64,000 nt of DNA, taken from NCBI GenBank assembly GCA_003210775.1, contig QCUI01000003.1:1-64000 (forward strand). The letters run 5' to 3'. Position numbers and translations under genes: made by a program. Each line of letters starts with the position of its first letter. Positions within the stretch are counted from its first letter, which is position 1. This stretch comes from Synechococcus sp. AG-679-A04. GTDB taxonomy: Bacteria > Cyanobacteriota > Cyanobacteriia > PCC-6307 > Cyanobiaceae. This document shows positions 1 to 64,000 of this stretch, piece by piece. Below the pieces are notes generated by a model. It saw nothing but the letters and a program-made list of their open reading frames with translations, ran no database searches and was not told the DNA's origin.

Positions 1-336
1 GGTATGGCTAGCCTGAAACTCAAGCGCAAGATGTTCATTGATTGCCGAAGTATGCGATGACATCAAAAGAAAGCTGATAATTTTTTATAGACATCCAAGC
101 GCAGGTGAGCCCTAGAGCAAAGGTTAAAAACCGCGGCAATCGCTCCGCCTAAGTGACAAATGTTACGCGATATAGGCTGCAGCATCGGTGCTCTTTGTAT
201 GCACTGACTGTGATCCGAACTGAGACAACACAGTCAATCAACATCTACTTGAAAAAGCTCCTGAAAAGACGAGAAACCACGCAGGCCTGGTTCTTGGCCC
301 GGCCCGTCTTTTAATAGGTGGGTCTGGATCGTCCCC
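1..336. other. Non-coding leader upstream of accD
   Basis: No convincing gene was seen here. Frame 1 is open from the window edge to a TGA at 58-60 (18 residues after the first ATG), which could be the tail of an upstream gene. On the minus strand an ATG at 36-38 opens a frame that leaves the left edge. Neither can be judged from so little sequence. The rest is presumably the accD promoter and 5' leader. Confidence 0.4.
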
Positions 337-1218
337 GTGTCTCTTTTCGACTGGTTCGCTGATCGCCGCAAGGGTCAGTCCGTAGTCAAGGTTGCGCAGG
401 AGCCCGAAGAGGGGGATGGTCTCTGGAGCAAATGCCCTGAATGCTCCCAGGTGGTCTATCGCAAAGACCTTCTCGCCAACGCAAGCGTCTGCGGCAACTG
501 CAGTTATCACAACCGCATCTTCAGTGCTGAGCGAATCGCGATCATTGCTGACGAAGGAAGTTTTGAACCTCTCGACGAAGACCTGACTCCCACCGACCCA
601 CTCGGGTTCAAAGACCGACGCGCCTATGCCGATCGCCTACGAGAAACCCAAGCCAGCACAGGGCTTCGCGATGGAGTGATCACGGGACTCTGCCGGGTAG
701 ACGATATTCCGATGGCCCTTGCAGTCATGGATTTCCGTTTCATGGGGGGGTCTATGGGCTCGGTTGTGGGGGAGAAGATCACCCGTCTGATCGAAGCGGC
801 CACAGCCAAGCGCCTGCCCCTGCTGATCGTCTGCGCCTCAGGGGGTGCACGCATGCAAGAAGGCATGCTGAGCCTCATGCAGATGGCCAAGATTTCAGGA
901 GCCCTGGAACGCCATAGGGAAGCGGGTGTGCTTTACATGCCGCTGCTGACGCACCCCACCACCGGAGGCGTAACGGCGAGCTTCGCAATGCTCGGCGATT
1001 TAATCCTTGCCGAACCCAAGGCTCTGATCGGCTTTGCCGGTCGAAGAGTCATTGAACAGACCCTGAGGGAGAAGCTTCCAGACAACTTCCAGACGGCTGA
1101 ATACCTTCAAGAGCATGGGTTCGTTGACACAATTGTGCCGCGAACACAGTTCAAGAAAACCTTGGCGACTCTTTTAAACCTGCATGGCTGTCGTCCCGAG
1201 GTCGCCGTCGAGGCATGA
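337..1218 (+). CDS. accD: Acetyl-CoA carboxylase carboxyltransferase subunit beta
   Basis: AccD is the beta half of the carboxyltransferase that moves the carboxyl group from biotin-BCCP to acetyl-CoA, giving malonyl-CoA for fatty acid synthesis in the cytoplasm. The N-terminus carries the four-cysteine zinc finger typical of bacterial and plastid AccD (C33, C36, C52, C55). The crotonase-like core follows, with the glycine-rich stretches [24 protein letters not shown] and [15 protein letters not shown]. The 293 residues match the usual length. GTG at 337 is chosen because it gives the usual [11 protein letters not shown] start. The stop overlaps the next start (ATGA), so the downstream gene is probably translationally coupled. 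Confidence 0.96.
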
Positions 1219-1625
1219 ACAACAAACTGCTGAAACGAGTCGAACAGTGTTTGATATCAGCACTGTTGGCCATGGCACTGTTGGCTTTTCTGATCGTGGA
1301 ACCGGCGCAGCCGGTCTTCGCGGGTCCTGTTGATTGGCGTGAAGTGCCATCAACCGGCGAAGGGCAGCAGTGGTGGGACGCAGGAAGCGTCCGCAAAACA
1401 AGAGAGGGCAATGTGTCCGTTCTCAGTCGATACAGCCTGAAAACCGAGGATGAATCGCCCGCCCTCGGGACGCTTGTGGTGATGGAGATCGACTGTGATC
1501 AGTCGCTGTATCGAGACACTCAAAAGAACGGCCTGCCCCGCTTCAGAGCTGACTGGGAAGCGCCGGCCAAAGATGATCTGATCACCGAAGTCATTAAAGC
1601 CGTCTGCAGTTCCGAACTGATCTGA
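1215..1625 (+). CDS. Small secreted or membrane-anchored protein, adhesin-E-like
   Basis: A 136-residue protein with a hydrophobic N-terminal segment (about residues 11-33) ending in VFAGP, which looks like a signal peptide with a cleavable A-x-A-type site. The mature part has a tryptophan-rich start, alternating beta-type segments and two cysteines (in EIDCDQ and KAVCSS). The layout recalls the small surface-adhesin-E-type domain, but this is a resemblance only. It begins inside the accD stop codon, so the two genes are co-transcribed. A direct role in fatty acid synthesis is unlikely given the export signal. Confidence 0.7.
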
Positions 1626-1657
1626 CCGCATCACCTTGATCCGCCGCCCGCTTCACC

Positions 1658-2737
1658 ATGGCTCCCAGTTCAACACCTCAGCGCCCGATTGGTGTTGCCA
1701 TCGCCGGCCTCGGCTTCGGCGAAGCGGTGCATCTGCCCGCGCTTCAGAACATTCCGGAGCTGGAACCTGTTGCTCTCTGGCACCGCAGTCAGGATCGACT
1801 GGATCTGGCTTGCAGCAATTCCGGGCTGAAGGGGTACAACTGCTGGGACTCACTCCTCGAAGATTCCCGAGTCGATGCAGTGATCATTGCCACACCACCG
1901 GCACCCCGTTATGAGCTGGCGTTGCGAGCTCTGAAGGCGGGCAAGCATCTGCTGCTTGAGAAGCCAGTCGCCCTGAATGCGCAAGAGGTGGCGGATCTAC
2001 AACGCGAAGCCATCGGTAGAGGTCTCAGCGTTGCCGTTGACTTCGAGTACAGGGCCGTTCCGTTGTTTCAGCAGGCTGCACGCCTTCTCGAGCAGGGAGC
2101 CGTGGGAATTCCCTGGCTCGTGAAACTGGATTGGTTGATGAGCAGTAGGGCCAACCCGCAACGAGGCTGGAACTGGTACTCGCAGGCAAGCCAGGGGGGA
2201 GGCGTTCTCGGAGCGCTTGGAACCCATGCCTTTGACACCTTGGCGTGGTTGATCGGTTCTGTTGGAGAACCACAGGCCATGACTCGCACCGCAATTGAAC
2301 AGCGGCCAGATTCCGAAGGCCGCAAGCGGCCCGTTGATGCTGACGACATCGCCCTGATCAATGTCGCCCTAGAGACCCATCAGGGTGGAAACGTCGCCGC
2401 ACAAATCGCACTGTCTTCGGTTGCCCGCAATGGACGTGGCTGCTGGATTGAGATCTACGGGTCAGAGGGCAGTCTTGTTCTCGGGAGTGAGAACCAGAAG
2501 GATTATGTGCATGGCTTTTCCCTCACCCTGCAACAAGGCGGAGAAGCGCCTCGCAATGTCCAACCGGATCAGGATCTGCGCTTCGCGACGACATGGAGTG
2601 ATGGACGCATAGCACCGGTCTCTCGTCTTCAGAGCTGGTGGGCGCAGAGCATCCAAAACGGACATCCGATGGTGCCTGGCCTTGCCGAAGGTCTCGCGAG
2701 CCAACAAGCCTGTGACGGGACATTGTCGTCAGACTGA
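1658..2737 (+). CDS. Gfo/Idh/MocA family NAD(P)-dependent oxidoreductase
   Basis: A 359-residue dehydrogenase of the glucose-fructose oxidoreductase/myo-inositol dehydrogenase family. The N-terminal Rossmann domain opens with GVAIAGLGFGEAVHLPAL (dinucleotide-binding glycines near residues 17-21). The family motif EKPVA lies at 101-105, where its lysine acts in catalysis and cofactor binding. The C-terminal beta-sheet domain contains GGGVLGALGTHAFDTLAWL, with a histidine at the position usual for substrate binding. The substrate cannot be read from sequence; family members oxidise sugars, inositols or biliverdin. It sits 32 bases after the small secreted protein on the same strand. Confidence 0.88.
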   Translation: MAPSSTPQRPIGVAIAGLGFGEAVHLPALQNIPELEPVALWHRSQDRLDLACSNSGLKGYNCWDSLLEDSRVDAVIIATPPAPRYELALRALKAGKHLLLEKPVALNAQEVADLQREAIGRGLSVAVDFEYRAVPLFQQAARLLEQGAVGIPWLVKLDWLMSSRANPQRGWNWYSQASQGGGVLGALGTHAFDTLAWLIGSVGEPQAMTRTAIEQRPDSEGRKRPVDADDIALINVALETHQGGNVAAQIALSSVARNGRGCWIEIYGSEGSLVLGSENQKDYVHGFSLTLQQGGEAPRNVQPDQDLRFATTWSDGRIAPVSRLQSWWAQSIQNGHPMVPGLAEGLASQQACDGTLSSD

Positions 2738-2853
2738 CCCAGACAACGAATCACATGCATTCAACTTCGTATCAACGTTGACGGGCTTGAGTGACTTTGA
2801 ATATGCCACACAATCACGAAATAGCTTTAATAATTATAAATTTTATTTGATCA

Positions 2854-3603
2854 ATGATCAAAACAGCAACGTGTTTTGCAGCACTTCTTCTAACAGCAGC
2901 GTGCTCATCTGGATCGGTCAGCGAGGATTCTTCCAAGGAACAAGTGTCCGCAGACAGAAGTGGTGTCGAAGCCTATGAACAAAACGACACCACTCTTTCC
3001 GGTGAGCAGAACAACAAGGATTTTGTCAACAAACTCGACGACAAAGCTCTTCTCAGCGCACTGAGGGATGGCGGTCATGTCATTTACCTCCGGCACACTA
3101 AAACCGTCAAAGATTGGGGTGACCAGGTCAGCCCTGCACTGGATCTCAACGACTGCAACACCCAGCGTCGCCTGAGTACCGAAGGCAAGGCTGATGCCAA
3201 AGTGATCGGAGAAGGTATTAAGGCCGCAGGCATTCCCGTCGGAGATGTCATCTCAAGCGACTACTGCCGTGCATACAACACAGCTGATCTAGCTTTCGGC
3301 ACCTACACCAAGAATTCAAAACTGAACTTCCTGCCCTGTGTTGAGTGCACTCCGGAGGACTACAAAGAATATGCGGCGCGCGTTTCTCCTTTAATGTCCG
3401 CGAAGCCTGAAGCTGGAAAAAACACGTTTCTCGTTGGACATGATGATCCGTTCCAGGGAGTGACAATGCCTGTCGTTCCAACTGAAGGTATTTATCCCGC
3501 ACCGATGGGTGTTGCCTACGTTGCCAAACCCCTCGGTGATGGCAAGTTCGAGCTGGTCGCCAAGGTCAATCCCAATCAGTGGCAATCTCTCGCTCAGGAC
3601 TGA
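2854..3603 (+). CDS. Histidine phosphatase superfamily lipoprotein
   Basis: A 249-residue exported protein. The N-terminus is a lipoprotein signal with the lipobox LTAAC (C17), followed by a polar, serine/glutamate-rich linker. The histidine-phosphatase core begins with VIYLRHTKT (R80, H81 as the nucleophile), and the second catalytic histidine is in FLVGHDDPF (H196). The usual RHG is RHT here, as in other divergent secreted members. It probably removes phosphate from an extracytoplasmic substrate. It is transcribed alone, with an AT-rich leader and a strong terminator 38 bases after the stop. Confidence 0.85.
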   Translation: MIKTATCFAALLLTAACSSGSVSEDSSKEQVSADRSGVEAYEQNDTTLSGEQNNKDFVNKLDDKALLSALRDGGHVIYLRHTKTVKDWGDQVSPALDLNDCNTQRRLSTEGKADAKVIGEGIKAAGIPVGDVISSDYCRAYNTADLAFGTYTKNSKLNFLPCVECTPEDYKEYAARVSPLMSAKPEAGKNTFLVGHDDPFQGVTMPVVPTEGIYPAPMGVAYVAKPLGDGKFELVAKVNPNQWQSLAQD

Positions 3604-3640
3604 ATCAACCTCGTCTTGATTGAGACCTCATTTTTTCAGG

Positions 3641-3669
3641 GCTGACACCTCACGGTGTCAGCTTTTTTT
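3641..3669 (+). terminator. Rho-independent terminator of the phosphatase gene
   Basis: A perfect 9-bp stem (GCTGACACC / GGTGTCAGC) with a TCAC loop is followed directly by seven T residues. Confidence 0.93.
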
Positions 3670-3790
3670 ATGCAGGTGACCGTCAGCAGCAGCCGATCTC
3701 TCCGGTGAACTGAGATTGCCTGCCATCACCCCTAACAGTGACCTGAGATCGACTAGCCCAGCCAAAGCCTTAAAGCAACACCCAAGGCCG

Positions 3791-3904
3791 CGAAGAATCA
3801 AATGATGCGCGAGTTGCGTAGCAAATCTTACTCAAGGGTGTAAACAGAGAGGCTTGGGCATCCTTCTGGACCCCGAGACTCTCTCAATTCCGAAGAATCA
3901 AATG
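3791..3904 (+). repeat. 14-base direct repeat with copies exactly 100 bases apart
   Basis: CGAAGAATCAAATG occurs at 3791-3804 and again at 3891-3904. The second copy ends in the ATG start codon of the class I aldolase. The first copy also ends in an ATG, which opens a 13-codon frame (3802-3843) closed by TAA. The repeat may mark a small duplication of the translation-initiation region. Confidence 0.85.
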
Positions 3905-4969
3905 GCACTGTCTGATTATTCCTCCGAACTGATTGCAACCGCACAATCTCTCGCCTCACCTGGCAAAGGGATTCTCGCTGTGGATGAATCCACCAAGACC
4001 GTTGGCAAGCGCCTGGGCTCCATCGGAGTTGAGAACACCGAAGCCAATCGCCAGGCCTACCGCGGGATGCTCTTCACAGCAGCTGGTCTCGGAGACTTCA
4101 TCAGCGGAGCCATTCTTTACGAAGAGACCCTGTTCCAGAACCATGCCGACGGCGAGTCCATGGTGAGCAAGCTTGGGAAGCTGGGCATTATTCCCGGCAT
4201 CAAGGTCGACAAGGGACTCCGCCCACTCGTAGGCGCAGGCTCGGTTGAAACCCTTTGCACCGGCCTGGACGGGCTGGTCGAGCGTGCCGCTGACTATTAC
4301 GCCCAGGGAGCACGTTTCGCAAAATGGCGCGCTGTTCTGCAGATCACAGCTGACGGCTGCCCCTCTGCACTGTCTGTTCGGGAGAACGCCTGGGGACTGG
4401 CTCGTTATGCACGCTCAGTCCAGGAATCTGGTCTGGTGCCTATTGTGGAGCCAGAGATCCTGATGGATGGTGATCACACCATCGAAACCACTGCCCGAAT
4501 TCAGGAGCATGTGATCCAAGAGGTCTACAACGCCTGCCAGGCCAACGGTGTTCTGCTCGAGGGAACCCTGCTGAAGCCATCGATGACCGTGCAGGGAGCC
4601 GACTGTTCCGAGAAGGCCGATCCAGCCAAAGTTGCTGCAATGACTGTACGTACCCTGGAGCGCAGCGTCCCCGCAAGCGTTCCCGGCATCGTCTTCCTCT
4701 CCGGCGGCCTGAGCGAAGAAGCCGCTTCGGTTTACCTCAACAACATGAACACCATTGAGCGCAAAGCGAAATGGAATCTTGGATTCTCCTACGGAAGGGC
4801 ACTGCAGCACTCCTGCCTGAAAGGATGGGCTGGCACAAATCTGGAGGCTGGCCAGAAAGCACTGCTGGCTCGCGCTCAAGCCAACTCTGAAGCCTCACTC
4901 GGCCGCTATGTGCCCGGCTCACAGCCCTCATCCGACGAGCAACTGTTCGTAGCCGGCTACACCTACTGA
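3902..4969 (+). CDS. Fructose-bisphosphate aldolase, class I
   Basis: A Schiff-base aldolase that interconverts fructose 1,6-bisphosphate with dihydroxyacetone phosphate and glyceraldehyde 3-phosphate; class I enzymes also act on sedoheptulose 1,7-bisphosphate. The protein is of the plant/animal type, 355 residues. GILAVDEST is near residues 23-31, and LLEGTLLKPSM holds the Schiff-base lysine (K225). IVFLSGGLSEE and the C-terminal tyrosine (VAGYTY) are also typical. The ATG at 3902 is preferred over an in-frame TTG at 3854 because homologues begin close to MALSDYSSEL. It lies directly upstream of a class II aldolase. Having both classes is known in cyanobacteria; side-by-side placement is notable. 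Confidence 0.94.
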   Translation: MALSDYSSELIATAQSLASPGKGILAVDESTKTVGKRLGSIGVENTEANRQAYRGMLFTAAGLGDFISGAILYEETLFQNHADGESMVSKLGKLGIIPGIKVDKGLRPLVGAGSVETLCTGLDGLVERAADYYAQGARFAKWRAVLQITADGCPSALSVRENAWGLARYARSVQESGLVPIVEPEILMDGDHTIETTARIQEHVIQEVYNACQANGVLLEGTLLKPSMTVQGADCSEKADPAKVAAMTVRTLERSVPASVPGIVFLSGGLSEEAASVYLNNMNTIERKAKWNLGFSYGRALQHSCLKGWAGTNLEAGQKALLARAQANSEASLGRYVPGSQPSSDEQLFVAGYTY

Positions 4970-5048
4970 TCCACCATCACGCACAGCCTGACTCCACTTG
5001 CGAAACAGGCGTGCGTGACAAATCGAACACCACTCAGGTAAAGTCTCG

Positions 5049-5083
5049 GCCCTACGGACCTTTTTGTCCGATAGGGCTTTTTT
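5049..5083 (+). terminator. Terminator or attenuator hairpin just before the class II aldolase start
   Basis: An 11-bp GC-rich stem (GCCCTACGGAC / GTCCGATAGGGC, one bulged A) with a CTTTTT loop is followed by six T residues. It ends 13 bases before the ATG of the class II aldolase. It is therefore either the terminator of the class I gene, leaving almost no room for a downstream promoter, or a leader attenuator. Confidence 0.88.
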
Positions 5084-5096
5084 CTGGACTTTCTCT

Positions 5097-6170
5097 ATGG
5101 CGCTCGTTCCGCTTCGGCTTCTGCTCGATCACGCTGCCGAAAACGGCTACGGCATCCCTGCATTCAATGTCAACAACCTCGAGCAGGTGCAGGCAATCAT
5201 GGAAGCGGCAGACGAGACCGACAGTCCGGTCATCCTGCAGGCTTCCCGTGGTGCTCGCAACTATGCAGGTGAGATATTTCTGCGCCACCTGATCCTGGCC
5301 GCCACCGAAACCTATCCCCACATCCCCGTGGTGATGCATCAGGACCATGGCAATGCTCCTGATACCTGCTACTCGGCAGCAATCAATGGATTCACCTCCG
5401 TGATGATGGATGGATCCCTGGAAGCTGACGCCAAAACACCCGCCAGTTACGACTACAACGTTGCTGTCACTAAACAGGTTGTTGATTTCGCCCACTCCGT
5501 CGGCGTCAGTGTCGAAGGTGAGCTGGGATGCCTTGGCTCACTGGAAACCGGAAAAGGCGAAGCTGAAGATGGCCATGGCTTCGAAGGTGAGCTCTCCATG
5601 GACATGCTGCTAACGGATCCTGCAGAAGCTGCAGATTTCGTGGCCAAAACCAAGTGCGATGCCCTAGCTATCGCGATCGGTACCAGTCATGGGGCTTACA
5701 AGTTCACTCGCAAACCCACCGGTGAAGTGCTGGCGATCAGCCGAATCGCTGAAATACACAAAGCCATACCCAACACTCACCTTGTGATGCATGGATCCTC
5801 TTCAGTGCCCCAAGAGTGGCTGGAGATGATCAACAAGCATGGTGGTTCCATTCCTGAAACCTATGGGGTCCCTGTGGAGGAAATCCAGGAAGGGATTCGC
5901 AACGGTGTTCGCAAAGTGAACATCGATACGGACAATCGTCTTGCCTTCACTGCGGCAGTGCGAGAAGCGGCAATGGCTGATCCAGCCAATTTTGATCCCC
6001 GCCATTTCAACAAGCCAGCTCGCAAATACATGAAGCAGGTCTGCCTCGACCGCTATCAGCAGTTCTGGGCGGCAGGCAACGCCAGCAAGATCCAACAGCA
6101 AAGCATCACTTACTACGCCGGCCTCTACGCCAAGGGCGCACTGGATCCAAAAGCTGCTGTTGCTGTCTGA
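5097..6170 (+). CDS. fba: Fructose-bisphosphate aldolase, class II (Calvin-cycle subtype)
   Basis: The zinc-dependent aldolase for glycolysis/gluconeogenesis and the Calvin cycle. Metal-binding and catalytic motifs are visible: VVMHQDHG (81-85 region), [31 protein letters not shown] and [11 protein letters not shown]. The 357-residue length fits the cyanobacterial/proteobacterial CbbA-type enzyme. The ATG at 5097 is chosen because homologues start MALVPLR; a longer frame from 5064 would run through the terminator hairpin. A clear terminator follows at 6198. Confidence 0.96.
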
Positions 6171-6197
6171 TCAACTTGATCGCAGAACTTGCAACAC

Positions 6198-6223
6198 AAA
6201 AGGGCCTTGCGGCCCTTTTTTTT
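6198..6223 (+). terminator. Rho-independent terminator of the class II aldolase
   Basis: AAAAGGGCC, a TTGC loop and GGCCC followed by eight T residues form a classic short GC stem with a U-tract, 27 bases after the stop codon. Confidence 0.93.
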
Positions 6224-6445
6224 GACTTTTCATCAAAGACTTCAAATCTTCACAGACGAATTGAGCTCCCATCAATTCCCATCTCTTTAACGAAAGAGTG
6301 ATTGCGCAATACAAACAAGGGCAGCACTCAATTAATGAAGATGCTTACTTCATCTGATTCAATCAAACGATCACCCATGAGCCAAGAGAGAGAAGAGCTC
6401 ATAGCGAAGAGAGATCTACTATAGAAATCCTGTGATCAGTTTCGA

Positions 6446-7126
6446 ATGGACGGGGCTCACATTCAAATTTCGCCCGTTCGGCGGCGATCATTCGATCGTT
6501 TGATCAATTTCACCGATGCTGTCGTAGCGATCGCTATTACCCTTCAGCTGCTTCCACTGGTTGACATTAAAGCGACAGACGGAGAGTCGGTATGGAAACT
6601 TGTCAGCGAAAACTCATCTCAGATATTTGCATTTTGGTTTACCTTTTTAATCCTTTCTGTGCTGTGGCTTAAGCACAATCAAATCTTCAATTCGATGAGA
6701 GCCTTTGACGGAACAATTTTCTGGTTAAATTCATTGTGGATGGCCTTGATTGTTTTTCTTCCCTGGCCTACAGCACTCTATGGTTCGTTAAACGATGGAC
6801 AACTGAATGAAATCCAGGGGATTGGCCTCCTTTACTGGTGGACTCTTGCACTAATCAGCGGCGTTGGATGGCTCGTTGCTATCCATGCCTGGCAAAAGCC
6901 TGAACTGCTAGAGGAGTCGGCCATCCTGGAGCGTCATGAAGGCTCAGGACTCAAAAAATATCGTGGAGCAAGCTTCGTTTCCGCATTTCTATTAATTGGC
7001 CTTGCCGCAGAATTTTCACCTCAGCTGGTGCCTTATCTGAGTCTGGGAATGATTCCAATGGACTTGTTGTTGAGGAAAAAAACAGGAGGCAAAACGCGAA
7101 GGAATCAAGCAGGCAACAGCCGCTAA
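6446..7126 (+). CDS. TMEM175-like (DUF1211) membrane protein, putative potassium channel
   Basis: A 226-residue integral membrane protein with about six hydrophobic segments. The first carries RLINFTDAVVAIAITLQLL, close to the R-x(3)-F-S-D-A hallmark of the TMEM175/DUF1211 family, whose bacterial members form potassium-selective channels. The usual serine is threonine here. Acidic and basic residues cluster in the loop before the last segment and at the basic C-terminus. The gene is more AT-rich than its neighbours and stands alone, converging on the S66 peptidase gene 10 bases away. Confidence 0.82.
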   Translation: MDGAHIQISPVRRRSFDRLINFTDAVVAIAITLQLLPLVDIKATDGESVWKLVSENSSQIFAFWFTFLILSVLWLKHNQIFNSMRAFDGTIFWLNSLWMALIVFLPWPTALYGSLNDGQLNEIQGIGLLYWWTLALISGVGWLVAIHAWQKPELLEESAILERHEGSGLKKYRGASFVSAFLLIGLAAEFSPQLVPYLSLGMIPMDLLLRKKTGGKTRRNQAGNSR

Positions 7127-7136
7127 AAGAAGTCCT

Positions 7137-8111
7137 TCAGGCCTGCAGTGTGAGTTGTCCTGATGATGCATCGAGCAACGCCTCGCGTCCTAATGGGAGT
7201 GCGCGGTTCGGCAGACCGTGTCCAAGCGGAAGGTCCATCACCAGAGGAGCGCCGAGATCACCTAGACGTTCCTGAAGGATTTCGGCCATGGAGAAATCGC
7301 CAGGAAGCACGTCGTCTTCTTTCCAGCTGAAGCGGCCACAGGCCACTCCGGCCAATCCCGTGAATAGACCAGTGCTGCGCCACTGAGTGAGCATTCGATC
7401 CACTCGATAGGGCGCCTCGCCCACATCCTCCAGCACCAGAATCGCTCCCTTGAGCGAGGGGAACCAACGGGTCCCAATCAGATGGGTGGCAACCGTGAGG
7501 TTCGTGACGACCAGGCGCCCCCTGGCCATGCCATCGCGTAATCCTCGTCCTTGCAGAGGTTGCGTCGGTCGTCCGCTCAGCAGGTCAACCGTGCGTTGCC
7601 ACTGATCCTCCACTCCCCAGGCGGAACCATGAATGGCTCCCAGTAGACCGGCCTGCCACTGGGCGAGCAACAAGGCACTGCTGTCAGAAAACCCCAAAGA
7701 CCAGAAGGGGCGATCGGGAAAATGCAGCCCAGACTCCAGCACACGCGCGGCACCCCAGCCACCTCCCACATAAACCACACCATCGAGAGTGGGGTCGTTC
7801 CAGGCCTCCTCGATTGATGCACGCCGCTGAGCATCAGTAGCAGAAAACCATTGCCACTGACCTCTGACGCTCTCTGGAATTTCAAGACTCCATCCCTGGG
7901 CGGCGCAACGCTGCACCAATGGCGTGAAATCCGTTTCGGGATCCATCCAGGTGCCTGGATTAATGGCTCTCAGCCGTGAACCACGACGTAGTGGAGACAC
8001 TGGCCGCGGTTGACGTGGCCTGGAAGCGGCTTTGGCATGGCCTCCAGACCAGGACGCAGCAACTCCAGAGCCGGCGGCGAGAGCCAGCGCCAGAAGAGAA
8101 CGACGACGCAT
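7137..8111 (-). CDS. S66 family LD-carboxypeptidase-like protein with twin-arginine signal
   Basis: A 324-residue member of peptidase family S66 (LD-carboxypeptidase / MccF). Family enzymes cut the L-Lys/DAP-D-Ala bond of murein tetrapeptides during recycling, or cleave microcin-type acyl adenylates. The nucleophilic serine is in SLGFSDSSALL (about residues 139-147). The charge-relay glutamate is probably in LVLEDVGEAPYRVDRML, and the histidine in LGHGLPNRALPLG. The N-terminus MRRRSLLALALAAGSG followed by a hydrophobic stretch resembles a Tat signal, whereas E. coli LdcA is cytoplasmic. The start is 3 bases from the purQ stop, suggesting co-transcription with purS-purQ. Confidence 0.85.
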   Translation of the reverse strand: MRRRSLLALALAAGSGVAASWSGGHAKAASRPRQPRPVSPLRRGSRLRAINPGTWMDPETDFTPLVQRCAAQGWSLEIPESVRGQWQWFSATDAQRRASIEEAWNDPTLDGVVYVGGGWGAARVLESGLHFPDRPFWSLGFSDSSALLLAQWQAGLLGAIHGSAWGVEDQWQRTVDLLSGRPTQPLQGRGLRDGMARGRLVVTNLTVATHLIGTRWFPSLKGAILVLEDVGEAPYRVDRMLTQWRSTGLFTGLAGVACGRFSWKEDDVLPGDFSMAEILQERLGDLGAPLVMDLPLGHGLPNRALPLGREALLDASSGQLTLQA

Positions 8112-8114
8112 GGA

Positions 8115-8768
8115 TCAGGAGAGCAGCGCTTCCAGGATGGCGCGACCTGCAGTGCCTCCTGTCTGTTGATCACAGGCGCGCTCAGGATGAGGCATCAGTC
8201 CGAGCACCGAACCCGTGGCATTCGTGATGCCGGCAATATCGGAGACGGATCCATTGGGGTTTGCGCAGTACTGCAAAGCGATGGCGTCATCATCCTGAAG
8301 CTGCTTGAGCGTGTCATCACTGCATTGGTAGCGCCCTTCTCCATGGGCAATCGGCAGGAAGAACTGACTTCCACGGGCACGGGAAGACAGCCATGGCGAG
8401 CGATCACTCACCACAGAGAGAGCGGTGTCCTCACAGATGAAATGAAGATCGCGGTTGCGGGTGAGCGCTCCAGGAAGAAGGCCTAATTCTGTTAACACCT
8501 GGAAACCATTGCAGATGCCCAAAACCCTTCCACCGGATGAGGCGAAACTGAGCAGTGATTCAAGGACCGGAGCAAACCTGGCGATCGCACCGCAGCGCAG
8601 ATAGTCGCCATAACTGAATCCACCGGGAAGAACAACCGCATCAAGGCCGCTCAGATCCCGATCCTCGTGCCACAGGTAACGCGTTGGCATCCCCAGGCAG
8701 CCCTCGGTCGCCCAGCGAACATCACGGTCGCAGTTCGACCCCGGGAAAACGACAACCCCGATGGTCAT
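8115..8768 (-). CDS. purQ: Phosphoribosylformylglycinamidine synthase, glutaminase subunit PurQ
   Basis: PurQ releases ammonia from glutamine for FGAM synthesis, step four of purine synthesis, in complex with PurL and PurS. The class I amidotransferase triad is visible: the nucleophile C86 in LGICNGFQ and the His/Glu pair in [23 protein letters not shown] is the PurQ-typical oxyanion region. The 217 residues are normal. The ATG overlaps the purS stop by four bases, so the two are translationally coupled. Confidence 0.96.
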
Positions 8769-9019
8769 GACTGGGTCAACTCAAGAGTCCAGTTCTCGAT
8801 CACAGGATTGGCAAGCAGCCGATCACTGAGCAGCTCCAGGTTTCGCCGTGCTTCCGCCTCGTCCGATGCCTCCAGCTCCAGTTCCACGGCTTTGCCGATG
8901 CGCAGTCGCTCCACACCATCCACACCGAGACGGGACGCAGCAGCCCTGGCAGCCTCACCGGCAGGGTCGAGAACCGATGGGCGCAGGTGCACCAGAACGC
9001 GGGCTTGGTAACGCGGCAC
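8765..9019 (-). CDS. purS: Phosphoribosylformylglycinamidine synthase subunit PurS
   Basis: PurS is the small third subunit that bridges PurQ and PurL in the FGAM synthase of cyanobacteria and Gram-positives. The 84-residue product shows the family pattern: [17 protein letters not shown], then the [17 protein letters not shown] core and a C-terminal [15 protein letters not shown] at 9019 is used because it gives the normal length and an MPRYQARV-type start; the open frame extends further upstream without support. The stop overlaps the purQ start. Confidence 0.92.
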
Positions 9020-9119
9020 GGGCTCTGAGCGGCAATTGTTAAATATTGACAGGCCAGGGTCCCGCATTCGTTCAACCAAATGCAGGTTGAAAAAAGACCC
9101 TTGCTGCGAAGGTCAGTCC

Positions 9120-9470
9120 GTGAACCATCCACTGGCTCACCTCATCCGCACACTGAGCCAGGCCAGCGTGCTGCTATCCGCGGGACTCGGCCTGGCTGCG
9201 CCAGCCAGGCCAACCGTCAGCGTGCCCATTGAATGCCGGCAACAGCATCAAACCTGGCAAGACTGTCGCTACGAAAGCGATCAACCAGGAACCAGCTGGC
9301 AGCTGGCATTCGAGAACCAGACCGTGCGCTTTCACCATGACGGCAGCGGCCGCATGAGGATGCAGCTGAATAACAACAGCAACTGGACGGGCGTTCAGGC
9401 CCGTTGGATCGCTGAACGGACTCTCTGCTGGAACGACATTTGCGCCCGAGGGGAGATACCTCTGGATTGA
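9120..9470 (+). CDS. Small secreted protein of unknown function
   Basis: A 116-residue protein from GTG 9120, whose N-terminus is a hydrophobic signal peptide ending around LAAPARP. The mature part has four cysteines (in IECRQQ, QDCRYE, LCWND and ICARG) that could form two disulfides, and several tryptophans. No family was recognised. It is divergent from purS. Its TGA abuts the stop of the convergent SDR gene, so the shared TGATCA closes both genes with no spacer. Confidence 0.65.
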   Translation: MNHPLAHLIRTLSQASVLLSAGLGLAAPARPTVSVPIECRQQHQTWQDCRYESDQPGTSWQLAFENQTVRFHHDGSGRMRMQLNNNSNWTGVQARWIAERTLCWNDICARGEIPLD

Positions 9471-10175
9471 TCAGCGCTCCAGCGAGGCATTAACGGCATA
9501 CTCAAACGGCACTGCTGCCGATGGAAGCGTAAGCAGATGCGCGCAGAGACTGGCGAGATCCTCGGGCTGTGTCATCTGCTCGGGCGGCATTGTTTTGACC
9601 CCAGCGGACATCTGGGTGTTGACCCAACCAGGACAAACAGCGGTCACACGAATGCCCTTGTCCCAACCCTCATTGCGCATGGTCTGGCAGAGGCCCATCA
9701 GTGCGAATTTGGAGGCGGTGTACCCAGCAAACGACCCTTTGCAGCGCTTGCCGCTCATCGAAACCAGCACCTGAATCCGTCCCTGTCCAGAGTCAACAAG
9801 GGCAGGCCAGGCAGCCCGAGTCAACCACCAGGGACCCATCACATTCACGTTCCAGAGTTCATCCGGTTCAGCACGTTGCTGCTCACTGAACAGCAGGGGC
9901 GTCCGACGCAGGATTCCAGCGCAGTGAATGAGCGTGTCCAGGGATCCAAACCGCTTCAACGTCATCTCGACGACCTGTTGAGCATCGTCTGGAACGCGAG
10001 CGTCATAACGGCATGACATGAGGTGATCGGGTGCCTGATCTGGATCCAGATCAGTTCCTGACAGACTCTCCGGATCACGCACTGCCAGGCAAAGTCGCTG
10101 GCCTTGCTTGATCAGCGTGCGAGCCACCGCGGCTCCGATCCCCCTGTTGGAACCTGTGATCACGACGGTTCTCAT
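9471..10175 (-). CDS. Short-chain dehydrogenase/reductase
   Basis: A 234-residue classical SDR. The cofactor loop TGSNRGIG is at residues 7-14, the NAG-type segment reads HCAGILR (84-90), and the active site has S139 with Y152 and K156 in GYTASK. The PG-motif region is VCPGWVNTQM. The substrate is not evident. The ATG at 10175 gives MRTVVITGSNRG, the normal distance to the glycine loop; upstream in-frame codons are non-family sequence. The N2-type basic residue suggests NADP preference, but this is inference. Confidence 0.88.
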   Translation of the reverse strand: MRTVVITGSNRGIGAAVARTLIKQGQRLCLAVRDPESLSGTDLDPDQAPDHLMSCRYDARVPDDAQQVVEMTLKRFGSLDTLIHCAGILRRTPLLFSEQQRAEPDELWNVNVMGPWWLTRAAWPALVDSGQGRIQVLVSMSGKRCKGSFAGYTASKFALMGLCQTMRNEGWDKGIRVTAVCPGWVNTQMSAGVKTMPPEQMTQPEDLASLCAHLLTLPSAAVPFEYAVNASLER

Positions 10176-10242
10176 GGTTGATGGGAGGTCAGGATTGGAG
10201 CATGGTCCCATCGATGACCAGCCGTAGTGGAGACCCCCCGTC

Positions 10243-10791
10243 GTGACCGACTGGAAACAAGCATTCACAGGCTGGGGGTTGAGCTGGGACGGTTGGTTCA
10301 ACAACCGTCGCGGTGAGTGGTGGTTCATGGCGCAGCTGGCCCTGATCACGTTTCATCTGCTTCCTGCATGGCCAAAGCCATGGATCTTTGGGATCTGCTG
10401 GCCTCATGCTGCTCAACTGATGGGCCTGATCACCCTGGCAACCGGTCTGGGCTTGGCCGTCCAGGGATTTCTGACACTGGGGCCCAGCCTTTCTCCTCTA
10501 CCGGATCCGAAACCGGGAGCCGATCTGGTCACAACAGGCGTCTACGCACGCTGCAGGCATCCCCTCTACCGAGCGGTTCTGGTCTGTTCTCTGGGAGTGG
10601 TGATCGCGTTGGGAAGCATGCTGCATCTCCTGCTGCTTCTGCTTCTGATCACCGTCCTGAGAGGCAAAGCTCGTCGCGAGGAACGCGCACTGCTTCGAGA
10701 GCTTCCCTCCTATGCGGACTACATGAAAACAACGGCAGCCATCGTCGCCCATTGCCCTGGCCTGGACTGGCGACGACTCGAGGCCAGCTGA
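10243..10791 (+). CDS. Isoprenylcysteine carboxyl methyltransferase-like membrane protein
   Basis: A 182-residue protein with about four membrane segments and the C-terminal signature shared by the ICMT and phospholipid N-methyltransferase families: LVTTGVYARCRHPLYRAVL (near residues 95-113), then RREERALLRELPSYADYM. In those families these segments bind S-adenosylmethionine at the membrane face. The substrate is unknown; bacterial members methylate lipids or quinone-like compounds, and no prenylated protein target is implied. It starts with GTG, divergent from the SDR gene. Confidence 0.8.
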   Translation: MTDWKQAFTGWGLSWDGWFNNRRGEWWFMAQLALITFHLLPAWPKPWIFGICWPHAAQLMGLITLATGLGLAVQGFLTLGPSLSPLPDPKPGADLVTTGVYARCRHPLYRAVLVCSLGVVIALGSMLHLLLLLLLITVLRGKARREERALLRELPSYADYMKTTAAIVAHCPGLDWRRLEAS

Positions 10792-10860
10792 ACAACCGTT
10801 TATTCATTCATCAAGCGATAATCGTGTCCCTTATGAAAGGCACGTTTTTCTGCCAACGGG

Positions 10861-11469
10861 ATGCAAATCGCCAGAACTCGTCCTCCGTTCAGCTGCCTGC
10901 TCTCAGGTCTGACCCTGGCCATGGTTCTGGCAGGGGCAGGGTGGATGCCTGAAGCAAGGGCTGAATCCAAACCGTTCAAACGCCAGCCCTTGATGGCCTT
11001 GCTTGAGCCTGCACCGCCGAAGCCAGATCCCGTGCCCACTCTTGTTCTGGAGCGCACCGATCGGCGTCTGCAAACAACAGGAGATCCCATCTGGAATCTC
11101 AAGATTGAAATTCCAGGTGAGCCCCTACGTCGCTTCGATGCCCTCAGTGGCCGGGCGAACCGTCAGAACGCCAATCGTGACCAGTTAGGCAGCCGTGCTC
11201 CCTTGCCCATTGGTCGATACAGCGTGGGGGTCGTCGAACCCTTGGCCGATGGCCATTACCCCGAACTTGGTCCTGTGTGGATCAGCATCGAGCCCACCTT
11301 CACCACCGGCCGCAGAGTGCTTGGGATTCACCTGGATCCCAGCGCAGGGTTGCGAAATGCAAACAGCGGCACACTCGGCTGCATCGGCCTGGTCAACAGG
11401 TCCGACATGCTCAAGCTGGCTCAACTGATCAAACGCAGCGGCACCGATCAACTGGAAGTCCGTAACTGA
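10861..11469 (+). CDS. Secreted L,D-transpeptidase-like (YkuD-fold) protein
   Basis: A 202-residue exported protein (signal segment about residues 12-34, ending ARAES). The C-terminal half shows a catalytic signature like that of L,D-transpeptidases: H157 in LGIHLDPSAG, then S169 and C174 in NSGTLGCIGL. Typical enzymes read S-x-G-C-I/V-R; the arginine is a glycine here, so the active site is related but not standard. PLPIGRYSVGVVEPL matches the strand before the active site in this fold. Probable role: peptidoglycan cross-linking or lipoprotein attachment in the periplasm. Confidence 0.75.
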   Translation: MQIARTRPPFSCLLSGLTLAMVLAGAGWMPEARAESKPFKRQPLMALLEPAPPKPDPVPTLVLERTDRRLQTTGDPIWNLKIEIPGEPLRRFDALSGRANRQNANRDQLGSRAPLPIGRYSVGVVEPLADGHYPELGPVWISIEPTFTTGRRVLGIHLDPSAGLRNANSGTLGCIGLVNRSDMLKLAQLIKRSGTDQLEVRN

Positions 11470-11511
11470 AGAATCGATCACAAAAATTCCGGCTGTTGGA
11501 GCTGCTGCTCT

Positions 11512-11877
11512 CTAAGTCGTTGAATCACAGTCCTTCAATGTCACCCGCCACTCACCCTGAGCATCACGCTGTTGAAGGAAACCGCGATTGCCTTTGATCC
11601 ACCAAGTGAGATCGCGGTCAGCACTGAATCGAGCTCCCGATGCCGACGCGATCTGAGGCAATGTCAGCTCACGGCCTTCGGGAAGTCGGAGACGCACAAA
11701 CGCCAGAGAACGATCGCGAAGCTCGTAGTAGGTCGCATCAAGCCGCTCACCCCTGCTACAGCGGTAGCTCACGATTGCCCCCCTTTGAAGCTTCGGTTCG
11801 TCGGCCTTGACGGATCCAAGTGGGCTCGAGAGACCCCCAAGAAGAATCACTGCAGCAAACCAACGCAACAGCATCAA
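11512..11877 (-). CDS. MliC-like lysozyme-inhibitor domain protein, exported
   Basis: A 121-residue protein with a signal peptide (about residues 1-25, MLLRWFAAVILLGGLSS...VKADE). The mature part looks like the MliC/PliC fold: SYRCSRGERLDATYYE, an internal FVRLRLPEGRELTLPQ strand, the SASGARFS loop that inhibits C-type lysozymes in known members, then LTWWIKGNRGFL. Two cysteines (C40 and one near the C-terminus in KDCDS) could form the fold's disulfide. It overlaps the cobW stop by four bases, an unusual partner. Function as a lysozyme inhibitor is inferred from the family only. Confidence 0.75.
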   Translation of the reverse strand: MMLLRWFAAVILLGGLSSPLGSVKADEPKLQRGAIVSYRCSRGERLDATYYELRDRSLAFVRLRLPEGRELTLPQIASASGARFSADRDLTWWIKGNRGFLQQRDAQGEWRVTLKDCDSTT

Positions 11878-12989
11878 ATGTCCTTCAGAGCGTCTTTCTG
11901 CAGACAGTCTTTATGCAAACGGTCTTCCAGTTGCCGGGTGGAATCGTTTTTCAAACCGATCACCACCAACTCCAGACCTTGCGATCCGGCGGGCTTCCAG
12001 GCCTCAATCGGAGCCGGCTCAAACCAGCTCTCCAGACGAGGACCCACCATCTGGATCTGAAGAGGAAGAGTTTTTCCTTGAATCCATAGCCGGCCCTTAA
12101 GCCTGATCACATCGTGGTCGATTACGAAGCTGCTGAGCAGCTGTTCTAGCTGCCCACGTTCGAAGGATCCCTCCAGTCGAATCTGACCGCTGACTGCCTC
12201 CACATGGGTGTGATCGTGATGGTGGTGATGGTGCCCGTGGTCATGACCATCGCTGCCCTGTTGAAGGTCATCGTCGACGATCCTGGACTCGTGGGAGATA
12301 TCCATCCCCAGCACAAGCGCTGGATCGACAATGCCGCGACTGATCGCCAAGGTGCCAGCTCCTGACCTCAGCCGTTCTGCAAGCTGCTGTTGCACGGACT
12401 CCATCTGCGGGGCATCGAGTCGATCAGATCGACTGATCAGTACTAGGTCTGCCGCCTCGAGCTGATCTTTGAACAATTCGTCGATGGCGGTGAGGTGATC
12501 CAGATTGGGGTCCTCTTGACGCTGACGTTCGAGGGCTGCGGGATCGCCAACAGGGCTTCCGGCACTGAGAGCTTCCCCATCGACAACGGTGACCACGCCA
12601 TTTACATGCACCCGCTTACGGATGGCTGGCCACTCAAGAGCCTTTAACAACGGTCTGGGCAGCGCCAGACCGCTGGTCTCCACAACGATTCCGTCGAGCT
12701 GATCAGAACGCTGAAGCAATGTCTCCATCGTCGGCAGGAAGTCGTCCTGCACAGTGCAGCACAAACAGCCGTTGTTGAGCTCGACCAACCGACCCTCAAC
12801 CTCGTCTTCAGGGCAGAAGCCACAGCTGCGGATCAGATCACCATCCAGACCGACCGAGCCGAATTCATTGATCATCACAGCCAGGCGCTGGCCGCTATTA
12901 ACAAGGAGGTGTCGGAGAAGAGTTGTCTTGCCGGCCCCAAGAAAGCCGGTGATCACGGTGACAGGGAGCCGTGACGGCATCAGCGACAC
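11874..12989 (-). CDS. cobW: CobW/COG0523 family GTP-dependent metal chaperone
   Basis: A 371-residue G3E-family GTPase. The Walker A loop GFLGAGKTTLL is at 15-25, the metal-binding CLCC at 75-78 (with GCLCCTV), the switch/Walker B region is VVETSGLALP, and the base-recognition motif is SRSD rather than NKxD. A histidine/aspartate run near residues 248-263 and a C-terminal CobW_C domain follow. Relatives deliver zinc or cobalt to client proteins; the name comes from cobalamin synthesis, but a zinc role is equally possible. It overlaps the pentapeptide gene by 10 bases upstream and the MliC-like gene by 4 downstream. Confidence 0.88.
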   Translation of the reverse strand: MSLMPSRLPVTVITGFLGAGKTTLLRHLLVNSGQRLAVMINEFGSVGLDGDLIRSCGFCPEDEVEGRLVELNNGCLCCTVQDDFLPTMETLLQRSDQLDGIVVETSGLALPRPLLKALEWPAIRKRVHVNGVVTVVDGEALSAGSPVGDPAALERQRQEDPNLDHLTAIDELFKDQLEAADLVLISRSDRLDAPQMESVQQQLAERLRSGAGTLAISRGIVDPALVLGMDISHESRIVDDDLQQGSDGHDHGHHHHHHDHTHVEAVSGQIRLEGSFERGQLEQLLSSFVIDHDVIRLKGRLWIQGKTLPLQIQMVGPRLESWFEPAPIEAWKPAGSQGLELVVIGLKNDSTRQLEDRLHKDCLQKDALKDI

Positions 12990-13510
12990 CCCAGGGATTC
13001 ACGAGTACTGAGACCACTGCGGCTGTTGACACCAGCGGCTCTGCCGCACAGAGCCTTGAGCTGAGGAAGGTCGATCACCGCATTGGTGAAATCCGTGCCT
13101 TCGATTTCAGCATCGTTGAAGCGGCTTTGCATCAACATCGCGTTGGTGAAATTGGCATCGCGCAGATCGGCTCCGTCGAAGCGGCTTGAAAAAGCAACAA
13201 CATCCTCAAGATCAGCTCCTCGCAAATCAGCACCCTGCAGCTGAGAGGTATTGATCACAGCACCACGCAAATCGGTCTCGCTGAGGTTCACCTCACGCAG
13301 ATCGGCCTTGAGGAATTCCTTCTCTTTGAGATCGCGTCCATGCATATCGGCCGTGATGTCCTGAACAGCTCGTTGCCCGCGCAGCTCCGGAGCCGTAATC
13401 GCTCCAGCCGCATCACCTCCGACCACCAGTCCTGTTACGACGAGCAAGCCACAAACCAACGAAGCAATGAAGTGGCGGGAGACAGATCGAAGCAAAGCAG
13501 ACAAGACCAT
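12980..13510 (-). CDS. Exported pentapeptide-repeat protein
   Basis: A 176-residue protein with an N-terminal hydrophobic signal (about residues 14-37, ending AAGAITAPELRG) and a run of A(D/N)LXX repeats from about residue 60 to 145 (FLKADLREVNLSETDLRGA, GADLRGADLED, GADLRDANFTNAM). These build a right-handed quadrilateral beta-helix. Similar cyanobacterial and plastid proteins lie in the thylakoid lumen. Two cysteines near the C-terminus (ALCGR, SLGCR) may form a disulfide. Its 3' end overlaps cobW by 10 bases. Confidence 0.85.
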   Translation of the reverse strand: MVLSALLRSVSRHFIASLVCGLLVVTGLVVGGDAAGAITAPELRGQRAVQDITADMHGRDLKEKEFLKADLREVNLSETDLRGAVINTSQLQGADLRGADLEDVVAFSSRFDGADLRDANFTNAMLMQSRFNDAEIEGTDFTNAVIDLPQLKALCGRAAGVNSRSGLSTRESLGCR

Positions 13511-13597
13511 GGGGGGTAGGAGCTCGACAGGTGCCTAGGAACAACTGCCGTAACTTGAGCGGTCACGATATGGCAGACCACTGCCCAGCCACGCGTC

Positions 13598-14215
13598 ATG
13601 GCCAAGACTCTCCGGGTGGTGGTACCGCCCCATCCCCTCATCGCCCACTGGCTGACCGTGCTGAGGCATGAGGGAACCCCACCGGCATTGTTCCGAACAG
13701 CCATGGAAGAGCTCGGACGCTGGCTCAGCTATGAAGCGATCCGTGACTGGTTGCCTCATCGCAAGGAAGTGGTGAACACTCCAATGGGCAGCACCGAGGG
13801 AACTGTTATTGAGACAGCGGTTCCACTGCTGGCGGTCCCGATCTTCCCGGGAGCACTCCATCTCTGGGAAGGTGCCCGCCAGGTGTTGCCCAGCGCCGAA
13901 CTCTGCCTGGGAGGACTGCCGGAAGCGATTGAGACCCAAGCCGGTGTGGTGCTGCTTCTGGATCAGATCCGTCATGGCGATGAACTGATCGATCTGCTTC
14001 AGCGGCTGGAGTGGCTGGGCGTCGAAGCACCGAGGTTGCGTGTGATCACAGCACTCACCTCCAGTCCGGGCCTGAAACGGATTGGTGAGACATACCCGGA
14101 GATCACCATCCATACAGCCTGCATCGATGCCGACCTCGATGAGCAAGACCGGATCCTTCCAGGAATCGGTGATCCACTGCAGCGACTGGGAATCAGAACA
14201 GCTCAGCCGAACTAG
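13598..14215 (+). CDS. Uracil phosphoribosyltransferase homologue lacking the PRPP-binding motif
   Basis: A 205-residue protein that aligns by eye with UPRT along its length: N-terminal HPLIAHWLTVLRHEGT, central ETAVPLLAVPIF, and C-terminal IDADLDEQDRILPGIGDPLQR, which resembles the uracil-binding PGLGDAGDR region. The diagnostic PRPP loop (D-P-M-L-A-T-G-x-S in active enzymes) is replaced by DQIRHGDEL at 122-130. The RAG segment is replaced by PGA, and the YRD segment is also absent. A normal UMP-forming activity is therefore doubtful; it may be a regulatory or structural paralogue. It is divergent from the pentapeptide gene. Confidence 0.8.
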   Translation: MAKTLRVVVPPHPLIAHWLTVLRHEGTPPALFRTAMEELGRWLSYEAIRDWLPHRKEVVNTPMGSTEGTVIETAVPLLAVPIFPGALHLWEGARQVLPSAELCLGGLPEAIETQAGVVLLLDQIRHGDELIDLLQRLEWLGVEAPRLRVITALTSSPGLKRIGETYPEITIHTACIDADLDEQDRILPGIGDPLQRLGIRTAQPN

Positions 14216-14253
14216 GCTGAACACATTCAGCTGAACACACTCAAAGGAAGCCC

Positions 14254-14547
14254 ATGGCGCGGCAGCAGGACTCTGCATCAGGAACTCTGGCCACTCTGGT
14301 CAGTGGCGCTGTTCTGGGAGCGGCAGGCTTCGGTTGGTGGCTGCTCTCCGAAGCTGACCGCCGTCGTCGCCTCCGCAACCAGCGCTCGATGCTTTACGCA
14401 CCGCGCATGCAAGACGGCAGTGAGGCATTCAGTGCGGGGGATCGACCTGACCCAGATACCGAGAGCCACCTGGAAGCTCGTGTCGAACAGCTGAATTCAG
14501 CGATTGCAGATGTGCGCCGTCAACTTGAAGATCTGGGCTCCAGGTAG
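14254..14547 (+). CDS. Small single-pass membrane protein with C-terminal coiled coil
   Basis: A 97-residue protein with one hydrophobic segment (about residues 11-31, [20 protein letters not shown]), a basic stretch ([13 protein letters not shown]), and a heptad-like helix at the C-terminus ([19 protein letters not shown]). This predicts an N-terminal membrane anchor and a cytoplasmic oligomerising helix. No family was recognised. It lies between the UPRT homologue and ilvD on the same strand, with 38- and 55-base gaps. Confidence 0.7.
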
Positions 14548-14602
14548 TGACAGAGCGGCCGGTAGGTTGACCGAAGTGATTCGCCAAAACGCGAGATCGT
14601 CC

Positions 14603-16273
14603 ATGCTCCGCTCCGATGCCGTCACAAAGGGGATCCAGCGTTCCCCTAACAGGGCGATGTTGAGAGCTGTGGGCTTTGGAGACCAGGATTTCGGCAAACC
14701 GATCATTGGGATCGCGAACGGATACAGCACGATCACGCCCTGCAATGTGGGCCTGAACGAGTTATCGAAACGTGCGGAAGCGGCAGCCCGGCTGGCCGGA
14801 AGCATGCCGCAGATGTTCGGAACGATCACTGTCAGTGACGGGATCTCCATGGGGACCGAGGGCATGAAGTATTCCCTCGTCAGCCGTGAAGTGATTGCCG
14901 ATGCAATCGAAACGGCCTGCAACGGCCAGAGCATGGATGGCGTTCTTGCCGTGGGCGGATGCGACAAGAACATGCCGGGCGCAATGTTGGCGATGGCCCG
15001 GATGAACATCCCGGCGATCTTTGTGTACGGCGGCACAATCAAGCCGGGAAAACTCGGGGGATGCGATCTCACCGTGGTGAGTGCCTTCGAGGCCGTGGGT
15101 CAGCTCACGAACGGCAAGATCGACATGGACGAGCTCGTCGCCGTCGAAAAAAACGCCTGTCCTGGAGCTGGAAGCTGCGGCGGCATGTTCACTGCCAACA
15201 CGATGAGTGCAGCGATCGAAACCATGGGGCTCAGTCTCCCGTGTAGCTCCACGATGGCGGCGGAAGATGCCGAAAAAGCCGACAGTGCAGCCCGCTCTGC
15301 GGAGGTCCTTGTTGAAGCGGTAAAAGCGAACATCAGGCCCCTGGATTTGCTGACCAGGGAGGCCTTTGAAAACGCCATCAGCGTGATCATGGCCGTTGGC
15401 GGTTCAACCAACTCGGTTCTGCATCTGCTCGCCATCGCGAGAACGGCCGGAGTCGAACTGAACATCGATGACTTTGAACAAATCCGCCAGCGGGTTCCCG
15501 TCTTCTGCGATCTGAAACCGAGCGGTCGTTACGTCACCGTGGATCTTCACAGAGCTGGCGGTATCCCCCAGGTGATGAAACTGCTGCTGAATGCAGGTCT
15601 TTTGCATGGAGATTGCCGAACGATCGAGGGCAAGACGTTGAAGCAGTTACTCGAAGATGTGCCGTCAGAACCTCCTGCTGATCAGGATGTGATCCGTCCA
15701 ATCAGCAAGCCCATCTATCAGAAGGGACATTTGGCCATTCTCAAGGGCAATCTTGCGCTTGAGGGAAGTGTCGCCAAGATCAGCGGCGTCAAATCCCCCG
15801 TCCTGACTGGCCCAGCAAAGGTCTTTGAAAGTGAAGAGACCTGTCTTGAAGCCATTCTCGACCGCAAAATCAAAGCGGGAGATGTTGTGGTCGTCCGCTA
15901 TGAGGGTCCAGTGGGCGGCCCTGGTATGCGCGAGATGCTCTCACCCACTGCAGCCATTGTCGGGCAGGGGCTTGGGGAGAAAGTGGCCCTGATCACTGAC
16001 GGGCGCTTCAGCGGTGGTTCCTACGGACTGGTGGTGGGGCATGTTGCCCCTGAAGCCGCGGTCGGCGGCAATATCGGACTGGTCGAAGAGGGGGACAGCA
16101 TCACCGTTGACGCCAATCAACTCCTGCTGCAACTCAACGTAGATGAAGCCGAACTGGAGCGCAGACGCGCTGCCTGGAACAGTCCACCTCCCCGCTATCG
16201 AACCGGCATCCTTGGCAAATACGCACGTCTGGTCAGTTCCAGCAGCAGGGGCGCGGTCACTGATCAGCCCTGA
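14603..16273 (+). CDS. ilvD: Dihydroxy-acid dehydratase
   Basis: IlvD dehydrates 2,3-dihydroxy-isovalerate and -methylvalerate to the 2-keto acids of valine and isoleucine synthesis, using an iron-sulfur cluster and Mg2+. Visible signatures: [13 protein letters not shown] (cluster cysteine), [13 protein letters not shown] (second cysteine), [15 protein letters not shown] (third cysteine) and the C-terminal [20 protein letters not shown]. The 556-residue form from ATG 14603 matches the usual cyanobacterial length; upstream in-frame sequence is the end of the previous gene in another frame. Confidence 0.96.
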
Positions 16274-16289
16274 TCAGACCAGCACCTGA

Positions 16290-16553
16290 TCAGACCAGCA
16301 GTGCCCTGAGGCGTCGAGCGAGGGCTTCAAGCGGTGCCCCGTCGGCTGGAGCCGAACAGCGCTTGCCGGTCTCACCATCCATCCACACCGGGTGGTGACC
16401 ATGCCAGAGCATTGGCCGTTCTTCCTGATTCCACCAACTGAGCATTAAATTCAAATCATCACCGCTTTGATAAATCTCTAGCTCGAGATCCTGTTCACTG
16501 CAGCGGCTGCCATCTGGCTCTCGAGATTCAAGACGAGCTCTTACATCAATCAT
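16290..16553 (-). CDS. Small protein of unknown function
   Basis: An 87-residue acidic protein with many tryptophans in the middle (LMLSWWNQEERPMLWHGHH). The ATG at 16553 has GGAG just upstream and is preferred over a GTG start at 16739 that would add 62 poorly structured residues. It converges on ilvD 16 bases away. No family or function was recognised. Confidence 0.6.
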   Translation of the reverse strand: MIDVRARLESREPDGSRCSEQDLELEIYQSGDDLNLMLSWWNQEERPMLWHGHHPVWMDGETGKRCSAPADGAPLEALARRLRALLV

Positions 16554-16872
16554 CGTCTCCAAAGAGTCGGGATTGGACGTTGACGCCTGATCAGCAGAAA
16601 ACTGCTGATCGACTGGAACAAGCGCATGAATCAGCGGCTTTCGGCAAACATCCGCCGCCGAACAAATCAACACAGCCAAAGAAGGCTTCAAATCGTCAAT
16701 ACTCTGATCCAAAAGCCCTAAAACGATAAAGAGTTGCACCCAGAGAAGTCAGCCAACAGCTCATCGCTCAACCCCAATAGAACACTCAGAAAATTCCAAG
16801 CGGTGACTACTTCCAGAAATCAATGTAAAAACAGAAATCAGCTTTGAGCCTATGGCCAGCAACTCCAGAAGT
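16554..16872. other. AT-rich intergenic stretch
   Basis: The open frame of the preceding gene extends into the first part of this region from a GTG at 16739, but that extension is not favoured. Beyond it nothing recognisable was seen. It separates the 87-residue unknown from the secreted hydrolase on the same strand. Confidence 0.4.
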
Positions 16873-17964
16873 TTAACGAGATCGGCGAATATCAACAATG
16901 CGTGAATCCGAGGCTGATTCGTCGAGAAAAGACTGACCCAACTTAGCGTCAAGATCTAGACTCTGATTCAGAAATGCAACAGCATATTCCATGGTAGGAA
17001 TATCCACATCGGGGCGACTTGGCCTATCAAAGTTCAACCCCGATTCGCTACGCGCCCAATCCGCAAAATTCTGCATATCTCCACCATCATCAATGCCGGC
17101 GATCGTGAAATGGCTAACACGGTTTATATCGATCAAGACAGCATTCTGTGCATTATCAAATATCGACATAGCGCCTCCACGCCATGTGGGATCAGCCGAA
17201 GGTCCAAACAGCAGAGGGATTTCAGCAGACACACTGCCAGTCAGGACTCCTTGTGTATCACTCAGTTGAACATCACCCGAACAAGGGCAAAGAGCATCAG
17301 ACATTGAACAGAAAATAAGAATAGGTGCAGAAACGCTTCTAACGACAGAACTAGGGGTTGGCTGAACACCATTCCACGGTGCAATCGCAACAACTGCTTT
17401 AACCAAATCGGACCCACCAGCTCCGAGATCAGATGCCACATTTACAACCATCCCACCTCCCATGCTGTGACCCATGAGAGCGAGACGATTGGAATCAACA
17501 TCTGAGCGGTTCTTTAGATATCTCAAGTTCGAGCGAATGTCATCTGCCATGCCAGAAAAGTCGACAGCGTTACTAAATTTGACCGGAAGCTGAAAGAGGT
17601 TGCCCAATGTAGCGAAAGGATGATCAACATTGATCACTCCACAATCACCTTGATTCTGACTCGCAATCACCATGAATCCCCAGGAAGCAAGTCGAGACAA
17701 AGTCGATGAATATTTTTCTGCGGGACCACACAAGCCATGAGCAAAGACCACAGCAGGCCAAGAGCCTTCAGGAGCAGAGCCCGTAGGCTCAAATAACAAC
17801 CCTTGTCCATCAACTGATGACATCGAAACAGCGAATGGCCCAGGGCCTTTGAAACCATCTTGTTTTGCAAGAGCTGTAGAGCACAATTGCGAAGCAAAAG
17901 AGCCAAAGGCAATGCAAAAAAACGTAGAAAAATTTTGCCTAATATGGGTGGTTTCATTGTCCAA
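16873..17964 (-). CDS. Secreted alpha/beta hydrolase (chlorophyllase/polyester-hydrolase-like)
   Basis: A 363-residue protein with an N-terminal hydrophobic segment (about residues 13-33) consistent with export. It has the alpha/beta hydrolase layout: oxyanion region PAVVFAHGLCGPAEKY, nucleophile elbow LMGHSMGGGM, an acidic residue in ILIFCSMSDALCPCSG and a late histidine in NRVSHFTIAG. This arrangement with GHSMGG resembles secreted chlorophyllase, lipase and cutinase-type hydrolases. The substrate is unknown. Two cysteines (CPC) lie next to the acid residue. The gene is more AT-rich than its neighbours and stands alone, hinting at transfer. Confidence 0.8.
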   Translation of the reverse strand: MDNETTHIRQNFSTFFCIAFGSFASQLCSTALAKQDGFKGPGPFAVSMSSVDGQGLLFEPTGSAPEGSWPAVVFAHGLCGPAEKYSSTLSRLASWGFMVIASQNQGDCGVINVDHPFATLGNLFQLPVKFSNAVDFSGMADDIRSNLRYLKNRSDVDSNRLALMGHSMGGGMVVNVASDLGAGGSDLVKAVVAIAPWNGVQPTPSSVVRSVSAPILIFCSMSDALCPCSGDVQLSDTQGVLTGSVSAEIPLLFGPSADPTWRGGAMSIFDNAQNAVLIDINRVSHFTIAGIDDGGDMQNFADWARSESGLNFDRPSRPDVDIPTMEYAVAFLNQSLDLDAKLGQSFLDESASDSRIVDIRRSR

Positions 17965-18151
17965 CTAATCAATTATTATTAATACAATAGACTCGGAAAA
18001 ACCAGGGCGCAAGTTCCAAATGAACATGGGTTAATTCAGGCCCCAATAAACCACCAATGAGAGAGCCAGTCCTCACTAATTCAAAAACATCATCATTCAA
18101 AGAATCGCGAGAAACAAGCAACAGAACTTCTTGGATCTGAAAAGATTGTCA

Positions 18152-18724
18152 TCAGAACGCTTCAATCGAGCGAATCAAGAGCCTGATCGCACCCGCTCGA
18201 TAGCCGGGGTTTGGCTCACCATCGTCACCGAATCGTGAATGCAGCAACTGAAGACGGGTGATGCACGACGGATCAAAGCGAACAGGAAGGCTGACAGGTT
18301 TCGCACGTACCACAGGCTGGAGACGGTTAAAGGGAAGCTCAACAACCGTGGTGTCCGCTGACTCTGTGCCAACCGTCGTGACCCAGCGCAATCCACCTGG
18401 AATCAGCTCGGTGAGTCCAAACAGTCCATCCCGGCAGGCCACCGCAAACTTGAAACTGCGCCCTTCCCCATCCAATCTCAAACGCAACCCTGTGTAGGAA
18501 CTGAGATCCAGGGGCGGTCGATACACCGGCGACCGGCAGCTCACAAAACCGCCCCCTGCACTCACAACCTGGCCCTCGAGGACAAGGCCTTGATCACTGA
18601 ATCGGCAGCCTGCACTGCTGGACCCTCCCATGATCGTGTCGTTCAGACTGGCCCAGTCGCGAAAGGAGTCACCGGCAGCAATCACTCGGATTTCCGGTGG
18701 CTGGTGGTGGAGAGGTGTCGTCAA
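18152..18724 (-). CDS. CIA30 family protein
   Basis: A 190-residue protein with the CIA30 (complex I intermediate-associated protein 30) beta-sandwich pattern: DWASLNDTIMGGSSSAG, SAGGGFVSCRSPVY, YTGLRLRLDGEGRSFKF and a C-terminal AGAIRLLIRSIE. In mitochondria CIA30 assists complex I assembly; in cyanobacteria it may help NDH-1 or bind another ligand through a galactose-binding-like fold. No signal peptide is seen. Its start overlaps the pgl stop by four bases, tying it to the pgl-gnd transcript. Confidence 0.85.
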   Translation of the reverse strand: MTTPLHHQPPEIRVIAAGDSFRDWASLNDTIMGGSSSAGCRFSDQGLVLEGQVVSAGGGFVSCRSPVYRPPLDLSSYTGLRLRLDGEGRSFKFAVACRDGLFGLTELIPGGLRWVTTVGTESADTTVVELPFNRLQPVVRAKPVSLPVRFDPSCITRLQLLHSRFGDDGEPNPGYRAGAIRLLIRSIEAF

Positions 18725-19437
18725 AGGCCTTCAGTAGCAGCCTGATCGGCGAGCACGAGAATCTCGGAACCCGGCTGCACAAGCTTGGCAGGTGTGCGCT
18801 CCGCAGATTCATCAGCATCGATCAGTCGAGACAGCGCCTGGCGTTTGGCATTTCCGCTGACAAGAAACACCACCTGGCGTGCCGCACTGAGGACAGGCGC
18901 GGTGAGTGTGATCCTCTCAAGTCCTTTGCCCCGGCCAATGGTGGTCCAGCGATCGCGCACTGTTGGAGCCTCCGTTCCAGGGAACAGAGACGCCGTATGG
19001 CCGTCATCACCAAGCCCGAGCAACATGAAATCAAACACGGGTGGTTCGCCCTCACAGACCTTGGCGACCAGCTCGGCAAAGGCCTCGGCACTGGCTTCGG
19101 GAGACGCCAGTTCAACAGTCGGAACGGGATGAAAACAGGCGCGAGCACCAGGCTGATCTCTCTTAAGCAAGGTGTTGCGCAACATCAGTGCATTGCTTGA
19201 TTCGTCATCAGCGGCCACCCATCGCTCGTCGCCCAGAAACACGTCAACCCTGTCCCAGGGAAGATGTTCCTGCCCCAGCAATGCATAAGCCAATGCAGGG
19301 GTGGTGCCGCCAGACAAGGCGATTTGCGCCCGATCCCGCTGATCAAGCGCCAGGTCGATGGCCGATCCAATGTGCTCGGCGGCTCGCCGAGCAAGATCCT
19401 GGGCCGATTGAACCTGCTCGATCCGATAAGAGCTCAT
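18721..19437 (-). CDS. pgl: 6-phosphogluconolactonase
   Basis: Pgl hydrolyses 6-phosphogluconolactone to 6-phosphogluconate in the oxidative pentose phosphate pathway. The 238-residue DevB/SOL-type protein shows IALSGGTTP near the N-terminus, VDVFLGDERWV, FDFMLLGLGDDGHTASLFPG and SAARQVVFLVSGNAK. The ATG at 19437 gives MSSYRIEQVQS at the normal length. It lies 10 bases downstream of gnd, the next enzyme of the pathway, which supports one operon. Confidence 0.94.
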   Translation of the reverse strand: MSSYRIEQVQSAQDLARRAAEHIGSAIDLALDQRDRAQIALSGGTTPALAYALLGQEHLPWDRVDVFLGDERWVAADDESSNALMLRNTLLKRDQPGARACFHPVPTVELASPEASAEAFAELVAKVCEGEPPVFDFMLLGLGDDGHTASLFPGTEAPTVRDRWTTIGRGKGLERITLTAPVLSAARQVVFLVSGNAKRQALSRLIDADESAERTPAKLVQPGSEILVLADQAATEGL

Positions 19438-19447
19438 CGCGTCTTCC

Positions 19448-20866
19448 TCAGTTGAGCCACTCGGTGTGGAAAGTGCCGTCCTTATCCACGCGCTGATAGG
19501 TGTGGGACCCGAAGCAGTCACGCATGGCCTGCACAAGGTTCTGGGGAAGGCGTGACGTGCGGTAGCTGTTGATGTAGTCAAGTGTGCTGCTGAGACAGGG
19601 CACTGGAACACCAGCAGCGACAGCACCGGCAACCACTTTGGCCAGTCCCGGCAAACGGCGGTTCACCTGATCGGCGAACCAGGGATCGATCAACAGGTTC
19701 TCCAGCTGAGGGTTGGCGTTGAAAGCATCTTGAATGCGCTTGAGCAAGCGGGCACGAATGATGCAACCTCCTTTCCAGATCTGTGCGATCGAAGTCATGT
19801 TCAGGTTGTAGTTGTGCTCAGCGGATGCAATCCGCAGCAGCTCCATTCCCTGGGCGTAACTGGCCATGCAGGCCAGAACCATGGCATCCATCAGTGGGGA
19901 CATGCCATCGGCAGAGCTACCCATGTCGAAGGACTGAATGGCCGGCCCCCTCAGAATCGACTCAGCCTTGATGCGCTGGTCTTTCATGGAGCTCATGACC
20001 CTTCCATTGAGAGCGGCGTAGATCGTGGGCACCGAAGCCCCCATCTGTAGAGCACTGACCACCGTCCAGAGACCCGTTCCCTTCTGACCGGCCTTGTCCT
20101 GGATCTTCTCCACAAGCGAAGTGCCATCATCCGGATCCATGGTGCGCAAACACACCTCGGTGATTTCAACGAGATAGGAAGACAACTCTTCGGTGCTGTT
20201 CCAGTGCGCGAACACATCCGCCATCTCGAGGCTGCTCATGCCACCGACCCGTTTCATCAGGTCGTACCCCTCCGCCAAGATCTGCTCAATGCCGTACTCG
20301 ATGCCGTTATGAACGGTCTTGACGAAGTGACCTGAACCACCCGGTCCGATGTAGGTGACACAAGGGCCATCCTCAACCTGGGCAGCCATCTTGCAAACCA
20401 GACTTTCGATGGCGTCATAGGACGACTTAGTCCCTCCGGGCATCATGCTCGGACCCTCGAGCGCACCTTTTGCACCACCCGAGACGCCCATCCCGATAAA
20501 GCCAAAACTTTTACTTTCCAGTTCAGCTACGCGACGTTCGGTGTCGTGATATTCCGAATTACCACCATCAATTAACAGATCTCCCTCATCTAAATAGGGG
20601 GAAATTTGTTCAATGACAGCGTCCACAGGCCCACCGGCCTTCACCATCATCAGGATGCGTCGGGGACGTTCCAGCTTGTTGACGAAATCCTGGAGGTCAG
20701 TGGCTCCCTGAATGTTCTTACCGGCACCCAGACCAGCAAGAAATTCTTCGGTTTTGGCATAAGTACGGTTGTAAACGACGCTCGAGAAACCGTTGCGCTC
20801 AGCGTTGAGGACAAGGTTTTCCCCCATCACGCCTAGACCAATCAGACCAAAGTGGGCCTTGGACAT
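19448..20866 (-). CDS. gnd: 6-phosphogluconate dehydrogenase (decarboxylating)
   Basis: Gnd oxidises 6-phosphogluconate to ribulose 5-phosphate and CO2 with NADP+. The Rossmann loop is GLIGLGVMGENL near the start, VYNRT follows, and the active-site segments are GMGVSGGAKGALEGPSMMPGG and GPGGSGHFVKTVHNGIEYG (catalytic Lys/His). The 472-residue length from ATG 20866 is standard. Gene order gnd-pgl and the close spacing indicate co-transcription. In phototrophs this path supplies NADPH in the dark. Confidence 0.97.
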   Translation of the reverse strand: MSKAHFGLIGLGVMGENLVLNAERNGFSSVVYNRTYAKTEEFLAGLGAGKNIQGATDLQDFVNKLERPRRILMMVKAGGPVDAVIEQISPYLDEGDLLIDGGNSEYHDTERRVAELESKSFGFIGMGVSGGAKGALEGPSMMPGGTKSSYDAIESLVCKMAAQVEDGPCVTYIGPGGSGHFVKTVHNGIEYGIEQILAEGYDLMKRVGGMSSLEMADVFAHWNSTEELSSYLVEITEVCLRTMDPDDGTSLVEKIQDKAGQKGTGLWTVVSALQMGASVPTIYAALNGRVMSSMKDQRIKAESILRGPAIQSFDMGSSADGMSPLMDAMVLACMASYAQGMELLRIASAEHNYNLNMTSIAQIWKGGCIIRARLLKRIQDAFNANPQLENLLIDPWFADQVNRRLPGLAKVVAGAVAAGVPVPCLSSTLDYINSYRTSRLPQNLVQAMRDCFGSHTYQRVDKDGTFHTEWLN

Positions 20867-20953
20867 GCTCAGCTGAACCATTCACTGATGACAGTGTGAC
20901 CACGGCGACCGAGATCGGCTGCAACATGGTCAACCTCTGTCAGGAATGAATGA

Positions 20954-22249
20954 TCAGATCACGCTTCCATCAGGAATCGAAGCATTTTTTACAACGACCA
21001 CGATTCCATTACGGATGTAAAAGCCGAGCTCCGGGCGATCGGCTTCTTCAACATGGTCCTTGTTCACGATGGAGACATTGGAACCAATCCGAGCATTTTT
21101 GTCGAGAATGGCTCGCTTGACCGTTGTGCCCTGCCCCACTCCGAGGGGGATACCACCACGCTCTCTGAGGACTGCGCGCTCCTCGCTGGACTCAAAGAAA
21201 TCAGCACCCATGACGAGGGTGTCTTGAATAACCACATCAGACTCAAGTCTGCTTCGGACACCTAAAACACAGTGGTGGACACTGCAGGATTTCAGAATTG
21301 ATCCCTCGCCAATAATTGAATTGGTGATCTGAGCATCAACAAGTTTGCTTGGAGGCAAATAGCGTGGCCTTGTATAGATCGGAAATTTCTCGTCGTAGAA
21401 GCTGAATGGTGGTTGTGGTTGTTGTGTGAGAGCGAGGTTGGCCTCATAGAAAGCACCAATCGTGCCGATGTCTTCCCAGTAGTCGTCAAAGACATAACTC
21501 TGGAGTTTGTCACCTTGAGCAAGCGATTCAGGAATCACTTCCTTGCCGAAATCCTTGTGGTTGGTGTTGCCATCAAGAAGATCGAATAGTGTCTGACGAC
21601 TGAACACGTAGATCCCCATCGAAGCCAGATAGGGACGTTCTTTAGCAGATTCGGGGCTGAGCCCGAAGCGTGCTGTGTCCACTGCCATCTCGAGCAGGGA
21701 GTCACCCTTCGGCTTTTCGCGGAATTCTTGAATGTTGCCGTCATTATCGGTTCTCATCAAACCGAAGGATTCAGCCTGTTTGGCATCAACCGGCAGAGCC
21801 GCAACAGTCAGATCGGCACCAGTACGTCGGTGATGCTCGATGAAACGGCTGTAGTCCATGCGATATAGCTGATCCCCGGACAGGATCAGATATTCATCAA
21901 CATCCCACTCCTGAAACAGCCACTGATATTTACGAACTGCATCAGCGGTGCCTTCGAACCACGAAGGGCTGTCGGGGGTCTGCTGAGCGGCGAGGACCTC
22001 GACGAATCCGCCACCAAAAGAATTACTGAGATTAAAAGTCTGGGTCAGGTGACGGTTCAGCGACGCACTGTTGAACTGCGTCATCACGTACATCTTGTTG
22101 ATGTCGGAGTTGATGCAGTTGCTGATCGGGATGTCGATCAGTCGGTACTTGCCTGCTAGAGGAACCGCGGGCTTGGCCCGCATCTTGGTGAGGGGATAAA
22201 GACGCGTTCCCGCTCCTCCCCCGAGAATGATGGCCAGAACACGCTTCAT
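20954..22249 (-). CDS. glgC: Glucose-1-phosphate adenylyltransferase
   Basis: GlgC makes ADP-glucose, the committed step of glycogen synthesis, and is controlled by 3-phosphoglycerate and phosphate in cyanobacteria. The nucleotide-binding stretch [20 protein letters not shown] is at the N-terminus, with [25 protein letters not shown] and the C-terminal left-handed beta-helix ([21 protein letters not shown]). 431 residues is the usual length. It is 87 bases upstream of gnd on the same strand; whether they share a transcript is unclear. Confidence 0.97.
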
Positions 22250-22380
22250 GCCGCCCCCGCAGATCGGCTTTGCCGGGCAAACCTACCGGACTTTTGGTGC
22301 TCTAAACCACTGCATGGGCCAGATCCGACAAGAATGCTGGGAATCAGATTTAGACAGGTAAGTTCCGAGACGGAAATCAC

Positions 22381-23694
22381 TCAGCGTTCCTGCTCGTCAT
22401 CCTGCACCAGATCAAACAAACGCTCGACCACGATCAGCGCATTTTGTCGTTCGCTGCGCTGCTGCGGCGCACGTAGTGATGTCACCGGGGTATGCAGGAT
22501 CTTGTTGATGATGCCCTTACTGAGAGCTTCCACCACCTTGCGCTCACGGGCAGAGAAATCAGGTCCCATGCGGCTGAGCGCCTTCTGCAACTCTTCTGAC
22601 CGGATCGACTCCAGAGAAGAACGAAGCCGGTTGATGGTCGGGACTGCCTCCAGGCTGTCCCACCACTCCAGAAAAAGCCTCGCCTCTTCATCAAGCAGCC
22701 CCTGTGCCTCTCGCGCCACCTGCTGACGGGCTTCCTGATTGCGTTCGACAACTTCCTTGAGGTCATCAACGTCGTAAGCCTCAACACCGGTGATCCCTTT
22801 CACATCAGCGTGGATATTGCGGGGAACGCCAATATCGACCAGCCGCAGTGAACTGCGACGATTCAACTGCTCAAGTCGACTGCCATCAATAATTGGATCG
22901 TCTGCTGCCGTGCTGGTGAAGACCAGCGAGCAGGTACTGAGGCAGTGATCAAGGTCTTCCAGTGGACGACACTGCACAGGTAGATCAGGGAAATCGGCAG
23001 CAAGGGCCTCTGCGCGGCTCACGGTGCGGTTCAAAACCACAACACCTGAAGCACCCTTGGCTTTCAAATGCTGGAGCAGAAGACGACTCATCCGCCCTGC
23101 ACCAACAACCGCCACCTGCTCTTCCTCAAGGGTGACCAGATCGTCCAAACCACGGCTCTGACCCAGCTTCAACTGAGCCAATTCAACGGCTGCAGAGCTA
23201 ATGGAGACTGCACCAGTACCCAGATTGGTTTCGCTGCGAACCCTTTTTCCCGTGCTCACAGCTTGAGTGAGCAATCGATTGAGGATCGGGCCGAGCGATT
23301 TGTGCTCCTGGCCCAGGCGCATCATTTTCTTGACCTGAGACAAGATCTGTCCCTCCCCGAGGACCAGGCTGTCAAGACCGGCTGCAACCCTCATCAGATG
23401 ACCAACGGCATCCTCATGGTGAAAGGTGAACAGGTGAGGTTTCAGATCTCCTGTATCGAGTCCGGAATGTCCACTCAGAAACTCTCTGACAGCTGAAATT
23501 CCCAGTTCAGGATTGCGAACAAGGGTGTAAATCTCAAGACGATTGCAGGTGCTGAGAATCGAAGCCTCAAGCACCTGGTCATGGCCCCGCAGGTTCTGCA
23601 GGGATTCCTCCATGGTTTGCTCAGGAATGCTGAGCTTTTCGCGCACTTCAACCGGTGCCGTTCGATGACTGAGGCCGACAACGGCGATGTGCAT
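22381..23694 (-). CDS. hemA: Glutamyl-tRNA reductase
   Basis: HemA reduces glutamyl-tRNA to glutamate-1-semialdehyde, the first committed step of tetrapyrrole (chlorophyll, haem, bilin) synthesis. The N-terminus reads VGLSHRTAPVEVREKL, the catalytic cysteine is in ILSTCNRLEIY, the NADPH domain is VAVVGAGRMSRLLLQHL, and a C-terminal dimerisation helix closes the 437-residue protein. It is the entry to the pathway that chlH serves 20 kb away. Confidence 0.97.
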   Translation of the reverse strand: MHIAVVGLSHRTAPVEVREKLSIPEQTMEESLQNLRGHDQVLEASILSTCNRLEIYTLVRNPELGISAVREFLSGHSGLDTGDLKPHLFTFHHEDAVGHLMRVAAGLDSLVLGEGQILSQVKKMMRLGQEHKSLGPILNRLLTQAVSTGKRVRSETNLGTGAVSISSAAVELAQLKLGQSRGLDDLVTLEEEQVAVVGAGRMSRLLLQHLKAKGASGVVVLNRTVSRAEALAADFPDLPVQCRPLEDLDHCLSTCSLVFTSTAADDPIIDGSRLEQLNRRSSLRLVDIGVPRNIHADVKGITGVEAYDVDDLKEVVERNQEARQQVAREAQGLLDEEARLFLEWWDSLEAVPTINRLRSSLESIRSEELQKALSRMGPDFSARERKVVEALSKGIINKILHTPVTSLRAPQQRSERQNALIVVERLFDLVQDDEQER

Positions 23695-23725
23695 GGAGAA
23701 AACCCTCGCTGCTTAAAGAAGGAGA

Positions 23726-24730
23726 TCAGCTCAGAGCAATGCTTTGAGCTCCATCCTTGATATGAACCGTGTTGGTGAAACGGCAGGTGTTGTCAAGGTT
23801 GCTGATGATCAGGCTGCTTGTGCGAGTGCAGTCACTCTCAAACTTAACGCCGTGGAACAACAAGCCATCCGTGATCCCACTGCCAGCAAAGATCACATGC
23901 TCTCCAGAAGCCAGCTCATCAGCTTCGTAGATCTTGTCGGGATCGGTGATTCCCATCTCGGCAAGTCTGGCCAAGTTGCCTTCCTTGGTCATGTCAGCCC
24001 ACTCAGACGTCTGAGCGATGGCAGGGTCATAAACCAACTGACCTTGGAAGTGGCCGCCCAGAGCGCGCATAGCCGCTGCTGAGATCACACCTTCGGGAGC
24101 TGCTCCGATGCCCATAAGGCAATGGGTGCCAGTCCCAGCAAAACCACAGGCAATGGCAGCTTGCACATCACCATCAGAAATGGGCTGAACCCTGGCACCA
24201 GTCGCACGAATTTCAGCAATCAAACTCTTGTGACGAGCTCGATCCATCACCACAATGGTCAGGTCACTTGCAGCTATTCCAAGGCAATCACTGAGAATTT
24301 TGATGTTCTCAGTCGCCGATTTGCGAATGTCCACCTTGCCCTTAGCCGCCGGAGGAGCTGCCAGCTTCTTCATATAGAAGTCAGGAGCGTTGAACAGGCC
24401 GCCGCGATCTGAAGCTGCGAGCACAGCCATTGATCCGCGCTGGTTGTTCGCGCAAAGGTTGGTGCCTTCGCAGGGATCAACAGCAAAGTCAACGCCAGGG
24501 CCTTTGCCTGAGCCGACCTCTTCACCGATGTAGAGCATGGGAGCTTCGTCACGCTCGCCTTCTCCAATCACGATCCGACCCTGCATTTCGATCTGACCCA
24601 TGCGTTTGCGCATGGCTTCCACCGCAGCGGCATCAGCCTCGTCTTTTTGGCCGAGGCCTGTGAGCTCGGCAGAGGCGATGGCCGCCTGCTCAACGACCTC
24701 AAGAATTTCCTGGATGAGAGTGCGATCCAC
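23726..24730 (-). CDS. glpX: Fructose-1,6-/sedoheptulose-1,7-bisphosphatase (GlpX type)
   Basis: The bifunctional class II bisphosphatase of cyanobacteria removes the C1 phosphate of both fructose and sedoheptulose bisphosphate in the Calvin cycle. Characteristic stretches: [34 protein letters not shown] (metal site), [29 protein letters not shown] and [12 protein letters not shown]. The GTG at 24730 gives the standard 334-residue product beginning with [16 protein letters not shown]. It faces rpe, another Calvin/OPP enzyme, across a 159-base shared promoter region. Confidence 0.96.
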
Positions 24731-24889
24731 TGGTGTGCGGCGGGGAACTAAATGCGGAGAGGAGCAGCTCTCAGGGCTTGGCGCCACTGGGCTTTTCGCT
24801 CAAAAGCGCGGCTTACTGTATCAGTGAATTCAATCAAACCTCAGATCAGAGGTGCTTCTCTAAAGTCCCTCGAGTTTTAAGACCACCCC

Positions 24890-25624
24890 ATGACCGCATC
24901 CGAACGCCCGATTCAGATCATTCCATCTGTGCTACCCGCTGATTGGGCTGCCATGGGCCAATGCGTGAAAGATCTCGAAGCCGCTGGTGTCGACAGGATT
25001 CAATTTGACGTGATGGACGGCAACTTCGTACCGAACCTCACATTCGGCCCTGAACTCATCAAGGCGTGCCGCAAATACTGCGACGTGAAGTTTGAAACCC
25101 AATTGATGGTGAGCCAATACAACTCAGAAACGATGCTGGAGCAATACGTCGATGCAACCAAAGGGCCAAACGGAGAGCCTGGAGTGGTCATTGCCCACGT
25201 CGAAGCCAACACACACCTGCACCGAGTACTCGGCAGGATTCGACAGCTCGGGGGAAGTCCATCTGTTGCGATGAATCCGCACACACCAATGGAAATGGTC
25301 AAAAACGTGCTCGACCTAGTCGACCACGTACTGGTGATGACAGTGAATCCTGGATTTGGTGGACAGGCCTACATCCCCACCATGCTGGATAAAATCTCAC
25401 AACTGAGACAAACCATCGATGAACGTGGTCTCGGCATCGATATTGAAGTCGACGGCGGAATCAAAGCCAACTGGACCATCTCTCAATGTTGTGCGGCTGG
25501 AGCCAACTGCTTCATCGCTGGAAGCGGGATGTTCGCCTATCCAACATTGAAAGAAGGATGCGACGACCTGCGCCGAGTTGCACTAGAGGCCCGAGCAGGC
25601 AAAGTCCTTCCGACTCCTGCCTGA
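24890..25624 (+). CDS. rpe: Ribulose-phosphate 3-epimerase
   Basis: Rpe interconverts ribulose 5-phosphate and xylulose 5-phosphate in the Calvin and pentose phosphate pathways. The TIM-barrel motifs are clear: IIPSVLPADWAAMG, FDVMDGNFVPNLTFGPE (metal ligands), MVSQYN (where most have MV..P), VLVMTVNPGFGGQAYIP and IEVDGGIKANW. The 244-residue size is typical of cyanobacteria. It is divergent from glpX, and both promoters fit in the space between. Confidence 0.96.
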   Translation: MTASERPIQIIPSVLPADWAAMGQCVKDLEAAGVDRIQFDVMDGNFVPNLTFGPELIKACRKYCDVKFETQLMVSQYNSETMLEQYVDATKGPNGEPGVVIAHVEANTHLHRVLGRIRQLGGSPSVAMNPHTPMEMVKNVLDLVDHVLVMTVNPGFGGQAYIPTMLDKISQLRQTIDERGLGIDIEVDGGIKANWTISQCCAAGANCFIAGSGMFAYPTLKEGCDDLRRVALEARAGKVLPTPA

Positions 25625-25653
25625 ACACTTCATTGAGTTCATGCAATGGTCCG

Positions 25654-25671
25654 CCCCGGTTCACCCCGGGG
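25654..25671. other. GC-only hairpin between convergent genes
   Basis: CCCCGG and CCGGGG with a six-base loop lie 30 bases after the rpe stop. There is no T-tract, so terminator function is uncertain. Confidence 0.35.
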
Positions 25672-25689
25672 ATCCCCCTTCCATTGCAC

Positions 25690-26004
25690 TTATCCCTCTT
25701 GGTCGGCGACATCAGCGCCGGAACCAAGATCGTTATCGAGTTGCTGTCCAGGCTTCCAACCACTGGCCCAGATTTCACGACAACGGGCATTCAAGCTTGA
25801 GGAGTCCAACCCCCACCCGGTCACAACCTTCTGAATGTCCTGCTTGAGGTCATCGGCACCTGGAAAATCGCCATATCGCATCACAAGCCTTGCCGCCACA
25901 GTGAGTTGCTCGGGCCCCGGATCTCCCGGATGACCTAGCAAAGAATCCACTTGATCACGGTCGGTCGCATACAAAGGATGCGTCTGGCTGGTCGGATCAC
26001 TCAT
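25690..26004 (-). CDS. DUF3288 family protein
   Basis: A 104-residue soluble protein with the pattern seen in cyanobacterial DUF3288: HPLYATDRDQVDSLLG, ARLVMRYGDFPGADDLKQDI and a C-terminal WGLDSSSLNARCREIW. The family is cyanobacterial and its function is unknown to me. It converges on rpe. Confidence 0.72.
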   Translation of the reverse strand: MSDPTSQTHPLYATDRDQVDSLLGHPGDPGPEQLTVAARLVMRYGDFPGADDLKQDIQKVVTGWGLDSSSLNARCREIWASGWKPGQQLDNDLGSGADVADQEG

Positions 26005-26061
26005 GGGGGAATGGATAGATCAACACCAGGATGTCACCTGTAGGAAAAAAGAGGAAATCAC

Positions 26062-26092
26062 AAAAAAGCCGACCTAAGAAAAAGGCCGGCTT
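26062..26092 (-). terminator. Terminator of the porin gene
   Basis: Read on the minus strand, a 10-bp stem (AAGCCGGCCT / AGGTCGGCTT, one mismatch) with a short AT loop is followed by a run of T residues, 53 bases after the porin stop. Confidence 0.85.
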
Positions 26093-26144
26093 CAGTCGTG
26101 TAAGGCCAATGCCGTGAAGGGAAAGTCCTACGGCATTGGTTGAA

Positions 26145-27908
26145 TCAGAATATGAAAGTGGTTCGAAGGACTGCACCAAACTGATTGAATGATCCGTCAG
26201 AACCTTGCTTACCAAGGTAGGTCAACTGACCCAGAGGACGACTCAGATAAAATACAGATGGAGTGACAGTAATGTTATCTGTAACTTGGAAGCCGTAATA
26301 AGCCTCCATAACATAGTTTCCATCCTGGGGAGTTTCTCCCCCCTTCAATGAGGTAGCGAAAGTCGGCTGACCAACTGCTACGCCAATGGTATTGCCTTGC
26401 AGGAAAGCATCATCCCAGTGAAGGGCAACTTGCCATGACTGAGACGTTGAAACAATGCCGTCGGGAGAACCGTCAGTATCATTCAGAGTGTTGATACCCC
26501 AGCCTGCGCTAATAGCAGGAATCCAACCTGTCTCTTCGGGTTGCCAGTAACCCGAAAGAGCGAATGCATTGAGTGAACTATCGCTCAATGAGTCGCTGAC
26601 AAGATAACTAAGCTGAGTAAAAGCAGTCGAGTAAGGAACCAACTCGGCATCCTGCAAGTAGGAATAAACACCAGCAATACCCCACTGCTCTGCTTGATAG
26701 CCAACCTGGAATGTACCTACACCAGCGGAGGCATCCGTAGCGATTCCACCCTTGGTTGGATTGCCATTCATGCCATTCCCAGAAACGTACTGTAAGCCAG
26801 CAACGAATCCATTATTTTCGTAGTTGAGTGCAGCACCAGGACCTTGGGTTTTGTTGTAAGCACCAGGCGCACCGTTGAGTGTCAACACATCAAGAACAGT
26901 GTTGCCATCTCCGGAGGGATAAACAGATGGCCACATTGGCATCATGTCGTCCTGGCCAACGTTGGCACCGACAACAATGTTGAAACTGCTTCCAATCGGA
27001 GCTGTATAGAAGATCTTATCGATATAAATCGAATCACTGCTGCCGGTGCCATCCAAGGAATCTGAGGCGACCTCGAGAGTCGAGAGAGAAGAAGGAGCGC
27101 CAAAGAATGCTGTACTACCGAAATTGCCAGCTCGGAGAGTGGTCGTCAACAGATCCTTACCAGTAAAACTGGTATTTAAAATGATCTGCGTGTCATAGTT
27201 AAAAGTTGTGGCACCATACTCTCTATTCTCATAGTCTTGAGCATTATCACCACTAACAAATAGACTAGCGATAGAAGCATCGCTTAACGGTGTATTCTCA
27301 AAAATACTGTCGTCGGGTTTTTTAGCGAACTCATTAATCTGAGTTGCAGTCAGACCTAAGCCGTATACGTCGTTAAGGCCTTTCAGATCGTATTCATTCA
27401 GGTCTCCACCAAAAGTGTTAGCACCAAGAACGAAACTCGCCTGACCTTCAAGGGTTGTGGTAGTGGAGAACTGGGTTGCTTCCAGTTCGCCAACACGAGC
27501 TTCCAGACCGTCAACGCGGCCCTTAACGATGGCGAGTTCCTTTTCGAACTCCTTCATCAGGCGCTTGAGCTCGTCGGTCACTTCGGTGACGCGGTCGAGA
27601 CAGGCGTTCAACAGTGCCGCCGCTTCAAAGCGGGTCATCGCACGGTTGCCGCGATAGGTGCCGTTGGGATAACCAGCAACACAGCCGTAGCGCTCGATCA
27701 GGTTGCTGAGTGCCTGATAAGCCCAGTCGGTCGGGTAAACGTCGGAGAACTGACTGATGCTGGTGACTTGCTCAGCCGCAACCACGTCCTGGGACACGGA
27801 GGCGTAGTCGGAAACACCGGCAACATTGACTTCAGTAGCACCTGCAACCATCGGAGCTAGAAGGCCCAGAGCAGCAGGAGCAACCAGCAGTTGCTTGAAT
27901 AATTTCAT
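26145..27908 (-). CDS. Outer-membrane porin with S-layer-homology domain (SomA/OprB type)
   Basis: A 587-residue precursor. After a signal peptide (about residues 1-25, ending VAGATEV) comes an SLH domain near 50-100 (FSDVYPTDWAYQALSNLIERYGC, with RAMTRFEAAALLNACLD), which binds pyruvylated wall polymer. A coiled coil (VTDELKRLMKEFEKELAIVKG) follows, then a large beta-barrel with alternating aromatic strands and a C-terminal phenylalanine (RTTFIF). This layout is typical of cyanobacterial porins that pass small ions and solutes. The ATG at 27908 has a GAGGAA ribosome-binding site; a GTG at 27920 is not needed. It ends with a clear terminator and is monocistronic. Confidence 0.92.
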   Translation of the reverse strand: MKLFKQLLVAPAALGLLAPMVAGATEVNVAGVSDYASVSQDVVAAEQVTSISQFSDVYPTDWAYQALSNLIERYGCVAGYPNGTYRGNRAMTRFEAAALLNACLDRVTEVTDELKRLMKEFEKELAIVKGRVDGLEARVGELEATQFSTTTTLEGQASFVLGANTFGGDLNEYDLKGLNDVYGLGLTATQINEFAKKPDDSIFENTPLSDASIASLFVSGDNAQDYENREYGATTFNYDTQIILNTSFTGKDLLTTTLRAGNFGSTAFFGAPSSLSTLEVASDSLDGTGSSDSIYIDKIFYTAPIGSSFNIVVGANVGQDDMMPMWPSVYPSGDGNTVLDVLTLNGAPGAYNKTQGPGAALNYENNGFVAGLQYVSGNGMNGNPTKGGIATDASAGVGTFQVGYQAEQWGIAGVYSYLQDAELVPYSTAFTQLSYLVSDSLSDSSLNAFALSGYWQPEETGWIPAISAGWGINTLNDTDGSPDGIVSTSQSWQVALHWDDAFLQGNTIGVAVGQPTFATSLKGGETPQDGNYVMEAYYGFQVTDNITVTPSVFYLSRPLGQLTYLGKQGSDGSFNQFGAVLRTTFIF

Positions 27909-27913
27909 TGAGT

Positions 27914-27922
27914 TCCTCACAC
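27914..27922 (-). promoter_or_regulatory. Candidate Yfr1 small-RNA target at the porin ribosome-binding site
   Basis: The porin mRNA reads GGTGTGAGGAACTC just before its ATG. GTGTGAGGA is exactly complementary to nine bases of the ACUCCUCACAC core of Yfr1, the cyanobacterial small RNA that in Prochlorococcus blocks translation of porin mRNAs. The match covers the Shine-Dalgarno sequence. No Yfr1 gene was seen in this window. Confidence 0.55.
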
Positions 27923-28071
27923 CAAATAAGAGGAATGCAAACTATAAGGTTAATTAATTCGAAAGCAATAACCGATCAAAGCAAGGGTATCAAATGGCCA
28001 ACAAATATGATCAAATAAAGTCAAACAATCACGAGATTCGCTAGAAAGTCGATTGTAAGAACTCTGCTCTT

Positions 28072-28389
28072 TCAATAAGGACTAATTGTTTTGATGTCAT
28101 CATAAAGCTGCTTGGCAAGTTTGTTGTTGTATCCAGTGCATAATTCTCGCATGCAAAGTGCATCAAAGATGGAAAACAAAGCCGGCAACAAGGTCCATGA
28201 GAATACAAGAAATACAATCCCACCGTTTCGGTCAGCAAGCCAAAATCGGTGATAACCAAACCATCCCAACAAAAGAGCATAGACAACGCCCAAGGAAGGC
28301 TGCCTGCAGCGAAGCTCAAACTCATTCTCAAAAGCCATTTGCTCACCGTGAGACATTTTTTTTGCGAGATGTTGGTACTCTTTTCTCAT
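28072..28389 (-). CDS. TM2-domain membrane protein
   Basis: A 105-residue protein. The central part LLLGWFGYHRFWLADRNGG matches the TM2 motif (GxFGxHRFYLG), followed by a second hydrophobic helix (IVFLVFSWTLLPALFSIFDAL). TM2 proteins have two transmembrane helices joined by a short turn; their function is mostly unknown. An ATG at 28356 would shorten the charged N-terminus by 11 residues. The region is AT-rich. Confidence 0.78.
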   Translation of the reverse strand: MRKEYQHLAKKMSHGEQMAFENEFELRCRQPSLGVVYALLLGWFGYHRFWLADRNGGIVFLVFSWTLLPALFSIFDALCMRELCTGYNNKLAKQLYDDIKTISPY

Positions 28390-28700
28390 CTGAAGCTGTT
28401 AGAAGAACGCTACTGACACGCTAACAACCACTCGGGAAGAGATCAAGTTTGGTGCAAAAGGCAAAGCAGAAATCACTGTCATCAAAAACAAGGACAGAAA
28501 CCAAAACAAATGAACATCATCATTACTTAAAAAGCAGTAAGCCCAGGGGATGCATGATTCACTCAAAGCCACATCACAAAAAGATTGAAGCAAATGGCTT
28601 TCAATCACAACATAAAGCCATCGAAGAAAGGAAAGAAATCAAAAGAATGAAGTAGCTGAGACTCTCGCTGGCCTAGATTTGCAATGTCTGCAATAATCAA
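28390..28700. other. AT-rich intergenic region
   Basis: No convincing gene. A plus-strand frame at 28449-28655 is rich in lysine, serine and histidine with no family pattern and was not accepted. The region is divergent between the TM2 gene and the small ORF at 28701. Confidence 0.4.
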
Positions 28701-28844
28701 ATGCCTCACTGCAGCAAATGCGGTAAAATGCCAAATCTTGGCTTAAAACGTTTATTCAAGAGCATTGGAAGACTGCTCCAGGCACTCGCCAAAGCTCTTG
28801 CAAATTTAATAAGGACAACAACAAAGAATTCGCGAAACAAATAA
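28701..28844 (+). CDS. Candidate 47-residue basic protein with a CxxC motif
   Basis: A short open frame from ATG to TAA. It starts MPHCSKCGKMPNLG, giving a CxxCGK knuckle, then an amphipathic basic helix (LLQALAKALANLI) and a polar tail. A lone CxxC next to a histidine could bind metal or act in a dimer. It sits convergent to the next gene, whose stop is 10 bases away. There is no strong ribosome-binding site. It may be a real small protein; conservation would decide. Confidence 0.4.
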   Translation: MPHCSKCGKMPNLGLKRLFKSIGRLLQALAKALANLIRTTTKNSRNK

Positions 28845-28853
28845 AACCTGCAA

Positions 28854-29342
28854 TCAAACAACAACCCAGGCTTCTTCCTGATCATCTTTGTGGATAGTAC
28901 CGGAAAAATTATCTTTCCAATGTTCGTAAACTACGTCAAACTCACGATCCCATAGAGGCGGGATATCAATGACAGCTTTTGCAAAGTAGCCATCTTGTAT
29001 AGAGCTCAGGTAAAGCCTTCGAAGCGCAATCCAACGTGGCTCATTCTTGTGTGACATTCGAAGCATAATATCTTGCTTTTCTCCATCAATATCCTCACCC
29101 GGAATACAATAGAAATCTCCAACTCTACGCTTGGAACGTAAAAAATGACCTTCTTCTAGTAAATGATGAGTAATCGCATCTTGCCCATCTCCTTGATCTA
29201 ATACTTGAAATAATCTCCGAGCCCTCTTAAGACCAATTTGATACCGCCTGTTAGCAAGCCATTGGGTAATTGCAGTACGCCGAGTAATCGCTATTAAAAC
29301 CAGTACAAGCGCAATGAGCAATTCAATTTCAATAATAAGCAT
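28854..29342 (-). CDS. Membrane-anchored protein of unknown function
   Basis: A 162-residue protein with one N-terminal hydrophobic segment (about residues 2-20, IIEIELLIALVLVLIAI) followed by an arginine-rich stretch and a soluble domain rich in charged and aromatic residues, with an acidic C-terminal tail. The ATG at 29342 is used; a TTG four codons upstream is possible. The region before it (29343-29596) has no other gene. No family was recognised. Confidence 0.6.
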   Translation of the reverse strand: MLIIEIELLIALVLVLIAITRRTAITQWLANRRYQIGLKRARRLFQVLDQGDGQDAITHHLLEEGHFLRSKRRVGDFYCIPGEDIDGEKQDIMLRMSHKNEPRWIALRRLYLSSIQDGYFAKAVIDIPPLWDREFDVVYEHWKDNFSGTIHKDDQEEAWVVV

Positions 29343-29596
29343 GATTACATACAAACTTTTTTCAAACTAGCAGCGTTTCAGTGGCCGACAAGCAACATCA
29401 ACTACTAGGTATCAAATATCACAAAAGCACCAATTCGCTTGTGCCACATAAAGATATGCTCAATATTTGAAGAAACAGGAACAAGTCAGGTTGTAAAAAA
29501 TTGTACATAGATTGCACTTTTAAGTCTTCTTTAATTGCCAGACGAATGGTCGAGCTCTAGGCTTATCTATAGAGATGCATTGGAAAAGCTACACAA

Positions 29597-29857
29597 ATGA
29601 ACCTAAGTGATTTAGCAGTTCATCATTCAGCAACAGTTGTTGGTGTAAGCAGTGATGGAAGCGACCTGAGCAATTCCTTTAAGGACCGTTTAGAAGCAAT
29701 GGGCATCAGAAAAGGCAGAACTGTTCAAGTCATGCGCAAAGCTCCTGGTGGAGACCCTTATGAAGTGAGAGTTGGAAGCACAACTGAGATTGCAATAAGA
29801 AAATCAGAGGCAGCTCTGGTTGAGATCAAAGATGTCTCAGATCTCAAGAAAATCTGA
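29597..29857 (+). CDS. feoA: Ferrous iron transport protein A
   Basis: An 86-residue FeoA with the SH3-like core: LEAMGIRKGRTVQVMRKAPGGDPYEVRVGSTTEIAIRKSEAALVEI. FeoA is a small cytoplasmic partner needed for FeoB-mediated Fe2+ uptake. It is 42 bases upstream of feoB on the same strand. An obvious Fur box was not found by eye in the 254 bases upstream. Confidence 0.92.
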   Translation: MNLSDLAVHHSATVVGVSSDGSDLSNSFKDRLEAMGIRKGRTVQVMRKAPGGDPYEVRVGSTTEIAIRKSEAALVEIKDVSDLKKI

Positions 29858-29899
29858 CCATTCCTTTCATTTCAAACCAACCAGTCCTGGAACTTAACA

Positions 29900-31744
29900 A
29901 TGATCACTGCAGAAGCCGGCAAAACAACGCAGTCAAAAAACGAATTACCTAGGATCGTTTTCATAGGCCAGCCAAACACAGGCAAATCAACATTTTTCAA
30001 TCGTGTCACCAATGCCACTGCAGGAGTTGCTAATTGGCCTGGCTTGACAGTTGATTTCATGCAGGCAAAGGTTGAACGTGATGGTAAAACCATCGAATTT
30101 GTGGATCTACCAGGAATCTACGATTTAGACGGTTTCACAGAAGATGAAAAGGTTGTTCAGGATTTTCTGGAAAACTATAGCTTTGATTTAATTGTTTGTG
30201 TCGTTAATGCTTCTCAAATTGACAGGCAAATATTATTGCCACTGCAATTAAAAAAGCTTGGCATACCAAGTCTAGTAGCCTTAAACATGGCTGATGAAGT
30301 AAAAAGATTTGGTGTAAAAATCAATACTCAGAAATTGTCTCAGTTTCTTGAGATGCCCGTTTTTACAATCAGTGCAAAATACGGTGCTGGCTGCAGTCTG
30401 GCAATCGATGGAATCTGGAAAACAGTCAATGACATCACTGATTCTTATAAAGTTTCGGAGTTAGTAAGTTTTTGCAGAGAGAATAAAATTACAGACGAAG
30501 AAATCCAGGAATCTCTAGATCAAGGGATAGAAATGCCGCCAGAAAATCTGGTGACATTTACTAACCGAATGGACGCAGTTCTATTGCATCCAATCTTCGG
30601 TTTGCCAATCTTTTTCTTGACCATGTTGGCCCTATTCCTATTTATATGGAATGTGGGCATGCCGGCTCAGGATCCCGTCGGTGATTTCACTGATTGGTTG
30701 CAAGCAACCGTCTTAGAGCCAGGATTGAGCTTCCTACCAGACATCGTCAAAGATTTCGTAATTAATGGTCCCTATACGGGATTTGCATCGTTGCTTGGGT
30801 TTGTGCCACTTGTTGCCTTCTTCTTTGTAGTGATGACGGCTCTTGAAGACAGTGGTTATCTCTCGAGAGCTGCATATCTGATGGATAACATTATGCGCAA
30901 GGCTGGTCTTGATGGGCGTGGATTCGTGATGCAGCTGTTCGGTTTTGGATGCAATGTTCCTGCAATTATGGGAACACGAACAATTCGTTCACGTAGTCAG
31001 AGATTGCTTTCAATACTTGTTATCCCCTTCGCATTATGTTCTGCAAGATTACAGGTATTCGTATTTTTTCTTGGGATTATCTTGCCTAGTTACTTAGGCG
31101 CTGTCGCACTGTGGCTTCTTTACATCATCAGCTTTGTTGTTGCTTTTGTGATGGCAGCAATTTTCAATGCTAGTGGGCAATTTAAATCAAAAGATCCGTT
31201 CGTCATTGAACTTCCTCCATATAGAACTCCAACTTTCAAGCAAGTTGCATTAAATGTATGGAGCGAGATGAGGACGTTTGTTCAGAAGCTGTCTATCTTC
31301 ATGATTATCGGTACAACGATTACTTGGTTCCTTACTAATTACCCAGGTGGATCAGAAGGATTGAACACTTATGCAGGCCAAATCGGAACCTTCTTCCAAC
31401 CGTTGATGGCTCCTTTAGGTGTTAACCCCCTACTAACTGTTTCACTCATAATCGGCTTCGTGGCTAAAGAGGTTCAGTTGGCGGCTGTTGCGACAATGTA
31501 TGGATTGGGTGAAGGCAGCGATGCACTCAAGACAACATTGGGAGGTGCGATTAACTTCCAACAGGGATTCAGTTACTGCCTATTCAGTCTTCTCTATGTG
31601 CCATGCTTAACGACGGTAGCTACGATCTGGGGTGAAACGAAGTCGGCCAGATTTACACTCTTTTCCGTTGCTGTATCAATGATCGTTGCTTGGGTTGTGG
31701 CTTTTGGATTCTACCAATCGTACAATTTGATTTTCACTTCTTGA
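29900..31744 (+). CDS. feoB: Ferrous iron transporter FeoB
   Basis: A 614-residue inner-membrane Fe2+ transporter, the shorter cyanobacterial form compared with about 770 in E. coli. The G domain has G1 GQPNTGKST, G2 near VANWPGLTVD, G3 DLPGIYDL and G4 NMAD. The membrane part begins around residue 230 and includes two related gate regions with FGFGCNVPAIMGTRT and IIGFVAKEVQLAAVATM, whose cysteine and surrounding residues line the iron path. Codon usage is AT-rich, as in the rest of this island. Confidence 0.95.
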   Translation: MITAEAGKTTQSKNELPRIVFIGQPNTGKSTFFNRVTNATAGVANWPGLTVDFMQAKVERDGKTIEFVDLPGIYDLDGFTEDEKVVQDFLENYSFDLIVCVVNASQIDRQILLPLQLKKLGIPSLVALNMADEVKRFGVKINTQKLSQFLEMPVFTISAKYGAGCSLAIDGIWKTVNDITDSYKVSELVSFCRENKITDEEIQESLDQGIEMPPENLVTFTNRMDAVLLHPIFGLPIFFLTMLALFLFIWNVGMPAQDPVGDFTDWLQATVLEPGLSFLPDIVKDFVINGPYTGFASLLGFVPLVAFFFVVMTALEDSGYLSRAAYLMDNIMRKAGLDGRGFVMQLFGFGCNVPAIMGTRTIRSRSQRLLSILVIPFALCSARLQVFVFFLGIILPSYLGAVALWLLYIISFVVAFVMAAIFNASGQFKSKDPFVIELPPYRTPTFKQVALNVWSEMRTFVQKLSIFMIIGTTITWFLTNYPGGSEGLNTYAGQIGTFFQPLMAPLGVNPLLTVSLIIGFVAKEVQLAAVATMYGLGEGSDALKTTLGGAINFQQGFSYCLFSLLYVPCLTTVATIWGETKSARFTLFSVAVSMIVAWVVAFGFYQSYNLIFTS

Positions 31745-31764
31745 TGTCTCTTCAATAAAAAGAC

Positions 31765-31790
31765 TGATGGTGATTCTACACTCACCATCA
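31765..31790 (+). terminator. Probable feoB terminator
   Basis: A 9-bp inverted repeat (TGATGGTGA / TCACCATCA) with an 8-base loop lies 21 bases after feoB. The following sequence is AT-rich but has no continuous T run. Confidence 0.55.
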
Positions 31791-31995
31791 ATATTATTGC
31801 TTATCTTTGAGAGATAAAATCGACAAAAAGTAAAAATACTAGCGAAGGAGTCTGAGCGATAATCTTATGGAACAAATAAATGGAAGGCAATGGTATTTAT
31901 ATCATTCACCAAAACAACAACAAATCAATTAAAGATATATTGAATTGTCTAGCTGAATATCTAATACTAATGAGCTTCGACTGAAATATTGCAGA

Positions 31996-32688
31996 TTATG
32001 CGGCTCTGTTTTCTAGGGCTGTGAAATCCCAGCCAATTGGAGTGACAGACCTTGTGGCTTCTTGATGAGCCTGATAGAGCTCTTCGATCTCACTGCAAGC
32101 TTTGTCATAGGAGTACCAGCCCATCATGCGTCTTGAATGTGCTCTACCTCTTTTGTCAACAGACTGATCCACCGTGACACCATTTGTTTCAGCACTCTCA
32201 AAAGCACTTAAAAGAGGAATTTGAGAGTTTAAAACATGAATATCAAAGCCTTCAAGGATTTCAACAGCTGATTCCGCAGAAGATTTTTTGCGTGAATCAA
32301 CCTTGACCAATAAAGCAGCATAAGGAATTCGATAATTATTCAACAATGACGACATTTCAATTGTCAACTCTAAAGAGCGACTCTGAGGTGTCGTAGGGAG
32401 AACAATGATGTCAGAACCTTCAACGAGATTTTTAAGTTCTTCTTCGTTGCTGCTTGCTTGACCATCAGTCACAACAATATCAGCTCCTCTGGCAGCTTTG
32501 GCTGCTGCTTCAATGGGAATGACTGGATAAGGAAGCAATTCGCGTGAACCATAGGCTGTTGCGGAGCGATTTCTATCGGCATCAATCAATGCAACTTTTT
32601 TATGTTGATGCGCCCAAATCGCTGCCAAGTGTACGCTCGTACATGTTTTTGCAACACCTCCTTTCTGACCGAAAACAGTGATGAACAT
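31996..32688 (-). CDS. Orphan ParA/MinD-type ATPase
   Basis: A 230-residue P-loop ATPase with the deviant Walker A GQKGGVAKTCTSVHLA (signature lysine in KGG), Walker A' ALIDADRNRSAT and Walker B IVVTDGQAS. The usual ParA reads KGGVGKT; alanine replaces the glycine here. Such ATPases position plasmids, chromosomes, carboxysomes or other cargo and need a partner. No ParB or McdB homologue is recognisable nearby; the closest candidates are the small unknown proteins at 33.1-33.8 kb. The gene stands alone in an AT-rich area. Confidence 0.86.
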   Translation of the reverse strand: MFITVFGQKGGVAKTCTSVHLAAIWAHQHKKVALIDADRNRSATAYGSRELLPYPVIPIEAAAKAARGADIVVTDGQASSNEEELKNLVEGSDIIVLPTTPQSRSLELTIEMSSLLNNYRIPYAALLVKVDSRKKSSAESAVEILEGFDIHVLNSQIPLLSAFESAETNGVTVDQSVDKRGRAHSRRMMGWYSYDKACSEIEELYQAHQEATRSVTPIGWDFTALENRAA

Positions 32689-33099
32689 TACTTAGAAGAA
32701 ATATTCATCATCATTACGGCAACAGGCAAGATGTCAAGTGCTGACGAATGACATGTCACGGCCGGAACATGGAAAAGAATCGATATCCCCGGTTTAATTC
32801 ACGGGTGAAAAGAGGATCAACAAGTACGAAGCGAGACGAACGATCAGACTTCAGCGAATCCTCAAGTGGCAGAGTTCATATCAACAGAACAAGACGGACT
32901 GTCCCAAATCCTTGCCATCCTGCTTGGTTAGTGAGTAGCAGCGACTGAAGGCAGTAGATGAGATCAGACCTGGCTTGAACTGATTGCCAAGTTTGCACAG
33001 CGATTAATTTACGTCAGGAACCTGAAGATGGCTAAACAGGCACGGCTCGGTGAATGAAATCGAACATGCCAATCAAAACTTCTGACCAGATTGTTCTCT
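32689..33099. other. Sparse AT-rich intergenic region
   Basis: It lies upstream of the ParA gene. A plus-strand frame at 32748-32948 is basic, low in hydrophobic residues and without recognisable pattern, so it was rejected. No RNA gene or clear promoter could be identified. Confidence 0.4.
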
Positions 33100-33234
33100 A
33101 TGAAAGAAAAATCAAACGATTCACCGTCTCAACAAGAGGACGTAGAAACCTTTACAGCCTGGCTGAAGCGCAACAGCCTGGACGAGGGTCAGCCGTGGTT
33201 ATTTTACGGTGAAGACGAATTGTTTAAAGAATAG
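33100..33234 (+). CDS. Candidate 44-residue acidic protein
   Basis: An open frame from ATG to TAG encoding an acidic peptide with the core DVETFTAWLKRNSLDEGQP and an aromatic end (WLFYGEDELF). The balanced composition and conventional start suggest a real small gene rather than noise. The upstream sequence has no strong Shine-Dalgarno, as is common in cyanobacteria. Function unknown. Confidence 0.45.
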   Translation: MKEKSNDSPSQQEDVETFTAWLKRNSLDEGQPWLFYGEDELFKE

Positions 33235-33361
33235 TATTTGCCGTTAATATTTACGATCTCAGCTCATAAACTTTCTAGACCGACTAAATCATTCGAATCA
33301 ACAATCAATTGCCTAATCAATCCATAGCACTCAACAAGAGGTCTTATGAATTCATGAAATC

Positions 33362-33457
33362 ATGGCAATCTACAGCATGCGATTTTATGATGATCGGACG
33401 ATTGACCAGCAAACAATTGGTCAATACTTAAGCTCTTACAACAACTACGCTCCTTGA
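33362..33457 (+). CDS. Candidate 31-residue peptide
   Basis: An ATG-to-TGA frame encoding a tyrosine-rich peptide (SMRFYDDRTIDQQTIGQYL). Its end overlaps the 3' end of the convergent unknown gene. The evidence is only the open frame and its polar/aromatic composition. Confidence 0.25.
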   Translation: MAIYSMRFYDDRTIDQQTIGQYLSSYNNYAP

Positions 33458-33786
33458 TGTTCAGTGGAATTAATTTGACTCACCAACCTGGGCGAATCAG
33501 TGCCTGAATCCTTTCCCAAACACCACTGATCGAACTTGATGGTTTGGATCATCTCAAAGATTTCATTGACTGAATCTAAGTCTTGTTGCATGAATTCCAT
33601 AACAACTCTGATTTTCGCATAAACTTCAGCCTCTGTTTTACAAAAATATTGGACAGGACCTTTAACCCCTCGACTGACATATTGATTCAGGAATCTTTCA
33701 AGGCTATCTTTTTCATATCCATCCGATATTGAATCCATTAATTCGATACATCGTATGGTGAAGTAGCTTACCGTCGAATCAGACAT
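33445..33786 (-). CDS. Protein of unknown function (113 residues)
   Basis: A soluble, mostly helical acidic protein. It starts MSDSTVSYFTIRCIELMDSI and contains a helix-rich middle (AEVYAKIRVVMEFMQQDLDSV) with three cysteines. No family was recognised. It begins with ATG and lies on the minus strand between small open frames in the AT-rich island. It could partner the nearby ParA ATPase, but nothing in the sequence shows this. Confidence 0.55.
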   Translation of the reverse strand: MSDSTVSYFTIRCIELMDSISDGYEKDSLERFLNQYVSRGVKGPVQYFCKTEAEVYAKIRVVMEFMQQDLDSVNEIFEMIQTIKFDQWCLGKDSGTDSPRLVSQINSTEHQGA

Positions 33787-34148
33787 TGATCAGAACAATT
33801 TCAACAATTCTAGTGGTATCGGTTCTGGCTCGTGGGACAAATAGACACACCAGGAGCTTCCTTAAAACACTCTGAACAGATCAAAGCTGATCTCAGACAG
33901 AGCACAATTACAAATAGAACTAAGCATGAATTTTACAACTAATCTTGACCTCAATTGACTGATCCCTTGCAAGCAGACTTGCGAATGCCGTCATTAAATT
34001 CGGGATTAATAGCACTCGTCATTGACGAAGCTTCGAAGAAGGGGAGGAGAGTGGCGATAATTATTAGGTGATAGTCTAATGATACGGACACTGATATCTC
34101 AACAGCATCAGTTGCAATCACAAACTTGATTCAACTTGAATACTATCC
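33787..34148. other. AT-rich intergenic region upstream of the 113-residue gene
   Basis: The region holds a weak short frame (33955-34071) and inverted repeats near the ppk2 end. Nothing else recognisable was seen. Confidence 0.35.
33955..34071 (+). CDS. Weak candidate 38-residue peptide
   Basis: A TTG-initiated frame (or ATG at 33985, 28 residues) ending at TGA. The C-terminal part ALVIDEASKKGRRVAIIIR looks like a helix-strand unit. Support is limited to composition. Confidence 0.2.
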   Translation: MTDPLQADLRMPSLNSGLIALVIDEASKKGRRVAIIIR

Positions 34149-34164
34149 CTATGCATAGGGATAG
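34143..34164. repeat. 22-base perfect palindrome across the ppk2 stop codon
   Basis: CTATCCCTA, TGCA, TAGGGATAG is self-complementary over 22 bases and contains the ppk2 stop codon at 34149-34151. As RNA it would fold to a 9-bp stem with a 4-base loop. No T-tract follows in either direction. Confidence 0.85.
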
Positions 34165-35108
34165 CAATTGGGAACAAAAAATTGTTCGTTGATGGGAGGA
34201 CGTGTGTAATCACCTTGTTTAGGCCTTGGAGGAAGATTGATCCCTGGAGGTGTCATATCTTCCCAGGGCGCCTTGCTGAGTATGTGGCGAAGACAATTCA
34301 GTCTTGCTCTCCTCTTGTCATCCGCTTCAACAGTGAACCAGGGAGCCTCAGGGATATTGGTTCGCGTGAACATTTCATCCTTCGCCCTAGAAAAATCAAC
34401 CCAACGATTGCGCGCCTCAAGATCCATCGGACTCAGCTTCCAACGGCGTGTGGGGTCATCGATACGCGACTGAAAACGTGCCTCCTGCTCAGTGTCGCTG
34501 ACAGAAAACCAATATTTGAGAACAAGAACTCCACTGCGCACCAGCATCCGTTCAAATTGAGGAGCATCATCAAGAAACTGTTCAACTTGTTCAGGGCTGC
34601 AGAACCCCATCACCCGCTCAACACCCGCTCGGTTGTACCAGCTTCGATCGAACACAACAATCTCACCAGCAGCGGGAAAATGTTCGACATAGCGCTGGAA
34701 ATACCACTGGCTTTTTTGGCGTTCAGTTGGCGTTCCCAGTGCCACAACCCTGCAACCTCTTGGGTTCAGGGGTTCGGTCAATCGTTTGATCGTGCCCCCT
34801 TTCCCTGCAGCATCACGCCCTTCAAAGAGAACGATCATCCGATAACCGGTTTCACGAATCCAGTACTGCATCCTGACAAGATCAGCCTGGAGGCGGATCA
34901 ATTCAGCCTCATAAAGCTTCTTGTTCAGCCTCACAATCTTGGTCTGATGATCTTCAATGAGATCCCCGAACTGCTCAGATGGAATGTCAATGTCCTGAGC
35001 ACTGGTCTCAAGGCTTTCCAGAGCACTATCAGGTACGCGGCCTGAACGGGGTTTGTCCTTAGTTTGATCGTGCTTTTTTGCCTTGCCCTTGTTGCCCATT
35101 TTGCCCAT
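34149..35108 (-). CDS. ppk2: Polyphosphate kinase 2
   Basis: PPK2 transfers phosphate between polyphosphate and nucleotides, mostly making GTP/ATP from NDP. The P-loop kinase core includes Walker A FEGRDAAGKGGTIKRL, VALGTPTERQKSQWYFQRY, Walker B-like IVVFDRSWYNRAGVERVMGF and a lid with KYWFSVSDTEQEARFQSR. The start is uncertain: ATG 35108 or 35099 are best, and GTG 35150 is the longest. The basic lysine-rich N-terminus is normal for the family. The C-terminus coincides with a perfect palindrome. Confidence 0.94.
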   Translation of the reverse strand: MGKMGNKGKAKKHDQTKDKPRSGRVPDSALESLETSAQDIDIPSEQFGDLIEDHQTKIVRLNKKLYEAELIRLQADLVRMQYWIRETGYRMIVLFEGRDAAGKGGTIKRLTEPLNPRGCRVVALGTPTERQKSQWYFQRYVEHFPAAGEIVVFDRSWYNRAGVERVMGFCSPEQVEQFLDDAPQFERMLVRSGVLVLKYWFSVSDTEQEARFQSRIDDPTRRWKLSPMDLEARNRWVDFSRAKDEMFTRTNIPEAPWFTVEADDKRRARLNCLRHILSKAPWEDMTPPGINLPPRPKQGDYTRPPINEQFFVPNCYPYA

Positions 35109-35183
35109 TTTCAGAACAGATCTGTTCCCATTGGAAGCAGCGGAGATCACGAGCTCAACATCTGCTCCAGGTTTCCTCAGATT

Positions 35184-36545
35184 TCAGCTCGTCAGCACGG
35201 CGGGCTGGCCATCGTGCAGCGGCAAGCTGAAGCGGATCGCAAACCTGCCTGGGTCAGTCCCTGGATCAAACCCTGAATCGATCTCGTCGCGATGGATGCA
35301 TTCAAGCCTGCCGCCATGTAATCGGGCGACGTGAGACACAATGGCCAGCCCTAGACCGCAATGGCCCTGCTGACCGCGAGATGAATCAAGGCGATGAAAG
35401 GGTTGCAAAGCCTCTTCCCATTGCCGAGCAGGCATCCCCTTGCCTTGATCCCAGACCTCGATGCAGCAGCGGTCATTTTCGAGATGCAGACGGAGAATGA
35501 CCGGAGCAACTCCGTAGGAGAAAGCGTTGTCAATCAGGTTGGCGATTGCGCGACCGAGGGCAACAGGTTTAACCGAAACAGAAACCGGAACTAAGTCGAG
35601 ACGCAATTGATCAGCCGGATGACTGCTGGCCACCTCTGCCAGTAATTGATCCAAGGGGACTTGCACCGAGGTTTCACTGTCACCACCGCCGGCAAACAGC
35701 AAAAACTGCCCAGTAATTCTCTCAAGCGACTGAAGGTCACCAGCACAACGCTCCCGCTCATCTGCTGAGAGCTGCGGCATGGACAGACGGAACTGAAGAC
35801 GGGTGATCGGAGCTCTCAGATCATGGGCAATGCCGGCAAGCATCGTCGCGCGTTCTCGACGATTGGCAGCCAGCCTCTGCACCATGGCGTTGAAACGCTG
35901 GGTGAGGCGCTGGACCTCAGGAGCTCCGCGAGCAGTGACGGCATCAGGATCCTCACCATCACCCACGCGGGAGAGGGCTTTCTCAAGCCCTCGCAAAGGT
36001 GCTTCCACCTCCACCAGCAGAAACAGTCCGCCGCAGATGATGCCAGCGCCCACCAACGCAAGTCCAAGCAGCGTGGGTTCTGGTGGCCAACGCATCATCG
36101 AGGGCACATCCACACGCAGCCAGATGGGTTCCAGAGGGGAAATCAGTTCGATCCACACACTGCGTTCACCGCGGGCAGCCCGGTCGGGCAACACCATTGG
36201 ACAGTGGGAGAGACGTTGACAAAGCTGAAGCTGCAACGCCTCTGCCTGTCGTTTGAACGCTGCTGACGGTGGCAGAGGTGCGGGCTTGGGACGCACCGTG
36301 ACCTCAAGATCAAGGCCGCTCAGTTCCGCAACCAGATGAGGGGGATAACGCTCAAGTGCCAGCTCCGTGAGGCGCACGTTTAGGGCAAGATCTCTCCCGA
36401 GCTGAATGGTCTGCAACTGCTCCAGTTGTCGACCGAAGAGAGCCTGGAAAACCACCAGGCAAAATGCCGAGCTACCGAGGGCCAGACCTCCCCAGCCCAG
36501 CAAAGCAGTGAGACGCTTCTGCCAAGGACGGGAAGGAATCGACAA
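35184..36545 (-). CDS. Sensor histidine kinase, EnvZ-like
   Basis: A 453-residue membrane kinase. The first transmembrane helix is about residues 13-36, a periplasmic domain follows to about 155, the second helix is about 158-180, then a HAMP region and the H-box GIAHDLRAPITRL (H241). The ATPase domain has N-box NLIDNAFSYG, G1 WDQGKGM and G2 GLGLAIVSHVARLHGG. The start is a TTG at 36545, only 17 bases after the response-regulator gene, so the two form one operon and probably one signalling pair. The stimulus is unknown; EnvZ relatives sense osmolarity. Confidence 0.9.
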   Translation of the reverse strand: MSIPSRPWQKRLTALLGWGGLALGSSAFCLVVFQALFGRQLEQLQTIQLGRDLALNVRLTELALERYPPHLVAELSGLDLEVTVRPKPAPLPPSAAFKRQAEALQLQLCQRLSHCPMVLPDRAARGERSVWIELISPLEPIWLRVDVPSMMRWPPEPTLLGLALVGAGIICGGLFLLVEVEAPLRGLEKALSRVGDGEDPDAVTARGAPEVQRLTQRFNAMVQRLAANRRERATMLAGIAHDLRAPITRLQFRLSMPQLSADERERCAGDLQSLERITGQFLLFAGGGDSETSVQVPLDQLLAEVASSHPADQLRLDLVPVSVSVKPVALGRAIANLIDNAFSYGVAPVILRLHLENDRCCIEVWDQGKGMPARQWEEALQPFHRLDSSRGQQGHCGLGLAIVSHVARLHGGRLECIHRDEIDSGFDPGTDPGRFAIRFSLPLHDGQPAVLTS

Positions 36546-36562
36546 CAGTCGTGAGGGAGAGA

Positions 36563-37288
36563 TCAGCGGGATCGTGGCTGGCCATCAGGTACGAACACAT
36601 AGCCATAACCCCAGACGGTCTGCAGATAACGCGGGCGGGTTGGATCTGGCTCCACCAGCTTGCGCACTCTTGAGACCTGAACATCCATGCTGCGGCTGTC
36701 TGTGTCACAGCCAGGCCCACGGGCTAGCTCAATCAACCGCTCGCGCGACAAAGGGCGATGCGGATGCTGAACAAATGACGCCAGCAGGCTGAACTCGCCA
36801 CTCGTGATCACAACAGACTTGCCCTCACGGGTGAGCGTGCGAGCGGCTAAATCCAGCACGTTGTCGCCAAACACCACATCACCACCTTCAGCCAGAGGGG
36901 TGCCTGCAGGCAGTGCACTGCGCCGCCTCAACACCGCTTCAATTCGCGCTGAAAGCTCACGGGGCAGAAAAGGCTTGGCCAGATAATCATCAGCACCCTG
37001 CTCCAGACCGATGATGCGATCAACGCCTTCTCCACGGGCCGTCAGCATCACCACCGGCAGGTCATCGCCTGCATCCCTGAGACGACGGAGTGCTGTCAGT
37101 CCGTTATCACCGGGCATCATCAGGTCGAGCACGATCAGATCAGGTCGCTGAAATTCCAGGCGAGCCTCAAGCTGTTTCACATCGCTGAGGCTGCGCACGT
37201 CATACCCCTGATCCAGTAGATAGGTGCCAACCATCTGACGCAAATCAGGGTCATCATCGACCACCCAGATCATCGAAGTGCGAGGCAT
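36563..37288 (-). CDS. OmpR/PhoB-type response regulator
   Basis: A 242-residue regulator from ATG 37288. The receiver domain has the acidic pocket DDD (11-13), phosphoacceptor D55 in LIVLDLMMPGDNG, T83 and K105 (AKPFLPRE). The C-terminal winged helix includes TSGEFSLLASFVQHPHRPLSRERLI and RSMDVQVSRVRKLVEPDP, with YLQTVWGYGYVF. It is directly upstream of the EnvZ-like kinase. An upstream ATG at 37381 would add 31 residues of low-complexity sequence and is less likely. Confidence 0.92.
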   Translation of the reverse strand: MPRTSMIWVVDDDPDLRQMVGTYLLDQGYDVRSLSDVKQLEARLEFQRPDLIVLDLMMPGDNGLTALRRLRDAGDDLPVVMLTARGEGVDRIIGLEQGADDYLAKPFLPRELSARIEAVLRRRSALPAGTPLAEGGDVVFGDNVLDLAARTLTREGKSVVITSGEFSLLASFVQHPHRPLSRERLIELARGPGCDTDSRSMDVQVSRVRKLVEPDPTRPRYLQTVWGYGYVFVPDGQPRSR

Positions 37289-37431
37289 GGGGTCTGGCGC
37301 TGCTTCAAGTTGCACTGATGGTATGGATGCCGTTGCGTCCTGTCGCGCTGAAACGGACCTTGTCACAGCTGAACGGATCATTGTCACGACTCAGACATGT
37401 CCATGTCGCCGAATCTCCATATGCTCAATGC

Positions 37432-37896
37432 ATGGCGAAGCGCTTGACACAACCAGTGTTGATGGCCTTCGTGCTGCTTGGGATACAGAGCCTGGTCCCG
37501 TGTTCCTCTGTTCTGGCGAACCCACAGCACGTGCAGATCTACGGACGACGCATGGAGGCACTATTCATCCGAATGGATGTGAACCGTGACGGTCGTCTGG
37601 AATCTGTAGAAGTTCGGGGTCGGCCCTATTTCGAGAGGCGCCTGCAACGACCTGACTCGCGTGGCTATCTGCTACTGAAGGATCTCAGACCCTTAAGCCC
37701 TCACCCGAGTGGTCAGCGGCTGCAGAAACGCTTCCATCAGGCCGATCGCAATGGGGATGGTCGGATCGACAGGAATGAATGCCAATCACTGCCCTGGTTG
37801 AGCCGGAATTTTGTGAGCTTCGATCTGGACGCCGATGGTGGACTGACGCTTGAGGAACTCTGGACGGTGCAGCGTTCTCTCGCACCTCGCCCCTGA
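37432..37896 (+). CDS. Secreted EF-hand calcium-binding protein
   Basis: A 154-residue protein with an N-terminal signal segment (MAKRLTQPVLMAFVLLGIQS, cleavage near VLANPQ). Three EF-hand loops are visible: DVNRDGRLESVE, DRNGDGRIDRNE and DLDADGGLTLEE. The first two have full 12-residue ligand patterns; the third has a glycine at the position usually isoleucine-adjacent. Calcium binding outside the cytoplasm is likely. It is divergent from the response-regulator gene and could be regulated by it, though no site is evident. Confidence 0.85.
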   Translation: MAKRLTQPVLMAFVLLGIQSLVPCSSVLANPQHVQIYGRRMEALFIRMDVNRDGRLESVEVRGRPYFERRLQRPDSRGYLLLKDLRPLSPHPSGQRLQKRFHQADRNGDGRIDRNECQSLPWLSRNFVSFDLDADGGLTLEELWTVQRSLAPRP

Positions 37897-37898
37897 GC

Positions 37899-38309
37899 TC
37901 AACGGCGGGTTTTGTAACGACGATGGATCGTTTGACTCGGCTTGGGCCGCTCAGAGCTGAAAAACCGTATGAAGGATTTGACCAGACGGAACACTCCAGA
38001 CACCAGGGCCAAAAGGCCTGCCAGCAGAAGCATTGCGATCAGGATGACCGCAGCCAGACCGAGCAACGCTTCCAGCAGCTGTCCCAGGCCTCGGATCAGA
38101 TCAGCAATGGCTTCACTGACCACGACCATGGCGTCGACCTTCTGAGGCAACCAGCTCAGCAATGCAAGCAACCCTGAGCCAAGGGCCAGCAGCAGAACAC
38201 CCTCCAGCATCTGACGGCCGACTGAAACAGCCCTGGACCGCTGACGCTTACTGAACACTCTCCGAGTCTTAGGCACAGCACTTAGAGGTCTCAGATTGGG
38301 GGAATTCAT
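37899..38309 (-). CDS. Small membrane protein of unknown function
   Basis: A 136-residue protein with a basic N-terminus (SKRQRSRAVSVGRQ), two to three hydrophobic segments (LLLALGSGLLALLSWL; LLGLAAVILIAMLLLAGLLAL) and a basic C-terminus (RPKPSQTIHRRYKTRR). This suggests both ends are cytoplasmic. No family was recognised. It converges on the EF-hand gene with a 2-base gap. Confidence 0.65.
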   Translation of the reverse strand: MNSPNLRPLSAVPKTRRVFSKRQRSRAVSVGRQMLEGVLLLALGSGLLALLSWLPQKVDAMVVVSEAIADLIRGLGQLLEALLGLAAVILIAMLLLAGLLALVSGVFRLVKSFIRFFSSERPKPSQTIHRRYKTRR

Positions 38310-38502
38310 GACACCGTCGGATGCGCGAACTCCTGACCGAAGCCAGTGATCCGCCAGCGGGATTCAAAGGTGATCAAAAAGCAGAGAGACGCTGACTGCA
38401 AGAACTCAGCGATCCAAACAACAGAACTCTTGAGGTTGGACGGACTCCCTGCCATTCGAAATCAGAGGCAATCGCACCATTCTGAGCTGCCTGGCTCAGA
38501 GG

Positions 38503-39144
38503 TCAACGCTCTGGATCAGGTTGTGCAGGATCGCTGATTGGAGTTTCTGTCTTGGCCTCGGGGGCCTGCGCAGGCGTAGGAGATTGCACCTCAGGCAATG
38601 GCAACAGAAGACCCAAGGTGGTTAAGGCCACCACCGTGGCACCTCCAAGCAGCGGAGCTGTCAGCCTCTGCATCAAGGGGATCCGCTCAACAAGATCCCG
38701 ACGTGGAAGGGGTTCATGCTGAATCGATGGCCAGGCGAGACAGACACGGCTGTCGCTTCGCAAGGCATCAAGACAACGAACGAGATCAGCCAGCTGCGCA
38801 TCATCGAGGCGGATCGACAAAGGCGGAATGTCCTTCTGGCCACTGGTGAGATCAAGACGATGCTGAGACTCATCGGGGACCAGCCTCACTGGATCGTTCA
38901 GCTCTCCCAAGGAACGAACCACACCTGAAAGACGCAGACGCACATAGGGAATGACCACCTGCATCAATGCTTCCAGGTGTTCGCGTTTGCCCTCGAGCTC
39001 GGAGGCACCGACAATTTTCAAACGCCAGCTGGAAAGAATTCCGATGGACTGCTCGGCATGACCTGCAGAGAAGTCAGGCAAGCCTTCAACTTCCAGTCGA
39101 GCGGTGGTTTGGTCGTAGCGGTAGGACTGTTTAAGCATCACCAT
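38503..39144 (-). CDS. DUF4335 family protein
   Basis: A 213-residue protein. The N-terminal domain (about 1-130) reads SYRYDQTTARLEVEGLPD..., then SSWRLKIVG, and LSIRLDDAQLADLVRCLDAL, matching the pattern of cyanobacterial DUF4335. One transmembrane helix follows (TAPLLGGATVVALTTLGLLL) and a proline/acid-rich tail. Its ATG directly follows the TGA of the DUF3038 gene (TGA-ATG), so the pair is made together and probably works together. Function unknown. Confidence 0.75.
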   Translation of the reverse strand: MVMLKQSYRYDQTTARLEVEGLPDFSAGHAEQSIGILSSWRLKIVGASELEGKREHLEALMQVVIPYVRLRLSGVVRSLGELNDPVRLVPDESQHRLDLTSGQKDIPPLSIRLDDAQLADLVRCLDALRSDSRVCLAWPSIQHEPLPRRDLVERIPLMQRLTAPLLGGATVVALTTLGLLLPLPEVQSPTPAQAPEAKTETPISDPAQPDPER

Positions 39145-39702
39145 TCAGGGAGTCGGATCAAGAAGACTGGCGCGGAGACGATCGACCCCGCCGGCTCCAG
39201 CAGCCAGTGCCAGTGTCAACACCAGCTGTCGCTGCAGCGGGCCTTCCGGTTCACTGCCGAGAAAGCGTTGAATGGCCCCACGCCGGAGGTTCATGCGCTC
39301 TTCAATCAGATCACGCAAACGCTGATGAACAAGCTCCCAGCGCTGCCGAGTGAGCTCCTGAGGCTCTTGGCTGGACAGCAACTGGTGAAGCATTGGATAG
39401 AGCCGGTCGGCCATCACGCAGAGGATCCTGATCAAGGCCTCTGTCTCCACGGCACTGAGTTGCCCCCGTCGTGTGGAACGCCTGAGCGGGTTGTGACAGC
39501 GACGTTTCCAGAGCTCAACACGATTGGGAAAGATCGTTTCAAAACCGAGCTGTCGGGTCGCCCAGAGCATGGCCTCCCCTCCGTTCAGATCAAGAGATTC
39601 AACAGTGAGCAGAAGCAGATCAAGGCGCTCGAGAGCACGGCGGCCAAGAACCGCTTCAGGAATCGACGGATCGGGAGCCGCCTGAGCAGTGACATCGGTC
39701 AT
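39145..39702 (-). CDS. DUF3038 family protein
   Basis: A 185-residue, mainly helical protein of the cyanobacterial DUF3038 type ([52 protein letters not shown]-like segment). No membrane segment. It is immediately upstream of the DUF4335 gene with no spacer. Its start overlaps the region used by the divergent apt gene. Role unknown; the fixed pairing with DUF4335 points to a shared complex, by inference. Confidence 0.75.
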
Positions 39703-39712
39703 GGCTGCGATG

Positions 39713-40264
39713 ATGCCAGGGTTGAGGCCTTTGCGTCACCACCCTGTGGATCTTCGTCAGTTCATTCGCGATGTGCCGGACTTCCCAAAACCAGGAATCT
39801 TGTTCCGCGATATCTCACCGATGCTGCGCGATCCCCTTGGATGGCGCGAAGTCATGCAGCAGCTTGGCGAGGTTTGCGACCGGCTCAAACCCGACCTGAT
39901 CGTGGGAATTGAGTCCAGGGGCTTCATTGTGGGCACTCCTCTGGCAACCCAGAAAGGGATTGGATTTGTGCCGGTGAGAAAACCCGGAAAACTTCCCGGC
40001 GATGTCACTGGTGTTGATTACACCCTTGAATACGGCAGCGATCGTCTTGAAATCCAGACCGATGCTCTGTCGGATGGAGCCCGAGTCCTGCTGGTGGACG
40101 ATCTGCTTGCCACAGGCGGAACGGCAGCCGCCAGTGTTGAACTGATCCAAAAGGCTGGAGGAAATCTCGTGGGCTGCGGGTTTGTCATTGAGCTGGCAGA
40201 TCTGGCAGGACGAAGCCGATTGCCGGAGGGACTGCCAATTGCATCACTCATCACCTACGACTGA
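39713..40264 (+). CDS. apt: Adenine phosphoribosyltransferase
   Basis: Apt salvages adenine to AMP using PRPP. The 183-residue product has [22 protein letters not shown] near the N-terminus, [14 protein letters not shown], a flexible-loop region [11 protein letters not shown] and the PRPP motif [15 protein letters not shown] (124-138). Several in-frame ATGs are clustered (39689, 39701, 39710, 39713); 39713 avoids overlap with the divergent DUF3038 gene. In contrast to the UPRT homologue at 13.6 kb, its PRPP site is intact. Confidence 0.94.
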
Positions 40265-40302
40265 TTGGATCGCAGATCCTTGAAAGTCAGCAGCAAGCTT
40301 GT

Positions 40303-40515
40303 TTAATCCTGCTGCTGTTGCCAATCCAAAACCTCCTGATACTGCGTGAGGTTCAGCAGTCCAAAGCTCCAGAGAACAACCGGAAGGGGAGCCTGCTCCA
40401 GATGGGCCTGACGAATGCCGAGATTGATGGCGTTCTCGCTCAATCCAAGCCTCTGCTGCAGAAACGCGATTAACGCGCGGGAGGCCACCGGTTGTGGATC
40501 ACTGCTGATGACCAT
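40303..40515 (-). CDS. DUF2949 family protein
   Basis: A 70-residue protein with the short cyanobacterial DUF2949 pattern: a predicted helix RALIAFLQQRLGLSENAINLGIR, then PLPVVLWSFGLLNLTQYQEVLDW. ATG 40515 is used. It is 19 bases downstream of the UbiH-like gene on the same strand. Function unknown. Confidence 0.7.
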   Translation of the reverse strand: MVISSDPQPVASRALIAFLQQRLGLSENAINLGIRQAHLEQAPLPVVLWSFGLLNLTQYQEVLDWQQQQD

Positions 40516-40534
40516 CAACTGCCGAGCGAGACGC

Positions 40535-41755
40535 TTACTTTGGCAGCGGTCTTAGCAAGGTGCCCGGGCCGTCGGTCATCGCCGACAGACTGAAGCGTCG
40601 AATCCAGCTGATGCGCTTCAGCAAGAAAAGTGCAAGGCGCCTGAAAGGCATCAGCAGCGGGTTGTGATTCGAGAAGAAACGAATCAGGAGATCCGTTGAC
40701 AGCAAGACACCCGCCAGATCGAAGCGTCGACAACGCGAATAACGTCGAGCAAGCGATGTAAAAGCTATCTCTCCATGACCCATTGCCTGGGTCAGATTCA
40801 AGAGATCACTCACATCGCGCCAGCAAAGATTCAAGCCCTGTCCACCCACAGGATGGCAGCGATGACCGGCCTCTCCCACGAGAAGCAAGGCTCCTCGGTG
40901 AAGACGTGGAGCCAGGCTTAATTCCAACGGAAAAGCTCCTGGATCATCGAGCAGTTGAACCGCGTTCACCCCATCAGGAAGGATTGCGTCTAGTGCCGAC
41001 AACAACTCGGAGGTAGAAGACGCAGCTCGATCTCGACATCGCTGCAGCGGGGCACTCCAGACCACCTGATAGCGGTCCTCTCCAAGCGGCAGGACGGCCA
41101 TCGGACCTTCCGGCCGGAACAGTTCGTAAGCGCAGTGTTGATCAGCTCCGGTCAAGCGAAGCTTCACAGTCAGGCAACCCTGTTGGTAAGCGTGGGTCCA
41201 GAAGGGCACCTCAGCACAGCGACGCAACGTGGAACGAGGACCATCCGCAGCCACGATCCACTCGCGAGATCCAGCGTTGGCGAGAACATCCTCCGCTGGC
41301 AAGGCGTCATCAAGTTGCAGCTCAACCAGATCTGAGGCCTGAAGACGCTCCAGCAAAAGACGCATCAATGGTCGATGGTCAAGAATCCAACCGATCGCCT
41401 CGGAAGTTCGATTAGCAGGTCGCAGATCGCGAAGTTGGAACCAGGTTGTGCAGTGGGCAGAGCAGTCATCAAGCCGGAGAGCGCGAAAGGGCTCCATCTG
41501 ATCCAGCAAGGCAGGCCAAAGATCGAGATCCAGCAGAAGACGCCTGGACGAGTGAGTGATTGCATAGGCGCGGCTGCGGTTCAGCAGCAACTCGGCACTC
41601 AAGCGATCGTGAAGAACAACAGAAAAGCCCTGTTGCGCCAATCCAAGCGCTAACAGGGCTCCTGTAGGACCAGCGCCGACAATGCGGAACCGGTGGTGGA
41701 CTGCTTTGACAGCGGAGTCTCGAAATTGAGGATCAGCTGTCAGCACATCAAACAA
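40535..41755 (-). CDS. UbiH-family FAD-dependent hydroxylase
   Basis: A 406-residue flavoprotein monooxygenase. The FAD-binding GxGxxG is FRIVGAGPTGALLALGLA, the DG motif is WIVAADGPRSTLRR, and the GD-type motif reads LVGEAGHRCHPVGGQGLNLCWRD, with GE in place of GD. UbiH/COQ6 enzymes hydroxylate quinone rings; in cyanobacteria a plastoquinone-related or carotenoid-type substrate is plausible. No ATG is available; TTG 41755 or GTG 41746 must serve. TTG directly follows the hli stop, implying coupled translation. Confidence 0.85.
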   Translation of the reverse strand: MFDVLTADPQFRDSAVKAVHHRFRIVGAGPTGALLALGLAQQGFSVVLHDRLSAELLLNRSRAYAITHSSRRLLLDLDLWPALLDQMEPFRALRLDDCSAHCTTWFQLRDLRPANRTSEAIGWILDHRPLMRLLLERLQASDLVELQLDDALPAEDVLANAGSREWIVAADGPRSTLRRCAEVPFWTHAYQQGCLTVKLRLTGADQHCAYELFRPEGPMAVLPLGEDRYQVVWSAPLQRCRDRAASSTSELLSALDAILPDGVNAVQLLDDPGAFPLELSLAPRLHRGALLLVGEAGHRCHPVGGQGLNLCWRDVSDLLNLTQAMGHGEIAFTSLARRYSRCRRFDLAGVLLSTDLLIRFFSNHNPLLMPFRRLALFLLKRISWIRRFSLSAMTDGPGTLLRPLPK

Positions 41756-42007
41756 TCAGCCAATGCCGAGAAGACCACGAGTGAAAGCTTCGCCACCCAG
41801 AGCGAATTCCGTGGCCAGCAGTGCAACAAAACCAAGCATGGCCATGCGGCCATTCAGCATCTCTGCACGCTCATGGAAGCCCCAGCCGCTCTCGGTGTCC
41901 ACCACTTCCATGCGGGGCTCTGTCGCGAAAGCATTCAGACGGCCACCATCCTCTGTGGTCACAGTGGCGCCGCGAATCGTGGGAGCGTTGGAAGGAACCT
42001 GAGACAT
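41756..42007 (-). CDS. hli: High-light-inducible chlorophyll-binding protein
   Basis: An 83-residue single-helix protein with the chlorophyll a/b-binding signature HERAEMLNGRMAMLGFVALLATE (about 45-67), including the ExxNGRxAM core. Hli proteins bind chlorophyll and carotenoid, protect photosystem assembly and quench excess light. The N-terminal 40 residues are polar, a longer tail than the shortest Hli. The gene precedes the UbiH-like gene with no gap. A TTACACAGTGTAA palindrome lies 17 bases upstream. Confidence 0.94.
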   Translation of the reverse strand: MSQVPSNAPTIRGATVTTEDGGRLNAFATEPRMEVVDTESGWGFHERAEMLNGRMAMLGFVALLATEFALGGEAFTRGLLGIG

Positions 42008-42019
42008 GATCAACCTGAC

Positions 42020-42036
42020 TTCTTTACACAGTGTAA
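42020..42036. promoter_or_regulatory. Palindromic site upstream of hli
   Basis: TTACACAGTGTAA (42024-42036) is a 13-base inverted repeat within the 36-base gap before hli. Its half TTTACA resembles half-sites of the HLR1 element bound by RpaB at high-light genes, but the direct-repeat spacing of HLR1 is absent. The 12-mer TTCTTTACACAG (42020-42031) also occurs before chlH. Confidence 0.4.
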
Positions 42037-42043
42037 CGCATTA

Positions 42044-42697
42044 TTAAGAAGTTTTACGCAACCGCATCCTGCAAAGGTCTTCAAAGGCTGGCCTGAGCAA
42101 AAAGGGATACTCACCAACCCAGAGCTTGAGTTGCGGCAGCCACGCATCGGTGAGAGCCCCAACATTGGAAAAGTCCTTGCGCTCACTGAGGACGATGCAG
42201 CGAACCAGCACGCCTGCACGAATCATGGAATGGGCCTTGGTCATGGGGAAAGTGACCCTCCCTAAGTAGCCGTCCTCATCAGCTAGCTCCAGGATCATCC
42301 AGGTTCTGCGGTTTTCGACCAGTTCAAGTCTTCCGTTCGCGTCTGCCTGTTCGCGCTGATTCTCTACACGCTCCTTGGTATAGGCCTCGATCACCTCGCC
42401 CTCAAACAATGCTGCTGATGGGTATCGCCGCAAGGTGGCGTTGCGACGTCCCGCCTCAAGAATCGGCCCCCACAGGATGTAGAGGATCAGAACGAAGCCG
42501 GTGACAAGCCAGACAGAGCCCCAGCGGTTGAAGGAAAGGCTCTGACTGATCAACAGCGTGATCACTCCTCCAATCACTGAGATCAACAAACGCTGCAAGA
42601 TTTTGCGTGGATCACCCAATGCAAATCGGAACTGGGTACCGGTCGCCACAGCCGGGATCAACGTCTGCAGTTCACCGGAACGGAGTGGAATCAGCAT
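42044..42697 (-). CDS. Conserved-looking cyanobacterial membrane protein
   Basis: A 217-residue protein with two membrane helices near residues 36-80 (LLISVIGGVITLLISQSL; VWLVTGFVLILYILWGPIL) and a soluble C-terminal domain (about 95-217) with beta-type segments (RTWMILELADEDGYLGRVTFPM). No family name can be assigned with confidence. It lies between dapB (7 bases) and hli (36 bases) on one strand. Confidence 0.7.
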   Translation of the reverse strand: MLIPLRSGELQTLIPAVATGTQFRFALGDPRKILQRLLISVIGGVITLLISQSLSFNRWGSVWLVTGFVLILYILWGPILEAGRRNATLRRYPSAALFEGEVIEAYTKERVENQREQADANGRLELVENRRTWMILELADEDGYLGRVTFPMTKAHSMIRAGVLVRCIVLSERKDFSNVGALTDAWLPQLKLWVGEYPFLLRPAFEDLCRMRLRKTS

Positions 42698-42704
42698 GAA
42701 TAAC

Positions 42705-43556
42705 TCAGATCAGCCTCTCCAGGCCGTAAACAAGACCTGAAAGCTGGCGCACCTTGCGTATGCACAGCAAAACACCAGGCATGTAAGCGGAGCGATCAAT
42801 TGTGTCGTGGCGAAGCGTATAGGTCTCACCCGGTGCACCGAACATCACTTCCTGGTGCGCCACCAGTCCTGGCAGGCGAAGGGAATGGAGACGCAGCCCG
42901 CTGGGGCGTTCACCGCCGCGACTGCCCTCGAGAGATTCATGCTCGTCAACCTCAGCGGCATTGAATGTTTTACCCAGCTCCTCCATCAGCTCAGCTGTCT
43001 TGATGCAAGTTCCACTGGGAGCATCAGCCTTGCGGTTGTGATGCAACTCAGTGAGCTCGACATGGTCGTAAAAGCGTGCCGCCGCTGCCGCAGCCTGCTG
43101 GAGCAGCACCATGCCCACCGAAAAGTTGGGAATCACAGCGCCGCCGACGGAAGCCTTTTCTGAAAAACTCTGCAGATCCTTGAGTTGCTCAGGGGAAAGA
43201 CCTGTGGTTCCGATGACGGGGTGCACGCCATAAGCGATGGCTGCTCGGGTGTTGGCATAAACAACAGATGGGTGGGTGAAATCCACCATCACTGCACCTT
43301 GGCCAGGGCCGGAATCCCGAACCGCCTGACTTGTGGCGCACAGACACCCCTCTAAGTCAGCTGTGACGGCCACCTCCATGGCTCCAAGACCCAGCTGTTC
43401 GCCGATATCAGCGCCTTCCTTTCCCGGTGTGTTGTCAACGGCCCCTACCAAGCGACAATCCGTTGAGGACTGAACGGCGCGGATCACTTCAGCACCCATG
43501 CGCCCCAGAGCTCCGGTGACCAAAACAGGGATTGACTGATTTGCAGCAGCGCTCAT
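42705..43556 (-). CDS. dapB: 4-hydroxy-tetrahydrodipicolinate reductase
   Basis: DapB reduces 4-hydroxy-tetrahydrodipicolinate in lysine and diaminopimelate synthesis. The N-terminal loop [12 protein letters not shown] binds NAD(P)[11 protein letters not shown] and [11 protein letters not shown] follow, and the active-site signature is [14 protein letters not shown] with the catalytic lysine. The 283-residue size is standard. It is divergent from chlH. Confidence 0.96.
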
Positions 43557-43646
43557 ACCAGTGACGTGTCTCGTCAGAGCCTATGAGCCGACCGAGTTGT
43601 AACACCACAAGAAAACCTGAGCGAAGGACTGCTCCCGGCCGTAGTG

Positions 43647-43658
43647 TTCTTTACACAG
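43647..43658 (+). promoter_or_regulatory. TTCTTTACACAG element upstream of chlH
   Basis: This 12-mer lies 14 bases before the chlH ATG and is identical to one before hli (42020-42031). It may be part of a -10 region (TACACA) or a light-response site; only the identity is observed. Confidence 0.35.
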
Positions 43659-43672
43659 CTCAACGTGCGCCG

Positions 43673-46600
43673 ATGTTCACACAGGTCCGCTCCGCAAATC
43701 GCCGAGTTGCTCCTGTGGAGGGTCAAAACCATCAATCCGTCATGAAGGCGGTTTATGTGGTTTTGGAGCCCCAATATCAGAACGCACTCACGCAGGCAGC
43801 CACTGCTCTGAATGCCAGTGGAAGCGACCTTGGAATCGAACTCAGTGGATACCTGATTGAAGAACTTCGAAATGACGTTAATTACGAAGACTTCAAAAAG
43901 GATGTTTCTGAAGCTGATGTCTTTATCGCCTCGTTGATCTTCATTGAGGATCTGGCTCAGAAAGTCGTCGATGCCGTTACCCCGCATCGTGACCGTCTCA
44001 AAGCGGCGGTTGTCTTCCCCTCGATGCCGGAGGTGATGCGTCTCAACAAACTCGGCAGCTTCTCGATGGCTCAGCTCGGGCAGAGCAAGAGTGCCATCGC
44101 CGGCTTCATGAAAAAGCGCAAGGAGGCTGGCGGTGCTGGCTTCCAGGACGCAATGCTCAAGCTCCTGAACACCCTGCCCACTGTTCTGAAATATCTGCCT
44201 GTTGAGAAAGCGCAGGACGCTCGCAGCTTCATGCTCAGCTTCCAGTACTGGCTGGGTGGCACACCAGACAATCTGCGCAACTTCTTGCTGATGCTGGCTG
44301 ACAAGTATGTCTTTCCTGCAGAAGAAGGAGAGCAAAGACCTCTCATGGACATAGCTGCCCCCGAAGTGTTTCCTGACCTGGGCATCTGGCATCCACTGGC
44401 ACCGTCGATGTTCGAGGACCTCAAGGAGTACCTCAACTGGACGTCCAGTCGCACCGATCTGTCCGAGGAAGCCCTCAGAGGCCCTGTGGTCGGTCTTGTG
44501 CTGCAGCGCAGCCACATCGTCACCGGAGACGATGCCCACTACGTCGCAACGATCCAGGAACTGGAGTTCCGTGGTGCCCGGGTGATTCCCGTGTTCTGCG
44601 GAGGCCTCGACTTCTCGAAGCCCGTCAATGCCTTTTTCTACGACCCTCTCAATCCAGAGCAACCCCTCGTTGACGGCATCGTTTCCCTCACCGGTTTTGC
44701 CTTAGTTGGTGGCCCTGCCCGTCAGGACCATCCGAAAGCCGTCGAATCACTGAAAAAACTCAATCGTCCCTACATGGTGGCTTTGCCACTGGTCTTTCAG
44801 ACGACCCAAGAATGGGAAGACAGCGACCTCGGTCTGCATCCCGTTCAGGTTGCACTTCAGATTGCCATTCCAGAGCTGGACGGAGCGATCGAACCGATTG
44901 TTCTCTCAGGCAGAGATGACGCCACCGGCAAAGCTCACACACTGCAGGATCGAGTTGATGCAATCGCCGAAAGAGCGATCAGGTGGTCGTCGCTGCGCAT
45001 CAAACCCCGCATTGACAAGAAGCTGGCAATCACAGTGTTCAGCTTCCCTCCCGACAAGGGCAACGTGGGCACTGCTGCCTATCTCGATGTCTTCGGCTCC
45101 ATCCATCGCGTCATGGAGGAGATGAAAGCAAAGGGATACGACGTCAAGGATCTGCCGGCAACTCCCCGTGCACTGCTGGAAGCGGTGATCAACGACGCCA
45201 ATGCCATGCAGGGATCACCGGATCTTTCCATTGCCCACCGCATGAGCGTTGAGGAATACGAGCGACTCACTCCCTACTCGGAACGGCTTGAGGAGAACTG
45301 GGGCAAACCTCCCGGCAACCTGAACAGTGATGGGCAGAACCTGCTGGTGTTCGGCAGGCACTTCGGCAACGTCTTTGTCGGCGTACAGCCCACCTTTGGC
45401 TACGAGGGTGACCCCATGCGTCTGCTTTATTCACGCAGCGCCAGTCCTCATCACGGATTTGCCGCCTATTACACCTATCTGGAAAAGATCTGGAAGGCTG
45501 ACGCCGTGCTGCATTTCGGCACCCACGGCTCACTCGAATTCATGCCCGGGAAACAGATGGGGATGAGTGAAACCTGCTATCCCGACTCCCTGATCGGCTC
45601 CCTGCCGAACCTCTACTACTACGCCGCCAACAATCCCTCTGAAGCCACCATTGCCAAGCGTCGTGGTTACGCATCAACGATCAGCTATCTCACTCCGCCC
45701 GCGGAGAACGCAGGCCTTTACAAGGGGCTCAAAGAACTTGGCGAATTGGTCGGCTCCTACCAACAACTTCGGGAGGGTGGCCGCGGTGTGCAGATCGTCA
45801 ACACCATTGTTGAAACAGCACGCCAGTGCAACCTCGACAAGGATGTTGACCTTTCTGAGGAAGACGCCTCAACACTTGATCTAGAAGGCCGCGACGCCCT
45901 TGTCGGAGCTGTCTATCGCCAACTGATGGAAATCGAGAGTCGCCTGCTTCCCTGCGGACTCCACACCATCGGCAAGCCCCCAACCGCCGAAGAAGCCATC
46001 GCCACCCTGGTGAGCATCGCGGCTCTTGAAAGAGATGAGGACGGGCTTCACTCCCTTCCCGGCCTGTTAGCTGAATCCATCGAGCGAACGATCGAAGACG
46101 TCTACAAAGGAAACGACAACGGTGTCCTCGCTGATGTGGAACTGAACCGCACCATCACCGAGACGTCACGTGCTGCAGTCTCCGCCATGGTCCGGTCTGT
46201 CACCGGCAGTGACGGGAGAGTCAACCTACGCAACAACTGGGCCTGGTTCAGCAACTTGCTGTCCCGCTTCGGCATCAAGCGGTCGTCCCCATGGCTGAAG
46301 GCCTGCCGAACCAATGGATTCGGCGAGGTTGATCCAACAGAACTCGACAAGCTGTTCGGATATTTGCGTTTCTGCCTTGAGCAGGTTTGCGCCGACATGG
46401 AGATGGAGAGTCTTCTGAAAGCGCTCGACGGCGAATACATCCTCCCAGGGCCTGGAGGTGATCCGATCCGCAACCCCGGAGTGCTTCCCAGTGGCAAAAA
46501 TATCCACGCCCTTGATCCTCAGGCGATTCCAACCAAAGCCGCTGTTGCAGCTGCCAAAGGCGTAGTGGACAAGTTGATTGAACGCCAACGCGAAGAGCAG

Positions 46601-47689
46601 GGAGCATGGCCCGAAACCATTGCCTGCGTCCTCTGGGGCACGGACAACATCAAGACCTATGGAGAATCTCTGGCTCAGATTCTCTGGTTTGTGGGTGTGA
46701 AGCCCATGCCGGACTCCGTGGGCCGGGTCAACAAGCTCGAGCTGATTTCTCTCGAGGAGCTAGGACGCCCCCGCGTTGATGTGGTGGTGAACTGCTCAGG
46801 AGTCTTCCGCGATCTGTTTATCAACCAGATGGCACTCATCGATCAGGCCGTGAAGATGGCAGCCGAAGCCGATGAGCCCCTTGCGCAGAATTTTGTTCGC
46901 AAACATGCCCTTGAGCAGGCTGAAAAAGAGGGAAGCAGTTTGCGAGACGCTGCCTGTCGGGTGTTCTCCAATGCCAGTGGCAGCTACAGCTCCAACGTGA
47001 ATCTGGCCGTGGAAAACAGCACCTGGGAAGAGGAAGGAGAACTGCAGGAGATGTATCTCTCCAGAAAAACCTTTGCCTTCAATGCTGACAATCCCGGTGA
47101 AATGAACCAAAAGCGTGATGTCTTCGAAAATGTGATGAAAACCGCAGATGTCACGTTCCAGAATCTTGACTCCGCTGAGATCTCCCTCACCGATGTGAGT
47201 CACTATTTCGACTCAGATCCCACGAAACTGATCGCCGGTCTTCGCGAAGACGGCAAAGCACCCACCAGCTATATCGCCGATACCACCACGGCCAATGCAC
47301 AGGTCCGTTCTCTAAGCGAGACGATTCGTCTCGACTCCCGCACCAAACTTCTCAATCCGAAGTGGTATGAGGGAATGCTGGACTCGGGTTATGAGGGTGT
47401 TCGAGAAGTTGCGAAGCGCCTCAATTTCACTCTTGGTTGGAGTGCCACAAGTGGTTCAGTTGACAATTTCGTCTACGAAGAAGCCAATGAAACATTCATC
47501 AACGATCCGGAAATGCGCAAGCGTCTTCTAGATCTGAATCCCAACAGCTTTCGCAGGATCGTTGGAACTCTGCTCGAGGTGCACGGACGCGGATACTGGG
47601 AAACCTCTGATGAAAACATCCAACAATTGCAGGAGCTTTACCAAGAGGTAGAGGATCGAATTGAAGGAGTCACGACAACCGAATCCTGA
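43673..47689 (+). CDS. chlH: Magnesium chelatase subunit H
   Basis: ChlH binds protoporphyrin IX and, with ChlI and ChlD, inserts Mg2+ as the first step specific to chlorophyll. The 1338-residue protein from ATG 43673 has normal ChlH length. The N-terminal region reads [19 protein letters not shown]. The CobN/Mg-chelatase core includes [19 protein letters not shown], a histidine-rich segment [35 protein letters not shown] and [17 protein letters not shown]. The long conserved C-terminal domain ends [19 protein letters not shown]. Confidence 0.97.
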
Positions 47690-47698
47690 ACCCTGATC

Positions 47699-47721
47699 GC
47701 CGAGGTTCTGACATCGGCTTT
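47699..47721 (+). terminator. Weak terminator candidate after chlH
   Basis: GCCGA and TCGGC are separated by 10 bases and followed by TTT. The stem is short, so this is only a possible terminator between convergent chlH and the DCC gene. Confidence 0.3.
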
Positions 47722-47743
47722 AACAATTCCCCGACCACACCAG

Positions 47744-48148
47744 TCAGAGCGGGCGCTCGCACCGATCCATACAGAGTTGATCAAGCGATGCACGGTTGGT
47801 GATCTTCAGCCGGTACCGAGCCCATACACCGTAAAGAACGTCAACCACTGGACCAATCACTGGCCAGCGGGTTGGTACATACAGCCAACCGAGCCCAATT
47901 AGGCGATAAGCCTCACGAAACACCGCAACATCAGTGAGCACTGTTCCGTCGGCCTTGATGGCATGAATCCTCGCCATCGCCTGGCGATAACTAATACCGG
48001 ACCACTGCTCCGGGGAGTAGTCGTGTGCATCGACATCAATAAAACGGATGGACTGATCGCGATCCTTGCGGCGCAAAAACGTCACCTCACGAACGCAGAG
48101 TGGACAGCCACCGTCAAAAAGAAGGGTGAGCTCAGGGCTCGTGCTCAT
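47744..48148 (-). CDS. DCC family thiol-disulfide oxidoreductase (DUF393)
   Basis: A 134-residue thioredoxin-related protein with the family motif LLFDGGCPLCVREVTFL (DGxCPLC, CxxC at about 15-18) and the downstream IRFIDVDAHDYSPEQ and GWLYVPTRWPVIGPVVD. Members are predicted disulfide or thiol handling proteins; partners are unknown. It converges on chlH and precedes no clear operon partner. Confidence 0.86.
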   Translation of the reverse strand: MSTSPELTLLFDGGCPLCVREVTFLRRKDRDQSIRFIDVDAHDYSPEQWSGISYRQAMARIHAIKADGTVLTDVAVFREAYRLIGLGWLYVPTRWPVIGPVVDVLYGVWARYRLKITNRASLDQLCMDRCERPL

Positions 48149-48181
48149 AAAAGCCTTACATCGTGGTCCGTTCTAGCCAGA

Positions 48182-49036
48182 TCATTCACGAACGCTGGCA
48201 GCAGAACCTTGCCGGGCAACCGCCGCGGCCATGGTCACCACCTGACTCATCGGCCCTACATCGTGCACTCGCAGCACATGAACTCCAGCCTCCACGGCCC
48301 TTGCGCAGACCGCAGCCGTACCCCAGATCCTTGCTTTGGAGCGAGGTTGATCAAGAACAGCACCAATAAAACGCTTACGAGAAGGTCCAAGCAAAAGAGG
48401 AATGCCGTCCTGCTGAAGATCGTCCAACTGTCTGATCAGCTCAAGATTCTGCTCCGTGGTCTTGGCGAAGCCAAGACCTGGATCCCAGATCAGCTGTTCC
48501 CGACTCAGGCCGGCCTGAAGAGCCCGATCGGTGCTGAGCCTGAGTTCCTGCAACACTCCAACCACAACACCCTGGTCGCCGTAATCAGTGCAGTCATCCA
48601 TGGTCAGACTGTCACCACGACTGTGCATCAGCACATACGGGCAACCAGCATCAGCCACCAACGGAAGCATGGCAGGGTCGCGCCTGCCTCCACTGACATC
48701 GTTGATCCAATCGGCACCTGCCTTCAAAGCTGCTCGGGCAACGGATGCCAGAAACGTATCCACAGAAAGAATCGCTTGCGGATGGGCTGCTCGAATGCTT
48801 TCAAGACCAGGCAGAAGACGCGACAGCTCTTCTTCCGCACCCACATCAACAGCACCGGGGCGGGTGCTCTGGGCACCAAGATCGAGAACTTGCGCTCCAG
48901 CCTGCAGCTGACGTGACGCTTCGTTTAAGGCCAAATCCGCCCTGTTGAACCGTCCTCCATCACTGAAAGAATCCGGGGTGAGGTTGATTACCCCCATCAC
49001 AGCTGGGCGATGGCCCCAGCAGGCGGGATGACGCAT
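48182..49036 (-). CDS. folP: Dihydropteroate synthase
   Basis: FolP joins 4-aminobenzoate to hydroxymethyl-dihydropterin diphosphate in folate synthesis. The TIM-barrel motifs are VMGVINLTPDSFSDGGRF, LDLGAQSTRPGA (diphosphate loop), LSVDTF, INDVSGG, VLMHSRGD and LLLGPSRKRFIG. The 284-residue size is standard. It lies 6 bases after tpiA on the same strand. Confidence 0.96.
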   Translation of the reverse strand: MRHPACWGHRPAVMGVINLTPDSFSDGGRFNRADLALNEASRQLQAGAQVLDLGAQSTRPGAVDVGAEEELSRLLPGLESIRAAHPQAILSVDTFLASVARAALKAGADWINDVSGGRRDPAMLPLVADAGCPYVLMHSRGDSLTMDDCTDYGDQGVVVGVLQELRLSTDRALQAGLSREQLIWDPGLGFAKTTEQNLELIRQLDDLQQDGIPLLLGPSRKRFIGAVLDQPRSKARIWGTAAVCARAVEAGVHVLRVHDVGPMSQVVTMAAAVARQGSAASVRE

Positions 49037-49042
49037 GGCTGA

Positions 49043-49774
49043 TCAGGCGACCTGATAGTTGGCGATGCGAGCGAAGCTTTCGGCATCGAGCGATGCGCCA
49101 CCCACGAGCACACCGTCGATATCACTCATGCCCATGAGCTCATCGATGTTTGCAGGCTTGACGGATCCTCCGTACTGAATGATCAGATCAGAGGCACCCA
49201 CCCAACTTCGAATCAGACCACAGATGCGGTTCGCCTCAGAGGATTCACAGGTCTTACCGGTGCCGATGGCCCAGATGGGTTCATAGGCAACCACGAGACG
49301 GTTCGGATCCAGTCCTTCAAGGCCCTGCTCAACCTGACGGCGGATCACACGCTCGGCTTCACCACGGCTGCGCTGTTCATCACTTTCTCCAACGCAAACA
49401 ATGGGGATCAGACCATGGGCCTGAGCTGAACGCGCCCTGTGGTTGATCTGCTCATCACTCTCACTGAAGTATTTACGCGGCTCGCTGTGGCCAACAATCG
49501 CGTAACGCACTCCATGCTCTTCCAGCATCGACGGAGCGATCTCCCCCGTGAACGCACCCTGACCTTCCCAGTGCACGTTCTGACTTGAAATTTCAAGCCT
49601 CGACCCTGCAGTGACCTCAGCCGTCGTACTAATCGCAGTAAACGGAGGCGCCACCACCAGCTCACGGTCATCAGGCGTGTCCGCGATCAATGGCAAAAAC
49701 GTGGCCAGCCAGACCCGGGCCTGGGCGCACGTCATGTGCATCTTCCAGTTTCCAGCAATCACCGGTTTGCCCAC
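49043..49774 (-). CDS. tpiA: Triosephosphate isomerase
   Basis: TpiA interconverts dihydroxyacetone phosphate and glyceraldehyde 3-phosphate. Catalytic residues are visible: NWKMH (Asn/Lys), IVGHSEPR (His; most species have GHSERR), [13 protein letters not shown] (Glu and loop 6), and QYGGSVKP (phosphate site). The 243-residue product starts with GTG. It lies upstream of folP and downstream of the S4 protein gene on the minus strand. Confidence 0.96.
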
Positions 49775-49834
49775 GCTTGCGTCCTCTGCGGCTCAGCAGC
49801 AGCCAACTTACGTTCCTACGCAAGCACGATCGTC

Positions 49835-50017
49835 TCAGATCGTCGTGACGACAGCCTTATCTCCACCAACAATCACGCAATCCCCGATCTTCAACTGGCG
49901 ACCACGCTGAGTCACAACGCAGTCATTCACACGCACTTGCCCGTCCTGGATCAGCATCTTGGCCTCACCGCCAGTACCGACCCATCCTTGCCATTTCAGG
50001 AACTGATCGAGTCGCAT
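49835..50017 (-). CDS. S4-domain RNA-binding protein (YbcJ/YaaA-like)
   Basis: A 60-residue protein consisting of a single S4 domain: LDQFLKWQGWVGTGGEAKML, VRVNDCVVTQRGRQLKIGD. Such stand-alone S4 proteins bind structured RNA and are linked to ribosome biogenesis. ATG 50017 gives the normal start; a longer open frame upstream is not supported and would overlap the divergent ABC transporter start. It is 60 bases upstream of tpiA. Confidence 0.85.
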   Translation of the reverse strand: MRLDQFLKWQGWVGTGGEAKMLIQDGQVRVNDCVVTQRGRQLKIGDCVIVGGDKAVVTTI

Positions 50018-50057
50018 CAGCCAATGGGAACAAAAAGAGCATTGATAGTGTGACGCG

Positions 50058-51800
50058 ATGCTGAAAACCTCCGAGGCAGGATTCCGCAGGCTGCTGCCAT
50101 TACTGCGTCCGCATCTGCCCCAACTGAGCCTCGGGCTGATCTGCATGCTCATCTATGTGAGCAGCTTTCTATTGCTGCTCAATCTCGCGGGTTCCCTGTT
50201 CCCTGCACTGGGATCGAGGGATCTTGGGCGAGTGCTCTGGCTGATCGGGCAGGGCGTGCTGATTTTTGCGATCCAGAAATTGGCTCAGTTCGGTCAGGAC
50301 TCCCTGCTGGCCGGACCTGCCCTTCAGGTGAGCAAAACCCTGCGCAGCAATCTGTTTCGTCGGCTGCAGACCGTTGAACTGGGAGCACTAGAGAAACTCT
50401 CAGCAGGCGATGTCACCTACCGACTGACCGAAGACGCAGATCGTGTCAGTGAAGTGCTCTACAAATCGATTCACGACACACTTCCGAGTGTGCTCCAACT
50501 GCTGGCGGTGCTGGGGTACATGCTCTGGCTGGACTGGAAACTCACGGCATCGATCCTGCTGCTGGCACCGTTGATCATCTGGCTGATCAGCCTGTTTGGC
50601 GCACGGGTGATGGCAGCCACCGAGCGCAGTCAGAAAAAAGTGAGCGAACTGGCCGGTTTGCTTGGCGAAGCCATCGAGGGCCTACCGCTTGTACGGGCCT
50701 TTGCTGCAGAGCCATGGCTGCAAGGGCGCTTTGAAGATGAGATTGATCAACATCGTCAGGCACGGCATCGCACTTACAGCCTTGTTGCACTGCAGCACCC
50801 GGTTGTGGGAATGATCGAAGTGGTGGGCCTTTTCTCGGTGCTTGGACTGGCTGCCTGGAGGATTCAGAACGATGGCCTGAGCATTGCTGGCTTAAGCAGC
50901 TATCTCACTGGCCTTGTGGTGCTGATCGACCCCATCGCTCACGTCACCAACAACTTCAATGAATTTCAGCAGGGTCAGGCTTCGCTGCGACGTCTGCGGG
51001 AGATCGAACAGGAGCCACAAGAAACCGCAGATCCAGATCCGGCCTTGCCGATTGGTCGACCTGAAGGTCACCTGAATCTGCATCGCGTCAACTTCGCTTA
51101 CGGCAACGGTGAGCCGGTGCTTCGCGACATCAACCTAAACATCGAAGCCGGTCAGGTTGTTGCACTGGTTGGACCATCCGGTGCCGGCAAAAGCACATTG
51201 TTCTCCCTGCTTCTGCGCTTCAACAGTGCCCAATCAGGAGAGATCGAGCTGGATGGAAAGAATCTGGCTCAAGTGAAAGCGCGCGAACTCAGGCAACAGG
51301 TCGCCCTCGTGCCACAGCGAACAACAGTGTTCTCCGGCAGCATTGCCGAAGCGATCCGTTTCGGCAGACCAGCAAGCCATGGTCAGCTGCTGGAAGCAGC
51401 CCGTCTGGCCAATGCCCACGATTTCATCATGGCCTTGCCGGATGGCTACGAGACGAAGCTGGAGGAGCGCGGCACCAATGTGTCCGGGGGACAGCTGCAG
51501 CGGATTGCCATTGCTAGGGCAGTCCTAGGTAATCCCGCGGTTATGCTGCTCGATGAGGCCACAAGCGCCCTGGACGCTGAGGCTGAGGCTGCTGTTCAGC
51601 TGGGGCTGCGCCAGGCGATGCACGGCCGTACTGTGCTGGTGATCGCCCACCGACTGGCCACTGTGCAGGAAGCCGATCAGATTGTGGTGCTTGACCGTGG
51701 CCAAATCAGCGAACAAGGCAGCCATGATCAGTTGATGGCGAATAACGGTCGCTACCGAGATCTGTGTGAACGCCAAATGATTCGCGATGGGCGCAGCTAA
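50058..51800 (+). CDS. ABC exporter, MsbA-like fused permease-ATPase
   Basis: A 580-residue half-transporter. Six transmembrane helices lie in residues about 20-300, followed by an ATP-binding domain with Walker A VGPSGAGKSTLFSLL, Q-loop LVPQRTTVFSG, signature NVSGGQLQRIAIARA, Walker B VMLLDEATSALD and H-loop VIAHRLATVQ. It likely works as a homodimer exporting a lipid or hydrophobic compound; the substrate cannot be read. The coding strand faces away from the S4 gene. Confidence 0.92.
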   Translation: MLKTSEAGFRRLLPLLRPHLPQLSLGLICMLIYVSSFLLLLNLAGSLFPALGSRDLGRVLWLIGQGVLIFAIQKLAQFGQDSLLAGPALQVSKTLRSNLFRRLQTVELGALEKLSAGDVTYRLTEDADRVSEVLYKSIHDTLPSVLQLLAVLGYMLWLDWKLTASILLLAPLIIWLISLFGARVMAATERSQKKVSELAGLLGEAIEGLPLVRAFAAEPWLQGRFEDEIDQHRQARHRTYSLVALQHPVVGMIEVVGLFSVLGLAAWRIQNDGLSIAGLSSYLTGLVVLIDPIAHVTNNFNEFQQGQASLRRLREIEQEPQETADPDPALPIGRPEGHLNLHRVNFAYGNGEPVLRDINLNIEAGQVVALVGPSGAGKSTLFSLLLRFNSAQSGEIELDGKNLAQVKARELRQQVALVPQRTTVFSGSIAEAIRFGRPASHGQLLEAARLANAHDFIMALPDGYETKLEERGTNVSGGQLQRIAIARAVLGNPAVMLLDEATSALDAEAEAAVQLGLRQAMHGRTVLVIAHRLATVQEADQIVVLDRGQISEQGSHDQLMANNGRYRDLCERQMIRDGRS

Positions 51801-51835
51801 GTTTCGTTCGATTCAACTGTGATTCAGTTCATCCG

Positions 51836-52066
51836 ATGACCGCAACGCCAGCAGAAAATCCAGTGCTCACCTTCGAAGGCAAGCGCTACAACCTCAATGA
51901 CCTTCCTGAAGATCTGAAGGAACTCGTGCGCGGCATGCAGGTTGCTGACGCGCAGCTGCGCATGCATGAAGACACGCTGAAAGTTCTCGCCGTTGGACGT
52001 CAATCCATGGCAATGCAGCTGAATGAGCGTCTGAAAAACGTCACTCCCATGCCCGACCAAGGCTGA
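51836..52066 (+). CDS. DUF6447-like small protein
   Basis: A 76-residue protein with the short pattern VLTFEGKRYNLNDLPEDLKELVRGMQVADAQL, then a helix (LKVLAVGRQSMAMQLNERL). The first half resembles small bacterial proteins grouped as DUF6447. It lies 35 bases after the ABC exporter on the same strand and ends at a strong terminator. Function unknown. Confidence 0.65.
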   Translation: MTATPAENPVLTFEGKRYNLNDLPEDLKELVRGMQVADAQLRMHEDTLKVLAVGRQSMAMQLNERLKNVTPMPDQG

Positions 52067-52098
52067 ACGTTCCAGAGCCCAGCAAGAGTCGGGCTATC

Positions 52099-52128
52099 AA
52101 AAGCCTCCATTCCATGGTGGAGGCTTTT
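52099..52128. terminator. Bidirectional terminator
   Basis: AAAAGCCTCCA and TGGAGGCTTTT form an 11-bp stem with an 8-base loop, flanked by A and T tracts on both sides. It can serve the DUF6447-like gene and the convergent symporter gene. Confidence 0.9.
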
Positions 52129-52151
52129 GATTAAGACCAACTGTCAAATAT

Positions 52152-53525
52152 TCACGAATCAGATTCCGATGACGGGCTGAAGTGATTTTGTGTGAGTTGA
52201 AATACAGTTCCCGAAAGCAGCAGAAGTGCTAATAAGTTAGGAAGAGCCATGAGGCCATTCAAAGTATCGGAAACATCCCAGACAAGACCTTTTTCGCCGG
52301 CGATCGCTGCGATAACAGCCACAGAAACCCAAACCAATCTATAGGGCAAAATTGCTTTTTCACCAAATAGATATTGCGTACATTTCTCACCATAAAAGCT
52401 CCAACCCAGGATGGTGGTAAACGCAAAAACAACGATGCTGATGGTCACAATTAAGCCTCCACCGCTAATACCCAAGCCGAAAGCTTCGATAGAAATCTCT
52501 GATCCTGCCAATGCCTTGCGAGCACTATCAGACATTCCGAATAGTTCTTTTGAATAAGTGGTAATCACCACAAGAGCCGTCATTGTGCAAACAACGAACG
52601 TATCGATAAACGTGCCAAGCATCGCAATCGAACCTTGACCAACAGGGCTATTTGTTTTTGAGGCAGCATGGGCAATTGGCGCACTGCCTAAACCTGCTTC
52701 GTTTGAAAAGATCCCACGTTTGAAACCTTGAAGAACAACAACCCCAAATGCACCACCAACAGCAGCTTGCCCTGTAAAGGCCGATCCAAAAATCAATCCA
52801 AGAGCTGAGGGAATATCGGCGAAATTGATCGCAAGAATCACCAGACAAGAACCCACGTACAGGATCCCCATCAGTGGAACAATTGCAGAGGCAGCACTAG
52901 CAATTCTGCGAATGCCACCAATCACTACAAGGAAAATCAACACACCGAGAATGACTCCAGTTACCTCACGAGGAACATGCAGGATTGATTTCTCCAAAGC
53001 TTTCGCAAGTTCAAATGATTGAACTCCGTTGCCGATTCCGAAACCAGCAAGCATTCCAAAGACAGCAAAAAGCCCACCCATCCAGGCCCAGCTTTTTCCC
53101 AAACCATTGCTGATGTAGTACATAGGGCCACCAACATGATTACCAGAGGAATCAACTTCCCTGAACTGAACAGCCAACACTGCTTCTGCATACTTCGTGG
53201 CAATTCCGAACAAGGCAATCAGCCACATCCAGAAAACTGCCCCAGCCCCACCAACGGCAATAGCTGTCGATACACCAGCAATATTGCCAGTGCCGATGGT
53301 TGCAGCCAGAGAAGTCATCAATGCCTGAAAAGGAGAAATTTCTCCTTCAGACTTCAGCGCAGCAGGCTTGGAAACAAGTTTGAAGCCATAAATAAGCTTT
53401 CGTAGTGGAATGAAGCGAAGACCAAACATCAAAAAGATGCCAGTAATCGCAATCAGGGCCACGGTGGGTGGCCCCCAAACAAACCCCCCAATCTGAGAGT
53501 TAAATGATTTAAGAAAATGTTGCAT
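52152..53525 (-). CDS. Sodium:alanine/glycine symporter (AGCS family)
   Basis: A 457-residue protein with about 10-11 hydrophobic segments. Family stretches are visible: FQALMTSLAATIGTGNIAGVSTAI near the N-terminus, FWMWLIALFGIATKYAEAVLAV, VGGPMYYISNGLG and GIFSNEAGLGSAPIAHAASKT. AGCS carriers take up alanine or glycine with Na+. ATG 53525 is used rather than a TTG four codons upstream. Base composition is slightly richer in A+T than nearby genes. Confidence 0.93.
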   Translation of the reverse strand: MQHFLKSFNSQIGGFVWGPPTVALIAITGIFLMFGLRFIPLRKLIYGFKLVSKPAALKSEGEISPFQALMTSLAATIGTGNIAGVSTAIAVGGAGAVFWMWLIALFGIATKYAEAVLAVQFREVDSSGNHVGGPMYYISNGLGKSWAWMGGLFAVFGMLAGFGIGNGVQSFELAKALEKSILHVPREVTGVILGVLIFLVVIGGIRRIASAASAIVPLMGILYVGSCLVILAINFADIPSALGLIFGSAFTGQAAVGGAFGVVVLQGFKRGIFSNEAGLGSAPIAHAASKTNSPVGQGSIAMLGTFIDTFVVCTMTALVVITTYSKELFGMSDSARKALAGSEISIEAFGLGISGGGLIVTISIVVFAFTTILGWSFYGEKCTQYLFGEKAILPYRLVWVSVAVIAAIAGEKGLVWDVSDTLNGLMALPNLLALLLLSGTVFQLTQNHFSPSSESDS

Positions 53526-53577
53526 AGTTGAGCTCAAGCTTGAATGTTGTCACCATCCGTTAAAAACGAAAATAGTA

Positions 53578-54249
53578 TCAATTTGTCATTGCTTCAAGCG
53601 ACTCAAATCGAAACACCTGTTTCTCAGCAGCGTCTCCACTTTCAGTTTTGATAATGCGCTGCTGAAGGACCCAAGGGCCACCTTCAAACAAAGGAGTGAA
53701 CGTGTCTTCAAATTGATTTTCAGAGCCCTTTCTCTCACCAGTCTCTGGATCTGAATATTGGCTGTTGTAGGTGTGGCTGAGATAACCCGATCCAGTGTCC
53801 GTTGTGCTTCCGGTGTGAATCGTGACCACCGTGCCGTGAATATGCCGGTGAACCATCGTCACCACATCATCTTTGATGCGGTAGCGATCACCCTCACCCT
53901 TACCTGCGATCAAGACCTCTAGCCCTTCATCCGTGCTGTCACCAGCAATAAAGGTGTTGGCGCCATGCACCTGCTCAAAGGGTCTGCGAACGCGATGAAT
54001 AGCGACTTCCCAGAGTTGGGAGGCAATCGCCTTCTCCACCTCAGCATCATCAACACCCTCGACCTTGGCCTTCAGATCCGCACCGATCTGAAAACGACCT
54101 TCAACACGACGGTCGCCCTGTTCCCAGACGCAGCGTCCTTGATATCCGCCAAATCCTGGTTCCCAGGTGTAGCGGTTCTGATAAGCAGCTTGAAAAGCAT
54201 CCCGGCAGTCACTGCCGGGGGCAACGTTGGCAATGCTGGTGACAGTCAC
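53578..54249 (-). CDS. DUF3386 family protein
   Basis: A 223-residue soluble beta-rich protein with the cyanobacterial DUF3386 pattern: CRDAFQAAYQNRYTWEPGF, GGYQGRCVW, LWEVAIHRVRRPFEQVHGAN, RIKDDVVTMVHRHIHGTVV and a late GSGYLSHTYNSQYSDPETGE. Starts with GTG. It is 41 bases downstream of carB on the same strand. Function unknown to me. Confidence 0.75.
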   Translation of the reverse strand: MTVTSIANVAPGSDCRDAFQAAYQNRYTWEPGFGGYQGRCVWEQGDRRVEGRFQIGADLKAKVEGVDDAEVEKAIASQLWEVAIHRVRRPFEQVHGANTFIAGDSTDEGLEVLIAGKGEGDRYRIKDDVVTMVHRHIHGTVVTIHTGSTTDTGSGYLSHTYNSQYSDPETGERKGSENQFEDTFTPLFEGGPWVLQQRIIKTESGDAAEKQVFRFESLEAMTN

Positions 54250-54290
54250 GTGAAGACATCGAATCTCTGGCGACCTTACCGGGGCTGAAC

Positions 54291-57200
54291 CTATCGATGA
54301 ACATCCTGAAGGGCATGGATATCAAACGTCTGCGATTGCAACGCCTCAATTCCTTGAACAGCCGAACGTGCTCCAGCAAGCGTAGTGAGGGTTGGTACGG
54401 AATAATCGAGCGCAGCACGCCGCAAGTAGCGATCGTCATGGGCCGCTTGACGACCGATCGGCGTGTTGATCACGAGCTGCACAGCGCCGGAGCGAATCAA
54501 ATCCTCGATATTGGGGCGTCCTTCATGGACCTTCAGCACTGACTGCACCTGAAGACCGGCCTCACTCAACGTGGCCGCGGTGCCCGCAGTGGCCGTGAGC
54601 GAGAAGCCCAGATCAAGCAAACGCTTGGCCACAGGAACGAGGGCAAGCTTGTCGCGGTCATGGGTGGACAGGAAAACGTTGCCCTTCGTTGGCAGTGCCT
54701 CTCCAGCGGCCAGCTCCGCTTTGGCGTAAGCCATCCCAAAATGCGTAGACCACCCCATCACCTCTCCGGTGGAGCGCATTTCTGGGCCCAGAAGTGTGTC
54801 GGCACCGGGGAAGCGCCGGAAGGGGAGAACAGCCTCTTTCACCGCCTGAAGCGGCGGAGAGGGCTCCTGGCTGAGACCAATATCCGCGAGGGTCTCACCA
54901 GCCATCAGGCGAGTGGCAATTCTTGCCAGTGGTATACCGGTGGCCTTGGCGACGAAAGGCACCGTCCGCGAGGCGCGTGGATTCGCTTCGATGATGAACA
55001 CACGCTCCTCTCCTGAGGAAGTGCATTGAACCGCGAACTGAAGATTGATCAGACCCTGAACCTGAAGGCGCAGGGCGAGGGCCTTGGTCCAGGAGCGAAT
55101 CGTGGCAAGGGCTTCATCACCGAGAGAGACCGATGGAAGACAGCAGGCGGAATCACCTGAGTGAATCCCTGCAGGTTCGATATGCTCCATCAGCCCACCG
55201 ATCACCACCACACCATCCCGATCGCAGAGCGCATCCACATCCACCTCAACGGCGTTCTGCAGGTATTGATCGATGAGCACCGGATGGTCAGGCTCCACCT
55301 GTACCGCATCAGTCATGTAGCGATTGAGCTCCGACTCGTCGTGAACGACCTCCATGGCCCGACCACCGAGCACATAAGAAGGACGTACCACCACCGGATA
55401 CCCAACGGTGTCTGCAACGGCGCGTGCTTCTTGCTCTGTCCGGGCAAGGCCGTTGCGTGGTTGGCGGATGTCAAGTTCACGCAGGATCGCTTCGAACTGC
55501 TCACGGTCCTCAGCTCGATCAATCGATTCCGGTGAGGTGCCCCAGATGCGGGTGCCCGTGGCCTGACCTGCCGGCGAGTTCAACCAACGCAGCAGTGGCA
55601 TCGCCAGCTTGAGCGGCGTTTGCCCGCCGAACTGAACAATCACGCCTTCAGGGCGTTCTGCCTCGATCACATTGAGAACATCCTCAAAGGTGAGAGGTTC
55701 GAAATAAAGACGATCACTGCTGTCGTAGTCGGTAGAGACCGTTTCGGGATTGCTGTTGAGCATCACCGTGGCGAAGCCCCGATCCTGTGCAGAAAACGAG
55801 GCGTGGCAGCAGCAGTAATCGAATTCGATGCCTTGGCCAATTCGATTGGGGCCGCCACCAAGGATCATCAGCTTGCGTCTGTTGTCCTCCGACACTTCCG
55901 TCGCCGGGGGCTGAACCGTCAATGTCCCTGTTACATCCAGGCGAGACAACGGACGTTCATAGGTTGAGTAGTGGTAAGGAGTGGTCGAAGCAAATTCGGC
56001 CGCACAGGTGTCCACCGTCTTAAACACGGGACGCACGCCAAGTTTCAGTCGCGCTTCGCGCACATCCAGCTGATCCGAGCCGGTGAACCAGGCGATCTGA
56101 CGATCGGAGTAGCCGAGCTGCTTCAGCCGGAGGAAGTCCGCGGCGCTGATCTCCGACAGCTGCCGCTCGTTCAACAGTTCAATTTCAGTGTTGATGAGGA
56201 CACGCAGCTTGGCCAGGAACCACGGGTCGATACGGCTGAGATCGTGAATCTGCTTATCCGTGCGTCCCGCCAACATGGCGGCACGCACAGTGAGGATTCT
56301 TTCCGGCGACGGCGTCCGCAGAGAACGGTCAATTTCAGCCGCTGTTAGCTCGGGCTCGGCGCGATCACCACCCCAGCCGGCCAGCCCGGTCTCCAGGGAT
56401 CGCAAAGCCTTCTGGAACGACTCCTCGAAACAGCGCCCGATGGCCATGGCTTCACCAACCGATTTCATTGCCGTGGTGAGCACAGCAGGTGAACCCCTGA
56501 ATTTTTCAAAGGCGAAACGGGGAACTTTGGTGACGACGTAATCAATCGTCGGTTCAAAGCAGGCAGGCGTCTTGCCGGTGATGTCGTTGAGAATCTCGTC
56601 GAGGGTGTAACCAACGGCGAGACGCGCAGCGATTTTGGCAATGGGGAATCCGGTGGCCTTGCTGGCTAGAGCCGACGATCGGCTGACGCGGGGATTCATC
56701 TCAATGACCACCACCTCGCCATCGGCGGGGTTGATCGCGAACTGGATGTTGCTGCCACCAGTGGCCACACCGATCTCACGAATGATGGCGATCGACTGAT
56801 CTCTCAGTCGCTGGTATTCGCGATCCGTGAGGGTCTGGGCTGGAGCCACGGTGATCGAATCACCGGTGTGAACACCCATGGGGTCGAGGTTTTCGATGCT
56901 GCAGACAATCACCACGTTGTCGGCGAGATCGCGCATCACCTCCAGTTCGAATTCCTTCCAACCCAGAAGGGACTGTTCGATCAGAATCTGAGAGACGGGA
57001 CTGGCATCGAGGCCGGTTTTGCAGATCGCCGCATATTCCTCTGGGTTGTAAGCGATGCCACCTCCACTTCCGCCCAGGGTGAAGGCGGGGCGGATGATTC
57101 TCGGATAGGTACCGATGGCAGCGCCGACAGCCTCCGACTCCTCCAGCGATGAAGCGATTCCCGAAGGACAGACCTTCACACCGATCCGCTTCATCGCCTG

Positions 57201-57599
57201 CTTGAACAGCAGTCGATCCTCCGCTTTTCGGATTGCCTGCAGATCGGCACCGATCAGCTCGACCCCGAATCTCTCCAGGGTGCCGTTCTCAGCCAGGGTG
57301 ACAGCCAGATTGAGAGCGGTCTGACCTCCCATCGTGGGAAGCAGGGCATCGGGTCGCTCCTGTTCGATCACCCTTGCAACCACCTCTGGGGTGAGCGGTT
57401 CCACGTAGGTGCGATCGGCCATATCCGGATCGGTCATGATCGAAGCCGGATTGGAATTCACCAGCACGACCTCAAACCCCTCGGCGCGAAGTGCTTTACA
57501 GGCCTGAGTTCCGGAGTAATCGAACTCACAAGCCTGGCCGATCACAATCGGCCCTGAACCCAGCAGAAGAATGCGACGAAGATCATTCCGCCGGGGCAT
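54291..57599 (-). CDS. carB: Carbamoyl-phosphate synthase large subunit
   Basis: CarB makes carbamoyl phosphate from bicarbonate, glutamine-derived ammonia and two ATP, for arginine and pyrimidine synthesis. It is a duplicated ATP-grasp protein of 1102 residues. The first half begins [22 protein letters not shown] with [16 protein letters not shown] and [20 protein letters not shown]; the second half repeats this as [32 protein letters not shown] and [20 protein letters not shown]. The C-terminal MGS-like allosteric domain follows ([20 protein letters not shown]). ATG 57599 gives [14 protein letters not shown]. Confidence 0.97.
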
Positions 57600-57722
57600 G
57601 GGCGTTCTCTCAGCGGCCAAACATTTTGAGTCTCCCACGCAGCCCCATGTCCACATGCATCTGTTCAGCGGCAGGTGCCGGGCAGTCGCTAGCGTTGGGT
57701 GTCAGGAGAACAATCGACAGTC

Positions 57723-58358
57723 ATGAGTGAGCTCCAGCGTCTGAAAGGGTTGCTTCCCCCGGAGATGCAGAGCTGGGTGTTCGTTGAGGCAGCCGCTGCC
57801 GTTGAGCCGGCTTTGATCACTCTCGAAGAGATCGGCAGGGATGAGGTTGAGATTCAGATCGATCTTGACGCTTGGGACGACCTGGCCCTCGACCATCGCA
57901 ACCTGTTGTTCTGGCACGAAGTGGGCAGGATTCAGAACGACACCATTCCACGCGATGGCTGGGAGATGGCAGCGCTTGCGATCGGTCTTGGCGGGGCCAT
58001 CGGTGAGCTCTGGGTGCAAGACGGTCTGCTCTTGTTCATGGCTTTGGGTCTGTCTGGATTTGCTGGCTACCGCCTCTATCTCAAGAACAACGCGGAAAAA
58101 CGGCTTCGCGATGCCATCTCGGCTGATGAGCGGGCTATCGATCTGGCCTGTCGATTTGGCTACAGCGTCCCGAACGCTTACAAAAGTCTGGGAGGCGCGC
58201 TGAAGGACCTCGTCGAGAAAACCAGAAAGAAGAAAAAACGCAGCTTCTACGAAGACCGACTGGAGGCGTTGCGCAAGAGTGCTGGGAAGGCTCGCGCTGA
58301 AATGGCGCAACAGCAAGGTTCCCGTCAGTCCGTCACCAGCGAAAATGTCTATGGATAG
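57723..58358 (+). CDS. DUF3318 family membrane protein
   Basis: A 211-residue protein with the DUF3318 layout: a soluble N-terminus (LKGLLPPEMQSWVFVEAAAAVEPALIT), DLDAWDDLALDHRNLLFWHEVGRIQ, two membrane helices near 90-125, then a basic coiled region (VEKTRKKKKRSFYEDRLEAL). The HEVGR-type segment recalls a metalloprotease-like HExxx start, but no second motif was seen. ATG 57723 is preferred over GTG 57699. It overlaps rsfS by 14 bases. Confidence 0.75.
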   Translation: MSELQRLKGLLPPEMQSWVFVEAAAAVEPALITLEEIGRDEVEIQIDLDAWDDLALDHRNLLFWHEVGRIQNDTIPRDGWEMAALAIGLGGAIGELWVQDGLLLFMALGLSGFAGYRLYLKNNAEKRLRDAISADERAIDLACRFGYSVPNAYKSLGGALKDLVEKTRKKKKRSFYEDRLEALRKSAGKARAEMAQQQGSRQSVTSENVYG

Positions 58359-58716
58359 TGAACAGCTTGCGGAACTCGCAGCCGATGCCTGCGATGACCG
58401 TAAGGCGGTGGACATCCAGCTCATCCGCGTTGATGAGGTCTCCAGTCTTGCCGACTGGATGGTGATCGCTGGTGGCCAAAGCGACGTTCAGGTCAGGGCT
58501 ATTGCACGATCCGTTGAGGATCGGATTGAGGATGAAGTCCAAAGACTTCCCCTGCGCAAAGAGGGCGTGAACGAGGGACGCTGGGCCTTGCTGGATTACG
58601 GCGAACTTATCGTGCACGTGCTCCAACCCGGGGAAAGGAGTTACTACGACCTTGAAGCATTTTGGAGTCACGGGGAGAGTCGTCCCTACCTAACCTCCAA
58701 AACATCAGACGATTAA
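58345..58716 (+). CDS. rsfS: Ribosome silencing factor
   Basis: RsfS (RsfA/Iojap) binds ribosomal protein L14 and blocks subunit joining when nutrients are low. The 123-residue product has the family run KAVDIQLIRVDEVSSLADWMVIAGG, VQVRAIARSVEDRI and GRWALLDYGELIVHVLQPGERSYYDLE. Start is ATG 58345 or 58351. It overlaps the DUF3318 stop and is followed closely by the CGLD27 gene. Confidence 0.94.
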   Translation: MSMDSEQLAELAADACDDRKAVDIQLIRVDEVSSLADWMVIAGGQSDVQVRAIARSVEDRIEDEVQRLPLRKEGVNEGRWALLDYGELIVHVLQPGERSYYDLEAFWSHGESRPYLTSKTSDD

Positions 58717-58729
58717 CAGGCGGCCCTGC

Positions 58730-59224
58730 ATGGCCTCGAGCATCTCCTGCCCTGTTCCCCCTGAGCAGAGACCTCAGGAGGAATTTGCTCAATTCAGCCG
58801 ATCTTGGTTTTTTGCATGGCCCTGTACGGCCCAGGTGTCTCTTGACCGGGCCTTGCTGATCAGCTGGGTACTGATCTCACCGATCACCGTGCTGGTGGCC
58901 AGTGGAAGCTGGACCTTGCGCCACGATCCAGTGCGGTTGCTGCTAGCAGGAGGTGTTGCAGCTCTTGTGATGCCGATGCTGCTGTTAATTCGACAGTGGC
59001 TGGGCTGGACCTACGTGCACAAACGTCTGCTCTCGGAGAAGGTGGAATACGAGGAATCAGGTTGGTACGACGGTCAGGTCTGGGAAAAACCGGTTTCATG
59101 GCGAGAACGTGACTTGCTTCTTGCTCAACATGAAGTGAGGCCCATCCTTGGCCGGTTAGGGAGAGCCATGGCCTTGGTGACAGGTCTGATGCTTGGTGGA
59201 GCAAGCATCTGTCAGGCTCTCTGA
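58730..59224 (+). CDS. CGLD27/Ycf36 (DUF1230) membrane protein
   Basis: A 164-residue protein with the green-lineage signature ISCPVPPEQRPQEEFAQF near the N-terminus, two membrane helices (about 40-60 and 70-88) and YEESGWYDGQVWEKP in the soluble loop, then a last hydrophobic helix. CGLD27/Ycf36 is found in cyanobacteria, algae and plants; in plants it has been linked to iron-deficiency responses, but a biochemical role is not known to me. It sits 13 bases after rsfS. Confidence 0.88.
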   Translation: MASSISCPVPPEQRPQEEFAQFSRSWFFAWPCTAQVSLDRALLISWVLISPITVLVASGSWTLRHDPVRLLLAGGVAALVMPMLLLIRQWLGWTYVHKRLLSEKVEYEESGWYDGQVWEKPVSWRERDLLLAQHEVRPILGRLGRAMALVTGLMLGGASICQAL

Positions 59225-59243
59225 ACCTTAGGAACATCAGGGC

Positions 59244-60215
59244 ATGTCGATCCCATCGGGTTACCGCGGCTCGGCGCGGTCCCTGAGTACTCCACCCCTG
59301 GAAGTCCTGCTGCGGCGTGGGTCCTCAATCGAATCCACCCACAAAGTGCACGCGGTTGTCTGCGACAGCCGAGGTCGGGTGCTGATGAAAGCCGGGCAAC
59401 CGGATTTCGAAACCTTCATCCGCTCGGCGCTCAAACCCTTTCAGGCCCTGCCATTGATCAGCAGCGGAGCCTCGGAGACCTACAGCTGCGGTGAGCGCGG
59501 CATCGCCATCAGCTGTGGATCGCACTCGGGCACCCCTACCCATGCACGTGAAGCGTTCCGGATGCTGTGGAACGCAGAACTGGAAAGCGACGATCTTCAG
59601 TGCCCCATCCCTTCTGGTCGTTCCAGCCCTCTTGAACACAACTGCTCTGGCAAGCATGCCGCGTTTCTGATCACCGCCCGAAAGATGGGATGGCCCACTG
59701 AGAACTACCTTCAGGGAGACCATCCCCTGCAGCAGGAGATCTCACGACGTGTGGCGGAATTACTCGGTCTGCCCCCTGATGAATTGGTCGCTGAACGGGA
59801 TGACTGCGGCGCTCCAACAATGCGCCTTCAGCTCGATCAGATGGCTCTGTTATTTGCTCATCTCGGATCTTCTGCCCATGCAGAACTGGAACAGATCAGC
59901 AGAGCGATGCTGGCTCATCCTGAACTGGTGGCAGGGGAGGGACGATTCGACACGGAATTGATGCGACGCTCGCATCGCCAGGTGATCAGCAAGGGAGGCG
60001 CAGAGGGCGTTCAATGCCTCAGCAGAACTGGTGAGGGACTTGGCGTCGCCATCAAAGTAGAAGACGGAGCAAGACGGGCCAAACAGGCTGTGGCTCTTCA
60101 TCTGCTGCGTCAGCTCGACTGGATCACGCCGAGCGGACTGAAGGAGCTGGAGGAACAGCTGCTGATCCTCAACCCAGGCGTTCACCTTGAGGTGGAGGGT
60201 GAGCTGCGAACCTGA
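59244..60215 (+). CDS. L-asparaginase (thermolabile/Rhizobium-type II)
   Basis: A 323-residue member of the asparaginase family seen in Rhizobium etli (PF06089-like), unrelated to E. coli AnsA/B. Key stretches: YRSAL-type FIRSALKPFQALPLISSG, ISCGSHSGTPTHAREA, LEHNCSGKHAAFLITARKMG, RDDCGAPTMRL and a late HPELVAGEGRFDTELM. It hydrolyses asparagine to aspartate and ammonia. ATG 59244 has TTAGGA about 13 bases upstream. It is the last protein gene of the rsfS cluster before the tRNA. Confidence 0.9.
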   Translation: MSIPSGYRGSARSLSTPPLEVLLRRGSSIESTHKVHAVVCDSRGRVLMKAGQPDFETFIRSALKPFQALPLISSGASETYSCGERGIAISCGSHSGTPTHAREAFRMLWNAELESDDLQCPIPSGRSSPLEHNCSGKHAAFLITARKMGWPTENYLQGDHPLQQEISRRVAELLGLPPDELVAERDDCGAPTMRLQLDQMALLFAHLGSSAHAELEQISRAMLAHPELVAGEGRFDTELMRRSHRQVISKGGAEGVQCLSRTGEGLGVAIKVEDGARRAKQAVALHLLRQLDWITPSGLKELEEQLLILNPGVHLEVEGELRT

Positions 60216-60249
60216 CCGAGATTGTGTGGTGTTATCGAACACCAAGTTG

Positions 60250-60255
60250 TATAGT
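60250..60255 (+). promoter_or_regulatory. Possible -10 element of the initiator tRNA
   Basis: TATAGT lies 11 bases before the tRNA 5' end. No good -35 match was found at normal spacing. A GGTGTT / AACACC inverted repeat just upstream (60228-60243) could end the asparaginase transcript. Confidence 0.4.
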
Positions 60256-60266
60256 GATTGAGTCAA

Positions 60267-60343
<77 letters not shown>

Positions 60344-60346
60344 AAT

Positions 60347-60376
60347 AAAAAAGCCCCATTAAAGTGGGGCTTTTTT
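60347..60376. terminator. Bidirectional terminator after the initiator tRNA
   Basis: AAAAAAGCCCCA and TGGGGCTTTTTT form a 12-bp stem with a 6-base loop. The flanking A and T tracts suit both the tRNA and the convergent mscS gene. Confidence 0.93.
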
Positions 60377-60399
60377 ATTGCTTAAAGATTGGATTGTTT

Positions 60400-61422
60400 T
60401 TAGTCGGTTTGCTTCAAGTGCAAGGTCTGCGTTGGGAAGGCAAATTCAATACCTTTGTCTTGAAAGCAACGCATCAGCTTCAGATTGACTCGATATCTCA
60501 GGTCAAGGGAGTGGTCAAAGTCCCCATCTGGAACAAAAAACACATACTCAACATTGAGCGAGAAATCTCCATAGCTGATGAAATGTGCACGTCCAAATTG
60601 AGCACCTTCAACTGATTCAACAACCGACCGAATCAGCTCAGGGATCTTCTCCATCTGATCGGCTGACGTGTCATACGTGACGCCAATCACCTGCACAATC
60701 CTTCGGCGCGGCAAGTTGGTGAGATTTTCAATGGTGGCATTGAGCAAATCGCCATTGCTCATGACCGTTCTCTGTCCATTCAGGCTGCGAATAGAGGTTG
60801 AGCGCACCCCCACCTGTTCAACACGCCCCACAACATCACCGACTCGGATCTTCTGCCCCACAGAAAAGGGTTGATCCAAAAGAACGGTCAGATAATCGGT
60901 GAAGTTCTCCACAGGCCTCTGAAGAGCCAAACCAAGCCCGATGCCCGCTCCGGCCAGCGCCGCAAAAATCGCCCCAAGCTCCAGTCCCTCATTCTGCAGA
61001 TAGATCAGAAGGGCGAACAACCAAACCACTGTTCGCAGCATCGGCGAAAATCCGACAAGCATCTCGGGGGTGATCACGGGATGTTCCATCCGTCTGAGAG
61101 CACCATCTGCCAGACGCAAAAACACGCGATTGATCAGCCTTGCGATCAGCACAACCGCTAATAGCCGTGACACGGCGTAAATGGCGTGATCCGCCAGACC
61201 TGCCATCGGAAGAGCCTCCCACCCCCACACGAGCACCGCCAGCCAACCGATCGGCAACAGCGTGCTAGTGAACAGGCGGACAACAAATTCAGTTGTGCTG
61301 TACTGGCGACTGCTTGCCAGATGCAGCAGTACTGCGCGCAGAAGGCGCGTGAGCAGCAGAACTGCGAAGCAACCTCCGAGCCAGCGTGCCAGGGCCAAGA
61401 CCAAAAAGGGAGGAATGGACAT
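60400..61422 (-). CDS. Mechanosensitive channel MscS family protein
   Basis: A 340-residue membrane protein with about five hydrophobic segments. The pore-lining helix and beta domain are recognisable: LAGAGIGLGLALQRPVENF, LLDQPFSVGQKIRVGDVVGRVEQVGVRSTSIRS, and MSNGDLLNATIENLTN. These opens to let solutes out on hypo-osmotic shock. The C-terminal alpha/beta domain follows the MscS plan. It converges on the tRNA and is divergent from the GMC gene. Confidence 0.92.
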   Translation of the reverse strand: MSIPPFLVLALARWLGGCFAVLLLTRLLRAVLLHLASSRQYSTTEFVVRLFTSTLLPIGWLAVLVWGWEALPMAGLADHAIYAVSRLLAVVLIARLINRVFLRLADGALRRMEHPVITPEMLVGFSPMLRTVVWLFALLIYLQNEGLELGAIFAALAGAGIGLGLALQRPVENFTDYLTVLLDQPFSVGQKIRVGDVVGRVEQVGVRSTSIRSLNGQRTVMSNGDLLNATIENLTNLPRRRIVQVIGVTYDTSADQMEKIPELIRSVVESVEGAQFGRAHFISYGDFSLNVEYVFFVPDGDFDHSLDLRYRVNLKLMRCFQDKGIEFAFPTQTLHLKQTD

Positions 61423-61474
61423 TGGCCCTGGCAGCAGCGCTCATCGGAAACTATCTGTTGGTCATCGTCATGCC

Positions 61475-63130
61475 GTGTCCTTGAATCCCTTTGAAGCGAT
61501 TGTGATCGGGTCGGGAGCAACAGGCGGCGTGGCCGCGATGACACTTGCCGAAGCAGGACTCCACGTTCTGGTTGTGGAAGCGGGTCCCGATCGATCTGCC
61601 TCGGAGGCCCTTGGGAGCGAGCCTGGCAACAGTTTCAGGCGGGCCGAAGGGCTGATCAGCGGCCGCCATCGGCGTCAGGTGCAGCACCCTGGCTACTGGA
61701 AACAGAACCCCGCCCTCTACGCGGACGAGCGTCAGTACCCGTACAGCACACCAGACGATCAACCCTTTCTGTGGACCCAGGGCCGTCAGGTTGGCGGCCG
61801 CAGCCTGACATGGGGCGGCATCACCCTGCGGCTTTCGGACTATGAATTCAAAGGCGCGGATCATGACGGATATGGCCAAAACTGGCCCATCACGCATGCC
61901 GATCTCGATCCTCACTACAGCGCACTTGAGCAGCTGTTTGAAGTCCGTGGTGAGCGAGATGGCCTTGAACAGCTCCCTGATGGAGAGATGGCATCGGCTT
62001 TGCCGTTCATGCCTGAAGAGGAGCGATTCCGTGAGCTGCTGACAAAGGAACGCGGTCTCCCCTTTATCCACTCACGGGGCTTTGAGGCCCACCAACGACA
62101 GCAGACCTCGACCTGGCCGAAATCAAGCAGCAACGGCTCCAGCCTTCAGCGTGCTCTGGCTACGGGTCGCGTGGAGATTCTGTGCAATTCGATGGCGGAA
62201 TGCCTGGATATCGATCCAGCACAGGAGCGCGCCCGTTCTGTTGTGGTGGTGAACCGCAGCAGTGGAGAACGTCAGCGACTGGACTGCAACCTTGTGGTGG
62301 TCTGCGCTTCAACGATCGCGACGCTGCGTCTGCTGTTGCAGTCAGAGAATCAAGCCCAATCCAGGGGGTTCAGTGATCCCTCCGGCCTGCTGGGGAAAGG
62401 GTTGATGGACCACGTGTCCTGCTGTCGATTCTTCTCCGTGCCCAGTGAAACCGGACGTGGGTCGACTCAGCAATCCGACCCATCCAGCACGCTTTCAGGA
62501 GCAGGGAGCTTCTTTTTACCGTTCGGGAATGCCCCAGAGGTCTGCGCTGGGCGCCCCTTCCTGCGCGGCTATGGGATCTGGGGGGGCATCAACCGATTCG
62601 ATCCGCCGTGGTGGCTTAAACGCAATCCAGATCGTCGGCTGGGCTTTTTGATCGGCCACGGCGAGGTGCTCTCAGATGCAAGGAATCAGGTGTGCCTCTC
62701 GGAACGCTGCGACCCACTGGATGTGCCGATGCCCCATATCAGCTGCCAATGGAGAGCGAATGAGCAGGCCATGGTGCAACACATGCAAGGCACGATTGAA
62801 GACTGCATCAACATCGCCGGCGGTGTCACGACATCGCTTGCGGACCAAGTGCACCTTCCGATGGTCAAGCCGCTCGTCGCAAAAGCCCTTTCTGCCCAGG
62901 AGGACGCTCCACCTCCCGGGTATTACATCCATGAAGTCGGAGGTGCGCCCATGGGAAGCAGCGAAGACAACAGCGTCGTCGATCGCTGGAACCGGCTCTG
63001 GCGCTGTCCCAATGTGCTGGTGGTGGATGGAGCCTGTTGGCCCAGTTCCGGATGGCAGAGCCCGACGCTCACCATGATGGCCATCACCCGCAGGGCATGC
63101 CTGGCAGCTGTTAAGCCTGGGATCGACTGA
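61475..63130 (+). CDS. GMC-family FAD oxidoreductase
   Basis: A 551-residue flavoprotein. The FAD loop IVIGSGATGGVAAMTLAEAG is at the N-terminus, VGGRSLTWGGI follows, and the C-terminal GMC signature includes GGAPMGSSEDNSVVDRW, NVLVVDGACWPSSGWQSPT. The family oxidises alcohols, sugars or sterols; the substrate is unknown. GTG 61475 places the FAD loop at a normal distance and leaves a 52-base gap to mscS. An ATG at 61415 would overlap the divergent mscS start. Confidence 0.85.
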   Translation: MSLNPFEAIVIGSGATGGVAAMTLAEAGLHVLVVEAGPDRSASEALGSEPGNSFRRAEGLISGRHRRQVQHPGYWKQNPALYADERQYPYSTPDDQPFLWTQGRQVGGRSLTWGGITLRLSDYEFKGADHDGYGQNWPITHADLDPHYSALEQLFEVRGERDGLEQLPDGEMASALPFMPEEERFRELLTKERGLPFIHSRGFEAHQRQQTSTWPKSSSNGSSLQRALATGRVEILCNSMAECLDIDPAQERARSVVVVNRSSGERQRLDCNLVVVCASTIATLRLLLQSENQAQSRGFSDPSGLLGKGLMDHVSCCRFFSVPSETGRGSTQQSDPSSTLSGAGSFFLPFGNAPEVCAGRPFLRGYGIWGGINRFDPPWWLKRNPDRRLGFLIGHGEVLSDARNQVCLSERCDPLDVPMPHISCQWRANEQAMVQHMQGTIEDCINIAGGVTTSLADQVHLPMVKPLVAKALSAQEDAPPPGYYIHEVGGAPMGSSEDNSVVDRWNRLWRCPNVLVVDGACWPSSGWQSPTLTMMAITRRACLAAVKPGID

Positions 63131-63193
63131 ACAGAGGTCATCGAGAGAGGGCACGGCGACGGAACTTGAGCGCGCTATTCCTGCTGCATTGCT

Positions 63194-64000
63194 TCAGATT
63201 TGAGACTCTGTTGCTTCCTGCTTTGGTGTTGCGCGACGAAGGCTCGTCGGCCCAAGGGGATGATCGGCGTGTGGGTACGGATGATGTCCATGGTCATGGC
63301 TGTGATGGTCATGGTCATGGTCATGGTCATGGTCATGGTCATGATGGTGCCCAGCGCCAACCGCAATCGGGATGGCGTCGGGTTGACAAACGCCCGTGCA
63401 TTCGCGTTCGCAGAGTGCACAGGCTTCAGTCAGCCCTTCAACGTGGTGATGGTGGCTTGACTGGTCAAGCCCCACTTCCTGCTCAAAGCCCAGCACCTGA
63501 GCCCTGTATTTACAGAGAGAGCAGTTCATTGCCGCTTCTCCGCCCATCACCTCCTGAACCCGCTCCAGAAACGTGTCCAAAACGAAACTGTGATCTCCCA
63601 GATAGGACGCGTTGACAAAATCAACTTCCGGATGATCGTCCGCAACCCGCTCTGTGTGTTCACGGATGCGGCTGACCAACACCCCTGAGAACAGAAAATA
63701 AGGAAACACGATGATGCGCTTGAACCCAAGCTTCACCACATGACGCAGACCGGGTTCCACCAGTGGAAATGTGACGCCCGAATACACGGTTTCTCCCCAT
63801 CCGAAACCAAAGCCTTCCACCAACATCCTGGTGACCTTGGCGACGTTGGAATTGGCATCAGGATCCGAAGAACCACGACCAACGACCACGAGCATGGTGT
63901 CGGAGAGATCAACCCCGGAGGTCTTATTGAGAGCCTCCTGAATGCGTGCCCCTGCCGCGGCGATCATCAACCTGTCCACACCCAGTTCACGGCCGTAATC
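63194..64000 (-). CDS. cbiX: Sirohydrochlorin cobaltochelatase CbiX-type, 5' truncated by window edge
   Basis: The frame is open to the right edge, so the N-terminus lies outside; 268 residues are visible. The chelatase core shows VVVGRGSSDPDANSNVAKVTR and FPYFLFSGVLVSRI, consistent with insertion of cobalt (or iron) into sirohydrochlorin. The C-terminal extension has MNCSLCKYRAQVLGFEQE, typical of long CbiX forms with an iron-sulfur site. A second cluster CALCERECTGVC follows, and then a histidine/aspartate run that probably stores or hands over metal. The second cysteine cluster seems extra. Confidence 0.88.
   Translation of the reverse strand, partial: DYGRELGVDRLMIAAAGARIQEALNKTSGVDLSDTMLVVVGRGSSDPDANSNVAKVTRMLVEGFGFGWGETVYSGVTFPLVEPGLRHVVKLGFKRIIVFPYFLFSGVLVSRIREHTERVADDHPEVDFVNASYLGDHSFVLDTFLERVQEVMGGEAAMNCSLCKYRAQVLGFEQEVGLDQSSHHHHVEGLTEACALCERECTGVCQPDAIPIAVGAGHHHDHDHDHDHDHDHHSHDHGHHPYPHADHPLGPTSLRRATPKQEATESQI
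63305..63343. repeat. Tandem hexanucleotide repeat coding (Asp-His)n in cbiX
   Basis: ATGGTC is repeated six times perfectly from 63305 to 63340 and followed by ATG. On the coding strand it reads GACCAT, giving alternating aspartate and histidine. Such a tract can change length by slippage without shifting the frame. Confidence 0.92.

Follow-up and report, generated by a model that had tools for sequence, protein, structure and literature searches.

A conserved site complementary to the small RNA Yfr1 overlaps the Shine-Dalgarno sequence of a porin mRNA in marine Synechococcus

The stretch of DNA analysed here (64,000 nucleotides from Synechococcus sp. AG-679-A04, hereafter the window) carries on its minus strand a porin gene (26145..27908) whose ATG lies at 27908-27906. 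The open reading frame encodes 587 amino acids, and the Pfam matches of its product (OprB, 54.4 bits; SLH, 40.9 bits) indicate that it combines an SLH domain with an OprB-type barrel. On the minus strand the start region reads TTTGGTGTGAGGAACTCA-ATG, in which GGTGTGAGGA occupies 27923..27914. The mRNA 5' of the ATG is UUUGGUGUGAGGAACUCA, and its segment GGUGUGAGGA (27914..27923, minus strand) includes the Shine-Dalgarno sequence GAGGA (27914..27918, minus strand), which is followed by a five-base spacer. The first-pass annotation of this DNA had proposed that a match to the core of the small RNA Yfr1 overlaps the porin Shine-Dalgarno sequence, and we confirm that GGTGTGAGGA spans GAGGA. The range assigned to it (27909-27923) is correct, yet it takes in the spacer, and the match is perfect as claimed but consists of ten contiguous Watson-Crick pairs with the organism's own Yfr1 rather than nine.

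Further upstream on the minus strand, UUCCUC (27930..27935) is the possible 5' arm of a leader hairpin, as the predicted fold pairs it with GAGGAA at 27918-27913. A TATAGT noticed by eye (27941..27946, minus strand) is a weak candidate for a -10 element, from which the leader would be about 28 nt long; a promoter scan reported no promoter for the porin, and this TATAGT is absent from its list. The ferrous iron uptake genes feoA and feoB are encoded on the opposite strand (29597-31744), some 1.7 kb upstream of the porin. Three contigs of this draft genome end within porin genes (C13 and C92 at their starts, C68 at its end), and the porin set of the draft is therefore incomplete.

The Rfam model for Yfr1 (RF01116) finds one copy in this genome, at C50:11906-11962, with a score of 66.4 bits against a gathering score of 38. 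Its neighbours are an IMP-dehydrogenase-family gene (IMPDH, 167.7 bits) and a thioredoxin gene (Thioredoxin, 119.4 bits), and yfr1 is described at the same guaB/trxA place in all nine marine Synechococcus examined in an earlier study (PMC2190773). The first-pass annotation had expected yfr1 between guaB and trxA and had regarded its absence from the genome as grounds for abandoning the proposal; the gene is present, and at the expected place. In the predicted fold, the core ACUCCUCACAC is unpaired between two stem-loops. Ten contiguous pairs with the mRNA site are possible because the Yfr1 core reads ACUCCUCACACC, that is, the core followed by CC.

RNA-RNA interaction prediction bears out the proposed pairing. 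RNAcofold joins Yfr1 and the porin leader in a ten-pair duplex that keeps both Yfr1 stems, with a net gain of 12.6 kcal/mol over both RNAs folded alone, and no shuffled core out of 200 equals the real one in its pairing with the window porin. Energy alone does not single out the porin, as it ranks second of 56 window genes when duplexes are computed with the unpaired core and 44th of 55 when full-length Yfr1 is used without an accessibility term. We set the latter ranking aside as uninformative, given that long stem-opening duplexes dominate it. The Yfr1 core is invariant among the sequences compared, so that compensatory evolution cannot be seen. The phage collection that we searched yielded no Yfr1-like stretch.

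The word GTGTGAGGA is not rare, since 17 copies are found in the 2.28 Mb draft against about 17 expected from base composition (4^9), and the backwards pattern occurs 11 times. Two of the 17 copies lie directly before a recognisable gene start, and both of these genes are porins (the one in the window and one at C68:9014 that is cut by a contig end). The rarity thus lies in the position of GTGTGAGGA before porin starts, not in the word itself. GAGG occurs within 24 nt upstream of 11 of the window's 56 crude gene calls, and GTGTGAGG upstream of the porin only. A larger set of 294 crude calls, many of them from orthologous regions and hence not all independent, was drawn from the window and 88 fetched loci with each locus's target stretch left out; GAGG is upstream of 52 of these genes and GTGTGAGG of one, which is the window porin.

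It might be argued that GTGTGAGG is merely an extended or strong Shine-Dalgarno sequence of highly expressed porins, with no role for a small RNA. The usual anti-Shine-Dalgarno sequence is CACCTCC, with which the GTGT that lies 5' of GAGG would not pair. This GTGT is missing from the other 51 genes that have GAGG, and GTGTGAGG is an exact complement of the sRNA core. Furthermore, when 120 distinct leaders are compared with GAGG as the anchor (GAGG itself hardly varies), the GTGT before it retains 1.4-1.9 bits per position, with at most 0.90 bits further upstream; because GTGT is conserved, a plain Shine-Dalgarno sequence does not explain the site. Even though GAGG is a Shine-Dalgarno sequence and the MED4 porins are described as highly expressed (PMC3898218), we consider this explanation very improbable.

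Conservation at porin starts is extensive. Within the genus (28 genomes, 83 porin N-termini aligned from residue 1, with later-starting rows such as L121-L126 left out), GTGTGAGG is found no more than 24 nt from the start codon in 73 of the 83 cases. The pattern GTGTGAGGA-N(2-9)-ATG occurs at 95 places in the genus genomes, including five sites that are counted twice via two ATGs, and 49 of these places are at the 83 porin starts; the reversed control gives 8. Outside the genus, we chose 30 of 272 family genomes (18 with Yfr1 and 12 of the 17 without it), of which 27 gave a porin start. The site is present at 48 of the 63 starts from these genomes, two of which (L168 and L169 in G089) were misplaced by one codon and scored as lacking it, and at 37 of the 45 starts that come from Yfr1-bearing genomes. 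At least one site is found in all 26 genus genomes with a porin start and in 25 of the 27 other family genomes.

Prochlorococcus porins show the same element. It precedes 21 of the 22 porin starts that we collected from this group (21 read among 30 loci, plus L267), four of which are already among the 45 above, and it is present in all 11 of the named Prochlorococcus contigs that hold a porin start; that set excludes L250, which lacks a start, and does not include MED4. The N-terminus of the window porin finds Prochlorococcus porins by sequence, and one of these finds the porins of G154, a genome of 1,657,990 bp that we take to be Prochlorococcus MED4. Both porin starts read in G154 carry GTGTGAGG just before the ATG, in agreement with the published status of PMM1119 and PMM1121 as validated MED4 targets. 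By these sequence matches, the window porin is related to known Yfr1 porin targets. Elsewhere in Prochlorococcus, two neighbouring porins (L243 580-3099) have differing N-termini and an identical stretch of 326 C-terminal residues, which suggests gene conversion.

Another explanation for the conserved element would be that a transcription factor recognises it as DNA, or that it is merely inherited through recent duplication of the porins. These genes are indeed duplicated, and their leaders are partly related within the genus. However, conservation of the flanking leader has fallen almost to background whereas the eight bases are retained, and the distance from the site to the start codon holds at 11-17 nt across 18 genera. 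We regard this explanation as extremely unlikely.

The mechanism that we favour begins with Yfr1, and probably also Yfr10-like sRNAs that carry the same core, which would use UCCUCACACC to pair with the porin mRNA at GGUGUGAGGA. The resulting ten-base duplex over the Shine-Dalgarno sequence would block ribosome entry, so that less porin would be made. RNAs of the Cyano-1 family, which we take to be the Yfr2 family, would compete for the core by means of their GTGAGGAG and thereby relieve repression. We put the probability that the porin mRNA site is a Yfr1 target site that operates in this manner at nearly nine in ten. What we observe directly is the complementarity, the presence of the sRNA genes, the overlap of the site with the Shine-Dalgarno sequence and its conservation. 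Richter et al. 2010 is said to be the original paper on Yfr1 targets in MED4. The MED4 som porin genes PMM1119 and PMM1121 are reported as validated Yfr1 targets (PMC3142192), as the first-pass annotation had rightly stated in naming Yfr1 a repressor of Prochlorococcus porin mRNAs, and the PMM1121 leader is repressed 4.7-fold by Yfr1 in an Escherichia coli reporter and relieved by Yfr2 (PMC6778093). Likewise, an E. coli assay showed that Yfr1 represses Nostoc alr0834, a homologue of the MED4 porin targets (PMC6974561). We infer, by analogy with this repression and relief on homologous porins, that the same control would apply in the present organism.

The site is thus very probably a further case of the already known Yfr1 control of porins. 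The suggestion that Yfr1 control is extended here is right insofar as another lineage is involved, but the kind of gene is not new, given that both MED4 som and Nostoc alr0834 are porins. Our search of the literature on Yfr1, Yfr10 and porins, in which subscription journals were thinly covered, found no published report of the site at marine Synechococcus porins. The MED4 som genes resemble the present case in the sRNA core and in being porins, whereas the window porin differs in its ten pairs, its SLH domain and a leader able to form a CCUC/GAGG hairpin. For two HL-type Prochlorococcus porins of G136, a Pfam search at an E-value of 0.001 gave no family match, be it to SLH, OprB or any other. 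Nostoc PCC 7120 differs in being a distant filamentous lineage in which Yfr1 also acts on peptidoglycan genes.

A further possibility is that the abundant porin mRNAs serve mainly as a sponge for Yfr1 and Yfr10-like sRNAs, and that the porin itself is not what is ultimately regulated. The porin copies keep the site together, with at least one in each of the 26 genus genomes that have a porin start, and the PMM1121 mRNA is reported to be among the longest-lived in MED4 (PMC2897979). Nevertheless, the site falls on the Shine-Dalgarno sequence, so pairing should also block translation, and the reporter repression of a homologue is a direct effect (PMC6778093). We therefore think it improbable that the sponge function predominates.

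Yfr1 is not the only core-bearing sequence in this genome. Four further CTCCTCACACC stretches lie between a 5' stem and a terminator (C23:9904, C23:18771, C43:16778 and C46:12761), and a fifth occurrence of the core, at C28:3123, is without this frame. The four are candidate Yfr10-like sRNAs, as judged from their sequence, and when all four were tested on the porin leader, two had predicted gains (12.6 and 13.0 kcal/mol) similar to that of Yfr1. Three of them (C23:18771, C43:16778 and C46:12761, near position 1500 of L007, L012 and L014) lie 107-111 nt from the 5' end of a Cyano-1 RNA on the opposite strand. A Glutamine-II riboswitch (L012 2186-2246) lies near one of these Cyano-1 loci.

The same arrangement recurs across the genus. 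The core occurs 115 times in the 28 genomes against 15 for the reversed control, with about one copy per genome being Yfr1. Thirty-two of the 115 cores are no more than 400 nt upstream of a Cyano-1 match, all 32 on the opposite strand and 30 of them at 104-112 nt, and this divergent layout is found in 13 of the 28 genomes and for 30 of 101 Cyano-1 matches. The Cyano-1 sequences in our analysis carry the target-like GTGAGGAG near their 5' end, plus GGAAACA. In MED4, by contrast, Yfr10, Yfr12 and Yfr18 adjoin Yfr2, Yfr4 and Yfr5 in tandem on the same strand; there, too, a core-bearing sRNA (in Yfr12 the core is mutated) is described as adjoining an RNA whose 5' end may pair with the core (PMC2518516). 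Moreover, the core of the four Yfr10-like stretches is located between the 5' stem and the terminator, as it is in Yfr1, whereas the core of MED4 Yfr10 is in a loop (PMC6778093). Since other sRNA-like genes share the core, Yfr1 need not be the sole regulator.

Genomes in which Yfr1 is not recognisable provide a natural experiment on this matter. Under strict filters, RF01116 is found in 255 of the 272 family genomes, and 12 of the 17 that lack it belong to three genera. The less expected result is the persistence of most sites in these organisms: 11 of 18 porin starts still have GTGTGAGG within 24 nt, with most sites retained in two of the three genera (5 of 6 in one, 4 of 5 in another) and most lost in the third (2 of 7 remaining). 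We therefore reject the notion that loss of Yfr1 simply erases the sites, and Yfr1 alone does not maintain them. Retention does differ between Yfr1-bearing and Yfr1-less genomes (110 of 128 versus 11 of 18; Fisher p 0.016), although this value ignores kinship and the difference comes mostly from one genus.

What might occupy the sites in these genomes is suggested by stretches that resemble the Yfr10-like candidates. The word CTCCTCACAC is present in all 17 Yfr1-less genomes but is no commoner than its reversed control (52 copies versus 51), and hence is uninformative on its own. By eye, however, in an inspection that covered 30 of the 52 sites, the core is followed by a terminator-like hairpin and at least four T residues in 10 of the 17 genomes, so the seed appears to outlive Yfr1 in many of them. 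In G103, a Yfr1-like stretch that the RF01116 model missed lies before trxA. The publication of a Yfr10 from Prochlorococcus SS120 is in line with a seed that outlives Yfr1 (PMC6778093). Four genomes of a single Yfr1-less genus (near 1501 in L207, L218, L219 and L220) have in common a conserved stretch in which a hairpin and a T run come after CTCCTCACAC; it is perhaps an unnamed sRNA.

These observations raise the question of whether Yfr10-like sRNAs, mostly located beside Cyano-1, are the main regulators, with Yfr1 able to pair but mattering less. The four additional stem-and-terminator stretches, two with a Yfr1-like gain, and the persistence of sites in Yfr1-less genomes, 10 of 17 of which have the core with a hairpin and T run, speak for such a division of labour. 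Against this, the stretches are known here as sequence only, CTCCTCACAC matches its reversed control in frequency, and the reporter work with MED4 used Yfr1 (PMC6778093). We consider a minor role for Yfr1 possible, but somewhat unlikely.

If Yfr1 does act on the porin mRNA, then the structure of the leader might tune its access. Among 110 distinct GTGTGAGG leaders, CCTC appears no more than 20 nt upstream in 41, where mononucleotide shuffles that ignore kinship give 14 on average, and in 30 of these 41 the CCTC is 11-13 nt from GAGG, a distance at which CCUC and GAGG can pair. The window porin leader is of this kind (UUCCUC..GAGGAA). The RNA immediately upstream folds with unusual stability (z < -1.5) in 45 of the other 69 leaders, often as a GC hairpin whose sequence varies; the same is true for 16 of the 41 CCTC leaders. 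These predictions, uncorrected for kinship, thus sort porin leaders into two architectures, one of which could hide the Shine-Dalgarno sequence. In the window porin leader, the predicted probability that GAGG is unpaired is at most 0.02, and the hairpin would sequester the site's 3' half, which counts against the Yfr1 reading. Conversely, GUGU is predicted to be more open on average than GAGG, so that pairing could begin at the exposed first half of the site; this openness is seen in both kinds of leader and so does not single out the hairpin class.

We tentatively raise the broader possibility that the porins of marine Synechococcus form one post-transcriptional regulon, in which Yfr1 and the Yfr10-like sRNAs share a seed, divergent Cyano-1 RNAs act as sponges, leader hairpins tune access and selection acts on the seed. 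The hairpins would be either CCUC..GAGG structures over the Shine-Dalgarno sequence or GC hairpins just 5' of the site, and most Yfr10-like genes would be paired divergently, each with its own Cyano-1 sponge. Because most sites survive the loss of Yfr1, selection would be keeping the seed and not any single sRNA. If true, the porins of an abundant marine cyanobacterial group would be under the control of one conserved RNA seed, at an outer membrane that governs entry into the cell.

The recurrent sequence GTGTGAGGAACATG was considered as a second conserved target and rejected, as its copies among L018, L059, L064, L067, L078 and L081 are antisense to or run across one gene, presumably infC; five copies were fully listed for this check, and L059 and L081 have other longest frames. 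Finally, in four porin copies (L087, L109, L119 and L166) a terminator-like leader (CTCTGGG..TTTTTT) replaces the Yfr1 site, and these are perhaps silent or differently controlled copies.
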